Of a stretch of 64,000 nt of DNA, positions 1 through 64,000 are shown one piece after another (positions within the stretch are counted from its first letter, which is position 1; each line of letters begins with the position of its first letter). Source of the stretch: Robertkochia aurantiaca (GTDB lineage Bacteria > Bacteroidota > Bacteroidia > Flavobacteriales > Flavobacteriaceae); the NCBI RefSeq assembly GCF_020166495.1, contig NZ_JAINZS010000007.1, positions 124,001 through 188,000 on the forward strand. Direction: 5' to 3'. Below the pieces are notes generated by a model. It was not told the DNA's origin and made no database searches. It saw only the letters and a program-made list of their open reading frames with translations. The translations under genes and the position numbers were made by a program.

Positions 1-267
1 GATGAAGTCTTTGAATTAGCTTCATAAGGTGATGATTATTTGAAAAAGTTACGACAAAATTTCGAGCACATAATGGATATTATAGAATTGACCGAGGCAT
101 AATATAAATGCACAACAGTCAGTTGAGATTTATCTGACAGTTGAGTCCGTTCGTCCAAATCAGGCGACTGTCTATGTATCGTTTTCAAATGTTGCTTATA
201 TTAGTATTGCCATTCCCCAGATTAACCGCCGATCATAACCAATTTTTATGCATGAAAACCATGGGCC
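1..267. other. Upstream region of efflux operon, no supportable gene
   Basis: One frame reads open from base 28 to a TAA at 100-102, with a stop just upstream at 25-27 and no start codon. It could be the worn 3' end of a neighbouring gene (efflux operons often sit beside a TetR-type regulator), but nothing diagnostic is visible. Bases 110-150 contain a short direct repeat (CAGTTGAG twice). The rest is the leader of the efflux operon. I do not call a gene here. Confidence 0.4.
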
Positions 268-1398
268 ATGCGAACGATTCTTTTTTTCTTTTTTCTATCG
301 GTTATTTTCTCTTGCAAGGAAGCCAGGCAACCATCCATACTACTGGAACTACCGGTAGTGACGATCGATGCACGGGAAGTTGCTTTTGAACGCGAATTCG
401 TAGGCCAGGTATACGGGTACCAGGATATACCCATCAGAGCAAGGGTAGACGGCTATCTTGAAAAAATACATTTCCGGGAAGGTAGCCGGGTAAACAGGGG
501 AGATCTGCTTTATACCATTGATGCCGATCCCCTCGCTGAAGCAGTAACCAGACAGGAGAGTCAACTGGCACAGGCAGAAACCCAGCTGGCAAAAGCAAAG
601 GTAGACCTTGACAGGATCGAGCCTTTAGCAGAGATCAACGCGGTAAGCAAGGCTGAATTAGATGGTGCTAAGGCTGCCTACGAAGCGGCCAAGGCCGGAG
701 TGAATGCTGCGAAAGCGAATTTAAATTTAACTCAAATTCGTTATGACTACTCCAGTATCGAAGCACCTATTACCGGGTTTATAGGGAAATCACAGGCCCT
801 GGAGGGAGAATACGTCGGACAAAATCCGAATCCGGTTATACTCAACACCATTTCCAAGACCGATTCTATCAAAGTTGAGTTTCTACTTACCGAGAACGAC
901 TACCTCTATATGGCGCGACAGCGGATGATCCAGGAGCAGGAGAATTCTCCGAACACAGATGCAAAGGTGGAACTCATCCTTTCTGATAATTCGGTATTTG
1001 AACACCAGGGACGCTTTAGGTTCATCAACAGGGAGATCGATCCTGAAACCGGATCGATTCTGGTACAGGCGGTCTTTCCAAATCCTGATTTCCTGATAAA
1101 ACCCGGACAGTTCGCCAAAGTAAGAATCACAGGAAAACCCGAGAAAGGGGTTGTTCTGATCCCTCAAAGGGCCGTTCGGGAGTTACAGGGAAAATTTTCA
1201 GCCTTCGTACTTACCGACAGCAATACAGTTCGTGAAAGGGATATTTCTCTCAGCGGTACGTATCGTGATTATTTCGTGGTTACTGATGGAATCGAAGAAG
1301 GTACGAAAATTTTACTCGAGGGCATACAAAAGGTGCGTGAAGGACAGGAAATAGATCCACAACCAACTGAATTCGAATCCCGAGCTAAAGATCAATGA
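268..1398 (+). CDS. RND efflux periplasmic adaptor (membrane fusion lipoprotein)
   Basis: 376-aa AcrA/MexA-like adaptor that would bridge the inner-membrane pump and the outer-membrane channel in the periplasm. The N-terminus is a lipoprotein signal with the lipobox ending at Cys16. Residues about 50-85 and 155-170 form the two halves of a lipoyl-like domain, separated by an Ala/Glu/Lys-rich alpha-helical hairpin (about 90-150). Beta-barrel and membrane-proximal segments follow to about residue 360. The start at 268 is chosen because it gives the lipoprotein signal directly; nearby upstream ATGs are out of frame. Its stop overlaps the pump start (ATGA), so the three genes are one translationally coupled operon. 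Substrate cannot be read from sequence; drugs, detergents or dyes are usual for the HAE-1 branch. Confidence 0.93.
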   Translation: MRTILFFFFLSVIFSCKEARQPSILLELPVVTIDAREVAFEREFVGQVYGYQDIPIRARVDGYLEKIHFREGSRVNRGDLLYTIDADPLAEAVTRQESQLAQAETQLAKAKVDLDRIEPLAEINAVSKAELDGAKAAYEAAKAGVNAAKANLNLTQIRYDYSSIEAPITGFIGKSQALEGEYVGQNPNPVILNTISKTDSIKVEFLLTENDYLYMARQRMIQEQENSPNTDAKVELILSDNSVFEHQGRFRFINREIDPETGSILVQAVFPNPDFLIKPGQFAKVRITGKPEKGVVLIPQRAVRELQGKFSAFVLTDSNTVRERDISLSGTYRDYFVVTDGIEEGTKILLEGIQKVREGQEIDPQPTEFESRAKDQ

Positions 1399-4300
1399 AT
1401 CAAGAACCAAAACAGAACTTTTTTGTTCGCCGTCCCGTATTGGCTATTGTAATCGCGATAACAACGGTGATCGTGGGTGGGGTTTCCATATTGGGATTAC
1501 CCCTGGAGAAATATCCGGATATTACTCCACCCATTGTTCAGGTTCGGGCGAACTATACCGGAGCTAGCGCCCTGACCGTAGAGAATTCGGTGGCCACGCC
1601 TCTGGAGCAACAGATCAACGGGGTCGACAATATGATCTACATGAAGTCGACCAATACCAATGATGGTACCATGACCATTCAGGTATCATTTGATGTGGGC
1701 ACCGATCCGGATATGAATACGGTTTTCACTCAGAACAGGGTTTCTGCCGCTACCGCCAAGCTACCTGAAGAAGTAAAAAGACTTGGGGTTACCACTGAGA
1801 AATCTCTGCCCAATACATTACTCCTTCTCACCCTGACAAGCGAAAATCCAGAGTATGATCAGAATTTTTTAGGGAACTATGCTTTGATCAACATCAAAGA
1901 TGTGCTTTCCCGAATAAAAGGCATCGGTAGGGTCGATATAATGGGAGCCTCTGATTATTCAATGCGTATCTGGATCAAACCTGATGTATTGGCCAAGATG
2001 GGGATTACTATTCCTGAGATTATGAAAGCCATTCGGTCTCAGAATGCTATTGTTCCCGGAGGAAAATTCGGGGATGAACCCGCGCCTCCTGGAACAGAAT
2101 TCACCTATACAGTCAGATTGCCCGATCGGCTCGTTACCGAGGCTGAATTTGGCGAGATCGTGATCAGGGCCAATGAAGACGGTAGTCAGGTACGCCTTAA
2201 AGATATTGCAAGAGTTCAGTTGGGTGTGGAAAGCTATCGTGCCCGTACGCGCATCAATGAAGAAGCCTGTGCCATCCTCGCGATCTATCAGGCTCCGGGC
2301 TCTAATGCCGTGGAACTTGCCGAGAATGTTATCAGCACTATGGACGAGTTGCAGTCGAGGTTTCCACCAGGAATGCAATACCAGGTGTCTCTTGATGCGA
2401 CGAAACCCATTACAGCAGGTATCGCTGAGATTATCGAAACCCTCATCATCGCTCTTATTCTGGTTATCCTGGTTGTCTTTATTTTCATTCAGGACTGGCG
2501 TGCTACATTGATTCCCACCCTGGCTATTCCAGTATCGCTGATCGGTTCGTTTATGCTTTTCCCTTTACTGGGTTTTACCGTGAACACTCTTTCTTTATTG
2601 GGTTTGGTGCTTGCCATCGGCCTGGTGGTCGATGATGCGATCGTGGTGATAGAAGCGGTACAGGTTAACATGGAGAAAGGGATGAATGCTAAAACTGCCA
2701 CGACACGTGCCATGCAGGAAGTAAGCGGTCCGGTTATCGCAACCACACTCGTTTTAATAGCGGTTTTTGTCCCCGTGGCCATGATAAGCGGAATCACGGG
2801 AAGCTTGTATAAGCAGTTTGCGATCACCCTGGCCGTTTCTGTGGCATTTTCATCGGTGAATGCTCTCACCCTTAGTCCTGCTCTTTGTTCCATCTTGCTT
2901 AAAAAACCTCAGGAGTATAAAGGTTTTCTGGGATCGTTTTTTAAAAAATTCAACAATTTCTTCGAAAAGAATACCCGCTCATATGTGAAACAAACGCAAC
3001 GAATAGGAAGCCGAACAAGACGCGGGCTAATATTTCTGTTGGTGATATTGGTGGGTACAACAGTCTTAGGAAGATTGTTGCCCGGAGGGTTTATTCCGGA
3101 GGAAGATCAGGGGTATCTCTTTGTGAATCTACAACTTCCGCCTGCCTCCTCTTTGCAAAGAACCGACGGGGAAGTCAGACAAATAGAAAGAATACTGCTG
3201 GAAAACGAAGAGGTGGAGTATGTGACAGCAGTTTCAGGATTCAGCCTTCTTTCCGGAGCGATGTCTTCTAATGCAGGTTTTCTTTTCGTCACCTTAAAAG
3301 ACTGGGATCAAAGAAGCGCAGATGGTTCGGTGGCCAATATTGTCAATACGCTTAACGGAAGGTTATACCGGGAGGTTAAACAGGGACAGGCTTTTGCTTT
3401 CGGTCCGCCTGCAATTCCGGGACTGGGTAACGGTACCGGGTTCAGCGTGATGTTACAGGATCAGGCCGGCAATACCCCTGAGTATCTTGAAGCCAATGCA
3501 AACCGCATCATTCAGTTGCTCAATCAGCAGGAATCGATCACAGGTGCCTTTACAACCTTTCAGGCCTCTGTTCCGCAGAAACAGATCGAATTGAACCGGG
3601 ATAAGATTCTGAAGTCCGGAGTGGCGCTGGAAGACATTTATGATACTTTCGGGGCTTTTCTTGGAGGAGCATACGTCAATGATTTTAATCGGTTTGGAAG
3701 ACTTTACAAATCCTATGTACAAGCTGAACCGGAGTACAGGCAGGATGAAAGCGGCCTGAACCTGTTCTATGTAAAAAATAAGGCCGGAAAACTGGTTCCC
3801 CTGGCAACGCTGGTTGATGTAAAGAATGGAAGCGGACCGGAATTCACCAATCGCTTTAATTTGTTAAGAGCTGTTGAGATCACCGGCGCACCTGCACAGG
3901 GTTACAGCTCAGCGCAGGCATTGGCGACCGTTGAGCAGGTGATGAAAGAAAACCTTCCCTCAGACATGACCTATTCCTGGAACGCTATGTCTTTCCAGGA
4001 AAAGCTGGCATCAGGTTCAACGGCCATGGTATTTATATTCTCCCTGATCTTCGTGTATCTCATTCTGGCAGCCCAATACGAGAGCTGGTCGCTGCCGCTG
4101 GCTATTCTGTTGGGTACGCCCTTTGCCGTCTTTGGAGCCTTTTTTCTGCTCTATCTGGCCAGACTGATAAGTCCGACCTTTGAGAATAACGTATTTACAC
4201 AGATCTCCCTGGTCATGCTGATAGGAATGGCAGCGAAGAACGCGATCCTGATCGTGGAATTTGCCAAGATGAAATTCGAAGAAGGGAATAGTTTATATGA

Positions 4301-4562
4301 TGCAGCCATGAAAGCTGCCCGGGAGCGTTATCGACCTATCTTAATGACCGCATTTAGTTTCATTTTAGGCGTGATCCCTCTGATAACAGCATCAGGGTCG
4401 GGGGCCGAATCAAGACAGATCATGGGAATGGCACTTCTTGGAGGTATGGGTATTGCCACCCTGCTTGGGGTATTCTTCTATCCCATGTTCTTTATAGTTG
4501 TGGGCCGGCTTTTTGGCTATGAAAAAAAACGCATAACTAAAGCAGAGATACCAGGTAAATGA
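1395..4562 (+). CDS. RND multidrug efflux pump, AcrB/HAE-1 family inner-membrane transporter
   Basis: 1055 aa, close to the usual AcrB length (about 1050). It is a proton-driven exporter that takes substrates from the periplasm and outer membrane leaflet. A first transmembrane helix at about residues 14-32 is followed by a large periplasmic loop, then a six-helix bundle, with the same arrangement repeated in the C-terminal half. The proton-relay acidic pair lies in TM4 (GLVVDDAIV, D413-D414), and the partner lysine in TM10 is K948 (GMAAKNAIL). The gene overlaps both neighbours by 4 nt, consistent with a 1:1:1 tripartite machine. No truncation or frameshift is visible. Confidence 0.96.
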   Translation: MNQEPKQNFFVRRPVLAIVIAITTVIVGGVSILGLPLEKYPDITPPIVQVRANYTGASALTVENSVATPLEQQINGVDNMIYMKSTNTNDGTMTIQVSFDVGTDPDMNTVFTQNRVSAATAKLPEEVKRLGVTTEKSLPNTLLLLTLTSENPEYDQNFLGNYALINIKDVLSRIKGIGRVDIMGASDYSMRIWIKPDVLAKMGITIPEIMKAIRSQNAIVPGGKFGDEPAPPGTEFTYTVRLPDRLVTEAEFGEIVIRANEDGSQVRLKDIARVQLGVESYRARTRINEEACAILAIYQAPGSNAVELAENVISTMDELQSRFPPGMQYQVSLDATKPITAGIAEIIETLIIALILVILVVFIFIQDWRATLIPTLAIPVSLIGSFMLFPLLGFTVNTLSLLGLVLAIGLVVDDAIVVIEAVQVNMEKGMNAKTATTRAMQEVSGPVIATTLVLIAVFVPVAMISGITGSLYKQFAITLAVSVAFSSVNALTLSPALCSILLKKPQEYKGFLGSFFKKFNNFFEKNTRSYVKQTQRIGSRTRRGLIFLLVILVGTTVLGRLLPGGFIPEEDQGYLFVNLQLPPASSLQRTDGEVRQIERILLENEEVEYVTAVSGFSLLSGAMSSNAGFLFVTLKDWDQRSADGSVANIVNTLNGRLYREVKQGQAFAFGPPAIPGLGNGTGFSVMLQDQAGNTPEYLEANANRIIQLLNQQESITGAFTTFQASVPQKQIELNRDKILKSGVALEDIYDTFGAFLGGAYVNDFNRFGRLYKSYVQAEPEYRQDESGLNLFYVKNKAGKLVPLATLVDVKNGSGPEFTNRFNLLRAVEITGAPAQGYSSAQALATVEQVMKENLPSDMTYSWNAMSFQEKLASGSTAMVFIFSLIFVYLILAAQYESWSLPLAILLGTPFAVFGAFFLLYLARLISPTFENNVFTQISLVMLIGMAAKNAILIVEFAKMKFEEGNSLYDAAMKAARERYRPILMTAFSFILGVIPLITASGSGAESRQIMGMALLGGMGIATLLGVFFYPMFFIVVGRLFGYEKKRITKAEIPGK

Positions 4563-5971
4563 AAAGATCGATTCATATAACCGCAATTTGCAGTTTACTG
4601 TTATCCCTGCTGGTGCTTGGCTGTAAAGTGGGCAGGAATTACGAGCCGGTGAATTATGAGGCGCCTGAGGGGTATTTATACGACCGTCATCCCGGAGACT
4701 CACTTCGGGAGGTGGCCTGGTGGCAATTATTCAATGACCAGGTGCTCGATACCCTTATTGCGACAGCTTTGCAAAACAATCCTGACCTGCGAATTGCTTT
4801 GGAGAATGTCGAGCAGGCAGAACTTGCACTGAACATTCAGCGAAAGGAATTATTGCCGAAGATCACGGTGCAGGCAGGAGCAACCCGGGGTAATTTTTTC
4901 GGTATCCAGGCCGGACAGGGGGGGACTTCAAACATTTTTACCGGGTTTGGAAATGCTTCCTGGCAGATCGATCTGTTCGGGAAACTTCGCCGCCTGAATG
5001 AAGCTGCCCTGGCAGACTACCTTGGCTCAGAGTACGGGGTAAGGGCTGTGCGCCTTACACTTATTTCAGAGGTAGTACGAACCTATCTCAGCATGCGACA
5101 ATTCGAGGAATCATATCGCATATCACTGGCGAACCTTAAGCTCAGAGACAGTTCCCTGCGTCTTATACAAGCCAGGTTTGACCAGGGTTATACCGCACAG
5201 ATCGAGCTGGATCAGGCACGAATACAAAAGGCCATAGCTGCCAGTGCCGTTCCCAGGTTCAAACGATCATGGCTTCAAGCTCAGAATGCCCTCAGTATAC
5301 TCACAGGCAGTCTTCCACAACCTCCTGATTCTCTGCGAAGCTTTGAATCGTTGAAATTCATACCTGATATTCCTGCCGGACTTCCTTCGGAATTGTTGCG
5401 TCACAGGCCTGATATGCTCGAAGCCGAGCAGGGAATTATCGCACAAAATGCACTCGTTGGAGCTGCTATCGCCAATCGATGGCCTAATTTGAATCTTACA
5501 GGAGCAGCCGGTGTTGTGACAAATGAACTGGAAAATCTCAGTCTGCAAGATCCGGCCTGGTCTCTTTCAGCTGCGGCTTTAGCGCCCTTGTTCAATTGGG
5601 GACAGAACAAGCGGCGGGTGGAGATCGAGCGAAGCAGACTGGAACAGCAATATCTGGTTTATGAACGTACTGCTCTGAACGCTTTCAGAGAAGTGGAAGA
5701 TGCCCTGGTGGCTATTGAAACGTATCAGAAGGAATACAAGGCCCGCGAAGATCATGTGAAAGCGGCATTAAGTGCACAATATCTGAGTGGAGAACGATAC
5801 GATAAGGGAGTGACGAGTTATCTTGAGTTTTTGGAATCACAACGACAGGCTTTTGATGCCCAGATAGAAAGGGTCGCCACGCGAAGACTACTTCTTGAAT
5901 CGTATGTGCTGCTGTATCAATCTCTTGGCGGAGGTTGGGTGGCCGAGGAACAATTGACAAGTGGAGAGTAG
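4559..5971 (+). CDS. Outer-membrane efflux channel lipoprotein (TolC/OprM, NodT type)
   Basis: 470 aa. A lipoprotein signal ends at Cys22, as in OprM/CusC. Two OEP repeats follow (about 55-250 and 255-460) with long amphipathic helices and the typical GNFFG...W.IDLFGK segment around residues 105-145, and LSAAALAPLFNWGQ around 335-350. Three monomers would form the outer-membrane beta-barrel plus periplasmic alpha-tunnel docking to the pump encoded just upstream. It is the last gene of the operon; no clear intrinsic terminator follows, the next 950 bases being repeats. Confidence 0.94.
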   Translation: MKRSIHITAICSLLLSLLVLGCKVGRNYEPVNYEAPEGYLYDRHPGDSLREVAWWQLFNDQVLDTLIATALQNNPDLRIALENVEQAELALNIQRKELLPKITVQAGATRGNFFGIQAGQGGTSNIFTGFGNASWQIDLFGKLRRLNEAALADYLGSEYGVRAVRLTLISEVVRTYLSMRQFEESYRISLANLKLRDSSLRLIQARFDQGYTAQIELDQARIQKAIAASAVPRFKRSWLQAQNALSILTGSLPQPPDSLRSFESLKFIPDIPAGLPSELLRHRPDMLEAEQGIIAQNALVGAAIANRWPNLNLTGAAGVVTNELENLSLQDPAWSLSAAALAPLFNWGQNKRRVEIERSRLEQQYLVYERTALNAFREVEDALVAIETYQKEYKAREDHVKAALSAQYLSGERYDKGVTSYLEFLESQRQAFDAQIERVATRRLLLESYVLLYQSLGGGWVAEEQLTSGE

Positions 5972-6144
5972 CATCACTCCTCACTTTTGGCAGCGGTCTT
6001 TAACCCTGTGGAAGAAGGAGTAAAGGAGCAAAGAGGGTAAAGATGTGAAGTTGTAAAGTCGTTGGGTAATATTGATCTCGTTTCACCCTGCTTGTTCCAA
6101 TACAAGTCACCCTGATTGGAAGCAGCTTTGCTGCTGAAGTTGGA

Positions 6145-6186
6145 CCGAGCGTTTAAAAACAGCCGGTGGCTGTTTTAAGCGACGGG
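6145..6186. repeat. Palindromic repeat family A, copy 1
   Basis: Frame CGAGCG-TTTAAAA ... TTTTAAGCGACGGGG around a perfect palindrome: AAAACAGCC (6156-6164), loop GGT, GGCTGTTTT (6168-6176). The same core recurs in copy 4 at 34 kb, while copies 2 and 3 carry different cores in the same frame. Just upstream (6122-6135) a second hairpin GCAGC-TTT-GCTGC matches the core of a family C element at 30.6 kb. Confidence 0.75.
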
Positions 6187-6254
6187 GCCAGCTGCCGCGT
6201 TGGCCACTATTCGATAAAATTATTTTCTAAGTGGCTGAGTTACTGCCCATCATA

Positions 6255-6286
6255 AGATCCTTCGCCCCCGCAGGGCTCTGGATGAC
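6255..6286. repeat. Palindromic repeat family C (REP-like), copy 1
   Basis: Outer arms AGATCCTTCG ... CTCTGGATGAC around a GCCC..GGGC core. About 12 copies with these arms occur in the spacers of this window, in both orientations (6255, 6644, 28054, 28221, 28658, 28741, 30596, 30691, 32571, 34632, 34767, 35810). Confidence 0.75.
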
Positions 6287-6399
6287 ATTATTGCTAATAG
6301 GTGTTCCTGGAAGTTGTACCGCCCACTCTCAGCTCTTAACCCTTAGCCCATAACCCGTAACTCACAACTAAAGCAGGCAAAGGAGTGAAGGAGCAAATA

Positions 6400-6446
6400 C
6401 CCCCTCAGTCTGTCGTTGCCAGACAGCTCCCCCTGGGAGGGGGAGC
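6400..6446. repeat. Palindromic repeat family H, copy 1
   Basis: Pattern CCCCTCAGTC - palindrome - GACAGCTCCCC - short hairpin GGAGGGGGAG. The inner palindrome here is CTGTC..GACAG. Copies at 27891 and 28143 keep the frame but carry other palindromes (CCAGCC..GGCTGG at 28.15 kb). Confidence 0.6.
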
Positions 6447-6496
6447 ATAAAGGGAATTCTAAGTAACATCGCTTTTCCTTCTCCCTTTGGGGAGGG

Positions 6497-6540
6497 CCGA
6501 GCGTTAAAAAATGGTTCTGTGAACCATTTTAGCGAACCTG
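6497..6540. repeat. Palindromic repeat family A, copy 2
   Basis: Same CCGAGCG ... AGCGA frame as copy 1. The core is replaced by AAAATGGTTC (6508-6517), loop TGT, GAACCATTTT (6521-6530), a perfect 10-bp stem. The element follows a CTCCC..GGGAG hairpin, as family H ends do, so A and H look like parts of a composite repeat. Confidence 0.75.
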
Positions 6541-6643
6541 CCTGTCGGCAGACAGGGGAGCCAGAAGGCGCTTGGATGGCAACGCTGAATGCGTTGACGG
6601 ATGGGGGAGTTATATTAATTGGATAAATAGATCAATAATAAGC

Positions 6644-6675
6644 AGATCCTTCGCCCCTTCAGGGCTCTGGATGAC
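6644..6675. repeat. Palindromic repeat family C, copy 2
   Basis: Near-identical to the copy at 6255 and part of the same 75-bp duplicated block, including the downstream segment to about 6720. Confidence 0.7.
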
Positions 6676-6918
6676 ATTATTGCTAATAGGTGTTCCTGGA
6701 AGTTGTACCGCCCACTCTTAGCTCTTAACCCTTAACCCTTAACCCTTAGCCCTTAACCCATAACCCGTAACTCACAACTAAAACAGGCAAAGGAGCAAAG
6801 GAGCAAATAGGGTAACCTTATTCAGGCATGCTCACTAACATCTCTCGTAACCCGTAACTCATAACTCATAACTAAACCCCACTCCCGACTAACGACTAAC
6901 GACTAACCATTCAGCACC

Positions 6919-9471
6919 CTACGCTGCCTCCTTTCGCAGCACTTCCAACGGCGGACTTTTGATCACCCCGATGCTGTTAGAGAGCCCGATGATCAGTATG
7001 AGCAAAGTGAGTCCTGGAAGGAGTACCAGGAAAGGGAATAGTGACGGACTAAAAGTCGTGTCGAATACGAACCAGGCTAACAGCTGGCTGCCCAGCAGGC
7101 TGAGCAGGATCCCCGACAAGGCACCCAGAATGCCCAGGTAGAGATATTCAAGGGCAACGATACGCAGTACTTGTTTTCCTTTCGCACCCAGGGTTCGCAG
7201 GAGCACGCTTTCGCGCATACGCTGATATTTGCTGCTTCGAACCGCTCCCAGTAATACGATGATTCCGGTAAGTATACTGAACGAAGCCATAAAATTGATA
7301 ATCCAGGCGATCTTTTCCAGAAGCTCTTCTATCACGTTCAACACCTGACGGAGGTCTAAGATGGAAACATTAGGGAATTTGGCCACCAGTTTTTGCTGCA
7401 GTTTAGCCGAAGCCTCCTCGGTCGGCAGCTTGGTGGTAACTACGCGAAACTGTGGCGCTTGCTCTAATACGCCTTTAGGAAATACGATGGAAAAGTTCGG
7501 CTGCAGACGACTCCAGTCAACCGCCCTGATGCTTCCAATCGTGGTGGTCATGATCTTTCCCTGAACATTGAAACGAATGGTGTCGCCCATGCTCACTTCA
7601 GCATCTCCGGCAAAATCCCGGCTTACTGAAATGGGAATAACATTCGTCTCCGTTACTTCCCGCGTGAACTCCCCTTCTTCCAGTGTTTCCGAATCGATAA
7701 GGGAGTCCCTGTACGTGGTACGGAATTCATGGTTCAATATCCATCTGTTGATCGTTGAGCTCGTGTCTTTTCTGATCTCCCGCACCGGTTTTCCCTTTAG
7801 CTCATCTACCCGCATGGTGACGATCGGGATGTTGCTAAGAACAGGTTGATCATTCGATCTGATGGTCTCTAATACTTCTTTTTCCTGCCCGGTCTGTACA
7901 TCCAGCAGGATCATGTTCGGACTGTTACTTCCGCCTTCAATGGAGGCTTCCGCGAGGAGCAGATCCCTTGAAAAGTAAAGGGTACTGATCAGAAAGGTAC
8001 CCACCCCAATGGCCAGAACCAGTATCAGGGTTTGGTTGTTGGGCCGGAACAGGTTCAACAGGCTTTGTCGCACTTCAAAATTCCAGTGGTGTGGAAAATA
8101 CTTTCTTACAGATCTGATAAACAGCTGGGCTATTCCGGCCAGGACGGCAAAGGTAACTATGGTTCCCCCCATAAATGCCAGGGAGTATTGCCAGTCTTCG
8201 AGCAGCCACAGAGAAATTATGAATATACTGGCGAAGATGGCCACAAAAACCAGCACGCTGCTTCGTTTTGATCGGGCGGAGGGCTGATGAGAAACCCGTA
8301 AAGCCTGCAGGGGTGATACATACAAGGTGCCGATAAGAGGGTATAAGGCGAAGAGCACAGACATGCTGACACCCAGCAAAAGCCCGGCGATCACCGCTTC
8401 GGGAGCAACGCTGAGTTCCAGCTGTACAGGGATCAGGTCTTTGATCAAAGCCGGGAATAGAAATTGCAAGCCTATACCGGCAGCTGTTCCTATGATACCT
8501 CCCATCAGTCCGATAAAGGCAACCTGGATCAAAAATATCTTAAAGGTTTGTGCCCTGGAGGCTCCCAGGCATTTCAACACGGCGATAGAGGGTAATTTTT
8601 CCTTGATGTACAGGTGAATGGCGCTGGCGATTCCGACACAGCCAAGTAGCAGAGCGATAAAGGCTACCAGGTTGAGGAATTTCCCGAAGTTTTCATACCG
8701 CCTTCCCAGACGCTGACTGGTCGACAGGTGGGTGTCGAGGTCTGCCCCTTCGGCATCAAGCATGGGGTCGAGCTCGCGATCCAGTCGTTCAAGGTCGGTA
8801 TTGGCCTCATCTTTAAAATAATATTCATAATCGACACGACTCCCTGTCTGAATGAGTTCTGAAGATGCGATAAACCGATAGGGAATGGCTACAGGGGGAG
8901 CAATCGAACTGAAGATGGCGTTGCTGCCGGGGATGCTTTTTAGTGATCCGGCGATAGGTAAACTTACCTTTCCCAGGTGAATGGTATCTCCCTTTTCCAA
9001 TCCGAATTGCAGCATCAGGGTTGCATCGACCAGGGCTGCACCCTGCTCCTGGTAGTTGTTTGCCGCTTCTTCGGGCTGGGTTTCCAGCTCCCCGTAAAAG
9101 GGAAAACCTCCCTCGATACCCCGTACCCGTACCAGTTTAGTGGCTTCGGTGGTGTTGAAGGCTGCCATTGAAGCGAAATTCACCTCCTGCGCATCGGCAC
9201 CGCCTAAGGAGTCAATGATCGCATTGACCCTTTCATTGGGCAGATCATCACTGTCGATGATGTAATCGGCTCCCATCAGGGCCTTTGAGCGAAGGGCGAT
9301 ATTATCTTTAAGGTTGCTGCCAAATGATTGTATGGAGACCACAGCGGCTATACCCAGTACAGTCGAAAGCATAAAGAGCAGGATCTTGTTCCAGCTGCTG
9401 CGGCCATCTCTCCATGCCATTCTCAGCAACCATACAAAGCCCGGTTTTTGTGGTTGGTTCTTTTCTACCAT
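6919..9471 (-). CDS. ABC transporter permease, FtsX/YbbP-like
   Basis: 850-aa inner-membrane permease with the YbbP layout. An N-terminal TM (about 28-50) is followed by a periplasmic domain and a first FtsX block of three TMs (about 260-400), extra TMs around 410-460, a second N-terminal-like TM (about 480), another periplasmic domain, and a second FtsX block (about 700-845). It pairs with the ATPase encoded immediately upstream, whose 3' end it overlaps by 7 nt. In E. coli ybbA-ybbP lies beside tesA, as here; the proposed role is removal or mechanical release of a membrane-associated or lipidic substrate, not fully established. The stop codon TAG is followed at once by tandem 7-mer repeats. 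Confidence 0.9.
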   Translation of the reverse strand: MVEKNQPQKPGFVWLLRMAWRDGRSSWNKILLFMLSTVLGIAAVVSIQSFGSNLKDNIALRSKALMGADYIIDSDDLPNERVNAIIDSLGGADAQEVNFASMAAFNTTEATKLVRVRGIEGGFPFYGELETQPEEAANNYQEQGAALVDATLMLQFGLEKGDTIHLGKVSLPIAGSLKSIPGSNAIFSSIAPPVAIPYRFIASSELIQTGSRVDYEYYFKDEANTDLERLDRELDPMLDAEGADLDTHLSTSQRLGRRYENFGKFLNLVAFIALLLGCVGIASAIHLYIKEKLPSIAVLKCLGASRAQTFKIFLIQVAFIGLMGGIIGTAAGIGLQFLFPALIKDLIPVQLELSVAPEAVIAGLLLGVSMSVLFALYPLIGTLYVSPLQALRVSHQPSARSKRSSVLVFVAIFASIFIISLWLLEDWQYSLAFMGGTIVTFAVLAGIAQLFIRSVRKYFPHHWNFEVRQSLLNLFRPNNQTLILVLAIGVGTFLISTLYFSRDLLLAEASIEGGSNSPNMILLDVQTGQEKEVLETIRSNDQPVLSNIPIVTMRVDELKGKPVREIRKDTSSTINRWILNHEFRTTYRDSLIDSETLEEGEFTREVTETNVIPISVSRDFAGDAEVSMGDTIRFNVQGKIMTTTIGSIRAVDWSRLQPNFSIVFPKGVLEQAPQFRVVTTKLPTEEASAKLQQKLVAKFPNVSILDLRQVLNVIEELLEKIAWIINFMASFSILTGIIVLLGAVRSSKYQRMRESVLLRTLGAKGKQVLRIVALEYLYLGILGALSGILLSLLGSQLLAWFVFDTTFSPSLFPFLVLLPGLTLLILIIGLSNSIGVIKSPPLEVLRKEAA

Positions 9472-10154
9472 GATGAAGCGACTTGGTTATCGACTATGGT
9501 ACCACCTTTTATGCGCATGATCTGCTGGGTCTTTTCGGCCAGTTCCAGGTCGTGAGTCACAATTACCAGGGTGGTGCCAGCCTCCTTGTTGAGGTCGAAG
9601 AGCAGTTTCACCACTTTCTCCCCCGTTTCTGCATCGAGGTTTCCGGTAGGTTCATCAGCAAACAGAATGGCGGGACGGTTGGCAAAGGCCCTTGCCACGG
9701 CCACCCGTTGTTTCTCTCCTCCTGAAAGCTGTGAAGGATAGTGATGCCAGCGGTCTCCGAGGCCGACTTTTTCAAGGAGTTCCTTCCCTGTTTTCGAAGC
9801 ATTTTTTTCACCGCGCAGCTCCAGGGGAACGATCACATTTTCCAAAGCGGTCAGGGTAGGGAAGAGCTGAAAATCCTGGAAAACAAATCCCACATGTTCA
9901 TTTCGAAGCCTTGCCCGCTGGTTTTCATCGAGGTTGCTCAAACGAGAACCACAGAGCTCCACCTCTCCGGAATCGACCTGGTCGAGGCCGGCACAAAGGC
10001 CCAGGAGGGTGGTTTTTCCACTTCCTGACGGGCCCACAATCGCGAAGGTCTGTCCTTCTTCGATGTCAAATGAGACTTTGTCAAGCACGGTCAGTGTTTT
10101 GTCGCCATTCGAATAACTCTTCGTGAGATTTTCAACCTTTAATATCTTCCCCAT
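9465..10154 (-). CDS. ABC transporter ATP-binding protein, YbbA/LolD-like
   Basis: 229-aa nucleotide-binding subunit. Walker A is GPSGSGKT (residues 41-48), the Q-loop is in FVFQDFQLFP, the signature is LSGGEKQR (about 143-150), and Walker B is ILFADEP followed by the D-loop and the switch His in VTHDLE. It would energise the FtsX-type permease encoded downstream and overlapping by 7 nt. Only about 33 nt separate its start from the divergent esterase gene, so the two promoters must overlap or lie inside the coding regions. Confidence 0.93.
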   Translation of the reverse strand: MGKILKVENLTKSYSNGDKTLTVLDKVSFDIEEGQTFAIVGPSGSGKTTLLGLCAGLDQVDSGEVELCGSRLSNLDENQRARLRNEHVGFVFQDFQLFPTLTALENVIVPLELRGEKNASKTGKELLEKVGLGDRWHHYPSQLSGGEKQRVAVARAFANRPAILFADEPTGNLDAETGEKVVKLLFDLNKEAGTTLVIVTHDLELAEKTQQIMRIKGGTIVDNQVASSW

Positions 10155-10187
10155 CTTTCGTATTTTGTGATATCAAACAAATTAAGA

Positions 10188-10916
10188 ATGATTTTGAACT
10201 CCCTTGTCCGGTTAAAGAGAATATTAACATTTTTGTGCGTGCTTACGGCATTTTCGGTGACCATCTCATGTGGTCAGGCCGATAAGAAGACGCAGAGCAA
10301 CACAAACTCCGGGGTAGCAGACACTCCTTCAGATTCGATTACCACAGAAGCACAGGCATCGGCCACCAAAACCATATTATTTTTCGGGAACAGCCTGACC
10401 GCAGGCATGGGCCTTGATACGCAGGAGGCTTTTCCGGCAGTGATACAAAGGCGTATCGATTCTTTGGGATGGGATTATAAGGTGATCAATGCCGGACTGA
10501 GCGGAGAAACCACGGCGGCCGGCCGAAACCGTGTCGACTGGGTGATGGATGAAGATGTTGATGTATTTGTACTGGAGCTGGGTGCCAATGACGGGTTAAG
10601 AGGCGTGCCGCTGAGCGAAACACGGGAGAACCTGGAGGCGATTATCGAAAAGGTCAGGGAAAAGAATCCCGATGTGGAGATCATTTTGGCGGGAATGCAG
10701 ATTCCGCCTAACCTGGGGGAAGCCTATACCAAAGAGTTTCGTGCGATCTTTCCCGAACTGGCCGAAAAGAAAAATGTGGAACTGATCCCTTTTTTACTGG
10801 ATGGCGTTGCCGGCAACCCTGATCTCAATCAGGATGACGGGATTCACCCCACCGCTGAGGGACAGGAGATCGTCGCGGAGAATGTGTGGGATGTTTTGAA
10901 GGAGGTAATCAGGTAG
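10188..10916 (+). CDS. TesA-like SGNH/GDSL esterase lipoprotein
   Basis: About 242 aa from the ATG at 10188; an in-frame GTG at 10167 would add 7 residues but spoil the signal. The lipoprotein signal ends in ISC. SGNH blocks are visible: FFGNSLTAG (catalytic Ser69, with GNS instead of GDS), a Gly block around GLSGET, GANDG (block III Asn) and DGIHPT (block V Asp/His) near the C-terminus. The family hydrolyses acyl esters or thioesters in the periplasm. The divergent ybbAP-like pair is the classic neighbour and suggests a shared lipid-related job. The last codons (KEVIR-stop) are built from GGTAATCA-GGTAG, i.e. the first units of an 8-bp tandem array that continues beyond the stop. Confidence 0.9.
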   Translation: MILNSLVRLKRILTFLCVLTAFSVTISCGQADKKTQSNTNSGVADTPSDSITTEAQASATKTILFFGNSLTAGMGLDTQEAFPAVIQRRIDSLGWDYKVINAGLSGETTAAGRNRVDWVMDEDVDVFVLELGANDGLRGVPLSETRENLEAIIEKVREKNPDVEIILAGMQIPPNLGEAYTKEFRAIFPELAEKKNVELIPFLLDGVAGNPDLNQDDGIHPTAEGQEIVAENVWDVLKEVIR

Positions 10917-10969
10917 GCGGGTAAGCAGGTAAGCAGGTAAGCAGGTAAGCAGGTAGAAAGGTAATCAGG
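10904..10969. repeat. 8-bp tandem array GGTAAGCA, left flank of four-helix-bundle gene
   Basis: Eight consecutive 8-bp units: GGTAATCA, GGTAGGCG, four GGTAAGCA, GGTAGAAA, GGTAATCA. The first unit and the TAG in the second encode the C-terminus and stop of the esterase gene. The identical 10-mer GGTAATCAGG begins and ends the array, as if the array expanded or inserted within it. An array of the opposite strand sense lies on the other side of the next gene (11403-11450). Confidence 0.9.
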
Positions 10970-10999
10970 CTTTAAAACAAAAGACGGAATTTTACTGGC

Positions 11000-11350
11000 T
11001 TAGATATGTTTTTTAATTGACTGTTTCTGTTTATACAGCATTTTCTTTATTGGGATTAAGTCCTCTGTTATTATTGATGAGGTCGTTGCGTAGTTTAATT
11101 GTTCTGCCAAAAGGAGTAATGTTTCAAGTTCGGAGGCAGAACCGGTAGCAATATCCAAGAATCGCAAGTACTCTTTTGTACTGCTTCTTCCTGCTCCTTC
11201 TGCAATGTTTGCTGGAATGGAAACTACTGCCCTGTTAATTTGAGACACCAAAGAAAATTTTTCATCTTCCGGAAAGAGCTTGGTCATTCGATATACTTTG
11301 GTAACCAAGGCCATACTTTGTTTCCAAACATGCAATTCGTTATGCAGCAT
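11000..11350 (-). CDS. Four-helix-bundle protein (S23/IVP, TIGR02436-like)
   Basis: 116-aa member of the small all-helical family first seen in 23S rRNA intervening sequences and related in fold to the diversity-generating-retroelement protein Avd. The N-terminus LHVWKQSMALV and the segment SLVSQINRAVVSIPANIAEGAGRSS (about residues 36-60) are diagnostic, followed by EYLRFLDIATGSASELETLLLLA. Such proteins are basic and nucleic-acid binding in studied relatives; no enzymatic function is known. The gene is alone, with its own promoter, between two inverted 8-bp tandem arrays, and unrelated to its neighbours, which suggests that gene plus flanks form one dispersed element. Confidence 0.92.
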   Translation of the reverse strand: MLHNELHVWKQSMALVTKVYRMTKLFPEDEKFSLVSQINRAVVSIPANIAEGAGRSSTKEYLRFLDIATGSASELETLLLLAEQLNYATTSSIITEDLIPIKKMLYKQKQSIKKHI

Positions 11351-11363
11351 TTTTCATTTTTTT

Positions 11364-11371
11364 CAAATATA
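11364..11371 (-). promoter_or_regulatory. Bacteroidota -7 promoter element for the four-helix-bundle gene
   Basis: TATATTTG on the minus strand, a perfect TAnnTTTG, 13 nt upstream of the ATG at 11350. The predicted transcript would have a very short leader. No clear -33 TTG was seen. Confidence 0.55.
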
Positions 11372-11402
11372 GAAAATAATCTACTAATATTTAATTTTCT
11401 TT

Positions 11403-11450
11403 CTACCCGTCTACCCGTCTACCCGTCTACCCGTCTACCCACTTACCCAT
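11403..11450. repeat. 8-bp tandem array CTACCCGT, right flank of four-helix-bundle gene
   Basis: Six 8-bp units: four CTACCCGT, then CTACCCAC and TTACCCAT. Read on the other strand the unit is ACGGGTAG, the same type as the left array (GGTA + purine-rich tail). The pair is therefore inverted around 11000-11350. Confidence 0.9.
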
Positions 11451-11502
11451 CTCCTCAATCCACCATTTTCATTATCTTTAAACAACTCAACCAGTATACT
11501 TC

Positions 11503-12384
11503 ATGATCAGATACGTTCTCGCTCTAGCCGTTTTCGCATGTGTATTAAGTGTGACCTCCTGTAAATCAGATGCATCAAAATCTTCTGAACACCCGCCTTT
11601 TGAACAGATGGTGCAACCCGGGGATTCCCTTTTTCTGACGGGAGATTTTGATAAGGCCATCACCGAATTCCGAAAGGTGGCCCGTGCCTATCCCGACAGT
11701 CTTTCGGTGAAACGGGCGCTGGCCCGTGCATATATGGGTGTCGGACTCTTCAATGATGCAGAGGAAATGCTCAGGGAGACCGAAAAGGGAGATGATACTA
11801 TTAGTCGGTTACGCAGGTATCGCAGATTCGCTATCCTTGGTATGTTTCGGGGAGATACTGCTCAGTTACGTCAATACAATGATTCCATTTTGAGAATCGC
11901 TTTCCATTCTTATCCGCAACCCTATGTGTCTGCCGCATTCAATGAGGTGTTCCTGCGGGAATTCGAAGAAGCAAAGGCACACCTGGAAAGATATGTGGCC
12001 TATGGCGAACCGGAACAAATTCCTATCAACCTGGGTTACCTCTACCTGAGAGCGGGAGATACCCTTAAAGGAAGAGAGATTCTGGAAATTGCCGAAACCC
12101 AGTTAACCGCGGTGTTACTGGAGAACCCTGCCGACCATGACGCGCTGTTCGAACTGGCAGAGATCTCCCTGATGAAGAAAGATACGGCCGCGGCCATGGA
12201 TTATATAAACAAATCCCTGGTTACGGGATTGGGAAAAGAATGGTGGATCTATCATTTCGTCAGCGAAGAATCACTGAGCGATCCGGTGTTCGAACCCCTT
12301 TCCGGTCACCCGCCTTACGAACGCATTCGGGATTCACTTTATAAACAACGGCAGTTGATGAAAGCGAAGGTGATGGGGGAGTAA
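11503..12384 (+). CDS. TPR-repeat lipoprotein
   Basis: 293 aa with a lipoprotein signal ending at Cys20. Helical repeats of TPR type occupy about residues 35-110 (FDKAITEFRKVARAYPDS, ALARAYMGVGLFNDAEEML) and 150-240 (AALF-type helices, NPADHDALFELAEI). It is probably an outer-membrane-anchored protein-interaction scaffold facing the periplasm; partners are unknown. It is transcribed alone, with a short terminator-like hairpin about 80 nt downstream. Confidence 0.8.
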   Translation: MIRYVLALAVFACVLSVTSCKSDASKSSEHPPFEQMVQPGDSLFLTGDFDKAITEFRKVARAYPDSLSVKRALARAYMGVGLFNDAEEMLRETEKGDDTISRLRRYRRFAILGMFRGDTAQLRQYNDSILRIAFHSYPQPYVSAAFNEVFLREFEEAKAHLERYVAYGEPEQIPINLGYLYLRAGDTLKGREILEIAETQLTAVLLENPADHDALFELAEISLMKKDTAAAMDYINKSLVTGLGKEWWIYHFVSEESLSDPVFEPLSGHPPYERIRDSLYKQRQLMKAKVMGE

Positions 12385-12462
12385 TGATTAATTATGAATG
12401 TTTACTTGTTACTAAGTTCGTTGTGCAGTTGACAAGAAATACAATGATAAATTGCTTGGTTG

Positions 12463-12488
12463 AAGGCCCTGAGAAGACCCGGGCTTTT
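12463..12488 (+). terminator. Terminator-like hairpin, related to the one at 28.63 kb
   Basis: AAGGCCC / GGGCTTT stem with an 11-nt loop, running into TTTT. The preceding bases (ATAAATTG.TTGGTTG) also match those before the ncRNA terminator at 28627-28655, so this looks like a second, weaker copy of that 3' module. The U-tract is short. Confidence 0.5.
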
Positions 12489-12506
12489 CGTAATCAGAAA
12501 ATTTTA

Positions 12507-14090
12507 TCACCTTGCGTTGGAGATCAGGAAGTCCAGAAGGGCATCGATCTCTTCCTGAGACAGTCCCTCTAACAGGCCTTCATACATCATCGACTCAGGG
12601 TGAAGTGCTGAAGAGGCAATCTCCTGTGTTGGTATTTTCTTTAACTGATTACCGACTAACATGAGCTGCAGGGTATCTTCATTTTGCGTTATGACCCTGC
12701 CAAGTTGGACCTCCCCGTTCTTCATGGTTATTTTTGAAGCGAACGATCCCGGCTTGATCCGTTTAGAAGGATATTGAATTTCATCCAGCAGTTCCTCGCG
12801 GTTATAGAACAGGCCGATGTTCTTAAGATCAGGACCTAGCATTTCTGTAGTTCCGTCAAGAGAATGACAAGCAGAACAGGCTCGTGTATTGAACAGCATT
12901 CTGCCCTGTTCGATTCTGTCAGCATCAGCACTTCCCTCACTCATGGCCAGGGATTCTCTCTTATCAGGCATCACCCAGGGGGCAGCCATTATTTTATAGA
13001 TTGCCCCGTCAACAGAGTCTGTTTTCTGATACCAGTAATCTGTTACCCCTACCCGCGAAGCGTAGAGGGTTCCATCTTCTGAGAATGTTATATTGGATAC
13101 TTTAGGCAAATCGGTCAGTATCTCTTCAATAATCTGAACGGTTCCATCTTCGTGTTCCTTCAGTTCCACCCGTGAGATGGCACCTCGTTCCCAGTATTCC
13201 CCCGGGCCGTAAAATGAAATGTACATTTGCTCTTTTCCTCCCACGTTCCTGAATAAGATATCAGAGGGAGCCACTTCCGTCTGCAGCAATCCAAAGGGGG
13301 GTGTTTGTGTTTGTTCTCCGAACTTGGCGGTATTATGACCGTAAAATCCATTTTTTTCATATAACAGAAGTTCTTCTTCTGCATTCTGCCCCCCCTGGTT
13401 ATCGATCAGAAATAACTCCCCATTTCTGTTGAAAGCCATTCCGTGTACAGATCGTATACCCGTAGCCAAACGTTCATATTTTGAACCATCAGGAGAAACA
13501 CGCAGCAGACTTCCTCTTAATTTTTCGGGATCTGGACTCGCACCCGGGTTCCAGGAATCGGTGGTCAGTACGAAATAAAGCCACCCGTGTTGGTCAAATT
13601 GCAAAGCAGAGGTCCATTCATAAGGGTGATCACTGAACGGAATATTATCAAAAAAGACGAAACTGGTATCGGCTACAAAATCATGGTTGAGATCCCGATA
13701 GACCCTAATCTGTTGAGGGAGGCCTACATACAGATCCCAGCCCTTAAAAGCCATACCTGCCGGAGTTCTGAAACCTTCTTTGCTAACATCACAGAACATT
13801 ACTGCTTCATCTTCCAGGCCATCACCATCGGTGTCTGTCAGGCTGTAGATTTCCCCTGTCAGATTTGCACCGAATATGCGACCTCCGGGACCTGTTTTCA
13901 AAAGCCCGGGATTCCAAATCGGCACTCCTTTATCGATGGGGAGCCTGATCACTGCCAACGAATCATAGACATTGATCGTGGTATCAAGGTGGCGTATCAA
14001 CTCATTACCTGACCCTGATGAAGAAAGCATTTTTTCCTGCTTGCAGGAAACCAGGAGCAGTATCACGAACAACAAAAGATAATATTTCAT
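12507..14090 (-). CDS. PVC-type heme-binding CxxCH lipoprotein (sorbosone-dehydrogenase-like propeller + cytochrome c)
   Basis: 527 aa with a lipoprotein signal ending at Cys16. Residues about 40-380 form a glucose/sorbosone-dehydrogenase-like six-bladed beta-propeller (repeated GGRIFG, GWLYFVLTTDS, IRSVHGMAFN, GFYGHN motifs). The C-terminal part carries one c-type heme site, CSACH (Cys405, Cys408, His409), and the family-typical segment with EIQYPSKRIKPG and ITMKNGEVQLGRV. Similar proteins are thought to oxidise sugar-like compounds and pass electrons to a cytochrome chain, but the substrate is unknown. Convergent with the TPR gene. Confidence 0.87.
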   Translation of the reverse strand: MKYYLLLFVILLLVSCKQEKMLSSSGSGNELIRHLDTTINVYDSLAVIRLPIDKGVPIWNPGLLKTGPGGRIFGANLTGEIYSLTDTDGDGLEDEAVMFCDVSKEGFRTPAGMAFKGWDLYVGLPQQIRVYRDLNHDFVADTSFVFFDNIPFSDHPYEWTSALQFDQHGWLYFVLTTDSWNPGASPDPEKLRGSLLRVSPDGSKYERLATGIRSVHGMAFNRNGELFLIDNQGGQNAEEELLLYEKNGFYGHNTAKFGEQTQTPPFGLLQTEVAPSDILFRNVGGKEQMYISFYGPGEYWERGAISRVELKEHEDGTVQIIEEILTDLPKVSNITFSEDGTLYASRVGVTDYWYQKTDSVDGAIYKIMAAPWVMPDKRESLAMSEGSADADRIEQGRMLFNTRACSACHSLDGTTEMLGPDLKNIGLFYNREELLDEIQYPSKRIKPGSFASKITMKNGEVQLGRVITQNEDTLQLMLVGNQLKKIPTQEIASSALHPESMMYEGLLEGLSQEEIDALLDFLISNAR

Positions 14091-14239
14091 TATTGGAATG
14101 GGTGTTGGTTGATTTACAGTATTAATTTACGTCAAATAAATAAATTTTTATAGTTAAATGGCTCTGAACCAATATTTTATTGGTCGTTGTGGAATGTATA
14201 AGGCAGTTCTCATCTGACTTTTGCTATTAGGAGCATCCA

Positions 14240-14271
14240 TAAAAAAAGCCACTCCTTAGTGAAGTGGCTTA
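14240..14271 (-). terminator. Rho-independent terminator of the 14.3-16.1 kb lipoprotein gene
   Basis: On the minus strand an AAGCCACTT .. AGTGGCTT stem (14248-14270) is followed by seven U (14241-14247), about 25 nt beyond the stop codon. A textbook intrinsic terminator. Confidence 0.85.
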
Positions 14272-14293
14272 TAATTTGAAAGATGTTGTGGTA

Positions 14294-16105
14294 TTAGGGT
14301 ATAGGAGTGACTTCTACTCCGAATAAATTATTACTATATGGTTTTTGACTGATGGTGATCAGCTCATTTCCTGCCCGATAAATGAAATTTGGATACCCCT
14401 TGATCAAGATCTCACTGTTTTTGGTCAGGGCCGGGTAGCTGCCGATCTGAATGGAGTTGTGGTTACTGGAGGCAGCATAGATCACCGAACCATCTGCGTT
14501 AAAGGCGTAATCACTGTAGTCCAGCGATCCTCTTTGCAGGAGTCCGATAAATGTCATGGTGCCATCGGCGTGATAGACCGCTCCTTCATTATCGGTGATC
14601 GCATAGGTGCCGCTTGGATCGATCCTGAAAATACCTGCATTCAAAGGATAGTCGCCATGGTATGCGTCGTCCTGGTGCAACTCAAAACTCCCGTCGGCCG
14701 CCAGTTTCAGGTACTCCATATCGATGGGTGACACACTGGTTGAAATCGACATGATTTCCTGTTTTCCGGGTATCATACGCAGTCTATCTCTTTCATTATC
14801 TCCGTTCCCTCCCAGATAGGTGCCATCGGCCCTTGAGTAACTGCGAATGGGCTGCTCCCACCATGGGTCAGGCTCCAGTCCTGCAATGACAAGTCCGTTA
14901 CCGTCGATAACCACACTGGCGTTGGGTAGTCCGGTGCTAATAGCGGTGATCTCGGTCAGGGTTTCCGGATTGTAAATATAGATCCACCCGTCATGACTCG
15001 GCAAATAGAGTTCTACTCCGCTGCCATTTTCACCGATATCCATATATCCGATGGTGCCAGGGGTATCTGTCTCACCTTCGATGGTGTAAGTGCTGTAATT
15101 ATACTTATACAGTTTAAGATTGGTTCGATCGAGAACGTACAAGTAAGGCTGGCTGGGGTGTTTTACTACGTCAAAGGGTTTGAATGAGAAAAGATCTCCA
15201 GCCGGAAGCAAAACACCCTCTCCGTTGCTGTCCCGGGTATATGCATCGATATTGGTAACCCTTACTTTGTAACATACCGCCTCTTCGAAAGGCGTTTCAG
15301 TATCGGTATAGGTGGTGGTACTTTGAGCGTCGATCACGGCAATGACTTCGTAGGAGGTAGTTGTTTCACAATCGCCGCTGCTTCTTAAGATCTCATATTT
15401 GGCAAAGTCAATACCCGTGTAGGCTTCCCAGTTGAGGTTTACCGAAGGTGTTGCTTTGTCGGCACTGATCAGGTTCACCAGGCGCGGAGCTTTGGTATTG
15501 ACGGTCATAGAGGCTGTGGTTTCGTAGCCGTCACCGTCGGTTGCGGTAATAGTTATAGTATGAATGCCTCGTGAGAGTTCTGCTTCAAAAAGCGACACGT
15601 TTTCGGAATTCGGATTTCCGCTAAAAAGAGTTCCGTCCAGATCACTTTCCCAACTTACGCTGATATCGCCGGAACTGGAAAAATCATCGGTAATCTGTGC
15701 GCTGAAACTGATCAGGTCTGCGTCAGAGAAAAGGGCTTCACCTTCAGGAGTGAGCGGTTGTATAACCGGAGCGGTTCCTTCTGCTATTCCAGAGGTAATA
15801 TTGATGGTAGCAACACCCATTTTTCCGGTTTCGACCAGGTGAGAGGTTTGGGCTGACCCAACGCCTTCCAGTTCAGCGAATAAAGTGATACTTCCCGAGG
15901 GGAGCCCTTTGAAAATAGCCATCCCGAAATCATCTGTGAATATTTCAGAAGTGGCCGGGCTGGTATAAACTTTGGCATTGATGGCCGGCTCCATATTATT
16001 GAGAGTCACCATAAGGGTCAGGTCTCCTGTTGAAGGCTCGTCATCCTTTCCGCAAGCAGTCATTACCAGAGCTGCCAGCAGGAGTGCAAATAGGTTTTTG
16101 ATCAT
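14294..16105 (-). CDS. Large surface lipoprotein with Ig-like, FnIII and propeller-like regions
   Basis: 603 aa. The ATG at 16105 is preferred because it gives a lipoprotein signal ending at Cys18. After it come a carboxypeptidase-regulatory-like beta-sandwich (about 28-90), a PKD/cadherin-like domain (about 115-215, ISFSAQITDDFS and IHTITITATDGDGY), an FnIII-like module with two Cys (about 218-310) and a C-terminal half with short repeating strands (YVLDRTNLKLYKY, GWIYIYNPETL, DYAFNADGSVIYAA) suggesting a beta-propeller. No catalytic motif is recognised. It is probably outer-membrane surface exposed and involved in binding. It has its own promoter and terminator. Confidence 0.8.
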   Translation of the reverse strand: MIKNLFALLLAALVMTACGKDDEPSTGDLTLMVTLNNMEPAINAKVYTSPATSEIFTDDFGMAIFKGLPSGSITLFAELEGVGSAQTSHLVETGKMGVATINITSGIAEGTAPVIQPLTPEGEALFSDADLISFSAQITDDFSSSGDISVSWESDLDGTLFSGNPNSENVSLFEAELSRGIHTITITATDGDGYETTASMTVNTKAPRLVNLISADKATPSVNLNWEAYTGIDFAKYEILRSSGDCETTTSYEVIAVIDAQSTTTYTDTETPFEEAVCYKVRVTNIDAYTRDSNGEGVLLPAGDLFSFKPFDVVKHPSQPYLYVLDRTNLKLYKYNYSTYTIEGETDTPGTIGYMDIGENGSGVELYLPSHDGWIYIYNPETLTEITAISTGLPNASVVIDGNGLVIAGLEPDPWWEQPIRSYSRADGTYLGGNGDNERDRLRMIPGKQEIMSISTSVSPIDMEYLKLAADGSFELHQDDAYHGDYPLNAGIFRIDPSGTYAITDNEGAVYHADGTMTFIGLLQRGSLDYSDYAFNADGSVIYAASSNHNSIQIGSYPALTKNSEILIKGYPNFIYRAGNELITISQKPYSNNLFGVEVTPIP

Positions 16106-16135
16106 TGGTTGATTTGGTTTTAAATTAAAACGAAG

Positions 16136-16143
16136 CAAATATA
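16136..16143 (-). promoter_or_regulatory. Bacteroidota -7 promoter element for the 14.3-16.1 kb lipoprotein gene
   Basis: Perfect TATATTTG on the minus strand, 31 nt upstream of the ATG at 16105. The rest of the spacer up to 16316 shows no other structure. Confidence 0.55.
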
Positions 16144-16316
16144 AAGGTAACCTTTCTCTTATTGAGAAATATTTCTTACATAAATAAGAATATGTTGAGA
16201 ATGTAAGGCAGGGTGTTGGGAAGTATACACAAAGTAGTAAGGGAGTGTAAATTCAAATTCTATTCCTATCTACCAGCTGATCACCGATAGCTGTTAGCCG
16301 TTAGCCAAGATGCTCA

Positions 16317-17471
16317 TCATCTACACACATTCGTGATGTACTGATAATCCAGTTCATAGGATTTGTTGTAATCTACGAGAAATCTTCCCGTACTGAACTG
16401 GCAACTGAAGTTGAGCTCATCACCTTCGCTGATTTGATGGAAATCTTCCCTGGGAAGTTTTGCTGGGTTACAACTGATGGGTTTTGAAAAGTCTTCCAGG
16501 CGATTCTGGGCAATGGCATTTACTTCATCTATCAGCTCACCCATCAGTTCTTCAGAACTCAGAGAAGCCTGCAGGGTCTCTTCCGGCACGAATTCGATGT
16601 CTCTGCCAATCACCTTTCCGGAGCGATGAACCCCACTGCTGTCAATAGTGTATTCTCCCCGGAAGAAGGTATGCACGTAGGCGATCTTCACAAAATTATC
16701 GTCCTCCTCCAGTTCTGCGTTGGTATATTCAGGTCTTATCTTGGTGGAGCCGGCAGTCACCAGGAACGAATCTATAGGCATTTCCCGCTTGTCGTACCAG
16801 ATCTCATGTTTTTGATATTCGTACCCCTCAAAAGCTTCTCCTTCCTCGTTGCGGTCGGCTACCAGGCAATTGGAATACATAGTAGCTTCCCTGGCGACAT
16901 AGTGAAAGCCGTTCCGTTCTCTGAAAAAGGGAATTTTATACTGCTTTTTCAAGCTCCACCTTCCCTGGTACTTATAACACGGGTAATAACAATCATCGGG
17001 AAGCTCCCTGAGTTTTACATAGGGGTTGATATATTTATTTTCATAACTCCATTGAAGCATTTCATAGCGGGTATCGGTTTCGGCTACTTCAACAGTTGAG
17101 GTATTTTCCGCAGAAAAGTATACATAAGCCAGGTACATGGTGGCAGCGGCAAATAAAAAAGTAAGTATCCAGAGAAAGACCGGCTGTCCCGTTTTTGTCT
17201 GTACTGCCGGGGCGGGGCCTTCAGCAGATTTATAGTTTCGCAATTCCAGCGAACGCTCCACGTTTCGAATGGCTCTTTTGAATTCTCCCTCTGAGGCAGT
17301 ACCGTTGATAAGTCTTGAAAATTGGGAATCACTGTAGAAAAGGTCCCTGGCGATCTTCGAATTACTGGTCGACTCAAACTTGTTCTTTTCCTTATCGAAA
17401 GAACCGTAAAGATGCTCCAGTAATTCAATGAATTTCAGGTGCAGGGGCGTTATGCTATCATTACCGTTCAT
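16317..17471 (-). CDS. Membrane-anchored protein with cytoplasmic HTH-like domain
   Basis: 384 aa, family not recognised. Residues about 1-75 are cytoplasmic and contain an XRE-like helix-turn-helix pattern (SKIARDLFYSDSQFSRLINGTAS). One transmembrane helix lies at about 97-119 (PVFLWILTFLFAAATMYLAYVYF region). The remaining 260 residues are periplasmic, with seven scattered Cys (DCYYPC, SCNP, FSCQF, C-terminal VCR) suggesting disulfides. The layout resembles a one-component membrane-tethered transcription regulator. It is divergent from the SusC gene, with four phased 10-bp repeats between them, so regulation of that uptake operon is plausible but unproven. Confidence 0.7.
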   Translation of the reverse strand: MNGNDSITPLHLKFIELLEHLYGSFDKEKNKFESTSNSKIARDLFYSDSQFSRLINGTASEGEFKRAIRNVERSLELRNYKSAEGPAPAVQTKTGQPVFLWILTFLFAAATMYLAYVYFSAENTSTVEVAETDTRYEMLQWSYENKYINPYVKLRELPDDCYYPCYKYQGRWSLKKQYKIPFFRERNGFHYVAREATMYSNCLVADRNEEGEAFEGYEYQKHEIWYDKREMPIDSFLVTAGSTKIRPEYTNAELEEDDNFVKIAYVHTFFRGEYTIDSSGVHRSGKVIGRDIEFVPEETLQASLSSEELMGELIDEVNAIAQNRLEDFSKPISCNPAKLPREDFHQISEGDELNFSCQFSTGRFLVDYNKSYELDYQYITNVCR

Positions 17472-17502
17472 GGGCGTGAAGTAAGAGCTAGACCTTGCAA
17501 AT

Positions 17503-17542
17503 ATTGGTAAAAATTGGTAAAAATTGATAAAAATTTTTAAAA
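17503..17542. promoter_or_regulatory. Four phased 10-bp repeats upstream of SusC operon
   Basis: ATTGGTAAAA twice, then ATTGATAAAA and ATTTTTAAAA, head to tail without spacer. The 10-bp period equals about one helical turn, so the A-tracts fall on one face. This could be an operator or a curved-DNA element, in the 182-bp gap between the HTH membrane protein gene and the SusC gene. Confidence 0.6.
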
Positions 17543-17653
17543 CATGATTTGAACCCGGCCTTTTTTATATAATTGGCAAAATTATCACACTTTTTTTACG
17601 ATTTCCTTTTGTTAAGGAATCGTTATCAACCCGGAAACTAAAACCTAAAACGC

Positions 17654-20600
17654 ATGAAATGTTGCCTTAAAAAGACCTGGCTGCTTGTGGGGATTCTTAT
17701 AACCCACCTTGGTTTTGCACAAAACCAGGAGACAGTAACAGGTACTGCTTATGATGAATCGCAGGTACCCCTGGCAGGGGTGACCGTAATGGAAGAAGGA
17801 ACCGCCAACGGTACGGTGACCAACTTTGACGGAAATTTTACCCTGACAGTCTCAGGTACCGATTCCCGACTCGTCTTTTCTTATATTGGTTTTAAAACGC
17901 AAACGATTGCGTTGGAAAATACCGATCAACCGCTTACCGTCACCATGCAAACCGATATTCAGACCCTTGAAGGGGTCGTGGTAACTTCCCTCGGTTTTGA
18001 AGAAAGCAAAGACGAACTCGGATATGCCAGTTCGACCGTTGAAGGACAGTCGATCGCCGAATCGGGTGAGGCTACCGTTTTGAACGGACTCTCCGGGAAA
18101 TCATCGGGAGTTCGTATTTCCCGTAACTCCGGTGACCCGGGTGCGGGGTCGTATATTCAGATCAGAGGGGTGTCATCGATCACCCGTAACAGTCAGCCGC
18201 TCATCGTGGTCGACGGAGTACCCATCTCAAACGATACCCGTGGGAACAGCGATCGGAGCGGGGTTTCACAACAATCCCGTCTGAATGACCTGAACCCTAA
18301 TGATATCAAAAGTGTTTCAGTGCTTAAAGGAGCCTCGGCAGCAGCGCTCTGGGGAACCAAAGCCCTGGGTGGGGTGATCGTGATCACAACCAAAAGCGGG
18401 CAGTTCAACAAAAAACTGTCGGTAAGCTATCAGTCGACCTACTCCATTGATGAGATCAATCGTCGTTATCCGTTGCAGACAAAGTTCGGTCAAGGAGATA
18501 ACGGTATTTATGATCAGAGAGCCAGAGACTCATGGGGAGATCGTATTGCAGATCGTGCAGGCGGTCAGGATGAATTCGATACTTCAGGGGAGTTCTATGT
18601 CGATCAGGACGGCAGAACCTATTACCCTATTATTACCAAAAATTCACGTGAAACATTTGATGATTCGAACTTCGACCAGGTATTCGGAAACGGATATTTC
18701 TGGGAAAACAACCTGAGCCTGAGCGGAGGAGGGGAAAACACTTCCATTTTCTTCAGCGTTGGTGACCTGGATCAGCAGGGGATCATTAAGAACAATTCTG
18801 ATTACCGCAGAACCACAGCAAGGTTCAACGCCAACCATATCTTTACAGACTGGCTGAAACTGAAGTTCAGCTCGACCTATGCACAGACCAACTCGAACAG
18901 GATTCGTAAAGGAGCCAGTTCTTCAGGGCTCTACCTGGGGCTGCTCAGAAATCCTGCCGACTTTGACATCTCAGGATACCGTGGAGATTACTATGCTTCT
19001 CCTACAGCCTCTCCGATTCCCAATCGCCAGCGTTCTTACAGGGAGCCCCTGGGCGCCGATGGATCGGCAACCTATAATAACCCTTTGTGGACCATCAATG
19101 AACAGGAGAACTTTGCTAAGGTTGACCGTTTCATTTCGAATTTCGAGCTCACAGGTTCTGCTTCGAACTGGCTGGACCTGATCGCCCGTGTGGGAATTGA
19201 CCACTACAGTGAGCAACGTTCACAATTCCTTACACCGGGGTCTGCAGCCGGGGAATTCCAGGCGGGATACCTCGACCAGGAACTGGCGACCAATACCATT
19301 TTCAACATGGATTACATCGCCAAGGCAAATTTTGACCTTACCGACGATGTTAGCTGGAATGGCCTGGTAGGGTTCAATTACAACGCCCGTAGAAGGGTGG
19401 TGAACGGGACCATAGCCACCAACTTCATCCAGTTCGTCGATGTAGACAGCGGGATCAGGGATATCGATAATTCCCTGCCTGAAAATATCTCGGCCAGCAG
19501 TACGGTTGGACGGGAGCGAACAGCAGCTGTCTATGCCTCGTCGACGCTTTCAGCTTTAGACATGTTCTTTATGACCAATACCGTACGGGTTGAATCAGCC
19601 TCCACTTTTGGTAGTGCCGATGATAATACATTTATGTTCCCATCTACCTCCATCGCATGGCAGTTCTCTGAGTTGTTCAATAACGACAGCTATTTCTTTT
19701 CCTTCGGAAAACTGAGAGGATCTTATGGTGAAGTAGGGGTACAGCCGGCACGCTATAATACCACTAACGTATATGTATCTCCGGGTTACGGAGACAATCT
19801 CGGTGGGGAGCTGAACCTCGGTCTCTATGGTAACGGTGGCTTTGTGCCCAGTGCCAGCCGTGGAAATTCATCGCTCAAGCCCGAACGTAAGAAAGAACTG
19901 GAAGTGGGTATCGACCTCCGTTTTTTCAACAACAGGCTTTCTTTCAGCGGAACCTATTTCGACAATGTAACTGAGGATGTATTGCTGCCCTTCCCGGTAG
20001 CGAATTCGACCGGTTACGCTTCCATCTATACCAACGGAGCTGAGATCGAAAACAAAGGTCTGGAGCTCGACCTGGGATACCGCGTTTTCTCGACCAACAA
20101 TTTCACCTGGGATATCAATGCCAACTTTACCCGCGTACGTAATGAGGTGACCGACCTGGCAGGAATCGAATCATTAGACCTGGGCGGCCTTTCAGCCGTA
20201 AGTTCCAGAGCTGTGGAAGGACAGCCACTGGGGGTACTTTGGGGATCCCGAACCCTGAGAGATGATAACGGAGACCCGGTATTAGATGAATTCGGCTTCC
20301 CGGTACAGGACCAGACCGAAGGAGTGATCGGAGATCCGAATCCTGACTGGCAGGGAGCTGTGACCAGTACCATGAGCTACAAAGGCTTTTCATTTAGCGT
20401 ATTGTTTGAAACCTATCAGGGGGCAGATATTTATGCTGGTACCAAATCAGTGCTTGCTGACCTCGGACGCTGGGAGAGCACTGCCAATGAGATCACGGCC
20501 ACAAGAAATTACTTCGAGGCCAACGGAAATATCATCAACATCGGTGAAACCTTCCGTGGAAATGTAGCCGACTTTGGTGCAGGCCCTGTGGCGCTTACCG

Positions 20601-20911
20601 AAACCTGGTACAACGGAGACGGGGGATTCTTTGGAGGCGGAAACGATGAATTATATATCGAAGACGGGTCATGGAGCCGTATCAGGGAGATGATACTGTC
20701 GTATAACTGGCGGTCAGAATGGCTTACCAGCAAGACTTCACTGGAGTCAGTTCAGTTCTCGCTGACAGGAAGGAACCTTTTCCTGTGGAGCGAATTTGAA
20801 GGAAATGATCCTGATACCAACCTGTCAGGCGTAAGCGCGGCAAGAGGTATTGATTACTTCAACAACCCCAGTACCAAGTCGTATCTGTTTAGTCTAACCC
20901 TGAACCTGTAA
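17654..20911 (+). CDS. SusC/RagA-type TonB-linked outer-membrane transporter
   Basis: 1085 aa with a signal peptide ending near AQNQ. An N-terminal carboxypeptidase-regulatory-like domain (about 26-108) is followed by the SusC signature and TonB plug (about 110-235; LNGLSGKSSGVRI, IQIRGVSS, PLIVVDGVPI, KGASAAALWG) and a 22-strand barrel ending in an aromatic-rich terminus (SYLFSLTLNL). With the SusD protein it forms the pedal-bin importer in the outer membrane, powered by TonB-ExbBD. It is first in a six-gene operon-like run. The cargo is not deducible from this protein; neighbours argue against a polysaccharide. Confidence 0.96.
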   Translation: MKCCLKKTWLLVGILITHLGFAQNQETVTGTAYDESQVPLAGVTVMEEGTANGTVTNFDGNFTLTVSGTDSRLVFSYIGFKTQTIALENTDQPLTVTMQTDIQTLEGVVVTSLGFEESKDELGYASSTVEGQSIAESGEATVLNGLSGKSSGVRISRNSGDPGAGSYIQIRGVSSITRNSQPLIVVDGVPISNDTRGNSDRSGVSQQSRLNDLNPNDIKSVSVLKGASAAALWGTKALGGVIVITTKSGQFNKKLSVSYQSTYSIDEINRRYPLQTKFGQGDNGIYDQRARDSWGDRIADRAGGQDEFDTSGEFYVDQDGRTYYPIITKNSRETFDDSNFDQVFGNGYFWENNLSLSGGGENTSIFFSVGDLDQQGIIKNNSDYRRTTARFNANHIFTDWLKLKFSSTYAQTNSNRIRKGASSSGLYLGLLRNPADFDISGYRGDYYASPTASPIPNRQRSYREPLGADGSATYNNPLWTINEQENFAKVDRFISNFELTGSASNWLDLIARVGIDHYSEQRSQFLTPGSAAGEFQAGYLDQELATNTIFNMDYIAKANFDLTDDVSWNGLVGFNYNARRRVVNGTIATNFIQFVDVDSGIRDIDNSLPENISASSTVGRERTAAVYASSTLSALDMFFMTNTVRVESASTFGSADDNTFMFPSTSIAWQFSELFNNDSYFFSFGKLRGSYGEVGVQPARYNTTNVYVSPGYGDNLGGELNLGLYGNGGFVPSASRGNSSLKPERKKELEVGIDLRFFNNRLSFSGTYFDNVTEDVLLPFPVANSTGYASIYTNGAEIENKGLELDLGYRVFSTNNFTWDINANFTRVRNEVTDLAGIESLDLGGLSAVSSRAVEGQPLGVLWGSRTLRDDNGDPVLDEFGFPVQDQTEGVIGDPNPDWQGAVTSTMSYKGFSFSVLFETYQGADIYAGTKSVLADLGRWESTANEITATRNYFEANGNIINIGETFRGNVADFGAGPVALTETWYNGDGGFFGGGNDELYIEDGSWSRIREMILSYNWRSEWLTSKTSLESVQFSLTGRNLFLWSEFEGNDPDTNLSGVSAARGIDYFNNPSTKSYLFSLTLNL

Positions 20912-20929
20912 TTTAAAAACACAGCAACA

Positions 20930-22351
20930 ATGAAATCATTTTTATCCATCATAGGATCAGCCATATTACTCACCTCATGTAACAATGTGGTAGGTGATAT
21001 CAATGACAATCCGAACAGCCTGACCACCAGTGAATATGATAATATCATCACAGGGGCTGAGGTTGGAAATATCATACTCCAGACAGGAGAAACCGCCCGC
21101 CGTGCCGGGATCTTTGCAGGGCAGTTCACCGGGATCGACCGGCAGCACCTGGGGTTCTCACAATATACAGTGACGGCAAGTGACTTCGATCCGCTATGGT
21201 ACAATGCCTATGTGAACACCCTGAGAAATGCCCTGGTGGCCGAAGAAACCATTCTTGAAAACGCAGAAGATGCTCCCGTTTCAAGGGGGATCACCCAGGT
21301 ATTGCAGGCTTATACCTTTGGAACCATGGCATCGCTCTATGGCGACATTCCTTTTGAAGAAGCCGGGATGGTAGAAATAGGTAATCCTGTCTACGACGAG
21401 CAGGCCGATGTGTACCAAAAGACCCAAAGCCTTCTTGACCAGGCGATCACACTGCTCCGTAACGGTTCAGGAAGACCGGCCTCAGGTGCAGAGATTTACT
21501 TTGATGGAGATCCGCAGAAATGGATCGCTGCCGCCTATACCCTGAAAGCGCGTTTCTATATGCATACAGGTCAATATTCGCAGGCCTATAATGCGGCCCT
21601 GCAAGGGATCGGTAATGCTGCTGATAATCTGAGCGCACCTCACGGACCGGCCCAGGAAGAAAACAATCTGTATTACCAGTTCTTTGCTATCGAAACCCGT
21701 CAGGCCGACCTGATCGTTTCTGATTTCATGACCAGTTTACTGGAGCCGGGAGCAACGAATCCGATTCCGGCGAACTACCGTGGGAATGCAAAAACCAATG
21801 AGGCCGGACGTTTTAATTTCCTGTTCAGAAAAACCAATATAGGCGTTCAACCAAATACCAACAATGGTTTCGCAGCCCAGGAAGCTTCCGCTCCCCTGGT
21901 AACCTTTGAAGAGAACCAGTTGATATTGGCTGAGGCAGCCCTGAGAACAGCCGGCTTTGATACCGCTCTCGCACATTTGAACGAGTACAGATCTTACCTG
22001 GCGTCTGGAGGCTATATGACCAATGCAGACCCGGCAGACATTCAGTATGATGCCTATGTGGCTGCTGATTTTCAGAACGGGGGAATCGAAAACCCGGATG
22101 GGATCAGTACTGATAACGCTTTGTTGAGAGAGATCCTGCAGGAAAGGTATGTGACGCTCTTCGGGCAGATCGAACCTTTCAATGATATGAGAAGAACCCT
22201 GGGGAATTCTGCAGTACGGGTGCCGGTGCAACCCAATGTTGGAAACCAGTTGCCTCAGCGCTTTTTATACCCGCAAACCGAGATCAACAGAAACGAAAAT
22301 ACCCCGAACCCGATTCCTGACTTTTTCGAACCCACAGATATCAACCAATAA
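20930..22351 (+). CDS. SusD/RagB-like substrate-binding lipoprotein (SusD-like_2 type)
   Basis: 473-aa lipoprotein (Cys17) with the NPNSLT start typical of the SusD-like_2 branch, TPR-like helices (about 70-240; AYTFGTMASLYGDIPF, AAYTLKARFYMHTG) and the C-terminal ERYVTLFGQIEPFNDMRRT segment (about 405-430). It acts as the hinged lid over the SusC barrel and binds the substrate at the cell surface. It lies 18 nt downstream of the SusC gene. The SusD-like_2 branch often accompanies systems for non-glycan or peptide/small-molecule cargo. Confidence 0.94.
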   Translation: MKSFLSIIGSAILLTSCNNVVGDINDNPNSLTTSEYDNIITGAEVGNIILQTGETARRAGIFAGQFTGIDRQHLGFSQYTVTASDFDPLWYNAYVNTLRNALVAEETILENAEDAPVSRGITQVLQAYTFGTMASLYGDIPFEEAGMVEIGNPVYDEQADVYQKTQSLLDQAITLLRNGSGRPASGAEIYFDGDPQKWIAAAYTLKARFYMHTGQYSQAYNAALQGIGNAADNLSAPHGPAQEENNLYYQFFAIETRQADLIVSDFMTSLLEPGATNPIPANYRGNAKTNEAGRFNFLFRKTNIGVQPNTNNGFAAQEASAPLVTFEENQLILAEAALRTAGFDTALAHLNEYRSYLASGGYMTNADPADIQYDAYVAADFQNGGIENPDGISTDNALLREILQERYVTLFGQIEPFNDMRRTLGNSAVRVPVQPNVGNQLPQRFLYPQTEINRNENTPNPIPDFFEPTDINQ

Positions 22352-22359
22352 AAAACGGA

Positions 22360-23139
22360 ATGATGATGACGATGAAAAAGATAGTTAGCAGATTATTATA
22401 CGTCTTGTTATTGGCTGGTGGCCTTACCCAGGCTTTTGCCCAGCAACAGGAAGACGAGAAGGTGTTGTTCATCGGAAACAGTTTTACCTACTTCTGGAAT
22501 ATGCCTGACCTGGTTGAAGCCATGGCTAAAGACCAGGGGGTCAACCTGTATACAGACCATTCCACCGTGGGAGGCAGTAACCTCAAACAACACTGGGAAG
22601 AGGAGAAGGAAACCCAGACCCGCAAGCGGCTGGAGGCGATTTCCTATGATCGGGCAGTGTTGCAGGATCACAGCCTCAGCACTATTGATCATACCGAACG
22701 CTTCCAGGAATACGGAGAGCGCTTTATCGAACTCTTGCGAAACAAGGGAACAGAACCACTACTGTATATGTCATGGGCGTACGATTCAAACCCGCTGATG
22801 CAGGATAAAATCACACAGGAGTACCTGGCACTGGGGAAGAAACATAACCTTCAGGTTGTTCCTGCGGGTCTGGTGATCGAAAAAGCCAGACAGCTACGTC
22901 CCGACCTGGATCTTTTCTTTGACGATAAACATCCTTCTGCAGACGGAGCTTACCTGATCGCCCTTGTTTTTTACAAGGCCCTGACCGGAAAATCGATCAG
23001 TGAGATTCCCAACAGGCTTTATTCTGAGGGAGACTTTGGTGAGCGACATTACCTCTGCTTTGTATTGCCTGAGACCGGAGATTTCTTCAGAGACCTGGTA
23101 GAGCAATTTGATGTGGAACCTTATGACTACAGTAAGTAA
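22360..23139 (+). CDS. Secreted SGNH/GDSL-type hydrolase
   Basis: 259 aa (a start at 22372, MKKIVSRLL, is equally possible). A cleavable signal peptide ends near AFAQ. The SGNH blocks are LFIGNSFTYF (nucleophile Ser, near residue 42), the GGSNL oxyanion Gly, VLQDHS, and DDKHPSADG (catalytic Asp/His). This suggests a periplasmic carbohydrate-acyl or small-ester esterase acting on material imported by the SusCD pair encoded just upstream. Its stop overlaps the next start by one base, implying coupling to the SLC13 transporter. Confidence 0.85.
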   Translation: MMMTMKKIVSRLLYVLLLAGGLTQAFAQQQEDEKVLFIGNSFTYFWNMPDLVEAMAKDQGVNLYTDHSTVGGSNLKQHWEEEKETQTRKRLEAISYDRAVLQDHSLSTIDHTERFQEYGERFIELLRNKGTEPLLYMSWAYDSNPLMQDKITQEYLALGKKHNLQVVPAGLVIEKARQLRPDLDLFFDDKHPSADGAYLIALVFYKALTGKSISEIPNRLYSEGDFGERHYLCFVLPETGDFFRDLVEQFDVEPYDYSK

Positions 23140-24614
23140 TGAAAGACAGTAAGAAAAGAATCTTTATAATCCTGGGACCTCTGTTGTTTATCATACTTCA
23201 GCAGTTCGATGCTCCTGAAGCCATGCCTGACGCAGCCTGGGATGTACTTTGTGCCACCCTCTGGATCGCCCTGTGGTGGATCACCGAGGCCGTGCCTATT
23301 GCTGTGACGGCTCTGTTGCCTATTATCCTGTTCCCACTCACCGGGGCCATGGATTTAAGCACCACCACCGCTTCTTACGGGCATAAGTATATATTCCTGT
23401 ATATGGGCGGGTTTATCCTGGCGATCGCAATAGAAAAGTGGGGCTTGCATAAACGTATCGCCCTGCACATCATCAACCTGATCGGTACCAATGTAACCCG
23501 TATCATTTTAGGGTTTATGGTAGCTACGGCCTTTATGTCAATGTGGATTTCAAATACCGCAACCTCTGTGATGATGCTCCCTATCGGGATGTCGATCATC
23601 AGTCAGTTGAAAGATAATCCGAATACCATTGCCGATGAGAACAAGATTTTCGGGAAAGCACTCATGCTCAGTATTGCCTACTCGGCTTCTATTGGTGGTA
23701 TTGCCACCCTGATAGGAACCCCCCCAAACCTTGTTCTGGCCGGGTACGTGCAAGAGGTTTATGATATCGAGATCACCTTTTTCCAGTGGCTGGTATTCGG
23801 TCTTCCTATATCGCTGGTTCTGCTGGTCATTGCATGGTGGTATCTTACTCGAAAAGCCTTCACCTTTAAACAAAAGGAGTTTCCCGGGGGAAAAACAGAA
23901 ATACAGCGACTGATTAATGACCTGGGTCCCATGAAGCGAGAGGAAAAGATCGTTCTTTCAGTATTCGTACTGACCGCATTTTGCTGGATCTCCCGCTCTT
24001 TCCTCCTGCAAAAGTTCATTCCCTTTATTGACGATACCATTATCGCGATGAGCGCAGGAATACTGTTGTTCACCCTTCCTGCTAAAGGGGGGCGCAAACT
24101 GATCACCTGGAAGGAAGCTGTGGAGATGCCCTGGGGTATTATCATTCTTTTCGGAGGTGGTATGGCTCTGGCATCAGCTTTTGAATCTTCTGGACTGGCC
24201 GTATGGATGGGAAATTCGATGACTCTGCTGCAGTTCCTGCCTCTGTTATTATTGGTGGTACTGATCATCTTCAGTGTGAATTTTATCACAGAAATGACCT
24301 CTAACCTGGCTACCACTGCTATGCTGTTGCCCATTCTGGCACCGGTTGCGGTATCGCTGGGTGTGAACCCATATATACTCATGGTAGCTACAACCGTAGC
24401 GGCATCATGCGCCTTTATGCTACCGGTGGCAACCCCACCCAACGCGGTGGTATTTGGTTCAGGATACCTGCGTATACCTGATATGATCAGAACCGGTATC
24501 TGGATGAACCTGATCTCGGTGATCTTGCTGTCGGCCTTTGTGTATTTCCTGCTTCCGTTATTATGGGGCTTTGATCCGCTGGAACTCGGACAGGAATTTA
24601 TTAAAAATAAATAG
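23139..24614 (+). CDS. SLC13/DASS-family anion (dicarboxylate/sulfate) transporter
   Basis: 491-aa inner-membrane protein with 11 or more hydrophobic segments. Both characteristic substrate/sodium-binding loops are present: WISNTATSVMMLPI (about 130-145) and TEMTSNLATTAMLLP (about 385-400), each ahead of a GTPPN-type / TPPNAV turn. Family members take up di- and tricarboxylates or sulfate with Na+. Its place in the SusCD operon suggests that an organic acid is released in the periplasm by the upstream esterase or the downstream alpha/beta hydrolase and imported here. Confidence 0.92.
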   Translation: MKDSKKRIFIILGPLLFIILQQFDAPEAMPDAAWDVLCATLWIALWWITEAVPIAVTALLPIILFPLTGAMDLSTTTASYGHKYIFLYMGGFILAIAIEKWGLHKRIALHIINLIGTNVTRIILGFMVATAFMSMWISNTATSVMMLPIGMSIISQLKDNPNTIADENKIFGKALMLSIAYSASIGGIATLIGTPPNLVLAGYVQEVYDIEITFFQWLVFGLPISLVLLVIAWWYLTRKAFTFKQKEFPGGKTEIQRLINDLGPMKREEKIVLSVFVLTAFCWISRSFLLQKFIPFIDDTIIAMSAGILLFTLPAKGGRKLITWKEAVEMPWGIIILFGGGMALASAFESSGLAVWMGNSMTLLQFLPLLLLVVLIIFSVNFITEMTSNLATTAMLLPILAPVAVSLGVNPYILMVATTVAASCAFMLPVATPPNAVVFGSGYLRIPDMIRTGIWMNLISVILLSAFVYFLLPLLWGFDPLELGQEFIKNK

Positions 24615-24645
24615 TCAACTATCTCAACTTGTAAATAATTCGATT

Positions 24646-26427
24646 ATGAAAATTAAGACGAACATTTTAAAGCGTATTCTTCCGGCCCTGTTGCTGGGAG
24701 CCTTTACCCTGGCGGTATCCTGCGAAGACGATGATGAAGCGATCATCGACGACAGCAGGCTGACCTTTTTGCAGGGGACAGCCAATGGAAGCAGACTGGA
24801 AAACGGAGCTGAAAATGTGCTGACCACCACCGATATTTCGCTGATATTTTCCCATGTGATGGAAACCCAGCTGGTTGAAAGCAATCTTTCAGTGACATCA
24901 GATGCGGGTGCTCCTGATTATGAGCTCACATTTGCCAACTCGAACTCAGTGCTGAATATATCAACCCCTTCGCGGTTTGAATATGCCACAACGTATACCA
25001 TTGCACTTCCAGCAGGGGTATACGGAGTGAACGGACAAGAGCTACGGGAAGATTTCAGTTTTACTTTTACTACTGAAGCTTTCACGCCTCCTATGGTAAG
25101 TCTGCGATCAGATGTGAATGAGATCGAAGAAAACGGAGGAGTGGCTACCATCACTGCCAGCCTTGATAAACCTGCTGAGAACGATGTGACCGTTGAATTA
25201 CAAACCGACGGAATGGCTGTTATCGATGCCGATTACATCCTTGATCCTGTCTCCCTGGTTATTCCGGCCGGAGGCCTTGAAGCTACGGCTACCATCACCA
25301 GCAGACTGGATAGTGAAGATGAGATGAATGAGAACGTGGTGCTGAGCATTGCTTCAGTGACCAATGCAGATGCAGGAGATCCTTCTTCCGTAGAGATAAT
25401 TATTCTTGAACAACCTGCTCCCCTGGCTCTGAAAGGGATCATGGCGATGACATGGGATGGTTCGGGAACCAATGACGGGAAGGCTGTACATCTTGTTGCC
25501 AATGAAGATATCGCTGACCTGAGTGTTTATGGTATCGGCGTGGCCAACAATGGTGGTGGAACAGATGGTCGTGAGCTCGATCTGCCTGCGATCAGTGTAC
25601 TTGCCGGAGATAATATTCTGGTAGCAAGAGAGCCTGCATTGCTGGAAGCCTATTTCGGAGGATGTTTTGCTGAATTCGATCATGTGATACAGGTGGCCGA
25701 TGTGATTACCCAGAATGGAGATGATGCTATCGAACTCTTCAGTGGTACCGAGGTTATTGAAACCTATGGTGATGCTGACGTTGACGGAACCGGACAACCC
25801 TGGGAATACACAGGTTCATGGGCCTATAAGAGCGACGGTGAATGGTCGACCGGAGGGATCGACTGTACCATAGGATCGACAACTGTAGACGCTTCTTCTT
25901 GTCCGTACCCGCTTTGCGGCCCGGCCGTTCAGCTTAAAGGAGTATTGGCTCTTACCTGGGAAACCAGTGGTACCAATGGAGGGAAAGCATGGCACCTGAA
26001 AGTGACCAAAGATGTGGAAGACCTGAGCATATACGGGATCGGCGTTGCCAATAACGGAGGTGGAACCGATGGACTCGAGTTCAGCCTGCCTGCCGGACCG
26101 GCGAAAGAAGGAGATGATATCCTGATCGCCAGGGAGCCTGCTACCATTTCAGCCTATTTCGGAAGCTGTATTAACAATTTTGAGTTCGTGATCGATTCTC
26201 AGGATACGGCCAACCAGAATGGTGACGATGCCATCGAGCTCTTTGAGAACGGAGTGGTTATTGAAACCTACGGAGATGCGAATGTAGACGGAACCGGCGA
26301 AACCTGGGAATACAGCGGTTCATGGGCCTATAAAATGGGAGGTGTCTGGACTACCGGCGGACTTGATTGTGCGGCCGGCTCTACCAGCACGCAGGGATCT
26401 GCTTGTCCGTACCCGGAATGTAATTAA
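24646..26427 (+). CDS. Surface lipoprotein: Ig-like + Calx-beta + two tandem lamin-tail-like domains
   Basis: 593 aa. The ATG at 24646 is used because it gives the lipoprotein signal (Cys26). A Big_5/SbsA-like Ig domain (about 35-140) precedes a Calx-beta-like domain (about 145-255, VTVELQTDG..VIDADYIL). Two copies (about 260-425 and 428-593) of a lamin-tail-like domain follow, each with YGIGVANNGGGTDG, REPA..AYFG, NGDDAIELF, VIETYGDA.VDGTG and SCPYP or ACPYP. Each repeat carries two Cys in matching positions. This is an adhesion or binding module, with no enzyme signature. It lies in the SusCD operon, 31 nt after the SLC13 gene. Confidence 0.85.
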   Translation: MKIKTNILKRILPALLLGAFTLAVSCEDDDEAIIDDSRLTFLQGTANGSRLENGAENVLTTTDISLIFSHVMETQLVESNLSVTSDAGAPDYELTFANSNSVLNISTPSRFEYATTYTIALPAGVYGVNGQELREDFSFTFTTEAFTPPMVSLRSDVNEIEENGGVATITASLDKPAENDVTVELQTDGMAVIDADYILDPVSLVIPAGGLEATATITSRLDSEDEMNENVVLSIASVTNADAGDPSSVEIIILEQPAPLALKGIMAMTWDGSGTNDGKAVHLVANEDIADLSVYGIGVANNGGGTDGRELDLPAISVLAGDNILVAREPALLEAYFGGCFAEFDHVIQVADVITQNGDDAIELFSGTEVIETYGDADVDGTGQPWEYTGSWAYKSDGEWSTGGIDCTIGSTTVDASSCPYPLCGPAVQLKGVLALTWETSGTNGGKAWHLKVTKDVEDLSIYGIGVANNGGGTDGLEFSLPAGPAKEGDDILIAREPATISAYFGSCINNFEFVIDSQDTANQNGDDAIELFENGVVIETYGDANVDGTGETWEYSGSWAYKMGGVWTTGGLDCAAGSTSTQGSACPYPECN

Positions 26428-26444
26428 TAGATATAGTTAGCGAT

Positions 26445-26476
26445 AAAGGCCGGAGATTTAGCGATCTTCGGCCTTT
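26445..26476 (+). terminator. Intergenic hairpin between the two operon-distal lipoprotein genes
   Basis: AAAGGCCGGAGAT (26445-26457) pairs with ATCTTCGGCCTTT (26464-26476) around a 6-nt loop. The following T-tract is interrupted (TTTGTTAT), so it may be a leaky terminator or a 3'-end stabilising structure setting the expression step before the alpha/beta hydrolase gene. Confidence 0.65.
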
Positions 26477-26494
26477 GTTATAAATAGAAGTGAT

Positions 26495-27868
26495 ATGAAA
26501 AATGCAGTAAGAATACTGAGTCTGATTGCTCTTCTGGTATGCCTGCCTGGCTGTAGTTCGGGGTCTGACAATGAAGTAGAGGAAACAGCGGCTATTACCG
26601 TCACCGGTGCAAGCATCAATGAAGTGAATGTCTCCGGTAGCCCTGAGGATGTTCCGCTGAACACAAGCATTGAGATGAACTTCTCAACAGCAGTCGATCA
26701 CCAGACTTTTGAGAATGCTCTGAGCATTACAGACCCGACAGGGAGTGTGCCTTTTACGGTGACTTATTCCAATGGAGCAACCAGGGCCAACATTGCCCTG
26801 AGTGGACTTCAGCCCCTTACGGCTCACAACCTACGTGTAGACAACGTTGCCATAGGAGCAGAGGGAGAACGGTTGCAACAGGCCTACAGTATTGGTTTCA
26901 CCACTACGGAAGGAACGGCATACAGCACCTGTACCACAGCTTCGGCAGATTGCCTGAGAACCCTGTCGATAGAGGTAGATGGAACACCCTATGAATTTCA
27001 GTATTACAGCAATTACGATATTGAATCTGATCCGGAATTTGTCTGGGAAGGAATTGAAAATCTGATCCTGGTGACCCACGGACAGAACCGGGATGCAGAT
27101 AATTACTTCAGGATCATGAATCAGGCCGTATCCGGAGCAGGACTCGAGGGAAATACCCTCGTTGTTGCCCCTTACTTCAGGGAACAAGCTTCAGCCGCTG
27201 CCGGTCAGCTGTACTGGGGAAGTAACTGGCGCTTTGGCGGAAACGCCTCTAACGCGGGCACAGCAGTGAGTTCATTCAGCGTGGCAGATGCTTTGATCAC
27301 AGCCCTGACCGATACCAATCGCTTTCCTGATATGAATACCGTTTTTGTCACCGGACATTCGTCGGGAGCCAGTTTTAGTCATTATTACAGCCTGGCCAGT
27401 ACCATCGATACGCAGATCAGCACAGTGAATTTTGAATACAGCGCCTTGAACAGTCAGTATTATTTCTATGCTACCAATCAGCGGTATGATGAAGGAGCCA
27501 ACAGCTGGTATGAGCCTGCGGGCTGTGCGGGTTTCAACTCCTGGCCTTATGGGTATGAGTTTGCGCCTTCCTACCTCGACGGAACCGAGAAAAATGCCGT
27601 TGTACAACGTATGAGTGTGATCAGCATGAATTTGTTTCTCGGAGGAAATGATACCTCAACCACGGGTACCCTGAATACTGACGATTGTGGTGCCGTATTG
27701 CTGGGAAGCAACCGCCTGGAACGCGGAAGGAATTACGACAATTACCTGAACACCTATTTCCCGAATAACATCAGCGATTTTACGATCGTACCGAATACCG
27801 GTCATGATGCGGCCGGGATGTTCGGTTCACCGGAATTCAGGGAGTATTTGATAGCTAAGACACAGTAG
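26495..27868 (+). CDS. Alpha/beta-hydrolase surface lipoprotein (depolymerase/feruloyl-esterase-like)
   Basis: 457 aa, lipoprotein (Cys20). A Big_5-like Ig domain (about 35-140) is followed by an alpha/beta hydrolase fold. The nucleophile elbow is GHSSG (Ser289), preceded by ILVTHGQNRDADNYF (oxyanion strand), with the catalytic His in NTGHDA near residue 435. Overall shape and elbow resemble PHB-depolymerase/LpqC-type esterases. It sits at the end of the SusCD operon after a hairpin and could make the first extracellular cut on an ester substrate. The stop TAG is the first unit of an AGTAGTAA 8-mer run. Confidence 0.82.
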   Translation: MKNAVRILSLIALLVCLPGCSSGSDNEVEETAAITVTGASINEVNVSGSPEDVPLNTSIEMNFSTAVDHQTFENALSITDPTGSVPFTVTYSNGATRANIALSGLQPLTAHNLRVDNVAIGAEGERLQQAYSIGFTTTEGTAYSTCTTASADCLRTLSIEVDGTPYEFQYYSNYDIESDPEFVWEGIENLILVTHGQNRDADNYFRIMNQAVSGAGLEGNTLVVAPYFREQASAAAGQLYWGSNWRFGGNASNAGTAVSSFSVADALITALTDTNRFPDMNTVFVTGHSSGASFSHYYSLASTIDTQISTVNFEYSALNSQYYFYATNQRYDEGANSWYEPAGCAGFNSWPYGYEFAPSYLDGTEKNAVVQRMSVISMNLFLGGNDTSTTGTLNTDDCGAVLLGSNRLERGRNYDNYLNTYFPNNISDFTIVPNTGHDAAGMFGSPEFREYLIAKTQ

Positions 27869-27890
27869 TAAAGTAGTAAAGGAGCGAATA

Positions 27891-27990
27891 ACCCCTCAGT
27901 CAGGCACCAAGGCGCCGGACAGCTCCCCTTGAAAGGAGGGTCGAGCGTTTAAAAAAGGTCTTGCAGACCTTTTTAGCGATGGAGCCAGGG
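27891..27990. repeat. Composite palindromic repeat (family H copy 2 joined to family A copy 3)
   Basis: CCCCTCAGTC..GACAGCTCCCC..GGAGGG runs directly into the CGAGCG..AGCGA frame. The A core here is AAAAAGGTCT (27952-27961), loop TGC, AGACCTTTTT (27965-27974): the third different core in the same frame. Confidence 0.75.
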
Positions 27991-28053
27991 GGCGCGGAGG
28001 CAATCAAGATACTTTAGAAAGCCCTTAATCCTGCCTGTTTCAAAAAAAAAATC

Positions 28054-28097
28054 GTCATCCAGAATGAAGGTGACATGGTCACCGAAATGAAGGATCT
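28054..28097. repeat. Palindromic repeat family C with exchanged core
   Basis: Arms GTCATCCAGA ... GAAGGATCTG flank GGTGAC-ATG-GTCACC in place of the usual GCCC/GGGC core. Self-complementarity is kept although the sequence is unrelated. Confidence 0.75.
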
Positions 28098-28142
28098 GTC
28101 TGAATTTGATACTGCAGCCTTTTTATCATCTGCACAAATAAA

Positions 28143-28198
28143 GCCCCCCCACAGTCCAGCCTTATTGGCTGGACAGCTCCCCCCGGAGGGAGGAGCGA
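28143..28198. repeat. Palindromic repeat family H, copy 3
   Basis: Core CCAGCC-TTATT-GGCTGG, followed by GACAGCTCCCC and CCGGAGG. Same frame as the copies at 6400 and 27891. Confidence 0.6.
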
Positions 28199-28308
28199 AA
28201 GGATTTTTGTTTGAAAACATTATCCTTCGCCCTTTCGGAATCTGGATGACCGATTTGGTCAGGAAGTCAAAGGGTCAGAGGAGGTAGGATCTCATCATTT
28301 AATACCCC

Positions 28309-28362
28309 ATACCTCCATACCTCCTTACCCATCTACCCGTCTACCTGCTTACCCGCCTACCC
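28309..28362. repeat. Solo 8-bp tandem array (xTACCnnn)
   Basis: Units ATACCTCC, ATACCTCC, TTACCCAT, CTACCCGT, CTACCTGC, TTACCCGC, CTACCC. Same unit class as the arrays flanking the four-helix-bundle gene, but no gene here. A short inverted partner (GGAGGTA) lies at 28279-28286. Confidence 0.75.
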
Positions 28363-28440
28363 AAAAAACTAAAACGTTATATACTGAAAACCAACTAGTT
28401 ATTCCTGTTTTTATACCATAAATGAGCCTGGTAGCTGCCA

Positions 28441-28448
28441 TATCTTTG
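28441..28448 (+). promoter_or_regulatory. Bacteroidota -7 promoter element of the ncRNA candidate
   Basis: TATCTTTG, a perfect TAnnTTTG. The predicted transcript starts about 5-8 nt downstream (near 28455). A -33 TTG is not obvious. Confidence 0.6.
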
Positions 28449-28454
28449 CCTCGT

Positions 28455-28655
28455 TGAAATGATGAAAACAATGTGACGGGAACAAAGACGGTACAGTCTC
28501 CCGGTTCACTAAAAGATATTTGCTTATCCTACTTTCGAGATAAGTAGCCTGTCTCAGCCCCCCTTGAGGCAGCGCTCACAATCTCATGATAAATTGGTTG
28601 ATTTTTGATTTTAAGTTGGTTGGTTGAAGGCCCCGGAGAACTCCGGGGCTTTTTT
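28455..28655 (+). ncRNA. Structured non-coding RNA candidate, about 200 nt
   Basis: A non-coding stretch lies between a perfect -7 promoter and a strong intrinsic terminator. Three stem-loops are visible: GTGACGGGA/TCCCGGTTCAC (28473-28481 with 28499-28509) enclosing an inner GAC/GTC pair; CTTATC/GATAAG (28523-28528 with 28539-28544); and CTGTCTCA/TGAGGCAG (28549-28556 with 28565-28572, one G-U). The 5' segment around ATGATG..AATGTGA can pair imperfectly with CTCACAATCTCATGAT near 28575-28590, closing a multi-branched or long imperfect helix. Length and overall shape would fit a 6S-like RNA or an unknown small RNA. Hallmarks of RNase P RNA, tmRNA and SRP RNA are absent. Identity unknown. Confidence 0.6.
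28626..28655 (+). terminator. Intrinsic terminator of the ncRNA candidate
   Basis: GCCCCGGAG (28630-28638) and CTCCGGGGC (28641-28649) form a G+C-rich stem extended by AAG/CTT, followed by six T (28650-28655). Very strong intrinsic terminator. Confidence 0.88.
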
Positions 28656-29025
28656 GCGTCATCCAGAGTCCCGCAGGGACGAAGGATCTGCCAATGTCTT
28701 GTAATGCAGTATTATATTGGTCATTGTACTAAACTTTATAAGATCCCTCGCCCTTTTCAGGACTCGGGATGACCTTACTATTAATTGATGTTCAGGGAAA
28801 TTAGACCCTTCACTCTTAGCTCTTAGACCTTAACTCATAATTCAAAAAAACCGTTCACCGTTAGCTGATAGCCGCATCTCTCTTCACCCTTCGACGGGCT
28901 CAGGGTGACATGTGCGGTACACTGAAAACTGAAAACCAAGAACTACTCATAACCCATAACCCGTAACTCCATAACTCCATACCCCCATACCCCCATACCC
29001 CCATACCCCCATACCCTCATAATTA
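28656..29025. other. Repeat-filled spacer
   Basis: No gene. Contains family C copies at 28658 (core GTCCC-GCA-GGGAC) and 28741, a block around CGACGGGCTCAGGGTGACATG (28892 onward) that recurs at 30823, and the ATACCCCC array next to the following gene. Confidence 0.7.
28965..29020. repeat. 8-bp tandem array ATACCCCC
   Basis: GTAACTCC, ATAACTCC, four ATACCCCC, ATACCCTC: seven units of exactly 8 bp. It ends 5 bp before the stop codon of the minus-strand serine hydrolase gene, i.e. the array grows directly from that gene's 3' end. Confidence 0.88.
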
Positions 29026-30378
29026 TTAACCTTTAATCAACACATAATGCCCGCTCACCTGGTCAACATGCAGCGTATCGCCCCTGAAATGAAAGATCTG
29101 GTTCTCTTTAAGCCACCGGCCTTTACCGGCATAGATTTCCAGGGTGTCTGTTTCTTCACTGTCCTCGGGAGAAAACAAAAGTTTATCCTCCTCCTGTGTG
29201 ATGTTAAGATTGACCTGTTGTCCGCGTACTTGACCGGCGTAGGTCCCTTCAAGTTCTGCCAGGTCCATGTCCTGATCCTGTGAGGTCATCTCTGTTTCCT
29301 TGTCAAGAAGCTGCCATTGTATGTGTTCTGCGAAGAAATTACCCCCATGCGGCCCTGCCGTATTCACCAGGCTGATGATATACAAATCTTCCTCGGGCAG
29401 GTAACGGGTATCAGACAGGAAACCGTGAATACCTCCACCATGGGAGATCATCGGGTGGTTATGGTCCTTAAAATTCGTCAGCCCCATGGCATATCGAACC
29501 GGCGTACCGTCCTTCAGGGCTTTCGGACTGATCAACTCCTCATAGAGGTTATCGGGGAGTACTCTTCCGTTGTGCAGCGAATACATCCACATATAAAGGT
29601 CACGGGTGCTGCTGCAAAGCGATCCGGCGGCATATGGCCAGGTATGGTCGAGGTAGGGTTTTTGCTCCAGTCCGTCTTCGCCCAGATTATAACCATACAC
29701 TTTATTCGATGTCACCTTTTTCGTTGAGCAGTAGGAGGTATTATGCATCTCGAGCGGATCAAAGATCTCTTTTTGGAGGAATTCTTCATAGGGCATTTCC
29801 GCTACCTTTTCGATGATCAGTCCGAGCAGGAAATACCCGGTATTGTTATAGATCAGCGCTTCTCCCGGTTCGAATATAAAACCTTTGTTTTCGACCACCC
29901 GCAACAGGCTGTCACGAGGGTGTGATTCGGTAGAGAGCGGCCAGAACTCAGGCATATCGGTATAGCTTTCTATCCCTGAGGTGTGGTTCAACAGCTGATG
30001 GATGGTCACTGTTCTTCCGCCGGTATCGAATTCCACGTATTTGGTGAAATCGTCGTAGAGTTTGAGTTTCCCCTGCTGTACCAGTTTGAGAATGGCAACA
30101 GCGGTGAATTGTTTGGTTACCGACCCGATCTCAAACACCGGTTCTTCCGGCATGGGCGTTTGCAGTTCCAGGCTGGCGTAGCCATAGGTCTTATCGAGCA
30201 GGACTGAGTCGCCTTTGGCAACGAGAATGGCACCTCCCGCTATTTTGGTGCTGTCGAGACTAGCCTGGTAAAGAGAATCGGCATAGACTTCGAGTTTTGA
30301 AGTAGTTTCAGTGGTTTGTTGTGAACAGGATGCCATAAGAACGAGCAGGCATATTTCAGAATAGATCCGGAATTTCAT
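29026..30378 (-). CDS. Serine hydrolase lipoprotein, beta-lactamase/PBP class C fold
   Basis: 450 aa with a lipoprotein signal ending at Cys18. The active-site motif is S86-V-T-K89, followed by YNN (about 172), the class C tyrosine motif, and HGGG (about 317) in place of the KTG box. An extra C-terminal beta domain (about 370-450) is typical of esterase/peptidase members rather than true beta-lactamases. It probably acts in the periplasm on peptides, D-amino-acid esters or lipids; the substrate is not determinable. Transcribed alone from a perfect -7 element. The 3' end touches an 8-bp tandem array. Confidence 0.9.
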   Translation of the reverse strand: MKFRIYSEICLLVLMASCSQQTTETTSKLEVYADSLYQASLDSTKIAGGAILVAKGDSVLLDKTYGYASLELQTPMPEEPVFEIGSVTKQFTAVAILKLVQQGKLKLYDDFTKYVEFDTGGRTVTIHQLLNHTSGIESYTDMPEFWPLSTESHPRDSLLRVVENKGFIFEPGEALIYNNTGYFLLGLIIEKVAEMPYEEFLQKEIFDPLEMHNTSYCSTKKVTSNKVYGYNLGEDGLEQKPYLDHTWPYAAGSLCSSTRDLYMWMYSLHNGRVLPDNLYEELISPKALKDGTPVRYAMGLTNFKDHNHPMISHGGGIHGFLSDTRYLPEEDLYIISLVNTAGPHGGNFFAEHIQWQLLDKETEMTSQDQDMDLAELEGTYAGQVRGQQVNLNITQEEDKLLFSPEDSEETDTLEIYAGKGRWLKENQIFHFRGDTLHVDQVSGHYVLIKG

Positions 30379-30402
30379 AATTGGTTGATTGATAGTTCAT
30401 TT

Positions 30403-30410
30403 CAAATATA
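30403..30410 (-). promoter_or_regulatory. Bacteroidota -7 promoter element for the serine hydrolase gene
   Basis: Minus-strand TATATTTG, a perfect TAnnTTTG, 25-32 nt upstream of the ATG at 30378. Confidence 0.55.
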
Positions 30411-30441
30411 GAATATTTCTTACCACTCTCGTAATTTGATA

Positions 30442-30484
30442 CGTCTTCGCGAGTCAGATTTTTGATCTGGTGAAGCGATCTTTT
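30442..30484. repeat. Palindromic repeat family B, copy 1
   Basis: Frame CGTCTTCGCGAG ... AAGCGATCTTTT around a small hairpin CAGAT/ATCTG (30455-30459, 30465-30469). Copies at 34341 and 37070 carry different cores. Confidence 0.65.
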
Positions 30485-30595
30485 AAAGCTGGAAACCAGC
30501 ATGCAAAGGAGTAAAGGAGTAAAGATGTTAAGCTGTAAAGTCGTGAAGTTGCCAGGAAGGCGTGGTCTCTTTTCATCCTGCCTGTTTCAGAACGC

Positions 30596-30640
30596 GTCAT
30601 CCAGAGCGGAAGCAGCTTCGCTGCTGTAGTGAAGGATCTG
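30596..30640. repeat. Palindromic repeat family C with AGCAG core
   Basis: Arms GTCATCCAGAG ... GAAGGATCTG flank AGCAG-CTTCG-CTGCT. The same core cassette appears next to a family A element at 6122, showing that cores move between repeat families. Confidence 0.7.
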
Positions 30641-31006
30641 CCTGGGGCTTGTAATACAGCCCTTAATTGGCTGAGGTACCACCATAAGTAAGATCCTTCG
30701 CTTCCCTCCGGTCGCTCTGGATGACATTACTTGGAATACATAGTCACCGGCTTCACCCGAAAAAACCGTTCGCCGATAGCCGTTCGCCGTTAGCTAAGAA
30801 CCTCATACCTCATCTCCCTTCGACGGGCTCAGGGTGACATGTGCGGTAAACTGAAAACCGAAAACTGAAAACCAAGAACTACTCTTAAACCCATAACCCA
30901 TAACCCATAACTCATAACTTCATTCCCCCTATACCCTCATCACTTCACAACTGTAACCATTCGCTTTCTGGCTCGTCGTATTAGTATCACATCAATCAAA
31001 AATCGC

Positions 31007-32533
31007 ATGCAGTTCTTATTAAAAATACTATTCCTCTTTTTTGCTTTTCTGTCCTCGCTGAATATTCAGGGACAACGGCCAGAAGACTCACAAACCGATC
31101 ACTACCACCTGACCTTTCTCGATACCCAGCCGCGATCGATCGCTGTTCAGGCTACCCTGAACCTTTCCGATTCCCTGCTTTTTATGAATCGCCATGATGG
31201 AAAGGCGGCACGTTGGCCCGAACATATCCATGATGTGAAGGTCTTCGATATGCAGGGTCATCAGCTTGAGGTCGATCGGCCCGATTCCCTGTCATGGGTC
31301 TTAGAGGAGGTCCCTGAAGGAAAACAAGTGAAATTGGAATATACCCTGCTGGTCGATCATGAAGAAGAAGAGTGGTCGGGCGGGATTGATGGTGTTGCCT
31401 TCGGAAGGGATTACGGAGTGATGAGCTCGGGAAGGGCTTTATTTGTGATGAATGGTACGGACAAAGAAATCACCCTTACCGCTGATCTGCCGGAATCCTG
31501 GAAGCTGAGTGTTCCGTGGCCTTCCACAGAAAACACTGAAGAAGGTTTTTACATAGCAGACCATGAAACCCTTACTGAAGCCTTCCTGTTCGCAGGAACC
31601 CATGAAGAAGTAAATCTCCGGCGGGGTCCCTTTACCTTGAAATTCGTACTGGGAGGCAAGAATGTCCAGGCAGAAAAGGAACGGTATGCCCACGCAGCAG
31701 AAAGGATACTGGACTACTACGTGCAACTGATGGGTGGTATTCCGAATACTGGAGATGCTGCTGAAAGATTTACTTCCATGGTGATGATCAATGAGGGTGA
31801 GTCAGTAGACGGAGAAGTGATCGGGGATCATATCAGTATGTTGCTCAATCCCACGGCCGATCCGCAGAACCAACTAATAGGGTGGTTTATTTTTGCACAC
31901 GAATTCTTTCATCTCTGGAATGGCAAGAGTATTCGTTTTGAGGGGACCACCTCAGACTGGTTCAAGGAAGGAGTTAGTAATTATTATACGATCAAGGCGT
32001 TGTATCAAACAGGCTTTGTCGATGAGGAGGCTTTAAAAGCCGTATTGAACGGATTGTTTTACCAGCGGTATGTCAATGATCCCGGATTCGGGAAGAAGAC
32101 TCCCGTGGAAGCTGCAGCATGGGACACCAAGGATGATCATTGGGGACTGATCTACGGAGGCGGATTGTTTGCCGGGATTTGCATGGATATGGAGATACGG
32201 CATCAGAGCGCCAATGAAAAGTGCCTCGATATGCTCATGCGTGATCTTTACAGAGAATACGCGGGAAGCCGTGACCTGGTGACCAATGATGTCATAATCG
32301 AAAGGACTAAAGATCTCGGTTTTACCGGTTTTGATGAATTCTTCAATGGTTACCTGAATGGTACCGCACATGTTCCTTTACTGCGATATTTAAGTCATGC
32401 GGGGCTGGATGTCAGCACGGAAAACCAGGCCTTAATACTAAGCCTCACTCAACAGATAACACCCTTGCAGGAAGCCATCTGGAACGGATTTCTTGGCAAT
32501 CATTCTTGTGTAAACACAGAAAGGCCGGAATAG
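31007..32533 (+). CDS. Secreted M61-like metallopeptidase
   Basis: 508 aa with a cleavable signal peptide (ends near IQGQ). The zinc site is HEFFH (His298, Glu299, His302) with the third ligand Glu321 in FKEGVSNYY, the 18-residue spacing usual for gluzincins of the M61 (glycyl aminopeptidase) type. An N-terminal beta-sandwich (about 30-200) precedes the catalytic domain and a helical C-terminal part (about 380-500). The C-terminal PDZ domain common in M61 is not evident, so this is a shortened version. Periplasmic or secreted; no operon partner. Confidence 0.82.
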   Translation: MQFLLKILFLFFAFLSSLNIQGQRPEDSQTDHYHLTFLDTQPRSIAVQATLNLSDSLLFMNRHDGKAARWPEHIHDVKVFDMQGHQLEVDRPDSLSWVLEEVPEGKQVKLEYTLLVDHEEEEWSGGIDGVAFGRDYGVMSSGRALFVMNGTDKEITLTADLPESWKLSVPWPSTENTEEGFYIADHETLTEAFLFAGTHEEVNLRRGPFTLKFVLGGKNVQAEKERYAHAAERILDYYVQLMGGIPNTGDAAERFTSMVMINEGESVDGEVIGDHISMLLNPTADPQNQLIGWFIFAHEFFHLWNGKSIRFEGTTSDWFKEGVSNYYTIKALYQTGFVDEEALKAVLNGLFYQRYVNDPGFGKKTPVEAAAWDTKDDHWGLIYGGGLFAGICMDMEIRHQSANEKCLDMLMRDLYREYAGSRDLVTNDVIIERTKDLGFTGFDEFFNGYLNGTAHVPLLRYLSHAGLDVSTENQALILSLTQQITPLQEAIWNGFLGNHSCVNTERPE

Positions 32534-32739
32534 AATTGTGCTTTAAGGGGATTAAGTACTACCATAAGTAAGATCCTTCGCTTCGCTTTGCTCCCTCTGG
32601 ATGACGGTACTTTCAATAGATGTACCGGGAAATTGTATCGCCCACTCTTAGCCCGTAACTCCATACCTCCATACCTCCATACCCTCATAACTCCTAACCC
32701 AAATACCGTTCACCGTTCGCTGTTCACCGTTCGCTTTTT
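32534..32739. repeat. Spacer with family C repeat and 8-bp array
   Basis: The family C copy 32571-32605 has a CTTCGCTTTGCTC core. An 8-bp run follows (GTAACTCC, ATACCTCC twice, ATACCCTC, ATAACTCC; about 32655-32695), then GTTCACCGTTCGCT repeats abutting the stop codon of the next minus-strand gene. No gene. Confidence 0.65.
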
Positions 32740-34080
32740 CTAAAACCCAAATGGAAACGTTTCCGGCATTTGATTACCGTTTGGCTCAAGATGTAGCGGC
32801 TTTAGTGCCTCGGTTTTATCGATATGAATAAACGCCTCATACCGCCATGGAATGATACTCGGAACATAATTCCCCCGGTGTTCCTGATCCGGATGGTAGA
32901 CCACTCCGATAGCCCTGTGACCGATGGGCTGCTCGAAAAGAGTGTCGTTGCGGAGTGCTGCGGTGTTGAGCAGGAGGTCTCTGCCCTTTCCGGCATGATG
33001 CAGCAGGTATTCCCAGCTGCCGTCAATTCCTTCGGGTACTCGCATACTTCGCATCACATCTCCCCAACGGCTTCCTGCGATCACCCTTCCGCGGTGGGTA
33101 CCGAAACCGACTTTTACTACCTCTTCTTCATCATGGGCTTCAGTTACCAGTTCTCCCACATTGACCATTCCCTGTCGTGACATGCCCGTGGCGCGGGCGT
33201 CACCGATATGGGTGTTATGTTCCCAGACCACTGCTTTAGCACCTTCTCCGTGAAAATCCATCAGCCTGTTCAGCGTTTCGACCATATGCCGGTCCCTGAT
33301 ATTCCAGGATTCCGGTCCGCCACCGATCATCTCACGGTAGTAGTGTTCGGCATTTACCGCCACCAGGGCGTTCTGTTCGGTGCTGAAGACGGTTTCATGG
33401 TCGGTATTATACTGAGGTACCTTCTGACGGATTTCCGAGAGCAGTTGTACCACTTCTTTGGTACAGTGTTCAGGCACCATCTGGGTCATGCGGGCATAGT
33501 CGCTGCCTTCAAAACCGAAGGGTTCGAAGCAGGCCATGGCTTTGCGGGCGGTCTCGTAGGCGGCCATGTCTGTTTTCTCCAGGTAATCGAGTATGGCCTC
33601 TAAAGATTCTCCCAGGCTGTAGACGTCGAGTCCGTAGAAACCGACTTTCTCTCCCCGGGAGCGGTCTTTGTTAAACTTACGCAGCCAGTCTGCGAACGCC
33701 GCCACTTCCCAGTTGGCCCACATCCAGGTTGGCCAGCGGTTGAATTCGTGCAGCACATCGACGGCATCGCCAGGCGTATCGGGATAGTTCTTGACATAAC
33801 GGTTGAGTTTATAACAATCGGGCCAGTCGCCTTCAACTCCTACGAAGGAGAATCCTTTTTCCTGTATGAGTCTTTGGGTGATGCGTGCCCGCCAGAGGTA
33901 GAATTCATGGGTCCCATGGGTGGCTTCCCCCAGCAGCACATAGCTGGCATCGCCTATCTGTTTCATCAGCGCATCGAGATCACTTTCCTCTTCGACTATA
34001 ACCGCTGATTCTCTGAGGGTATCGATCATATCGCTTTCATGCTTAAGTTGTTCTCTGGGTATGGCTCGTATCTTCTTCAT
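32740..34080 (-). CDS. Erythromycin-esterase family hydrolase
   Basis: 446 aa, cytoplasmic (no signal). The family motif GEATHGTHEF (Glu52, His55, Glu59) and the second acidic residue in VGVEGDWPD (Glu83) match the metal-independent esterase centre of Ere/succinoglycan-biosynthesis-like proteins. Later conserved segments are WEHNTHIGDAR (about 277) and GFGTHRG. Family members open macrolide lactones or act on unknown esters; chromosomal copies in environmental Bacteroidota need not confer resistance. A single gene, flanked by repeats on both sides. Confidence 0.9.
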   Translation of the reverse strand: MKKIRAIPREQLKHESDMIDTLRESAVIVEEESDLDALMKQIGDASYVLLGEATHGTHEFYLWRARITQRLIQEKGFSFVGVEGDWPDCYKLNRYVKNYPDTPGDAVDVLHEFNRWPTWMWANWEVAAFADWLRKFNKDRSRGEKVGFYGLDVYSLGESLEAILDYLEKTDMAAYETARKAMACFEPFGFEGSDYARMTQMVPEHCTKEVVQLLSEIRQKVPQYNTDHETVFSTEQNALVAVNAEHYYREMIGGGPESWNIRDRHMVETLNRLMDFHGEGAKAVVWEHNTHIGDARATGMSRQGMVNVGELVTEAHDEEEVVKVGFGTHRGRVIAGSRWGDVMRSMRVPEGIDGSWEYLLHHAGKGRDLLLNTAALRNDTLFEQPIGHRAIGVVYHPDQEHRGNYVPSIIPWRYEAFIHIDKTEALKPLHLEPNGNQMPETFPFGF

Positions 34081-34121
34081 CGGTGTGTGGTTATGGTTAT
34101 CAATAATATATGGATTTTTTG

Positions 34122-34161
34122 GGTAAGCAGATAACTAGGTAAACAGGTAAACGGGTAGGAG
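34122..34161. repeat. 8-bp tandem array GGTAAACA
   Basis: GGTAAGCA, GATAACTA, GGTAAACA, GGTAAACG, GGTAGGAG in exact 8-bp register, about 40 bp upstream of the start of the erythromycin-esterase-like gene. Here the array is at a gene's 5' side, unlike most others. Confidence 0.75.
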
Positions 34162-34340
34162 TAAAGTTGTGAAGTTGCAAAGGAGCAAAGAGGTGAAGGA
34201 GCGAAAAGTAATCCAGGTTTAATTTTTTTTGATTCATCTCTCAGCTCGCTATATTCTTAGCCCTTAATAGATTACCCATAACTCAAAATCTGTTCACTGT
34301 TCGCCGTTAGCTGATAGCTAAGATTTGCATCACGCGGAAA

Positions 34341-34386
34341 CGTCTTCGCGAGAGAGCTTTTTTGAAGCGATCGAAGCGATCTTTTC
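34341..34386. repeat. Palindromic repeat family B, copy 2
   Basis: CGTCTTCGCGAG ... AAGCGATCTTTTC around GCTTTTTTGAAGC. The AGCGATCGAAGCGATC segment is duplicated internally. Confidence 0.6.
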
Positions 34387-34521
34387 AAGCGAGTTATGCT
34401 GCAGGCAAATAAGCTAATATGTGAAGAGGGTTAGTTGTTAAAACTCTGAAGACTAAAAGAACGTATCGACAATTGTCCCTTAACCATGCAGGTGAGTCAC
34501 CCAGAGCCCACAGGTGCAGGT

Positions 34522-34566
34522 CCGAGCGTTAAAAAAACAGCCGGTGGCTGTTTTTAGCGACGGGGC
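34522..34566. repeat. Palindromic repeat family A, copy 4
   Basis: CCGAGCG ... AGCGACGGGG frame with stem AAAAACAGCC (34533-34542), loop GGT, GGCTGTTTTT (34546-34555). Same core as copy 1, 28 kb away. Confidence 0.75.
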
Positions 34567-35033
34567 CAGCTGGCGCGCTGGCAGCCTTCGAGTATGGTTT
34601 TTTCTAAGGGGCTGAAGTACCACCAATCATAAGATCCCTCGTCCCTTTCAGGACTCGGGATGACTTTATTTCTGAGTGAAAACCGACAACAATCCCTAAC
34701 CTCCAACCCCCCATAAACCATGACCAAAAACCGTTCGCTGTTAGCTGATAGCCGTTAGCTATATACAGATCCTTCGCTTCGCTTTGCTCGCTCTGGATGA
34801 CGTTACTTTGAAAAACCCGTTCACCGTTCACTGATAGCTGTTAGCTAATAATCTCTTCACTCTTAGCCCTTAACCCTTAACCCTTAGCCCTTAACCCATA
34901 ACTCCATACCTCCATACCCTCATAACTGCATAACTCCTAACCCTTATTCCGTTCACCGATAGCTGTTAGCCGTTAGCTTTAAAAACTGCGAAAAATTTCT
35001 ATATTAGCCATTCAACAAAACAAACCAATATCC

Positions 35034-35732
35034 ATGAACGAAAATCTGCCTCAGTCTGAAACGGTTTTAAGAACCGAACAAGTCGACTTCATAAGAAAGG
35101 TCTACCACTGGATGACCCTCTCTCTTCTTTTAACCGGGGCGGTAGCCTGGTGGGTTTCAACCACCCCGACCATGATCGAAATGATCTTTTCAAACAGCCT
35201 GGTCTTCTACGGACTCCTGATCGGAGAATTATTGCTGGTTATTTACCTGACTTCAGCTATCAATAAACTGTCATCGGTGACGGCCAGTCTTTTGCTAATG
35301 ATATACTCAGGGATGAACGGACTCACCCTTTCGGTGATCTTTTTGGCCTATACCAGCGCCTCGATCACCACTACCTTTTTTATCACCGCCGGAACCTTTG
35401 CGGCCATGAGTATTTATGGCTATACCACCAAACAGGATTTGACAAAAATCGGCAACCTGGCCTTTATGGGACTGATCGGGATTATCATCGCCTCGGTGGT
35501 GAACCTCTTTTTACACAATGAGGTAATGTACTGGATCATCACCTATGCAGGCGTACTCATCTTCGTGGGGCTGGTTGCTTATGACACTCAGAAACTCAAA
35601 AAGATGCACGAAGAAGGATTCGAAAATCCTGAAGTAGCTGAAAAAGGAGCCGTGATGGGAGCCCTGGCACTTTATCTTGATTTTATCAATCTCTTCTTGT
35701 TTCTGCTCAGGATTTTTGGAGGGAGGAAATAG
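35034..35732 (+). CDS. Bax inhibitor-1/YccA family membrane protein
   Basis: 232 aa with seven hydrophobic segments and almost no loops, the BI-1/TMBIM fold. Typical pieces are RKVYHWMTLSLLLTG near the N-terminus, the SGMNGLTLSVIF segment (about 92-104) and the last helices with YDTQKLKK (about 183) and an acidic residue in YLDFINLFLFLLRI. Bacterial relatives are pH-sensitive calcium leak channels or interact with FtsH; the exact role here is unknown. Single gene. Confidence 0.93.
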   Translation: MNENLPQSETVLRTEQVDFIRKVYHWMTLSLLLTGAVAWWVSTTPTMIEMIFSNSLVFYGLLIGELLLVIYLTSAINKLSSVTASLLLMIYSGMNGLTLSVIFLAYTSASITTTFFITAGTFAAMSIYGYTTKQDLTKIGNLAFMGLIGIIIASVVNLFLHNEVMYWIITYAGVLIFVGLVAYDTQKLKKMHEEGFENPEVAEKGAVMGALALYLDFINLFLFLLRIFGGRK

Positions 35733-36240
35733 TTTAAAGGTGAATAGAGAATGGAGAATGGGGTGAGCGGTTTTGTGATATCCATTTTCCACTCTTTCGA
35801 CATTTATGGGTCATCCAGAGCCCCGTAGGGGCGAAGGATCTGCCGGAAGATAGTACTGTTGCCTTCTTATAAGTTTGTAGCCTCCCATAAAAGGAGATGA
35901 ATTCAAAAAATATAACGTTATCCTTCTCCTTTGAGGAGAAGGTGGTTTTGCGAAGCAAAAGCGGATGAGGTTGTTCAATCTTTAAAGGCCGTTTATTGTC
36001 AGCTGTTCACCGTTAACTGATAGCGGTTTACTACTAGCCGCAACCCGCATCTCCCGTCTGACTTCACTCTTAAGCATACCCCTAAAATTAGCCTTTAGCA
36101 GACGAAATAAAAGGTTCCAACTCAAGCTTTTTAAGCCTCTTTTTCATAGGAATTTTGCTGTTATTTCCGTAAATTATAGATGCAAACAAGCCCTGATTTT
36201 TTCCTTTTGTCATAACCTGTTTTCACCTTAAAAATTCTTT
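35733..36240. other. Repeat-bearing spacer at the left edge of the accessory island
   Basis: A family C copy at 35810-35841 (core GCCCC-GTA-GGGGC) and a degenerate family A/H element at 35920-35970 (CTCCTTTGAGGAG, then TTTTGC-GAA-GCAAAA) are present. No gene. Sequence becomes clearly more A+T-rich after about 36,080. Confidence 0.65.
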
Positions 36241-37017
36241 ATGACACAGCTTACACAAGAGAAGATTGAAGCTCTTATTGAAGTTGGCAGATACCTGCCA
36301 AAGAACAAAAAGGAACTTGCAAGATTCTTTCCAGATCCATCCATTAATGAAATTGAAACTATTGATTTAAAAGAAGAATTTTACGAACTCGATTTTAAAA
36401 GAAAACATTGGTTCTTATTTCGTGGTTTTGTCTGGATTGAGAACCTGTTAGATTGGCCTAAAACCGAGAATGCCTGTTCGATAAGATTATATAAAACTAT
36501 CAGGAGAAAGAATTACGACCGGCCCTTGATTCTGGCGCGGTGGGCCAGAAGTGTCACCAAAAACCCTTACCTGTTAAGCTTTCTTCCTGCTACCAGCGTC
36601 GGAGCGATAAGCTATACCCTGCAGAGTGATTCATTAGGCGAATGGGTAACTTGTGTTTATGATCTCCGGGAGTATGCGGAAAGCTTAGATTCTTTAACGA
36701 CTGATCAATCAGATAAGATCAATATGCTTTCCAGGCAATTGGAGAAGGAAAAGCAACATTCATCTGAACTTCGATATCGCCTTCAACTGGCAGAGATGTC
36801 AAACCAGGAACTGATTAAAACAATTCTGGAAGATCATTCCCGACCCATTTACTTCTATGAAATGGAAATACGTCGAATTTTGAATGAACCGGATATTTCA
36901 ACTACCGACTTACAATTATTTTTAAAGAGGTTCAAAGACAAAGAACGTCGCAATGGGAAGCGATTAAAAAGGGAGGTTGAGAAAGCGTTCCACCTGTGTA
37001 AGGCACAAGGATCATAA
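36241..37017 (+). CDS. Hypothetical protein with C-terminal coiled coil
   Basis: 258 aa, family not recognised. No signal peptide or TM segment. The N-terminal 140 residues are mixed alpha/beta (LFRGFVWIENLLDWP, ATSVGAISYTLQ). A Glu/Lys/Gln-rich coiled coil (about 152-190) is followed by a basic helical tail (RFKDKERRNGKRLKREVEKAF). It is likely cytoplasmic and possibly nucleic-acid associated because of the basic tail; that is inference. It is the first gene of the A+T-rich island and is followed by a family B repeat. Confidence 0.7.
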   Translation: MTQLTQEKIEALIEVGRYLPKNKKELARFFPDPSINEIETIDLKEEFYELDFKRKHWFLFRGFVWIENLLDWPKTENACSIRLYKTIRRKNYDRPLILARWARSVTKNPYLLSFLPATSVGAISYTLQSDSLGEWVTCVYDLREYAESLDSLTTDQSDKINMLSRQLEKEKQHSSELRYRLQLAEMSNQELIKTILEDHSRPIYFYEMEIRRILNEPDISTTDLQLFLKRFKDKERRNGKRLKREVEKAFHLCKAQGS

Positions 37018-37069
37018 ACCCTAATGATTCAGAAGTTGTTTTATGTTTGATTCTTCCTCTTTCCGGCAA

Positions 37070-37110
37070 GTCTTCGCGAGTTCTGTAGCTTCCGCAGAAA
37101 GCGATCTTTT
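37070..37110. repeat. Palindromic repeat family B, copy 3
   Basis: GTCTTCGCGAG ... AAGCGATCTTTTC with stem TTCTG (37081-37085) and CAGAA (37095-37099). Third core in the same frame. Confidence 0.65.
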
Positions 37111-37233
37111 CAGGGCAGTCATTCAGCTGGAAAAACAGGTTAAATGGCAAATGGGCAAAAAGCTAAAGGAGCAAAAATGCGCCAGAGATTGGTGGCCCAA
37201 ACATTTTTGCACATCTCACACCACCCTTAACTC

Positions 37234-37278
37234 GTAACCGCATAACCGCATAACCGCATAACAGTATAACCGCTACCC
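37234..37278. repeat. 8-bp tandem array ATAACCGC
   Basis: GTAACCGC, two ATAACCGC, ATAACAGT, ATAACCGC, TACCC in 8-bp register. The last unit overlaps the stop codon of the minus-strand DUF2779 gene (stop complement at 37273-37275). Confidence 0.8.
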
Positions 37279-39222
37279 AACAACCTCCCTAAAATACTCA
37301 TAGATCATCACCATGGCGAGGGTATCCAGTTCGCAGTAGCGCAACAAGCCTTGCTTTAAGGCTTCGCGTTCTGCTCCTTCAATCTCTTCGAATTGCAGTT
37401 TGCTATAAGCGGTCAGGGCGGCGCCACCATCAGCTACGTTCTCCATACCTGAAACCAGGCTGTCGAGCGCTTCTTCGCTCCAGGTGTCGAAGAGCGGTGG
37501 CAAACTTTTATACGGACTCACCACTTGCTCATTCTTTACCTGAAGGAAAACCTGATCAGAGGCAAAGTTTTTGGAAGTAACCGCCAGTCTATCGAGGGGT
37601 TGGGTGTATTTATTCCTAAGGAAGTCACTGGACTTCAGGACTGCTGGCAGCACGGCTTTGATCGAAATGGACCCTTTGGTGGCGGGGTCGTAATAGTAGT
37701 CTTTTACCACCTGATACAGATCGATCATATCCCTTTCTCCTTTCCATTTTTTAGCCAGTTTGCCTGGGCTGTGAGAAATACTTTCGATAAATGCCATCAG
37801 CTCTTCCCTGTCGGGTTCATTCGACTCGTAGAGTTGTTCCCAGATCTTACAAACGATGGTATTTTCATGATTGTGATAGCGGAAAATGCTTCCCTGATTT
37901 TTTGAGAGGGCTTCTTTCAGGGCTCGTATAAATTCAAAATTGGGGAATACTCCGGGTTCCACGTTCAGAAACTCCGAAGCGTGCTCCACGCTGCCATCCT
38001 CATAGACGATATGGTGAGAGAACTGAAAGGCGATCTGTTCATAGGGTCGCCGTCCTTTGGTGAAGGGCAAGGCTACTGCTGAGGTTTCAAAGTCGATAAA
38101 ATTAAGCGGGTACTTCCAGTCCAGCATTTCTTCTCTGAGTCCGTCGACCTCCACAAAAGGTTGTTGATCATCTGCCAGGGTTTTCTCTACCTGTATCCAT
38201 CGGCGTTCTGAATTGGAGATCTTTCCGGCTTCCGGTTTCGGATTCACATCTTCTTCACAGAGGTCTTCCATAAAGAGTTTCCCTGCTTCCATGAGTTTCC
38301 CTGAACTGCGAAAGTTCCAGATGTCGAATACCTTCGGACGGTCAATCGCTTCATAGCTTAGTTGCAATTGTTCGCTCCAGCATTGGTGAAATCCACTATG
38401 CTGCGGATTGTCCGGTGCAAAGAATTCACATCCCTTGCAGTGTTTCCCGATAGGTTGAGGAAGCTTTTGATCTTTCAGGTAATATTCTCGATAGAGGGCT
38501 ATATGTTCTTCAAAAGTTCGTCCGTCTCCCCCAGGGTTCTCCCGGTAGATGAATCGGATTTCCTCTGCTACTGAAATATGGGCCAGGAGAGGACCTCCAA
38601 GGTCTTGAAGACTCAATCCTTCTTTTTTGATGATACCGGTTCTGTTACCGCTGGTTTTAGAGATTTTAAAACAATGGTTGATACCGTCTACTGTTGCAGT
38701 TTTGCTTTTATCAACCAGGGTAAGATACGGATGAATCTTCCAATAGGGATGGCACTGCTGCATGACATACTGCTGAAAGGCTATATCATACAGGTACTCT
38801 CGCCAACCTCCTGAAATGTCTTTCCCTTTTTTAATGATAAAAGAATCATGCTCGGAACTGTCAACCGATTTTGCCTTTACCTCACAGAGGTTGATCTGAT
38901 TCCCTTTTTTCTCAAGTATATCGACTCTGACAAAAAGGTTATTATATAGGAAAGCCGCCTCGAAGATGACCACATTTTCCTGCTGAAGCAATTCCTGTGT
39001 ACGATCATGCAACTTTTGATAATCCCAGTCTTCACCCAGTATCGCATGTCCATCAGGAAAATACATTCTCGCCAGTTCTTCCACCTGGAAACCACCTTCA
39101 GCCAGCGCTTCCAGAAACGAATCAGACTCGGCCGTATTCACATATTCCTCTTTTTTGGTGTAGTATAACTTGGTCGGGCACCCTAAGGCCAGCTTAAATC
39201 TCGATTTGGTTAATGTTTTCAT
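37273..39222 (-). CDS. DUF2779-type nuclease: Cas4-like PD-(D/E)XK domain fused to DEDD exonuclease
   Basis: 649 aa. The N-terminal half (about 1-290) has the Cas4/AddB-like layout: Cys15 near the start, PD-(D/E)XK residues Asp101 and E114-V-K116, and a Cys cluster in HCKGCEFF..HQC (about 257-285) that would complete a 4Fe-4S cluster. The C-terminal half carries DEDD 3'-5' exonuclease motifs: FIDFET (Asp377, Glu379) and Y629-x3-D633 in YCELDTLAM at the very end. It would act on DNA ends or ssDNA, and is related to RecB-family/TM0106-like proteins. No CRISPR array or cas gene is near. Left neighbour of the island's restriction-like operon but 4 kb away. Confidence 0.85.
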   Translation of the reverse strand: MKTLTKSRFKLALGCPTKLYYTKKEEYVNTAESDSFLEALAEGGFQVEELARMYFPDGHAILGEDWDYQKLHDRTQELLQQENVVIFEAAFLYNNLFVRVDILEKKGNQINLCEVKAKSVDSSEHDSFIIKKGKDISGGWREYLYDIAFQQYVMQQCHPYWKIHPYLTLVDKSKTATVDGINHCFKISKTSGNRTGIIKKEGLSLQDLGGPLLAHISVAEEIRFIYRENPGGDGRTFEEHIALYREYYLKDQKLPQPIGKHCKGCEFFAPDNPQHSGFHQCWSEQLQLSYEAIDRPKVFDIWNFRSSGKLMEAGKLFMEDLCEEDVNPKPEAGKISNSERRWIQVEKTLADDQQPFVEVDGLREEMLDWKYPLNFIDFETSAVALPFTKGRRPYEQIAFQFSHHIVYEDGSVEHASEFLNVEPGVFPNFEFIRALKEALSKNQGSIFRYHNHENTIVCKIWEQLYESNEPDREELMAFIESISHSPGKLAKKWKGERDMIDLYQVVKDYYYDPATKGSISIKAVLPAVLKSSDFLRNKYTQPLDRLAVTSKNFASDQVFLQVKNEQVVSPYKSLPPLFDTWSEEALDSLVSGMENVADGGAALTAYSKLQFEEIEGAEREALKQGLLRYCELDTLAMVMIYEYFREVVG

Positions 39223-39375
39223 CCGCAGTGTTGATTGGAATTTATAAATGGTTCCCCGCCTCAGGCATGGCCAGGTAGTTTGATTAATTATAGTTATAAA
39301 AAGCTTCCTTTATGATGCCCGAATTCATCAATTGATTATAAAAACAATTCATAATTAACCATTCATAATTCATAA

Positions 39376-39588
39376 TTACTTTGCATCTTCTATGCTCCAT
39401 TCCACATCCCCCAAATCCAACTTCCCATACATATCCACTTCCAGCCATGCCCCCAGTTCGCAATGATTCAGGATAATTCCGAAGCCCGAAAAAGTTTCTT
39501 CTTCCAGGTTTATTTTGGAACCTCTTTTAATATGGTTTTCATAGGCTTCATACTGTTCGTCGCTGAGGGTGATGCAGAGTTTTTTCAT
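39376..39588 (-). CDS. Small hypothetical protein
   Basis: 70 aa from the ATG at 39588 (a longer reading begins in the A+T-rich leader and is unlikely). It is acidic, with a MKKLCITLSDEQYEAYENHIKRGS start resembling ribbon-helix-helix-like or antitoxin-like openings, but no family is recognised. Single gene between the nuclease gene and a divergent DUF805 gene. Confidence 0.55.
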   Translation of the reverse strand: MKKLCITLSDEQYEAYENHIKRGSKINLEEETFSGFGIILNHCELGAWLEVDMYGKLDLGDVEWSIEDAK

Positions 39589-39705
39589 GGTAGTAATTAT
39601 TGAAATAAAAATAAGCAAAGAATCTTGGTTGAGAATTATGGAATACCGTAATGCTATTTAATGAAAAATTAGGATTTTTCTTCTTTAATTACGAAAATTA
39701 CGCAC

Positions 39706-40014
39706 ATGTTTAAAAACCCTTTCTCTTTTAATGGCAGGATACGCCGTACGGAATACGGACTATCCTATTTGATTTACTGTTTTGCCTATTTTTTATTTAT
39801 TGGCATTGTAGATTCTCCCAATCAGACTTCCTCTTTGATAGGATTGATAATCTTGATTCCTTCACTTTGGTTCATCATAGCCCAAGGGGCTAAAAGATGC
39901 CATGATCGTGGTAATAGCGGGTGGTACCAAATAATTCCTTTCTACGGATTATGGATGCTATTTGCTTCAGGAGATTCAGGTGATAATATGTACGGTCCGA
40001 ATCCTAAAATTTAA
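39706..40014 (+). CDS. DUF805 membrane protein
   Basis: 102-aa inner-membrane protein of the DUF805 family: NPFSFNGRIRRTEYG at the N-terminus, two or three TM helices, and the signature AQGAKRCHDRGNSGWYQIIPFYGLW, ending in the GDSGDNMYGPNP tail. Function unknown for the family, widespread in accessory regions. Confidence 0.9.
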   Translation: MFKNPFSFNGRIRRTEYGLSYLIYCFAYFLFIGIVDSPNQTSSLIGLIILIPSLWFIIAQGAKRCHDRGNSGWYQIIPFYGLWMLFASGDSGDNMYGPNPKI

Positions 40015-40041
40015 TAGTCTGTCTACGATTAAAAGTATTAT

Positions 40042-40566
40042 ATGAAAAATGGTATTTTGAAATATCTGCTTTTCTGTTTGCTAGTGCCATTGACAAGTAA
40101 CGCTCAGTCAAATCCTGAAGTCTGGGCTAAATATATTCTTAAGGAAGCCAGAAAGAATGAAAAAGAGCTTAATTCAAAAAAGATGGAAACTGAGTTGCCG
40201 TATTTGGTTTTTTATAAGAAGGCTAAAAGCGATAGCCTGTTTATGACCATTATTAAAAGAGCTAAAGCGTCAGAAATCGTTGGGCCCATTTATAATCTCT
40301 TGATCACCGATAGTAAAAGTAGATCTTCAAAGAATTACGCCGGTTATGAAGGGCAGTTTACCTGGAAGATTAATGATAAATTGAATGATCGAACTGATGA
40401 GGTAAAAGGAGCCTTTGTAATTGTATTTGATAAACCTGAATATCCACAATTCGGAATTAAAATTCAGTATAGTGAAAACGAAGTCTGGGAGTACCTTGGG
40501 GAATTACAGGGAAATGTTTCGCCAGAATTCAAGGAGTATTTAAAGAGCCTTGAGCAGCAGATTTAA
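40042..40566 (+). CDS. Secreted hypothetical protein
   Basis: 174 aa with a cleavable signal peptide (LFCLLVPLTSNAQS). The mature part is small, basic, mixed alpha/beta (FYKKAKSDSLFMTIIKRAKASE, ISWK-like strands, FVIVFDKPEYPQFGIKI). No family recognised. First of several small genes in the same orientation up to 42.8 kb. Confidence 0.6.
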   Translation: MKNGILKYLLFCLLVPLTSNAQSNPEVWAKYILKEARKNEKELNSKKMETELPYLVFYKKAKSDSLFMTIIKRAKASEIVGPIYNLLITDSKSRSSKNYAGYEGQFTWKINDKLNDRTDEVKGAFVIVFDKPEYPQFGIKIQYSENEVWEYLGELQGNVSPEFKEYLKSLEQQI

Positions 40567-40638
40567 GAACGTATAACAGTAGTATTAATAAAGGAAACGC
40601 TTAAAAAACAGTATACTAACTTACAAGCCAAATATTTT

Positions 40639-41019
40639 ATGGGACTATTTAATAAAATTATGGGCAATGCCAGCCAGGTAACCCCCGAAGAATTAAAATC
40701 AAAATATGGTCGTCTATTGACAGATGCGGAAGAAATTGAACTGGGGTTTAAACTCTTTAGAGATGTTTTTATGTTTACCAACAAACGCCTTATTCTAATC
40801 GATGTTCAGGGTCTGACAGGAAGTAAAGTCGAGTACAAGTCGCTTCCCTATAAGAGTATTTCCCGGTACTCCTTAGAAACAGCTGGTACCTTCGATCTTG
40901 ATGCCGAGTTAAAGATTTGGATTTCCAGTGAAAATAGTCCTTCGGTAAGCAAGAAATTCAATAAAAGCATTGACGTTTACGAAGTTCAGAAGTATTTGAC
41001 GGAAAAGGTTATTCAGTAG
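40639..41019 (+). CDS. PH domain-containing protein (bPH/DUF1696 type)
   Basis: 126 aa, cytoplasmic. The whole protein matches the bacterial pleckstrin-homology fold of YvbH type: LLTDAEEIELGFKLFRDVFMFTNKRLILIDVQG (about 31-63), then SLPYKSISRYSLETAGTFDLDAELKIWIS (about 74-102) and a C-terminal helix. Function is unknown; in Bacillus relatives are stress induced. Confidence 0.85.
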   Translation: MGLFNKIMGNASQVTPEELKSKYGRLLTDAEEIELGFKLFRDVFMFTNKRLILIDVQGLTGSKVEYKSLPYKSISRYSLETAGTFDLDAELKIWISSENSPSVSKKFNKSIDVYEVQKYLTEKVIQ

Positions 41020-41148
41020 AAAATATTATTCCTTGATTGTCTGGTTTTTATCTGTTTTTTTGAAATGTAAGCATAAAGGGACGTGTACGGATTGCCGTAA
41101 GGATAAAGCTTTGAATCGCCTTAGTTTTCTGTAAATTAAAAAGTCATC

Positions 41149-41865
41149 ATGAATTTTTCAAAGCCCATTTCGCTAATTGTCACCCTATTCTTAATATTCT
41201 TCTCATTCAACTCCAGTGCCCACAGCTGCGAATGGGAGACATATCACTGTCCGATAGATGGTACTGAAGTATCTTTCTGTGCCACCGTAAGCATGTATGT
41301 GGAAGGACGAAAAAGAGATATGCAGAAGTTCGGAGCTGTAGGAAGTTATTACAAAGAACTGGTAAACAGCTGTCACACTTGCTATTTTTCAGGCTATATC
41401 TCAGATTTTGAAAAAGACTATTCAGAAAATGAAATATCTGCCCTCCGCACATGGATAAAAAAGAACATAAGTGAACCGAAAGATGAGGCAGATGAGTATG
41501 CTATATGTGCCCGGATTCAGGAATTCAATAATGCGTCACCGGATGTAATAGCTGACACCTGGTTAATGGGATCTTATATGTTAAAAGGGGTTTCTGAAGA
41601 AAAAGAAAGGCGAAAAGCCATGCAACTAAAGGCCGCCTGCTATTTTGAAGAGGCTGCATCTGCATACCAGTGTGAGGAGAAGCAACTTTGTGCGATATAT
41701 AAATACGTAGCTGCTGAAATGTACCGTCGAGCCGATTTTTTTAAGGATGCACTTTTTTGGTACGAAAAGGCAAAACAAGATCCTGACCTTCCGGAATGGT
41801 TGTCTGAAATGAATACCGAACAGCAAAAACTGGCGGTCAATAACGATAACCGAAACGATGTTTAG
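41149..41865 (+). CDS. DUF2225-like Cys-rich secreted protein
   Basis: 238 aa with a signal peptide (FLIFFSFNSSAHS). Right after it come a CPIDGTEV motif and, 45 residues on, C-H-T-C-Y, the pattern of DUF2225 proteins (CxxC..CxxC zinc-ribbon-like start). The rest is helical, TPR-like (ACYFEEAASAYQ, AAEMYRRADFFKDALFWYEKAKQ). DUF2225 members are usually cytoplasmic, so the signal peptide is unusual and the zinc site may be disulfide-bonded instead. Confidence 0.65.
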   Translation: MNFSKPISLIVTLFLIFFSFNSSAHSCEWETYHCPIDGTEVSFCATVSMYVEGRKRDMQKFGAVGSYYKELVNSCHTCYFSGYISDFEKDYSENEISALRTWIKKNISEPKDEADEYAICARIQEFNNASPDVIADTWLMGSYMLKGVSEEKERRKAMQLKAACYFEEAASAYQCEEKQLCAIYKYVAAEMYRRADFFKDALFWYEKAKQDPDLPEWLSEMNTEQQKLAVNNDNRNDV

Positions 41866-41893
41866 TGATTGCGGTAATAAGAAAAACCCTCCC

Positions 41894-42478
41894 ATGAATC
41901 GCTACTTCCTTTTAATACTTTTACTGCTGATTTCAAGCCAAAGTTTATTTTCTCAAGATCGCGACATACTCAGCATTTTCAGGGTAGACTATTCTGAAAT
42001 CAATGGTAAGGATGTTTCCCGGGCCGCCTACGATTGCAGTATGGCTATTATTTTTTACAAACGGGAAGGACAATTGCGAATCAGTCGTACCTGTCTTGAT
42101 GGAGGTACGGAAAAAGATGACTACTTTCAGTCAGAAGAACCTGTAATCTTCATGGAAAGCCGGAAAGAGGAAAAATGGCTGCTGACCTTCGATTTTAAAT
42201 GGTGCATACAGGAAGTCGAGTTAAAGGGTGAGAATATTGATCGCGACGAAATGTCGGCTAAAGCTCTGATCTCCATTTTAAGCGAAAAGAACGAACCCCT
42301 ATTTATGTTTTTTAAAACTTTTAATGATGGAGCATGGTATCCGAATATAGCCATCGAAGCGGAATTGGTACGCGGATCAGAGGCCTGGGAGAAGATGATT
42401 GATAATTGGAAGGTCATTGCAAAAAAGAGAGATCCGGCGGATCAGAAAAAACATTCAGGAAATTATAAGCAATTATGA
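41894..42478 (+). CDS. Secreted hypothetical protein
   Basis: 194 aa from the ATG at 41894, which gives a clean signal peptide (LILLLLISSQSLFSQ); a reading from 41858 would put 12 polar residues ahead of it. The mature protein is mixed alpha/beta with three Cys; no family recognised. It overlaps the next gene by 4 nt (ATGA), indicating co-translation with the Cys-motif protein. Confidence 0.55.
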   Translation: MNRYFLLILLLLISSQSLFSQDRDILSIFRVDYSEINGKDVSRAAYDCSMAIIFYKREGQLRISRTCLDGGTEKDDYFQSEEPVIFMESRKEEKWLLTFDFKWCIQEVELKGENIDRDEMSAKALISILSEKNEPLFMFFKTFNDGAWYPNIAIEAELVRGSEAWEKMIDNWKVIAKKRDPADQKKHSGNYKQL

Positions 42479-42777
42479 AATTTAACATCCATGACAAAGC
42501 TTTAAGCACAGACGATGGTCGGCTCATTAAAAAAATGCATTGCCCGAAACGAGTCCAATGGTCACAAATGATCAAAGATAAAAATCCAACAACTAGATTA
42601 TGTGAGCTTTGTGAACGGAAGTTGATTGATACCGCCGATTATACAGATCAGGAATTACTTGAAATTGTCAGTAAGGATCCGCATGCTTGTTTTAAGGTGG
42701 ATCTCGAACAGGATAATTTGACAATAGCAACCCAAGATATGGAATGGTATTTATCCCGTAGTCATTTAATAGTATAG
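42475..42777 (+). CDS. Small Cys-motif (zinc-ribbon-like) hypothetical protein
   Basis: 100 aa, cytoplasmic. CPKRVQWSQM and RLCELCERKLIDTADYT followed by DPHACFKVDL resemble a small Cys3-4 metal-binding module seen in other Bacteroidota proteins (CPK.W..M...RFC..C.K.V.D). Function unknown. Start overlaps the stop of the upstream gene. Confidence 0.55.
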   Translation: MKFNIHDKALSTDDGRLIKKMHCPKRVQWSQMIKDKNPTTRLCELCERKLIDTADYTDQELLEIVSKDPHACFKVDLEQDNLTIATQDMEWYLSRSHLIV

Positions 42778-43240
42778 CTGAAATTGAGTTTTTTAAAAAG
42801 AAGGAAAAGTCATTAAGAACGATCCGAACTGCGAGTACAATTGAAGAAATGAACGAGGCAGTCAAAGAAGGCTGTAAGATTTTGGTTAAAAAAGTAGAAT
42901 CTTCCAATAAGGTTAAAGGGAAATATGCTCTTATAAAGGACAGAAAAACTGGTGAGATCATAAGGTTAGGAGACTATCGCGCCATGATGAGACGAGATGA
43001 AGGTGATTTTGAGATCCTGATCGATTGGACCTACTACTACCCTTATAGATTTGAGAATCCATTCGCGGCCTATCTTATTCCTCCGGATATTAAAAAAAGG
43101 AAAAAATTTTTATTGAAGATGTGATTGAAGATATAGTGGAAGGAGTGTGGAATCAGGGTGCTGTAAAAAGGCTTAACTTTTGTCAAGCGATATGGACGGG
43201 AAAAGACCTTAAGATGCTTTATGATCCGAAAAAAAGATAG
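42760..43240 (+). pseudogene. Frameshifted remnant of a small protein gene
   Basis: One frame is open from about 42762 to 43124 (through SLRTIRTASTIEEMNEAVKEG, an ATG at 42849, to IPPDIKKRKKF), but the similar-looking C-terminus continues in another frame (FIEDVIEDIVEGVWNQG ... MLYDPKKR, stop at 43240). The switch falls in an A/T homopolymer run at about 43092-43112. The 5' end lacks a good start codon and runs into the preceding gene. It most likely encoded a roughly 155-aa protein. A sequencing error in the homopolymer is an alternative explanation for the frameshift. Confidence 0.5.
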
Positions 43241-43349
43241 ATCAACTTTTGTGGGGTAGATTTTATCAATGAGGTTATCTTCCTTTAAGATATAGTTTGT
43301 TTTTTATATTTTTCGGAAGACAATTCCTTGATTGAAAAACAGAAATGAG

Positions 43350-43787
43350 ATGACCGATGTGCATGACAAATTTACCCGAAGCTATAATATGAGTCGGATA
43401 AAAGGGTCAGACACAAAGCCTGAGTTAACAGTACGAAGGTTTCTTTATGCTAAAGGATTACGATATCGTCTAAATGTTAAGAAGTTACCAGGTACGCCAG
43501 ATTTGGTTTTCGCAAGATACAAAGCGGTGGTATTCGTACACGGGTGTTTCTGGCATGCTCACAAAGGGTGCAGGTATTTCAAATTACCTGTCACCAGGAG
43601 AGACTGGTGGAAAGAGAAGTTGGAAGGTACTAAAAAAAGAGACCAGGAGGCTATTGAAGAACTTCAGAGGCTTGGATGGCGGGTAGCTGTGATCTGGGAA
43701 TGCCAGTTAAAAGGAAAACAAAAAGGAGAACATCTGACAAGGTTGTACCAATGGGTGAAAAATCAGAAAAACGAAAAATTCCTGTAA
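43350..43787 (+). CDS. Vsr-like very-short-patch-repair endonuclease
   Basis: 145 aa. The ATG at 43350 is preferred over an upstream TTG because it aligns the family start. Family landmarks are RSYNMSRIKGSDTKPE, GTPDLVF (Asp51), VHGCFWHAHKGCRY (His64, His69) and RRDWWKEKL. E. coli Vsr uses Asp51, Thr63, His64 and His69; here position 63 is Val, so one active-site residue differs. Vsr nicks 5' of T in T:G mismatches left by deamination of 5-methylcytosine, protecting a Dcm-like methylation system; some standalone relatives act as restriction nucleases. Its 3' end overlaps the methyltransferase gene by 37 nt. First gene of the defence operon. Confidence 0.93.
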   Translation: MTDVHDKFTRSYNMSRIKGSDTKPELTVRRFLYAKGLRYRLNVKKLPGTPDLVFARYKAVVFVHGCFWHAHKGCRYFKLPVTRRDWWKEKLEGTKKRDQEAIEELQRLGWRVAVIWECQLKGKQKGEHLTRLYQWVKNQKNEKFL

Positions 43788-45313
43788 TCGATTTATTTGC
43801 AGGTCCCGGCGGATTGGGCGAAGGATTTATGAGTGTCATGGATGATGAGAATCAGTCTGTTTTTGATATCCGGGTATCTATAGAAAAAGAAGAGAATGCG
43901 CATAAGACGTTAACGTGGAGAAGTTTTTACCGGCAGTTTACAAAGAAAGGGAAAAAAGTTCCCGCAGTATATTATCAGGTACTTAAGGAAAAAAATCTTG
44001 CAGAAAGAGAGCGACTGATTGAAGAAGCTCTTGAGAAATATCCTGAAGGTAAAGAAGCGCGGGAAGAAGCCTGTCTTATTGAGCTGGGCAGTGAGCAATG
44101 GCCACCAGCAAAGCTCGATGAGCTCATACGAAACCGACTGGGGAAAAGCCCCGGTAATTGGGTGCTTATCGGAGGCCCACCCTGCCAGGCTTATTCCAAT
44201 GCAGGTCGTTCCAGAGTTGGAGGCATCCATGCCGAAGATCATCGTGTCTATCTTTACAAGGAATACCTCCGTATTATTCAGGAGCACCATCCTGCGGTAT
44301 TTGTTATGGAAAATGTACAGGGTCTGCTTTCTGCCTCAGTAAATGGTGAAAAGGTGTTCGACTGGATGAAAAATGACCTGTCCTGTGATGGAGAATATGT
44401 GCTTAAATCCTTTGTTAAGGAGGTGGAAGAGGATAAGGATTACCTAATTAAGGCAGAAGATTATGGAGTGCCTCAGAAAAGGCACAGGGTCATTCTGCTT
44501 GGTATTCGTAAAGACCTGAATCAGCAACACAGCTATTTGAAAAGAAAGCCGGAGGTGACTTTGAAATCGGTGATCGGGAAACTTCCGGAGATCAGAAGTA
44601 CGCTGAACCGGCGCTTTGCAGGGTATAAACAAAATGAATTGACCAGTCAGGGGAAGCCTAAGCGTATTTATGAAAAGGCGATCGATTCTGATGATAACTG
44701 GAAAAACCTGATGAATGATTTTGTGACAGAAATTAAAGGATGGGGATCTTTGTCTCTCAATGGATTGTCCCGCGGTTTTGACGGTCCTGTAAAAACGACG
44801 GGGAGTGAATTTGAACCTGCTGCCGCTACCTTACCAAAAAATCATTTATTAAGGCCATGGTATCTGGACAAAAGGCTGAAGGGTGTGCCCAACCACGAGT
44901 CCCGTTCTCACCTTACTCAGGATTTAAAGAGGTATTTGTTTGCAACGCTGTTTGCAGAAAGTGAAAAGAGATCACCGAAGCTTGATGATTTTGCCGGTCA
45001 TCATGAAGATCTGATACCTGATCACTCCAGTGCCGATTCCGGTAAATTTGTAGATCGCTTCAAGGTGCAATTGCCAGACCGTGCCGCGACGACGATCACT
45101 TCTCACATATCGAAAGACGGTCATTATTTTATTCATTATGACCCGAAGCAATGCCGGAGCCTTACGGTTCGTGAAGCGGCAAGGGTGCAAACCTTCCCCG
45201 ACAATTACTTGTTCAGAGGTTCGAGAACCAAACAGTTTCAACAGGTGGGGAATGCAGTGCCTCCATTTCTGGCGAATCAAATAGCAGAGATTGTAGCAAA
45301 AATCCTTGACTAA
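43751..45313 (+). CDS. DNA (cytosine-5) methyltransferase
   Basis: 520 aa. The start at 43751 (MGEKSEKRK) is chosen because motif I follows immediately. Motifs: I DLFAGPGGLGEGF (14-26), IV GGPPCQAYSN with catalytic Cys145, VI FVMENVQGL (Glu187), VIII RHRVILLG, IX LTVREAARVQTFPD, X QVGNAVPPFLA. The region between VIII and IX, about 200 residues, is longer than in small Dcm enzymes and would hold the target-recognition domain; the recognised sequence cannot be read off. It marks self DNA for the operon's nucleases. Confidence 0.96.
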   Translation: MGEKSEKRKIPVIDLFAGPGGLGEGFMSVMDDENQSVFDIRVSIEKEENAHKTLTWRSFYRQFTKKGKKVPAVYYQVLKEKNLAERERLIEEALEKYPEGKEAREEACLIELGSEQWPPAKLDELIRNRLGKSPGNWVLIGGPPCQAYSNAGRSRVGGIHAEDHRVYLYKEYLRIIQEHHPAVFVMENVQGLLSASVNGEKVFDWMKNDLSCDGEYVLKSFVKEVEEDKDYLIKAEDYGVPQKRHRVILLGIRKDLNQQHSYLKRKPEVTLKSVIGKLPEIRSTLNRRFAGYKQNELTSQGKPKRIYEKAIDSDDNWKNLMNDFVTEIKGWGSLSLNGLSRGFDGPVKTTGSEFEPAAATLPKNHLLRPWYLDKRLKGVPNHESRSHLTQDLKRYLFATLFAESEKRSPKLDDFAGHHEDLIPDHSSADSGKFVDRFKVQLPDRAATTITSHISKDGHYFIHYDPKQCRSLTVREAARVQTFPDNYLFRGSRTKQFQQVGNAVPPFLANQIAEIVAKILD

Positions 45314-45315
45314 CT

Positions 45316-46821
45316 ATGACTATGAATTCTGATTACGAAAAATGCCCCCCTAAAGCAGATGCAATGATTCAATCCATGCGTGCTGTGGGATATGATTTTG
45401 GGATGGCGGTTTCTGATATTGTCGACAACAGTATCTCGGCAGGAGCAAAAAATATCTGGATCTCTTATTGCTGGAAGGGAGAAGATTCTTTTATGACCTT
45501 TTTGGATGATGGTTCAGGGATGACGGATGATGAGCTGTATAATGCTATGCGCTTAGGGTCAACCAATCCGAAAGATATCAGGGAACCTCATGACCTGGGC
45601 AGATTCGGGATGGGACTTAAAACAGCGTCGTTTTCTCAGTGTAAATTGTTAACCGTTGCTTCGAAAAAAGAAGGGGCTGTTTCAACCCGTTGTTGGGATC
45701 TTGATTTAGTCGATGAGCATCAGGAATGGTTGTTAAAGAAAACACCTTACAGGTCAGCTTCTGAATTAATGAAAGGGTTAGATGAGGTAAATTCCGGAAC
45801 GATGGTTATCTGGGAAAAACCGGACAGACTTCTTGATCAATTAGAATCTGAACAGGAAAGTCTGGACAGCTTTTTGAAAAAAATACATGCTTTGTCTCAA
45901 TATTTGGGAATGGTATTTCACCGTTATCTGGAAACCCCGTCGAGAGTGAAAATTTATCTCGGAAACGTGGAAGGAAGTTTTATCCCTGTTAAAGCCTGGG
46001 ATCCATTTCTTAAAACGCATAAGGCAACCAGAGAACTGAGTGATGAGGCATTTAGAATTTTTAACAACAAGGTCAATGTAAAGCCTTACGTTTTACCGCA
46101 CATCTCCAAACTGGAAGGGAAAGAACATGAGGAAGCTGCGGGCCCCAAAGGCTGGAATGCCCATCAGGGAATCTACCTGTATCGTAAAGAGAGGCTCATT
46201 ATAGCAGGGGGGTGGTTAGGTTTAGGGTATAAACAGGAAGACCACTACAAACTTGCCAGAATTATGGTCGATATTCCTAATAGTATGGATCAGCAATGGC
46301 ATATAGATGTAAAGAAAGCAGCTGCCAAACTCCCTGATGTTTTTGCGAATAATCTAAAGAAAATGGCAAAGGTTACCCGGGAAAAAGCCTCGGAAGCCTA
46401 TCGTTTCAGAGGGAAATATGGAGCCAGAAAAACGCCTTCGGTTAATCGGTTTGTATGGAAAAAGACCGAAAAAAAGGGAAAAACAAGCTATAAGGTAGAC
46501 AAAGAACATCCCGTTGTTAATCAATTGTTAGGCGAATTAAAAGATCATAAATTAGCAGTAACAAGGCTTTTAAAGTTAATTGAATCTACAGTTCCCGTTG
46601 AAACCATAATTATTGACAATGCCGAGAAACCAGACTCTCTCGAAAAAGAAAAGCATGTCATTACATCCCGTAATTTCCCTCTTAAAGAATGGTTCGAAGA
46701 TTTTGTTGACCTTGAAATTCAAAAGGGAGTTGCCAAGGAGGATGCATTTAGGAAGGTGCTTTCTATGGAGCCTTTTATTGACTATCCTGAATTATACGCG
46801 TTAATCGAAAATTATGAATAG
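45316..46821 (+). CDS. GHKL (MutL/MORC-like) ATPase of R-M-like defence system
   Basis: 501 aa. The N-terminal Bergerat-fold ATPase has N-box DIVDNSISAGA (Asp37, Asn38), G1 DDGSGM (64-69) and G2 GRFGMGLKTAS (95-105). The middle part (about 200-370) is a transducer-like domain with a conserved-type Lys-containing loop (DVKKAAAKLP). The C-terminus (about 390-501) is charged and helical. Related ATPases in prokaryotic R-M-like operons were grouped with eukaryotic MORC proteins by comparative genomics. ATP-driven clamp closure on DNA is the expected mode. It lies 2 nt after the methyltransferase and overlaps the Z1 gene by 8 nt. Confidence 0.92.
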   Translation: MTMNSDYEKCPPKADAMIQSMRAVGYDFGMAVSDIVDNSISAGAKNIWISYCWKGEDSFMTFLDDGSGMTDDELYNAMRLGSTNPKDIREPHDLGRFGMGLKTASFSQCKLLTVASKKEGAVSTRCWDLDLVDEHQEWLLKKTPYRSASELMKGLDEVNSGTMVIWEKPDRLLDQLESEQESLDSFLKKIHALSQYLGMVFHRYLETPSRVKIYLGNVEGSFIPVKAWDPFLKTHKATRELSDEAFRIFNNKVNVKPYVLPHISKLEGKEHEEAAGPKGWNAHQGIYLYRKERLIIAGGWLGLGYKQEDHYKLARIMVDIPNSMDQQWHIDVKKAAAKLPDVFANNLKKMAKVTREKASEAYRFRGKYGARKTPSVNRFVWKKTEKKGKTSYKVDKEHPVVNQLLGELKDHKLAVTRLLKLIESTVPVETIIIDNAEKPDSLEKEKHVITSRNFPLKEWFEDFVDLEIQKGVAKEDAFRKVLSMEPFIDYPELYALIENYE

Positions 46822-49549
46822 CAATTTATACAAACAGGCGGTAACCATGGTTCAAATGTATTTGGAACCAGGGGTTCCTGTTACCAGTGAGGATTTAGCT
46901 ACCAAGGTAGAAGAGGTTTGCAGCCTTCCCAAATTCAGGGAGCTGGATATTAAAAAGGTCCAGGAGTTAGTGGAAATGGATGTGTTTATCACCTACTCCG
47001 GAGCGGGGGTGTTGGATGCAAAAAGGGATAATCATGAAGAATGGTTGTTTGAAACAGGAGGTACAGTTAAAAAGGAGAGAGAAATTGACTGGAGGTTTTG
47101 GAAGCATTACGAGATGTACCTTCGTAAAAATAATTTTCCAGAGAAAGCAATTGAGAACACGGATCTTTGGACGAACAGAATTTTGATGCGATTGGAAGAT
47201 CCCAAAAGAAAAGGGGGATGGTCCAGAAAGGGAATGGTGGTTGGTGAAGTTCAGTCCGGAAAAACGGCAAATTATACAGGATTAATATGTAAGGCAGCAG
47301 ATGCAGGGTATAAAATTATTATCGTACTGGCCGGCTTGCATAAAAGCCTGAGAGCGCAGACCCAGCATCGTGTCGATGAGGCTTTTATTGGGTTTAATAC
47401 TGATAAGGATGACAACAAGTACAGAGAGTCATCACGTATTGGTGTGGGGACTTTTCCTAATCACCCCATAGTTAACTATCTTACAACCAGTAATGATAAT
47501 GGTGACTTTTCAAATGCAATAGCCCAGGGAGCAGGTATTCAGCTTGGAGGGAATCAACATCCGGTAGTGCTTGTCATTAAAAAAAACAAAAGTATTATAA
47601 ACAACTTGATACTATGGTGCAGGAGAATGGGCTTGCGTCGGGGGAATAATACCATCGAAAACGTTCCTTTATTGCTTATTGATGATGAGTGTGATAATGC
47701 TTCGGTGAATACCAATAAATTAAACTTACATGGGGAGGATACTCCCAGAGATGAAGATGGGAATCCCATTGATGAATTTGACCCTACAGCGATCAATCAG
47801 GGAATCAGGACGCTTCTTAAATTATTTAATCAAAGTGCCTATGTAGGTTATACAGCAACGCCCTTTGCAAATATTCTTATTCACCGGGAGTCTGCACATC
47901 AGGATTTCGGAGAGGATTTATTTCCAAAGAATTTTATCATATCACTCCCTAAGCCTTCTAATTATGTGGGGCCTTCCAAGTTTTTCGGTTTGGACGGGGA
48001 TGATATTGCAGGCCTTGAAAGAGTTGAGTCTCTGCCACTCTATAATGCAGTAAGGGATGCAGGTAATTTTATACCCAATAAGCATAAATCAGATTTCAGA
48101 TTACAGCAAGGATTGCCAAATTCCCTTGTAAAAGCTATTCGGTGTTTTGTATTGAGTTCGGCTATCCGCTATGCGAGGGGGATGGAAAATCAACATAATT
48201 CGATGTTGATTCACGTCACGAGATTTACCCTTGTTCAGGGGCAGGTGGGAGACCTCGTTCAGGATTTTGTAGATAAAATGGTCCGCAGGCTTAAGTTTGG
48301 TGGAAGTGGTGCAGGTTCCGAATGGCATATTTTACAAAAACTGTATGAAGATGAATACGAAGACATAACTTCTCAGGTTTATGGTGATCAAGAAATTTTG
48401 CCATGGGGAGAGGTGAAAAATAATATTCCAAGGGTTCTTGAAAAACTTCAAAAAGTAAAGCGTATCAATGGTTCTGCCGGAGATATTCTTGAATATAAGA
48501 AATACAAGGACGTTGGGATTAATGTCATCGCCATTGGGGGCGATAAGCTTTCCAGAGGACTTACCCTGGAGGGGCTTACAGTAAGTTATTATCTGCGGGC
48601 TTCCAGAACCTATGACACCTTACTCCAAATGGGCAGATGGTTTGGGTATCGTCCCAATTATCTGGATGTTTGCAGATTATTTACCACTCCTGATTTATAT
48701 CGGAATTACAGGCATATTGCCATGGCTTCTGCAGAGTTAAAGCAGGAATTTGATTATATGGTGAAACACGATCAGGAACCCTCTCAATATGGATTAAAAG
48801 TGCGATCCCATCCTGAAACCCTAACCGTTACCGCAATAAATAAAATGCGGAGTGCTTCCAAAATGAAGGTAACCTACGATGGTCATATGGTACAAACCCT
48901 GGTTTGCTCAAATAAGAAGACTCATCTGGTGCAAAATCATAAGTTGTTTACAGACTTGGTAAAACAATATCAATGGGAAGAATTTGGAAAATCAAAACGG
49001 GTTGGTTTTAAGACAACAAAGGTCTCCGGAGATACTATTATAAAATTCATTTCAAATTTTAATGTTCCGGGGGCGGTAATGAATTTTAACGCAAAGAGTA
49101 TCTGCAATTATATTGCACTTCAAAATAAACATCATGAGTTAACCGAATGGACTATAGGTATTTTATCTCCGGAAGATAAAGAAGTGTTTGCTCAGATCGA
49201 CGAGAAAGACTTTTGCTATACCCGCCGAAGTAGTGAGGTTGAAATAGAAAAGGATAAGATCAGGTTCGGCAAGGCCATTTTGAGTCCGACTCATGAGAAA
49301 ATTGATTTGACAACAGAAGAGCGGTTAAGACTGGCTGAAACCGGAGGCACGCCAAAGGAAATCAGACAAGTGCGATCTGCAAAGAGAGGACTTTTACTGA
49401 TCTATATTTTAAAAGGAGAGGATGAACAGGGGCATTCGTATGGTACCGAAGAAGATCCTGTTTTAGGCTTAGTCATGAGCTTTCCGAAAGGCAGGGAAAC
49501 CCGCGAAGTGGAATATGTGATAGATGCGTTGATCGCTGAAAATATTTAA
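46814..49549 (+). CDS. Z1-domain P-loop ATPase (SF2-helicase-like)
   Basis: 911 aa. Z1-family features: Walker A-like GEVQSGKT (Lys150), Walker B LLIDDECDNAS (Asp290, Asp291, Glu292), YVGYTATPFAN (about 351), a SF2-like motif V region GGDKLSRGLTLEGL (Arg581) and the arginine-finger motif QMGRWFGYR (Arg608). N-terminal (1-130) and C-terminal (650-911) extensions lack known motifs. Predicted DNA translocase or remodeller working with the GHKL ATPase and the PD-(D/E)XK subunit. No TM or signal. Confidence 0.93.
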   Translation: MNSNLYKQAVTMVQMYLEPGVPVTSEDLATKVEEVCSLPKFRELDIKKVQELVEMDVFITYSGAGVLDAKRDNHEEWLFETGGTVKKEREIDWRFWKHYEMYLRKNNFPEKAIENTDLWTNRILMRLEDPKRKGGWSRKGMVVGEVQSGKTANYTGLICKAADAGYKIIIVLAGLHKSLRAQTQHRVDEAFIGFNTDKDDNKYRESSRIGVGTFPNHPIVNYLTTSNDNGDFSNAIAQGAGIQLGGNQHPVVLVIKKNKSIINNLILWCRRMGLRRGNNTIENVPLLLIDDECDNASVNTNKLNLHGEDTPRDEDGNPIDEFDPTAINQGIRTLLKLFNQSAYVGYTATPFANILIHRESAHQDFGEDLFPKNFIISLPKPSNYVGPSKFFGLDGDDIAGLERVESLPLYNAVRDAGNFIPNKHKSDFRLQQGLPNSLVKAIRCFVLSSAIRYARGMENQHNSMLIHVTRFTLVQGQVGDLVQDFVDKMVRRLKFGGSGAGSEWHILQKLYEDEYEDITSQVYGDQEILPWGEVKNNIPRVLEKLQKVKRINGSAGDILEYKKYKDVGINVIAIGGDKLSRGLTLEGLTVSYYLRASRTYDTLLQMGRWFGYRPNYLDVCRLFTTPDLYRNYRHIAMASAELKQEFDYMVKHDQEPSQYGLKVRSHPETLTVTAINKMRSASKMKVTYDGHMVQTLVCSNKKTHLVQNHKLFTDLVKQYQWEEFGKSKRVGFKTTKVSGDTIIKFISNFNVPGAVMNFNAKSICNYIALQNKHHELTEWTIGILSPEDKEVFAQIDEKDFCYTRRSSEVEIEKDKIRFGKAILSPTHEKIDLTTEERLRLAETGGTPKEIRQVRSAKRGLLLIYILKGEDEQGHSYGTEEDPVLGLVMSFPKGRETREVEYVIDALIAENI

Positions 49550-49551
49550 TA

Positions 49552-50532
49552 ATGGTATTAGACTACTTTAGAAACACCTGGGAAGAGTTATCAGGATTAA
49601 AAACCGATGAGCAACATTATGTTCTGAGCAAAATAATTCGTGAGGGTGTTCATTTGGGTATTGATAGTTATAAGGGCTCCCGGCTACTTGTGATTGAACT
49701 TGATCATGAGAACTCCAGAAATATTCTTATTACTGCACCTGCATGGAAAGGGATAAAATTTTCAGCATTTCCTTTCCAAAATAACAGGGGCGGTTTTTTT
49801 CTTGAACTCACCATTGATGGGTTTAGTGACATTTTTGAAGCCATAAGTTTAGACATTGTAACAGGTCTTGAAAATTCAGAGAAATCTGAAAGATATGAGA
49901 TTGTCCGTTCGGTTATTGATAAGTGGAAAATGTTTTTCGACAGGAATAATGACGGAAGGTTGTCGTTGAGTCAGCAAAAAGGGCTATTCGGAGAATTATG
50001 TGGTCTGCATACCATATGTGATAAAATCGGAAGTATTGATTCGTTGAAGGCATGGGAGGGGCCTCTTAAAAAATTACATGATTTTAAATGTAAAGGAGGA
50101 AATCTGGAGATTAAATCAACGGCCTTTAATTCACCCCTCAAAGTCAGAATAACGAATGAAAAACAGCTGGATTCCGGGGGGCGTGATCTGCTTTTTCTGG
50201 CAGTGTATGTTTTACAGGAATCTGAGAATAAAGGAAAAACCTTAAAGGGCTTTATCCGGGAGCTTAGGGAGCGTTTTTCTGAAAACCCCATAGCCGCTCA
50301 GTTATTCGAAGATTTATTGGTAATGTCGGGTTATCATGACAGCAATGATATGCATTACGACATTAAACGCTATTTGGTAATGGATCCTGTTTTTTTTGAA
50401 ATAAAGGAAGAGTTTCCGAAGATTACCGATGTGCCTGAAGGCATATTTGATGTGAAATACACCCTTGACCTGTCCGGATGCAGCGAATTTAAAACTGCGC
50501 CCGAAATGGTTTGGAACAAATTACTTAATTAG
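49552..50532 (+). CDS. PD-(D/E)XK nuclease of the Z1/MORC-type system (DUF4420/PF14390-like)
   Basis: 326 aa. The nuclease core is D177 ... E186-I-K188 in HDFKCKGGNLEIKS, preceded by a conserved helix GLFGELCGL (about 144-152) that provides the usual upstream Glu. This is the 'PD-(D/E)XK motif protein' regularly found beside Z1 and AIPR genes, and the likely DNA-cleaving subunit of the restriction module. It starts 2 nt after the Z1 stop and ends 4 nt before the AIPR start. Confidence 0.9.
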   Translation: MVLDYFRNTWEELSGLKTDEQHYVLSKIIREGVHLGIDSYKGSRLLVIELDHENSRNILITAPAWKGIKFSAFPFQNNRGGFFLELTIDGFSDIFEAISLDIVTGLENSEKSERYEIVRSVIDKWKMFFDRNNDGRLSLSQQKGLFGELCGLHTICDKIGSIDSLKAWEGPLKKLHDFKCKGGNLEIKSTAFNSPLKVRITNEKQLDSGGRDLLFLAVYVLQESENKGKTLKGFIRELRERFSENPIAAQLFEDLLVMSGYHDSNDMHYDIKRYLVMDPVFFEIKEEFPKITDVPEGIFDVKYTLDLSGCSEFKTAPEMVWNKLLN

Positions 50533-50536
50533 TTGT

Positions 50537-52597
50537 ATGGAGAATATTGAAGAGTTTTATCAACACCTGATGCAGCGCATCTTTGCTGAATCCAATGTAG
50601 AAGAAGAGGAATTGTTTCAGGAACAGGTGTTTATAGATAATCTGATCGATGTTTTACATGATGCAGGGGAATTAAATAACGGTATCAGGTGTCAGCATAA
50701 AACCAGGGGCATAAAGATTGATGGTTATGACATCAACCCCGAACTTAATACTTTAGATTTACTCGTTGCCGATTTTAGGTCAGGAGAGGCTGCTATTGCT
50801 GTGGTAACCCCATCAGATTATAATCGTTCCTTCAAAAGAGCCCGGACATTTATTGACAGATGTATGAAAGATACGTTTGTTGATGGCATAGAAGAGTCGG
50901 CGGAAATACATGACCTTATTAGAACTGTCAGAGAGGAGTGGGACAACCTGAGACGTATAAGAATTATACTGATTACTAATGGGCAGGTTAAGAAGTTTGA
51001 TGGATCGTCAGAGAGCCTTGAAGGGAGAATAGATGTATCTTATCAAATCTGGGATCTGAACAGAATGTATCGCTTTGTATCAAGCGGTAATAAAGGGGAG
51101 CCTATAAATGTCGATATATCTGCATTTATGGATCAACCTTTGAATTACGTCTCAGCGCCTTCTCAGGATGGTTCATATGATACCTATCTGTGTGTTATTC
51201 CCGGAACTTTTCTTTTTGACCTGTACGATAAATGGGGGACTAAGCTTCTGGAAAGAAATGTGCGTGCTTATTTGCAGGCAAGAGGTAAGGTAAATCGGGG
51301 AATCCGGAAGACCTTGAAAGAGGAAGGTCATATGTTTATGGCTTATAATAATGGCATAACCGTTACTGCGCAATCAGTGAAAATTATAGGGTCTCAGGAT
51401 GGTAAATGTATTCAGGCCATTGAAGATTTTCAGATTGTAAACGGAGGTCAGACTACGGCATCCATATGGCATGCCAGATCAAAGGATAAGGCCAATCTGG
51501 TTGATGTTTATGTTCAGATGAAACTCACTGTAATTTCTGATGAGGAAACCTTGGATTCCATGGTTCCCTTGATCAGCGAATACTCCAACTCCCAGAACAA
51601 GGTAAATACGGCAGATTTTTCTGCTAATGACCCGTTTCATATCAATGTGGAAAAACTTTCCCGAAGGGTTTATGCGCCTGATACGGAAGGAGGGAACAAT
51701 GAGACATTGTGGTTTTATGAACGGTCACGTGGTTCTTATGACGAGACCAGAAATCGTGAGAGAACCCCAGCAAGAATCAAAGCGTGGGATAAGATACATC
51801 CCAGGAGGCAAAAATTCGATAAGGTTCAACTGGCAAAACTTGAGAAAACATGGATGCTTCAGCCGCATGTAGTAAGTACCGGCGGTCAAAAGAATTTTTC
51901 TTCTTTCCAGTTGGATATCAAAGAGCAGGGTCTTCAGAAAGTAGATGAGAAGTACTTCAAAGAATTGGTTGCAAAGCTGATTATATGGAAGGAAGCAGAA
52001 AAAATTGTTTCAAGACAGGGTATTCCTGGCTACAGGGCTAATATCGTGACCTATACCTTGGCTTCCATTTTAAAACACACATCCAGAAGAATCAATTTGG
52101 CTGATATTTGGGAGAAGCAGGAGATCTCCCTTGCCTTTGAAAATACTGTTGATGCTGTGGCCTATAAAATAAGAGAGTTGATCACAGACACCGAATACAA
52201 CGTGACAGAATATTGTAAGAAAAAAGTTTGCTGGGAAAAAATACAGGATAATAAGACCATTAAGGATACGATACCTACCAGCCTTAAAAAAGAGTTGATA
52301 AATGTGGCCCCTCCAACTTATACAAATACTACCACTTCTCCCATGATAAAAGTAAATGAAAAAGATGAACAAACTATAGAGCGGGTCAAACAGGTAGAAT
52401 CGGCAATTTGGAAAAAACTATCAAGATGGGGAAAACAGACTGGGGCACTACAGACTTGGGAAAATGGCATATGTTATAGTGTTGGAAAAAGATTGTCGTA
52501 TGGAAATGAACCAACTCTAAAACAGGCAAAGAATGCGGAGAAAATCTATGAGAAAGCTAAGAATCTTGGCTTTGATGCACAGAGTGAATTGGAATAA
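50537..52597 (+). CDS. AIPR-family (abortive infection phage resistance) protein
   Basis: 686 aa from the ATG at 50537 (MENIEEFYQ). AIPR hallmarks: LLERNVRAYLQARGKVNRGIRKTL (about 240-263), FMAYNNGITVTA (about 271-282) and FQIVNGGQTTASI (about 299-311), followed by EYSNSQNKVN. An N-terminal restriction-fold-like region (about 50-160) can be glimpsed (IDGYDINPELNTLDLLVADF). AIPR is named from abortive phage resistance; biochemical function in these operons is not known to me. Last gene of the six-gene run. Confidence 0.92.
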   Translation: MENIEEFYQHLMQRIFAESNVEEEELFQEQVFIDNLIDVLHDAGELNNGIRCQHKTRGIKIDGYDINPELNTLDLLVADFRSGEAAIAVVTPSDYNRSFKRARTFIDRCMKDTFVDGIEESAEIHDLIRTVREEWDNLRRIRIILITNGQVKKFDGSSESLEGRIDVSYQIWDLNRMYRFVSSGNKGEPINVDISAFMDQPLNYVSAPSQDGSYDTYLCVIPGTFLFDLYDKWGTKLLERNVRAYLQARGKVNRGIRKTLKEEGHMFMAYNNGITVTAQSVKIIGSQDGKCIQAIEDFQIVNGGQTTASIWHARSKDKANLVDVYVQMKLTVISDEETLDSMVPLISEYSNSQNKVNTADFSANDPFHINVEKLSRRVYAPDTEGGNNETLWFYERSRGSYDETRNRERTPARIKAWDKIHPRRQKFDKVQLAKLEKTWMLQPHVVSTGGQKNFSSFQLDIKEQGLQKVDEKYFKELVAKLIIWKEAEKIVSRQGIPGYRANIVTYTLASILKHTSRRINLADIWEKQEISLAFENTVDAVAYKIRELITDTEYNVTEYCKKKVCWEKIQDNKTIKDTIPTSLKKELINVAPPTYTNTTTSPMIKVNEKDEQTIERVKQVESAIWKKLSRWGKQTGALQTWENGICYSVGKRLSYGNEPTLKQAKNAEKIYEKAKNLGFDAQSELE

Positions 52598-52720
52598 TAT
52601 AAATGAGATTTAAAGTTAATTAACTTGACTCATTCATAGTCATATCGGGAATAATGATTTCTTCCATATGACGATTTTTGAAAATGTTTGTAGAGTAATA
52701 TCTGCATAATCGGGAGTGAA

Positions 52721-52739
52721 CTTCCTATTCCATAGGAGG
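52721..52739. promoter_or_regulatory. Inverted repeat upstream of the EEP nuclease gene
   Basis: TCCTAT-TCC-ATAGGA, 70 bp before the EEP start, within a 211-bp gap that holds nothing else clear. It could be an operator; no -7 element was placed with confidence. Confidence 0.3.
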
Positions 52740-52808
52740 CAGAAATGAATTCTTTCTGGAGAAGGAAAAAATAGATAGCCATCGGAACAAGTTAAAATTG
52801 TTGAAGAA

Positions 52809-53576
52809 ATGTATCGTATAGCAACCTGGAATCTGGAGCGGCCTAAACCGAATAGGGAAAAGACCCGGCTCGCGCTACATGCCATTAAAGTTTTGGATCC
52901 TGATATACTGGTGCTCACAGAGAGTTCAGATGCTGTTGATTTACCAGGTTACCATATGGTTTCTGCCGATTCTTTCCCGGATAAACCAGACGAGCAATGG
53001 GTAGCGATATGTTCCAAATGGCCCGTGGTGAAGCAAATTCCCACATTAGATTCCTGCCGAACCTGCTGTGCTGTTGTGAAGACTCCTTTTGGAAAAATAA
53101 CGGTGTACGGCACAATTATCCCATATCATATGGCCGGAGTGAACGGGTCGAGATACGAAGACAGAGGGTATAAAGCATGGCAATGGCACTATAAAGATAT
53201 TGCTGATCAAGGCATGGATTGGCAGCGAATCATCAAGGCTCACCCCGAATATCCGTTTTTTGTTGTCGGAGATTTTAACCAAACCAGGGATGGAGAGAAA
53301 GGAGGATATGGAACGATCAAAGGCAGAAAATTGCTTGCCGAAACCTTCGACAGTTTGGAGCTGAGGTGTTTAACTGAATTGAACTTAGCCAGGCTGGGCA
53401 TGTTAAATGTTCACCCAAAGAAGGCAAAAGTCAGGAGAAATGTGGATCATATCGCAGTTAGCAGATTTTGGTTGGATAATATTGAAGATTTCCGCGTGGG
53501 AGCATGGGACGAGTTCACGGAAGGAGGGAAAAACATGTCTGATCATAACGGCGTGTATGTAGATTTTATTCCTTAG
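52809..53576 (+). CDS. Endonuclease/exonuclease/phosphatase (EEP) family protein
   Basis: 255 aa, cytoplasmic. EEP/DNase I-like catalytic set: WNLE (Asn8), LTES (Glu38), GDFNQ (Asp155, Asn157), NVDHIA (Asp213) and SDHNG (Asp245, His246). It could be a DNA/RNA nuclease, AP endonuclease or phosphatase. It follows the AIPR gene in the same direction after 211 bp and is probably a loosely linked member of the defence island. Confidence 0.9.
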   Translation: MYRIATWNLERPKPNREKTRLALHAIKVLDPDILVLTESSDAVDLPGYHMVSADSFPDKPDEQWVAICSKWPVVKQIPTLDSCRTCCAVVKTPFGKITVYGTIIPYHMAGVNGSRYEDRGYKAWQWHYKDIADQGMDWQRIIKAHPEYPFFVVGDFNQTRDGEKGGYGTIKGRKLLAETFDSLELRCLTELNLARLGMLNVHPKKAKVRRNVDHIAVSRFWLDNIEDFRVGAWDEFTEGGKNMSDHNGVYVDFIP

Positions 53577-53597
53577 AACGTGCCGTTCCATTATTTT

Positions 53598-54188
53598 TCA
53601 GTTAGATGTTTCGTGTATTTTATCCTTTAATTCAGCATACTTTAAGGGGCTGGCAAGCTTCTCCAATTCTGATAACCCAATCTGACTTCTGTTTTCAAGA
53701 AGTGCGTTTAAGGTGTCTGTAGGGACGATATAAAACACCCACTGATCTAATGCCATGGGATTAATAGTTCGCTGATTCTTATGGGCCAGCAGGCAAAAAA
53801 CATACATATCAGCTTGCCTTCTGACTTCCTCATCGTAAGTTTTAGTTTTATAATTATAGGCCTTACTGGGTTTTATAGAGAAGGACATTCTTGAAAAGCC
53901 ATCCTGTTCCCATGATTGTATATAGGCTGAAGATTTCACTTCGATCTTTAATCCTTTATCGGTTATCAGGTCATAGGCATCCCATTCATTGCGAATCAGT
54001 GGCTCTTTTATTTCTAACGCCTGACGCACAATAAATTCTGCCAATATACCCCTTGTGGCATTCGAAAGGAGATCAGAGGAACTCCATTTCCAAAAATCCT
54101 GAATCTTCCAGTCTAAGACCTGGCCATTGTTCGTTGCTGTTTCTTCTCCGGTCTTTTGTTCGGCCTTTATGGAAGGTAAATGCTTCAT
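53598..54188 (-). CDS. PD-(D/E)XK nuclease-like protein, small
   Basis: 196 aa. A helix with Glu51 (GILAEFIVRQA), then WDAYDL (Asp70/Asp73) and IEVKSSAY (E83-V-K85): the complete PD-(D/E)XK pattern (E..D..ExK). The C-terminal half (DMYVFCLLAHKN, LDQWVFYIV) matches a core strand layout seen in restriction endonuclease-like proteins of defence islands. It is co-directional with, and 11 nt downstream of, the next PD-(D/E)XK gene, so the two form a pair pointing toward the EEP gene. Confidence 0.75.
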   Translation of the reverse strand: MKHLPSIKAEQKTGEETATNNGQVLDWKIQDFWKWSSSDLLSNATRGILAEFIVRQALEIKEPLIRNEWDAYDLITDKGLKIEVKSSAYIQSWEQDGFSRMSFSIKPSKAYNYKTKTYDEEVRRQADMYVFCLLAHKNQRTINPMALDQWVFYIVPTDTLNALLENRSQIGLSELEKLASPLKYAELKDKIHETSN

Positions 54189-54199
54189 ATGATGAATAT

Positions 54200-55114
54200 T
54201 TAATGCAGCAAGACCTCATTTTCAATAATCCAGTCTCTGATTCGATTTAGATTCTTTAATCCCTCTTCCGCTGCGGGTATTTGATCGTTAAAATTTTTTG
54301 TTCTGTCAATTACTGAAGAGTTCACTCTGATGGAAAAACTTTTGGTATGGGTTTTTATCTTAGCCCAATTGGGGAGTTGTCTGGTGAGGGTAGCTTTCAC
54401 TTCCTCTGAATAACCGAAGAAAGTGGCATCGGTATTACCTTGCGCAAATTTGTGATAAAAGACGATGTTGTTCAATCTCCTGTCATACATCATAGGCCAG
54501 TCGCTTTGATGCGGAACAATGTCGGGACGTTTCATTTCCAGATCCGGATAATACTCCTCCCGGTACCGCCAGTAGGCATGCCAAAATGCCTGAACAGGCT
54601 CGGAGTTTACCGGATGATATCCACGTCTTAATTTTTCGATGGCAATTCTCAAAAGCTCACTCTTAAACCAGCTTCTACGGGTGCCAGTAGCTTTGAGTTG
54701 ATCGGCTACTTCTTCATAGGTTACATAACTATCAAAATCATTTTGATTTTTACAATACAATTCAGGGGCGACTAAAATTGCAAAGGCAAGGTCACAGTCG
54801 TTTGAAGCAATATAGTTCTCAGATCTTTGTTTATAACGATGGTATTGTTCATCCTGAAAGCAGGCGTCGAGCTTATTTTCAATAAGAAGATATACCTTTT
54901 TATCATTTGAAAAATAGGAAAGAAGGATGTCTGTTTCTCCCAAGCCAAAGGCTGTTATGCTTTTCCAGGCACCTTCTGTTATTGTCAACTCAGGAAGATT
55001 TAACGAATGAACAAACCATTTCGCGAAAGCATCATGAGTGTTTAATTCCTCGAGCAAGAGTAAATCTATATCTCGTTCCTGTACAGATTCTACGGGTAAA
55101 ATTGAACGATCCAT
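54200..55114 (-). CDS. PD-(D/E)XK nuclease superfamily protein
   Basis: 304 aa. An N-terminal helix (LLEELNTHDAFAKWF) and then GETDILLSY (Glu60, Asp62) and YLLIENKLDA (E79-N-K81) give a PD-(D/E)XK core. The segment FQDEQYHRYKQRSENY after it is typical of RecB/PDDEXK_4-like proteins. The C-terminal 140 residues are an uncharacterised beta-rich domain that could recognise the target (AFWHAYWRYREEY, FFGYSEEVKATL). First gene of a two-gene operon closing the island; its upstream gap 55115-55321 shows no clear promoter. Confidence 0.8.
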   Translation of the reverse strand: MDRSILPVESVQERDIDLLLLEELNTHDAFAKWFVHSLNLPELTITEGAWKSITAFGLGETDILLSYFSNDKKVYLLIENKLDACFQDEQYHRYKQRSENYIASNDCDLAFAILVAPELYCKNQNDFDSYVTYEEVADQLKATGTRRSWFKSELLRIAIEKLRRGYHPVNSEPVQAFWHAYWRYREEYYPDLEMKRPDIVPHQSDWPMMYDRRLNNIVFYHKFAQGNTDATFFGYSEEVKATLTRQLPNWAKIKTHTKSFSIRVNSSVIDRTKNFNDQIPAAEEGLKNLNRIRDWIIENEVLLH

Positions 55115-55321
55115 GTTATAATTCAGATAGGGAAGCAGGACTAAGTATATGAGACTTCAGAAGGGATTTTAAATTAGGTATTATCCTTTATATTTCTGTT
55201 AATTTTCGGATTACCAGACAATATTTCGCTCCAACTGCTGCTCCTCTAATAAGGCAATGCAGCAAGTTAAAACAAGTTCCTTTTCATCACTCTCGTCAAT
55301 CTTGATTATAAAAACCTATCC

Positions 55322-57187
55322 CTACTCCACTATCACCGTGTTTCTTTTAGGGTAGGTAACGGTATATTCCAATATCAATTCCTTTGTTTCAGATGGCGCC
55401 AGCGAGAGTTCCCAGGTGACGATTCCGGTAGATTCATCCAGTTGTCCGCCAGAAAGTTCTTCGATATCCACTTTGATCTCATCCAGGCGGGAGATCGGGG
55501 CCTGGTCTAATACCACCAGGTTGATGGTCGATGGTTTGTTGTTCCTGACTGTGATCTTCCAGCGGCGGGTCTCTTCCTTACGGCTGCCGATGAATCTTTT
55601 GTCGCTGAAATCCCGGTCTTTCTCCCGGTTCACCATGACATTTTTATCGCGCCCCAGCGACAGTTCCAGCTCTTCTGAGGCATATCGGGTGTCGAGCAGG
55701 GTCTTGCCCACATATGTGTTTTCAAAGAAGATGTTCGCCTCCCCGGCCAGGAGGTCATATTGTTCCCAATCTGAAATGCTGGCCAAAAGATAGGCTTCTC
55801 TTTCCACCTTGGGAACGGCATAGTACCGGTATGTAGCCGGCAAACTGTAGCGGGTCATCTCTACGGTCTTCCCCTGATTGTTCGAGGGTACCGAATAGGG
55901 CATATCGATCTTAAAATCGACCGTGGTCTGGTTGCGTACCGTTTCCAGCGGAATGCCCACAGCTTCTTCATCCTGAAGAATTAATCCCGCGGCCTTGCCT
56001 TCAAGAGCCCGGGCAATATCATTGTTTTTCCTGCCGCCATATCCCACTACCACTACTTCCTCCAGGGCCTGGGTGTCTTCTTCCAGGACCACGTTCTGCG
56101 TTGAGCTGCGTACCGGAAGATTCTTGGTTTGCATGCCGATAAAGGTATAGCTCAGGATGCTGTCGTCGCCGGGGATGGCCAGGGAGTAAAATCCGTCGAA
56201 ATTGGTTTGGGTACCTATGCTGGTCCCCTTGACCACTACATTCGCGCCCGGTATGGGGTCACCATTCCGGTCTCTTACAAATCCTGATACCTCGTTGATA
56301 TTGCGTTCGTAAGATGGGGGTCTGGAGTTATAATCCAGGTACCAGGTTTGCAGTTCCGGGGCTGTGCCTGAGGTGTTCGGATTGGCCGAAGAGAACTTCA
56401 GTTTCACATCCTTCCAGTCTACCCTGGTGTCCTGCCTTACGTTGGCATGGTAGACCAGGGTAACCGGCTCGTTCACATCCACCGCGCGAATGTCGTAACT
56501 CGGGTACCATCCGGCATTGTTCACCAGGTAGCTTACGGTGATCTTGGTACTTACCGGCTTATCAGATTTCACAACAACGTTCACTTCTCCGGGGGCGAAA
56601 TCCTTATTGCTGAGAAGGGCGCGCAGCTGGTCTTCCACAGAGCGTTTTTCGTTTTGCAATTCCTCCAGCTTTTCCTGTCGCTTCAGTTCCTCCATTTTTA
56701 AGGAAGTCAGGGAGTTGCCGTAATAGTCAGAAGCGGTTCTCAGATCGGCGGCAGATACAGGTTGGTTCTTTCCGCCTATATCGCGGTTGTCTTTCAGAAA
56801 GCCCAGTTTTTCAGCAATGATCTCCAGGTGTGTGCTCTGCGTTTTGATCCGCCCGATGATATCGTCCAACTGCTTTTCCAGCTTTTTCAGATTCTGAGAC
56901 CTCTCGATGGTATCGAGGAAGTTCTGCCGGTGTTCTGCTGACAAGATCATGATTTTCCGGTCTGCTGTAACCTGCAGGCTTTTCCCCTGAATAAAAGGCG
57001 AAAGGCCCACAAAGGAAATGTGGGTTGTTCCCGCCGGCAGTTCGATCTGCTTTTTACGGGTGATCTGGGCTCCTTCCATAAATACGGTCACCTCGCTGAT
57101 CTCTGAAGTCACCTTTTTTTCGTTCGGATTTTGTGACAGCACCTGGAAGCAGGCAAAAACAGTGAGGCAAAGGAAAAATTGTTTCAT
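55322..57187 (-). CDS. MuiA-like protein (DUF4139) with inserted SusC-type N-terminal module
   Basis: 621 aa from the ATG at 57187, giving a signal peptide (FLCLTVFACFQVLSQ). DUF4140 (about 30-125) is followed by a coiled coil (about 95-195) and then DUF4139 (from about 205 to the end), with ISYLVNNAGWYPSYDIRA and the C-terminal NLVVLDQAPIS. DUF4139 is interrupted at about 292-415 by a carboxypeptidase-regulatory-like domain (VSGFVRDRNGDPIPGANV) and the EEVVVVGYG stretch typical of SusC proteins ahead of the TonB plug. The reading frame is intact across both junctions. Function unknown; MuiA overexpression suppresses mucoidy in Shigella. Confidence 0.9.
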   Translation of the reverse strand: MKQFFLCLTVFACFQVLSQNPNEKKVTSEISEVTVFMEGAQITRKKQIELPAGTTHISFVGLSPFIQGKSLQVTADRKIMILSAEHRQNFLDTIERSQNLKKLEKQLDDIIGRIKTQSTHLEIIAEKLGFLKDNRDIGGKNQPVSAADLRTASDYYGNSLTSLKMEELKRQEKLEELQNEKRSVEDQLRALLSNKDFAPGEVNVVVKSDKPVSTKITVSYLVNNAGWYPSYDIRAVDVNEPVTLVYHANVRQDTRVDWKDVKLKFSSANPNTSGTAPELQTWYLDYNSRPPSYERNINEVSGFVRDRNGDPIPGANVVVKGTSIGTQTNFDGFYSLAIPGDDSILSYTFIGMQTKNLPVRSSTQNVVLEEDTQALEEVVVVGYGGRKNNDIARALEGKAAGLILQDEEAVGIPLETVRNQTTVDFKIDMPYSVPSNNQGKTVEMTRYSLPATYRYYAVPKVEREAYLLASISDWEQYDLLAGEANIFFENTYVGKTLLDTRYASEELELSLGRDKNVMVNREKDRDFSDKRFIGSRKEETRRWKITVRNNKPSTINLVVLDQAPISRLDEIKVDIEELSGGQLDESTGIVTWELSLAPSETKELILEYTVTYPKRNTVIVE

Positions 57188-57245
57188 AGGTTGATTAAAG
57201 TTTTGATAAGATAATGGATGGTAATTACGCCTTGAAAGAACGGCT

Positions 57246-57476
57246 TCAGGCTGAGATTTTCTCATTTAACTGCCTCCTCCCCATAATGAAATACAACAGG
57301 CTACCGAAGAAATTCGCAAAAAGCACAATGAGCACCCAGATCAGTTTGTCTTTGGAGTCAAAGGGTTTGCGAATGATGTCGATCAATGCGATGATGGGAA
57401 GAATAATACTTACGATCGTTAAGATAATAATGAGGCTTACTTGCCAGGGGCCGATCATTCCTAAGAAATGGGTCAT
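57246..57476 (-). CDS. Small PLDc_N-domain membrane protein
   Basis: 76 aa with two TM helices (about 12-34 and 46-66) and the PLDc_N signature IALIDIIRKPFDSKDKLIWVLIVLFANFFGSLLYFIMGR. Such proteins are widespread small membrane components of unknown function (some are envelope-stress or bacteriocin-immunity related). It lies upstream of the MuiA-like gene, 58 nt apart, same strand. Confidence 0.87.
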   Translation of the reverse strand: MTHFLGMIGPWQVSLIIILTIVSIILPIIALIDIIRKPFDSKDKLIWVLIVLFANFFGSLLYFIMGRRQLNEKISA

Positions 57477-57502
57477 GATTTTAAGTTTTAGGTTGTTGGT
57501 TT

Positions 57503-58375
57503 TAAATATAGAAAATTTTACGCAGAGAATGGAGAGTAGAGAATGGTTATTAGTGAGTGGTGAGTGGTGAGTAGGGAGTGGGTTTGTTGATTTCGTTTTT
57601 CAAATAAGACTTAGTAGAATGAATGGGGTTTTCATAAATGGTTATTTACTTTTTGCCATTGCCGCAAAAAGTAACAAAAAGGTCTAGTCCTTGAGTCCTC
57701 GGCCTTCCACAATTGGTTCGTCAACTAAACCAGCTGAACTCGGTATTCTAAGAATACCTCAAACAGCACCTGGTTTTTAACGTTGACCTCACCATGTGGA
57801 ACCTGGCCTACAGACTCTAAAGGACCTGACTTTTCTATTTACGTGTTACTTCGCTTAGCGGATACCCTGCCACGTCAGGCAGGCTCACCTACGAAGCTAA
57901 TAGGCGGGTCACGATACGTACTGTTTATCTGAAGGAAAAAATAATCCAACATCTATAACCTATCATTAATCCCTGCTGGCTCGATTTTGCTGGAAATATT
58001 ACAGAAGGTCGGTTGCTTTCAAATTGTCTATTGAGGTAATTTAACAAAGTGGATCCTGGCTTGCGGAGCCTCAATGCGCCTAGCGCTACGTTTTGTTTAT
58101 CTGAAGAAAAATCATCTAAAATCTATAACCTACAATTTACCATTTAAAATTCATCATTAATCCCTGCTGCCTAGATTTTGCTGGAAATACTAAAGAAGGT
58201 CGGTTGCTTTCAAATTGTCTTTTGAGGCAATTTCACAAAGTGGATCCTGGCTTGCGGAGCCTAATGCGTCTAGCGCTATGTTTTGTTTATCTGAAGAAAA
58301 ATGATCCAACATCTATAATCCATAATTTATCATTTACAATTCATCATTAATTCCTGCTGCGGTGATTTCGTCGGA
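57503..58375. repeat. Long mosaic repeat R1 (right of the MuiA-like operon)
   Basis: It begins TAAATATAGAAAATTTTACG at the promoter region of the preceding gene, continues through GTGAGTG 7-mers and a TTCGCTTAGCGGATAC segment (57851 onward), and ends with 2.5 tandem units of a 172-190-bp block starting TGTTTATCTGAAG (57922-58093, 58094-58283, 58284-58375). The same order of segments recurs at 59978-60540. No gene. Confidence 0.85.
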
Positions 58376-58413
58376 ATTACCATATGGGTGATGATTTTTG
58401 GATCAAAAAAACC

Positions 58414-59958
58414 TTATTCCAATCCTGCTCGCAGCATGGGTGTTTCATAGGTATAAAAACCTTTCGGGGCGGTCACGGGACGGGTAAGACTTTTGCCTTT
58501 TCCGGTATGTGCTTCTATGTAAAACTCAATTCCAGAGCTTTCAGGTTTTAAAGGCAGTTCTGAATACCAGTGATTGTTCCCTTGCCATGGCTGCATTTCT
58601 TTCTGATTCCAGGTGCTTTCTCCCGATGTTCGCCATTGAAGGGTCAGGCTTAAAGTCTCCTGTTCACCTCCATAATCTTTCGCGCTGGCATAGACTATGG
58701 GTAAACCGGAAGAGGTTTCAACCGCAGGAGCATTTACAGACAGAAAGATCATCTGCTCATCCCAAACGGCACGGGTTCGGCAATGAATGGCATCTTCATA
58801 GCTCCATCCATGGTTCACGCCCCACTCCCGATAGCGGTCAAAAGGAAATTCAGACAGATAAGCCTCCTGATCCAGGAAGAAAGGAAAACCCTTTACTGTA
58901 TACCCCGGCAGAACGGAACGCCAGGTATCGAGAGCGAGGGAATCTGATTCCAACCCATAGAGTGGCACGTATACATTTTTATTCAATATCAATGAATTGC
59001 TGTAGGCGGTCAGATATTCCACTCCATCGTCAGTCAGAAACGGTTCAGTTTTAATTCGTCTGATGGTGTAGGGTTGTCCGTAACTGTTCTTCAGGTTCTT
59101 CAGCGTATCGTTCACGATCTCTTCGATAATCGGGTGCGAAGGATGGTCTTCCGGTGGTTCAGCTACCAATAGGGTTCTTTCATCCACCAGCTTCAGCAAA
59201 CAATCAATATGTTGTATCCCGTCTTTCTCAAAATTTGGGATAATCTGATAATTGGTTATGCCCAGTAAAGAATCAGCCCGCTGAAAGAATTCGTTATCCG
59301 AAACTCCGTTATACCGGTTCTCAGTGGTGAGAATACAGGTGGAAATCGCCGTGCCTGCGCCGTCAGTCAGCATATTTCCACCGGTGAGGGTGATCGGTAC
59401 CTGATGGGTTTCAAAGCCCAGTTGCTTTGCTAAACTGTCGATATTGTGATCAGATATTTCACTGTAGTAAGTAGACCCATCCTCGTTTTGCTGCAGCTCC
59501 AGGGAATCATTACAGGCAAGATCAGAATACGGGTCAGAATTTTTAAAGGTGACATCTGCCAGTTTCATTTCTTCTTTATTGTTGAATACTGCCGATGGTC
59601 CCCAGTCCCTGAGCCAGAAGACGTCGTCATCAAAAGGCAGTTTAATAAAAGTCACCTTGTTCATGTCGATACCCCATGAAGTAAACCATTTACGGGCTTC
59701 AGCCTCACTGCTGTCATTTTCCACCACGGGATAGATATGTGTGTCTTTGGAAAGCTCGATGATAAGCGCCTTTGGAATAACCGGCGGACAAGCGAACATG
59801 ACACCCTTGGCGGGTTCCCATTCGGCAGGAACACGGTAGGTGGTAAATTCATAGAAATTTTCTGCTGCCGGAAGCGCCTTTTCCTCCTTCTTCTCGCAGG
59901 AAATGAGAAGGCTCATCGCCAGGAGTATCAAACTCAGTCTTGAAATAGAAAGTATCAT
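58414..59958 (-). CDS. Agmatine-deiminase/PAD-family lipoprotein
   Basis: 514 aa with a lipoprotein signal ending at Cys21. The guanidine-modifying fold is clear: VPAEWEPAKGVMFACP at the start, FWLRDWGPS (about 118), LTGGNMLTDG, IQHIDCLLK and the catalytic cysteine in EDAIHCRTRAV (Cys393). Family members hydrolyse agmatine or peptidyl/free arginine to the citrulline form plus ammonia. An extra C-terminal beta-sandwich (about 415-510, LSLTLQWRTSG, GIEFYIEAHTG) and the lipid anchor suggest envelope location, closer to secreted PAD than to cytoplasmic agmatine deiminase. The gene is flanked by long direct repeats. Confidence 0.88.
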   Translation of the reverse strand: MILSISRLSLILLAMSLLISCEKKEEKALPAAENFYEFTTYRVPAEWEPAKGVMFACPPVIPKALIIELSKDTHIYPVVENDSSEAEARKWFTSWGIDMNKVTFIKLPFDDDVFWLRDWGPSAVFNNKEEMKLADVTFKNSDPYSDLACNDSLELQQNEDGSTYYSEISDHNIDSLAKQLGFETHQVPITLTGGNMLTDGAGTAISTCILTTENRYNGVSDNEFFQRADSLLGITNYQIIPNFEKDGIQHIDCLLKLVDERTLLVAEPPEDHPSHPIIEEIVNDTLKNLKNSYGQPYTIRRIKTEPFLTDDGVEYLTAYSNSLILNKNVYVPLYGLESDSLALDTWRSVLPGYTVKGFPFFLDQEAYLSEFPFDRYREWGVNHGWSYEDAIHCRTRAVWDEQMIFLSVNAPAVETSSGLPIVYASAKDYGGEQETLSLTLQWRTSGESTWNQKEMQPWQGNNHWYSELPLKPESSGIEFYIEAHTGKGKSLTRPVTAPKGFYTYETPMLRAGLE

Positions 59959-59977
59959 TGGGTTGGTTGTTGATTAT

Positions 59978-60540
59978 TAAATATAGAAAATTTTACGTAG
60001 AGAATGGAGAATGGTTATTAGTGAGTGGTGAGTAGTGAGTAGGGAATGGGTGAGATGATTTCGTTTTCAAATGAGACTTAGTAGAATGGATGGGGTTTTC
60101 ATAAATGTTCTTTTACTTTTTTGCATCGCCCAAAAAAGTAACAAAAAACGCTAGCCTTCGCTTCTCGGCGATCCGCTTAACGCTTGAACCCTAAATTAAA
60201 AGAACTCGTTCGCTTCGCTACCTCAAACAGCTTTTAATTTTACGGATTACTTCGCTTAGCGGATACCTCGCCTACGAAGCTAAAATGCAGGTCACGATAC
60301 GTTCTGTTTATCTGAAGGAAAAAATAATCCAACATCTATAACCTATCATTAATCCCTGCTGGCTCGATTATGCTGGAAATATTACAGAAGGTCGGTTGCT
60401 TTCAAATTGTCTATTGAGGTAATTTAAAAAAGTGGATCCTGGCTTGCAGAGCCTCAAGGCGCCTAGCGCTACGCACTGTTTATCTGAAGAAAAATGATCT
60501 AACATCTATAATCTACCATCTAAAATCCCTCCTGACTTTC
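59978..60540. repeat. Long mosaic repeat R2 (left of the molybdenum hydroxylase genes)
   Basis: Direct copy of R1 in the same orientation: TAAATATAGAAAATTTTACG start, GTGAGTG 7-mers, GACTTAGTAGAATG.ATGGGG block, TTCGCTTAGCGGATAC, one 172-bp TGTTTATCTGAAG unit (60305-60476) and a partial second. R1 and R2 bracket the deiminase gene. No gene inside. Confidence 0.85.
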
Positions 60541-60614
60541 CTTTGTACTACTAACGACTCCCGATTCACGACTAACCAATTTTCCGTAACTTAATAGAGA
60601 TCAACACCTTTATT

Positions 60615-61076
60615 ATGAAATCAATCTCACTAACGGTTAACGGAACTTCCCAAACCCTGGAACTCGATCCGGGTACGCCCTTGCTGTATGTGCTGCGGGA
60701 GGAACTGGAGCTCAACGGACCGAAATTCGGGTGCGGACTCCAACAATGCGGAGCCTGTATGGTCATACTCGACGGAAAGGCTACTCCCTCCTGCGTGTTG
60801 CCGGTTGCTGCTGCGGAAGGAAAGGAGGTGGTGACCCTGGAAGGACTTGCGAAAGAAGATGGCACCCTCCACCCTGTACAACAGGCCTTTCTCGATGAAC
60901 AGGCAGCCCAGTGCGGGTACTGCCTCAACGGAATGGTTATGCATGCCGTTTCGGTACTTGATGAAAATCCGGCTGCCGGGGAGGAAGAAATACGGGAAGC
61001 CCTCGATATCAACATCTGCCGCTGCGGAACCCACTCGCGTATCCTCAAAGCCATTCTTAAAGCCCGGAAGTCATGA
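60615..61076 (+). CDS. Molybdenum hydroxylase 2Fe-2S subunit (IorA/CoxS-like)
   Basis: 153 aa. The plant-type 2Fe-2S site uses Cys40, Cys45, Cys48 and Cys60 (GCGLQQCGAC..SC); the second 2Fe-2S site uses Cys100, Cys103, Cys135 and Cys137 (CGYC..CRC). It passes electrons from the molybdenum centre of the next gene's product. It has no signal peptide; export would be by hitch-hiking on the Tat signal of the large subunit. Overlaps that gene by 4 nt. Confidence 0.95.
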   Translation: MKSISLTVNGTSQTLELDPGTPLLYVLREELELNGPKFGCGLQQCGACMVILDGKATPSCVLPVAAAEGKEVVTLEGLAKEDGTLHPVQQAFLDEQAAQCGYCLNGMVMHAVSVLDENPAAGEEEIREALDINICRCGTHSRILKAILKARKS

Positions 61077-63244
61077 GTACACGAAGAACTTTTATCAAAC
61101 AGGCAGGAAGTATCACCGTTGGGTTTTCCCTGCTCGGCCCCCTTGCCTGTACGACCGAGGCGCAGAATAGCGCGCCCATCATTCCCGGAGGTCAGGTTGA
61201 TGAAAATAAGATCGATGCCTGGATCAAACTACTGGATGACGGAAGTATACAGGTGATCACCGGGAAGATGGAACTGGGGCAAGGTCTTTCCACCGCCATC
61301 TTACAGGTAGCTGCAGAAGAACTCAACACTCCTTTTGAAAAGCTATCCCTGCAACTGGCCGAGACCGGGGTTACTCCCGATGAGGGGATCACCGCAGGAA
61401 GCCGGTCGATGGAAACCAGCGCTATGAGCGTACGACAGGCGTCAGCCTGCCTGCGGGAGATCCTGCTTGAGAAAACCGCTGAAAAATATGCAAACGAGAT
61501 TGCCTCCCTGCAGGTGGAGAACGGACAGGTCTCAGGGGCCGGAAACACCTATTCCTTCAAAGAGATCCTGGACGGGGAGCAGGTGGAAAAGTCCGTTTTT
61601 GAACCTACGGAATACTACGGGAAGACCCGCCGGAAGTTTGTCGGACAACCCCTGAAGCGACCCGACCTGGAAAAGATGGTCAGGGGAGAGGCTTTTTATG
61701 TACAGGACCTGCGTTTTCCGAACATGGTGCATGCCCGCGTGGTGCGTCCGCCTTCTTATACCGCCTCTCTTAAAAGCATCGATGACTCAGGCCTGGCCGA
61801 TAGTCCTGGTTATGTAAAACTGGTTCGCAGTGGTTCCTTCCTGGCCGTGCTGGCAGAAAAGGAATCCCAGGCGGTGGGATTGCAACGGTCGGTGAAGGGA
61901 AAAGTGACATGGGATACGGGACAGGAGTTAAAGCAAGCAGATGATCTTGCCTCCTTTGTGAAGTCCCTGCCTTCCGATACCAATGTGGATGAAGAGACAG
62001 GTGACTGGGCAGATGCAGCTTCGGGAGCTGCCATCACACTCGAGGCGACCTACGCCAAACCCTGGGTGATGCACGCAGCCAACGGTCCGTCATGTGCAGT
62101 GGCTATATTTGAAGATGACCAACTTCATATCTGGTCACACAGCCAGGGGGTATATCCGCTGCGGGAGACCATTGCCAACCTGGTCAAACTTCCGCAGGAA
62201 AAGGTGCATGTCAAAGGGGTGCCGGGATCGGGTTGTTACGGACATAACGCGGCAGATGATGTGGCGGCGGAAGCAGCCCTGATCGCCATGGAAATTCCCG
62301 GGCGGCATGTACGCCTGCAATGGATGCGGGAGGAAGAGCACGGCTGGGAACCTTATGGTACCGCCATGGTGATGGAACACCGGGCTGCCCTGGACAGCAA
62401 CGGAAAGATACAGGGGTGGCAGTATGAGCTGTGGAGTGATGCCCATTCAACCCGCCCCACCTCGGGAGATCCGGCGAATCTCTTACCCGGCCGTTATGTG
62501 GAAGCTTCCTTCGGGACACCCGGACAAGGCTGGCGGGGAGGGGCCATTCGCAACGCCCCACCCATCTATCAAACCGATGCCTTTACACTGACCTCCCATA
62601 TTTTTGAGGGCCCGCTTCGCGTTTCCGCCCTGCGCTCCCTGGGCGCCTACGCCAATGTTTTCTCGATCGAATGTTTTATGGATGAGCTGGCCGAAAAGGC
62701 TGACGTGGATGTTTTTACTTTCCGTATGAACCACTTGCAAGACGAACGTGCCATTGCCTGCCTGGAACGCTTGCAGGAGATGACTCAGGAGGTGAATCCT
62801 GCAGATAACCAGGGACTGGGAATCGGTTTTGCGCGCTATAAGAATTCCGCTTCCTATTGTGCGGTGGCGGCCCTGGTAGAGGTAACCGACGGAAACCCGG
62901 TAGTGAAGCAGATGTGGGGGGTGATCGATGCCGGGGAGTGTATCAATCCTGACGGACTTAAAAACCAGACCGAGGGAGGCATGATACAGAGTGCCAGCTG
63001 GACCCTCAAAGAGGCAGTCAAATGGAATGATCAGCACATAACCTCAGTCGACTGGCAGTCGTACCCGATGTTGCGATTCAAGGAGGTTTCCATAGTGGAA
63101 GTCGAGGTGATCGACCGGCCGGAACTGCCGCCCCTTGGCGCCGGGGAAGCTGCGCAAGGGCCTGCCGCTGCCGCGGTGGTTAATGGGATTTATTTTGCTA
63201 CGGGAAAAAGGGTAAGGATTCTTCCAGTAGGGAGGTTAGGGTAA
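61073..63244 (+). CDS. Molybdopterin-binding hydroxylase large subunit (IorB-like), Tat-exported
   Basis: 723 aa. Twin-arginine signal STRRTFIKQ (residues 2-10) then GFSLLGPLAC. Xanthine-dehydrogenase-family molybdenum-binding segments: GKMELGQGLSTA (about 64-75), YGHNAADD region, LRSLGAYAN, and the catalytic Glu in PLGAGEAAQG near residue 690. It is the IorB type (one large subunit instead of separate FAD and Mo subunits) and oxidises N-heterocycles or aldehydes, passing electrons to the IorA-like partner and on to a cytochrome. No FAD subunit or XdhC chaperone gene is in the window. Confidence 0.94.
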   Translation: MSTRRTFIKQAGSITVGFSLLGPLACTTEAQNSAPIIPGGQVDENKIDAWIKLLDDGSIQVITGKMELGQGLSTAILQVAAEELNTPFEKLSLQLAETGVTPDEGITAGSRSMETSAMSVRQASACLREILLEKTAEKYANEIASLQVENGQVSGAGNTYSFKEILDGEQVEKSVFEPTEYYGKTRRKFVGQPLKRPDLEKMVRGEAFYVQDLRFPNMVHARVVRPPSYTASLKSIDDSGLADSPGYVKLVRSGSFLAVLAEKESQAVGLQRSVKGKVTWDTGQELKQADDLASFVKSLPSDTNVDEETGDWADAASGAAITLEATYAKPWVMHAANGPSCAVAIFEDDQLHIWSHSQGVYPLRETIANLVKLPQEKVHVKGVPGSGCYGHNAADDVAAEAALIAMEIPGRHVRLQWMREEEHGWEPYGTAMVMEHRAALDSNGKIQGWQYELWSDAHSTRPTSGDPANLLPGRYVEASFGTPGQGWRGGAIRNAPPIYQTDAFTLTSHIFEGPLRVSALRSLGAYANVFSIECFMDELAEKADVDVFTFRMNHLQDERAIACLERLQEMTQEVNPADNQGLGIGFARYKNSASYCAVAALVEVTDGNPVVKQMWGVIDAGECINPDGLKNQTEGGMIQSASWTLKEAVKWNDQHITSVDWQSYPMLRFKEVSIVEVEVIDRPELPPLGAGEAAQGPAAAAVVNGIYFATGKRVRILPVGRLG

Positions 63245-63266
63245 TAGAATAAATAACAATATTAAA

Positions 63267-63307
63267 ATCAATTTCCTCTACCCCGGCCCTAAAGGGCGGA
63301 AATTGAT
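63267..63307. repeat. Nested palindrome upstream of the DUF559 gene
   Basis: Outer arms ATCAATTTCC (63267-63276) and GGAAATTGAT (63298-63307) are perfectly complementary over 10 bp. Inside is GCCC-TAAA-GGGC (63286-63297). It lies 18 bp before the DUF559 start and 23 bp after the preceding stop, so it may serve as terminator and element end. Confidence 0.8.
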
Positions 63308-63324
63308 TTTCAGAATTTGAATTA

Positions 63325-63735
63325 ATGGAAAAGAAAAAGAATTTAGGTCATGATTTAAGTATGTGGAAAGGAGCTAATGCTCAGACATTTTCAAAGGCAA
63401 GAGAGCTTAGAGGTAAAATGACGCCTACTGAAAATCTTCTGTGGAATGTTTTAAATGAGATACCCTTCAGGACCCATAAATTTAGAAGGCAGCATCCTTT
63501 TGGTCATTACATATTGGATTTCTATTCACATCAATTGAAACTTTCCATTGAGGTTGATGGAGAGTATCACCAGCAGGCAGATCAACTTGAATATGACAGA
63601 ATGAGGACGGAATTTATCAATTTCCAAGGCATAAAAGAGATGAGATTTACAAATAGGGAAATCGAGGATAATCTCGAAGATGTCATTAAGCAAATACATG
63701 CTTTTATTGAAAGCTCCTCTTCCAAAACCCTTTAG
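63325..63735 (+). CDS. DUF559 endonuclease-domain protein (Vsr-like fold)
   Basis: 136 aa. DUF559 landmarks: ARELRGKMTPTENLLWNVL (about 28-46), KFRRQHPFGHYILDFYSHQLKLSIEVDGEYH (Asp71, Glu80, Asp82 region) and the Q..YD..R...F...GI..MRFTN segment. The fold is that of Vsr/PD-(D/E)XK nucleases; activity and target are unproven. It is a solitary gene unrelated to the molybdenum hydroxylase. Its final codons (ESSSSKTL-stop) lie inside the left arm of a 14-bp perfect inverted repeat. Confidence 0.9.
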   Translation: MEKKKNLGHDLSMWKGANAQTFSKARELRGKMTPTENLLWNVLNEIPFRTHKFRRQHPFGHYILDFYSHQLKLSIEVDGEYHQQADQLEYDRMRTEFINFQGIKEMRFTNREIEDNLEDVIKQIHAFIESSSSKTL

Positions 63736-63769
63736 GGAAGCCGCAGGCAGGGCTTTTTTGGAAGAGGAG
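63714..63769. repeat. Inverted repeat spanning the DUF559 stop codon
   Basis: CTCCTCTTCCAAAA (63714-63727) is perfectly complementary to TTTTGGAAGAGGAG (63756-63769). The 28-bp interior contains CCCTTTAGGG and GCCGCAGGC. It includes the stop codon (63733-63735) and six T at 63754-63759. It could double as a terminator. Confidence 0.82.
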
Positions 63770-63898
63770 GGATGCAGTGGAATCTATCCGCGTTTGGATG
63801 CTGTTGTCTTTAAGAAAGTTAAAGTAAGCGATAAAAGTCTGGGAGGTGTATTTTTTGTATTTCAATACCAGAGTGGATGCATAAGCTTCTGACAGTTT

Positions 63899-64000
63899 TT
63901 AATTATACGGGTTACTTCGCTTAGCGGATACCCTGCCACGGCAGGCAGGCTCACCTACGAAGCTAAAAGGCAGGTCACGAAACGTTCTGTTTATCTGAAG
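63899..64000. repeat. Third copy of the R-type repeat (runs off the window)
   Basis: TTACTTCGCTTAGCGGATAC followed by the CCTGCCACG..CAGGCAGG hairpin, TACGAAGCTAA, and the TGTTTATCTGAAG unit start at 63988. Matches R1 from 57845 onward; the rest lies beyond the window. Bases 63770-63898 hold no recognisable gene. Confidence 0.8.

What the first reader, a model, noticed from the sequence alone, without database searches (positions are those of the whole stretch)
43350..52597. Six-gene Vsr-MTase-GHKL-Z1-PD(D/E)XK-AIPR operon: a MORC-type R-M-like defence system
Seen: six intact genes on one strand with overlaps of 37 and 8 nt and gaps of 2-4 nt, each with its catalytic motifs intact. Known: GHKL ATPases next to Z1, AIPR and methylase genes were proposed by comparative genomics (Aravind group, MutL/MORC homologues in R-M systems) to be novel restriction systems; I know of no full mechanism. 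Inference: m5C marks self; the GHKL and Z1 ATPases sense and translocate on unmodified DNA; the PD-(D/E)XK subunit cuts; AIPR may abort infection. It differs from a type II R-M by needing two different ATPases. This is the strongest candidate in the window for an under-described system.
Basis: partly seen in the sequence, partly recalled or inferred. Interest (0 to 1): 0.8.

Follow-up and report, generated by a model that had tools for sequence, protein, structure and literature searches.

The report
Methylase-linked Mza-like defence operon
Six neighbouring bacterial genes look like a DNA-marking and DNA-cutting defence set of an already described type, and comparison with relatives suggests that the marking enzyme is a nearly constant but exchangeable part.

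Summary

Of 71 loci with a complete B-C-D-E cassette and at least 4 kb on each side, 67 carry a C5-methyltransferase. The exceptions are one Chitinophaga locus and three E. coli mza loci; 5316 of 5426 E. coli genomes have a dcm match.

Not seen in the papers searched: B, C, D and E evolve together (Spearman 0.66-0.86), but the methyltransferase hardly follows them (0.04-0.16). In one group of similar engines the methyltransferase differs while no target-recognition-like block in B-E does. So self may be read by the methyltransferase itself or as m5C. The mechanism is inferred, not shown.

The parts
43350..43787 (+). Vsr, very-short-patch T:G mismatch endonuclease (145 aa)
   Evidence: Pfam Vsr E 4.4e-32; TIGR00632 143.1 bits over a cut-off of 97.85; DNA mismatch endonuclease structure 1cw0 E 2.1e-37
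43751..45313 (+). C5-cytosine DNA methyltransferase (520 aa); only C5-MTase match in the genome
   Evidence: Pfam DNA_methylase E 1.5e-50; single match in own genome; best solved relative M.HaeIII E 6.3e-22
45316..46821 (+). GHKL/MORC-type ATPase, MzaB-like (501 aa)
   Evidence: HATPase_c_3 E 1.7e-35; PADLOC MzaB E 3.7e-103; NF041932 MzaB 410.8 bits against a cut-off of 850; MORC3 E 5.7e-6
46814..49549 (+). [not shown]
49552..50532 (+). PD-(D/E)XK nuclease, DUF4420, MzaD-like (326 aa); E148, D177, E186-x-K188
   Evidence: PF14390 E 2.1e-60; PADLOC MzaD E 1.9e-24; catalytic residues at 0.99 of 103
50537..52597 (+). AIPR protein, MzaE-like (686 aa); AIPR_N 32-179, AIPR 238-552
   Evidence: AIPR E 5.2e-98 and AIPR_N E 6.7e-38; PADLOC MzaE E 1.1e-92; model pLDDT 91.4

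Best explanation
[not shown]
Against: No phage or cleavage data exist for this operon in what I saw. E. coli mza lacks a linked C5-MTase in the five loci inspected, so a dedicated linked MTase is not needed everywhere. MTase family is not random on the engine tree (18 changes; shuffles average 35.6), so partial co-inheritance exists. In the swap group the Vsr proteins stay 61-74% identical between L046/L048 and L063/L067 while the MTase changes, which could mean that the MTases still share a site.
Confidence: 0.75

Rival explanations
1. Ordinary matched R-M: B-E contain a fixed sequence reader that recognises the same site as the MTase, as in type II or CglI systems.
For: MTase linkage 67 of 71. 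Partial clade-wise inheritance of MTase families. Vsr stays 61-74% identical across the MTase swap between L046/L048 and L063/L067, so those MTases may share a target. The N-terminus of D is the least conserved window in the swap group (43-50%). CglI is modelled to bind its site through its R-protein (passages).
Against: MTase and engine distances are nearly uncorrelated. Between the three subgroups L042, L046/L048 and L063/L067, B-E are 76-93% identical and the MTases only 28-43% (aligned identity), with no TRD-like block in B-E.
Confidence: 0.25
2. The MTase is the exchangeable specificity subunit of the whole complex (as PglX/BrxX is in BREX): it recruits or licenses B-E at unmethylated sites.
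For: Nearly constant but swappable MTase. Precedent: PglX/BrxX is methyltransferase and specificity factor in BREX (PMC11341690 and PMC11842806, title and start of abstract in a listing).
Against: Linked MTases range from 325 to over 700 aa in nine families at 35% identity; I did not search for a shared extra domain. E. coli mza has no linked C5-MTase in the five loci inspected.
Confidence: 0.35
3. The engine reads m5C itself, in any context: a motor that meets no m5C over some distance triggers cutting, so any resident C5-MTase (Dcm in E. coli) protects the host.
For: MTase swaps without engine change. E. coli mza without a linked MTase, in a species of which 5316 of 5426 genomes have a dcm match. 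L003 has the engine beside an apparently complete MTase-Vsr-EcoRII-C set.
Against: No m5C-reading domain was identified in B-E; E gave no significant fold match. Many prokaryotes carry some C5-MTase anyway (10 of 14 controls), so the E. coli point is weak.
Confidence: 0.2
4. Abortive infection: E (AIPR) is a toxin that kills the infected cell; MTase and nuclease are sensors.
For: The family name AIPR, and a PADLOC AbiU match of E (E 2.1e-28, against 1.1e-92 for MzaE).
Against: Names are annotation only. E closes the cassette in the 97 complete loci and co-evolves with the nuclease and motor, as an engine subunit would. No significant fold match was found, which decides nothing either way.
Confidence: 0.1

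Closest known systems
Mza anti-phage system (mzaABCDE; Gao 2020, paper not held; NCBIfam/PADLOC models)
   Same: B, C, D and E homologues in the same order and orientation
   Different: No sigma factor MzaA; Vsr and C5-MTase head the operon; scores well under the equivalog cut-offs
[not shown]
   Same: All named components, the MORC motif, the DThhQXuRhFG motif and the E-D-ExK motif
   Different: No difference found; this is one more instance (figures of the paper are not held)
Miller 2022 putative defence system, type II (PMC9523054, section 11)
   Different: Vsr first in the operon; no transcriptional regulator identified here
CglI / NgoAVII restriction systems
   Different: No B3/PLD R-protein among the proteins scanned; nuclease is DUF4420; extra MORC ATPase and AIPR
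BREX
   Same: Possible logic only: MTase as exchangeable specificity part
   Different: C5 instead of PglX-type MTase; no BREX gene among the proteins scanned; carries a predicted nuclease

Membership tests
Mza (mzaABCDE) | MzaB-C-D-E homologues in order on one strand | tested here: met
   PADLOC MzaB, C, D, E all E below 1e-23
Mza (mzaABCDE) | Scores over the NCBIfam equivalog cut-offs | tested here: not met
   410.8 of 850, 675.1 of 1500, 145.5 of 420, 396.9 of 1050 bits
Mza (mzaABCDE) | Sigma factor MzaA | tested here: not met
   No hit of my MzaA profile in the 64 kb window
Mza (mzaABCDE) | Protection against phage | not testable with these tools
   Needs an experiment
Iyer 2008 MORC R-M operons, third type | MORC motif GhXhhpXXRhl in the S5 domain | tested here: met
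   G285-IYLYRKER-L-I read from the sequence; G285, Y289, R290, R293 at 1.00 of 105; motif from PMC2292703
Iyer 2008 MORC R-M operons, third type | SFII helicase with C-terminal DThhQXuRhFG motif | tested here: met
   D601-TLLQMGRWFG; D601, Q605, R608, F610 and G611 invariant in 56 of 56, T602 at least 90%
Iyer 2008 MORC R-M operons, third type | RE-fold protein with E-D-ExK | tested here: met
   E148, D177, E186, K188 at 0.99 of 103; motif only, the fold was not modelled
Iyer 2008 MORC R-M operons, third type | Linked cytosine methylase, Vsr and AIPR | tested here: met
[not shown]
   against section 11 of PMC9523054
Miller 2022 type II system | Associated transcriptional regulator | tested here: inconclusive
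   None identified among the neighbours scanned; not all ORFs were searched
CglI/NgoAVII | R-protein with PLD nuclease and B3 domain | tested here: not met
   None among the nine proteins scanned around the operon
Conventional type II R-M | REase that cuts at the MTase's own site without ATP | not testable with these tools
   Needs methylome and cleavage assay

The most novel reading that the evidence does not exclude
Mza-type engines do not read a sequence of their own. They treat C5-methylated DNA in general as self, so the linked methyltransferase is exchangeable, and in E. coli, where mza was seen without a linked C5-methyltransferase, the household enzyme Dcm takes its place. This would be a restriction system with a sequence-free self mark and would give Dcm an immune role.
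Probability: 0.15. Interest if true: 0.85.

Novelty: new member of a known kind. Interest (0 to 1): 0.5.

Why it matters
Mza is called an anti-phage system in the databases, but I saw no mechanism for it in the listings and passages that my searches returned. Showing that its core is nearly always linked to a C5-methyltransferase that is exchanged largely independently of it recasts Mza as a restriction-modification-type system and makes two questions testable in E. coli K-12: does mzaABCDE depend on Dcm, and does changing the methyltransferase change what is restricted?

Tried and rejected

MzaA as a sequence reader: rejected as a general answer, because at my threshold (over 100 bits) it occurs in one clade only (1 change on the B+C tree of 95 rows) and co-evolves with B-E, not with the MTase (0.79-0.90 against 0.05, 20 loci). 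Four more loci (L019, L020, L033, L037) have sigma-like hits that did not pass my criteria for MzaA and were not counted.

Downstream EEP gene (52809-53576) as a seventh subunit: rejected; a one-sequence profile of it hit no other locus in the 93 records searched.

Vsr as the restriction nuclease: judged unlikely; it is canonical and close to the known mismatch endonuclease, and in four loci without a Vsr hit an HhH-GPD glycosylase sits beside the MTase (L021, L022) or directly after the AIPR gene (L013, L018). A glycosylase-like stretch fused to actinobacterial MTases was seen (L039, 23% identity over 199 aa, E 8e-13), but Pfam does not call it; function not claimed.

Exact insertion site: not resolved. 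The nearest genus relative found has 8.3 kb without a match to the window between the points that match window 27.8 kb and 55.3 kb, and the neighbourhood is rearranged.

Global rank correlation alone is not proof of free exchange: distant pairs dominate it, and the tree count shows partial inheritance. L047/L051 was left out as a swap example because L047 has two MTases (48% and, over a short stretch, 25% identical to that of L051). L116 duplicates L062 and was left out of counts; L142 and L143 (near-copies of L141) were left out of the tree but are in the 71.

Full report

THE SIGMA-FACTOR CLADE AND E. COLI. MzaA maps to one change on a 95-row FastTree of B+C. This clade contains the E. coli mza, whose nearest relatives in the tree (L034, L070, L076) have MTase and Vsr. 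E. coli mza occurs in 55 of 5426 genomes. None of the five loci I inspected, of 55 genomes, shows a linked C5-MTase in the 25-kb stretch shown; all five lie beside yecA (L157 and L158 by the record's annotation only). 5316 of 5426 E. coli genomes have a dcm match, 5307 over at least 80% of the gene (intactness not checked), and strain M19 has both mza and annotated dcm-vsr. The linked MTase was thus probably lost on the way to E. coli; that Dcm replaces it is a guess to be tested.

EXCHANGE. In 65 loci with all six genes, pairwise identities of B, C, D and E correlate with each other (Spearman 0.66-0.86, 0 of 300 permutations each), MTase with Vsr at 0.42 (0 of 300), but MTase with B, C, D, E only at 0.11, 0.04, 0.16, 0.05 (17, 90, 3 and 64 of 300 permutations reach it). 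D is itself fast-evolving yet correlates with C, so saturation alone does not explain the MTase. MTases fall into 9 families at 35% identity and change family at least 18 times on the engine tree (8 would be the least possible; shuffles average 35.6, lowest 31): inherited for a while, then replaced. The clearest case is L042, L046, L048, L063 and L067 (Pseudomonas, Paracoccus, Rhizobiales). Between the three subgroups L042, L046/L048 and L063/L067, engines are 76-93% identical. The MTases of L042 and of L046/L048 are 43% identical to each other, and both fall in a different family from the MTase of L063/L067. Windows of 30 columns show no block in B-E that drops as a target-recognition domain would. 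Leaving out leading windows of B and E that I take for differences in the ORF start, the lowest values are 43-53% (N-terminus of D, one stretch of E), against 0-10% in the MTase. Against this: Vsr in L046/L048 and L063/L067 stays 61-74% identical, so a shared target cannot be excluded, and I know the specificity of none of these MTases.

T:G REPAIR. Vsr is present in 52 of 71. In L013, L018, L021 and L022, none with a Vsr hit, an HhH-GPD glycosylase gene lies in the locus, beside the MTase in two and directly after the AIPR gene in two. This fits a real, mutagenic m5C mark. Fourteen other non-E. coli loci in the 71 have neither a Vsr nor a standalone glycosylase hit (list, less L013, L021 and the three E. 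coli loci); one of these, L071, has the fused glycosylase-like stretch and one, L089, lacks the MTase too. So a linked T:G repair gene is common, not universal.

VERDICT. The system is a new member of a known kind: the methyltransferase-encoding relative of Mza. The R-M reading is well supported by context; the mechanism is not shown. The exchange of the methyltransferase under a stable engine is the part a specialist would find surprising, and it gives direct tests.

Noticed in passing
window 52809-53576 (+): Endonuclease/exonuclease/phosphatase-family gene 211 bp downstream of the operon; a one-sequence profile of it found no other locus, so probably cargo.
   Followed up: partly
window 54200-55114 (-): PDDEXK_4 protein with weak PADLOC PDC-S26 matches: a possible further defence gene beside the operon.
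   Followed up: no
window 37273-39222 (-): DUF2779 protein upstream of the operon.
   Followed up: no
L013:15926-16597, L018:10710-11399, L021:17327-18019, L022:7278-7955: HhH-GPD glycosylase genes in Mza-type loci without a Vsr hit; they look like a replacement of Vsr for T:G repair.
   Followed up: partly
L039:6169-8175 (-) and related actinobacterial loci: C5-MTases of 665-720 aa with a C-terminal stretch similar to these glycosylases (E 8e-13 for L039).
   Followed up: partly
L002:2108-5496 and further loci: A second GHKL/histidine-kinase-like gene in 9 loci, with a response-regulator-like partner family in 6; compare PMC8011034, passages.
   Followed up: no
L005:14658-15827, L058:6454-7761, L084:2522-3829: AspBHI_N + Mrr proteins, a domain pair named for a modification-dependent restriction enzyme (as recalled), in loci with a C5-MTase and the Mza-type engine.
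   Followed up: no
L003:1874-4794 (-): MTase, Vsr and EcoRII-C restriction enzyme genes together, divergent from a sigma-factor Mza cassette.
   Followed up: no
L143 (E. coli ES5) and L157 (E. coli G8): ES5 carries two mza cassettes in tandem (the second cut by the stretch shown); in G8 mzaB appears interrupted by an IS421 element.
   Followed up: no
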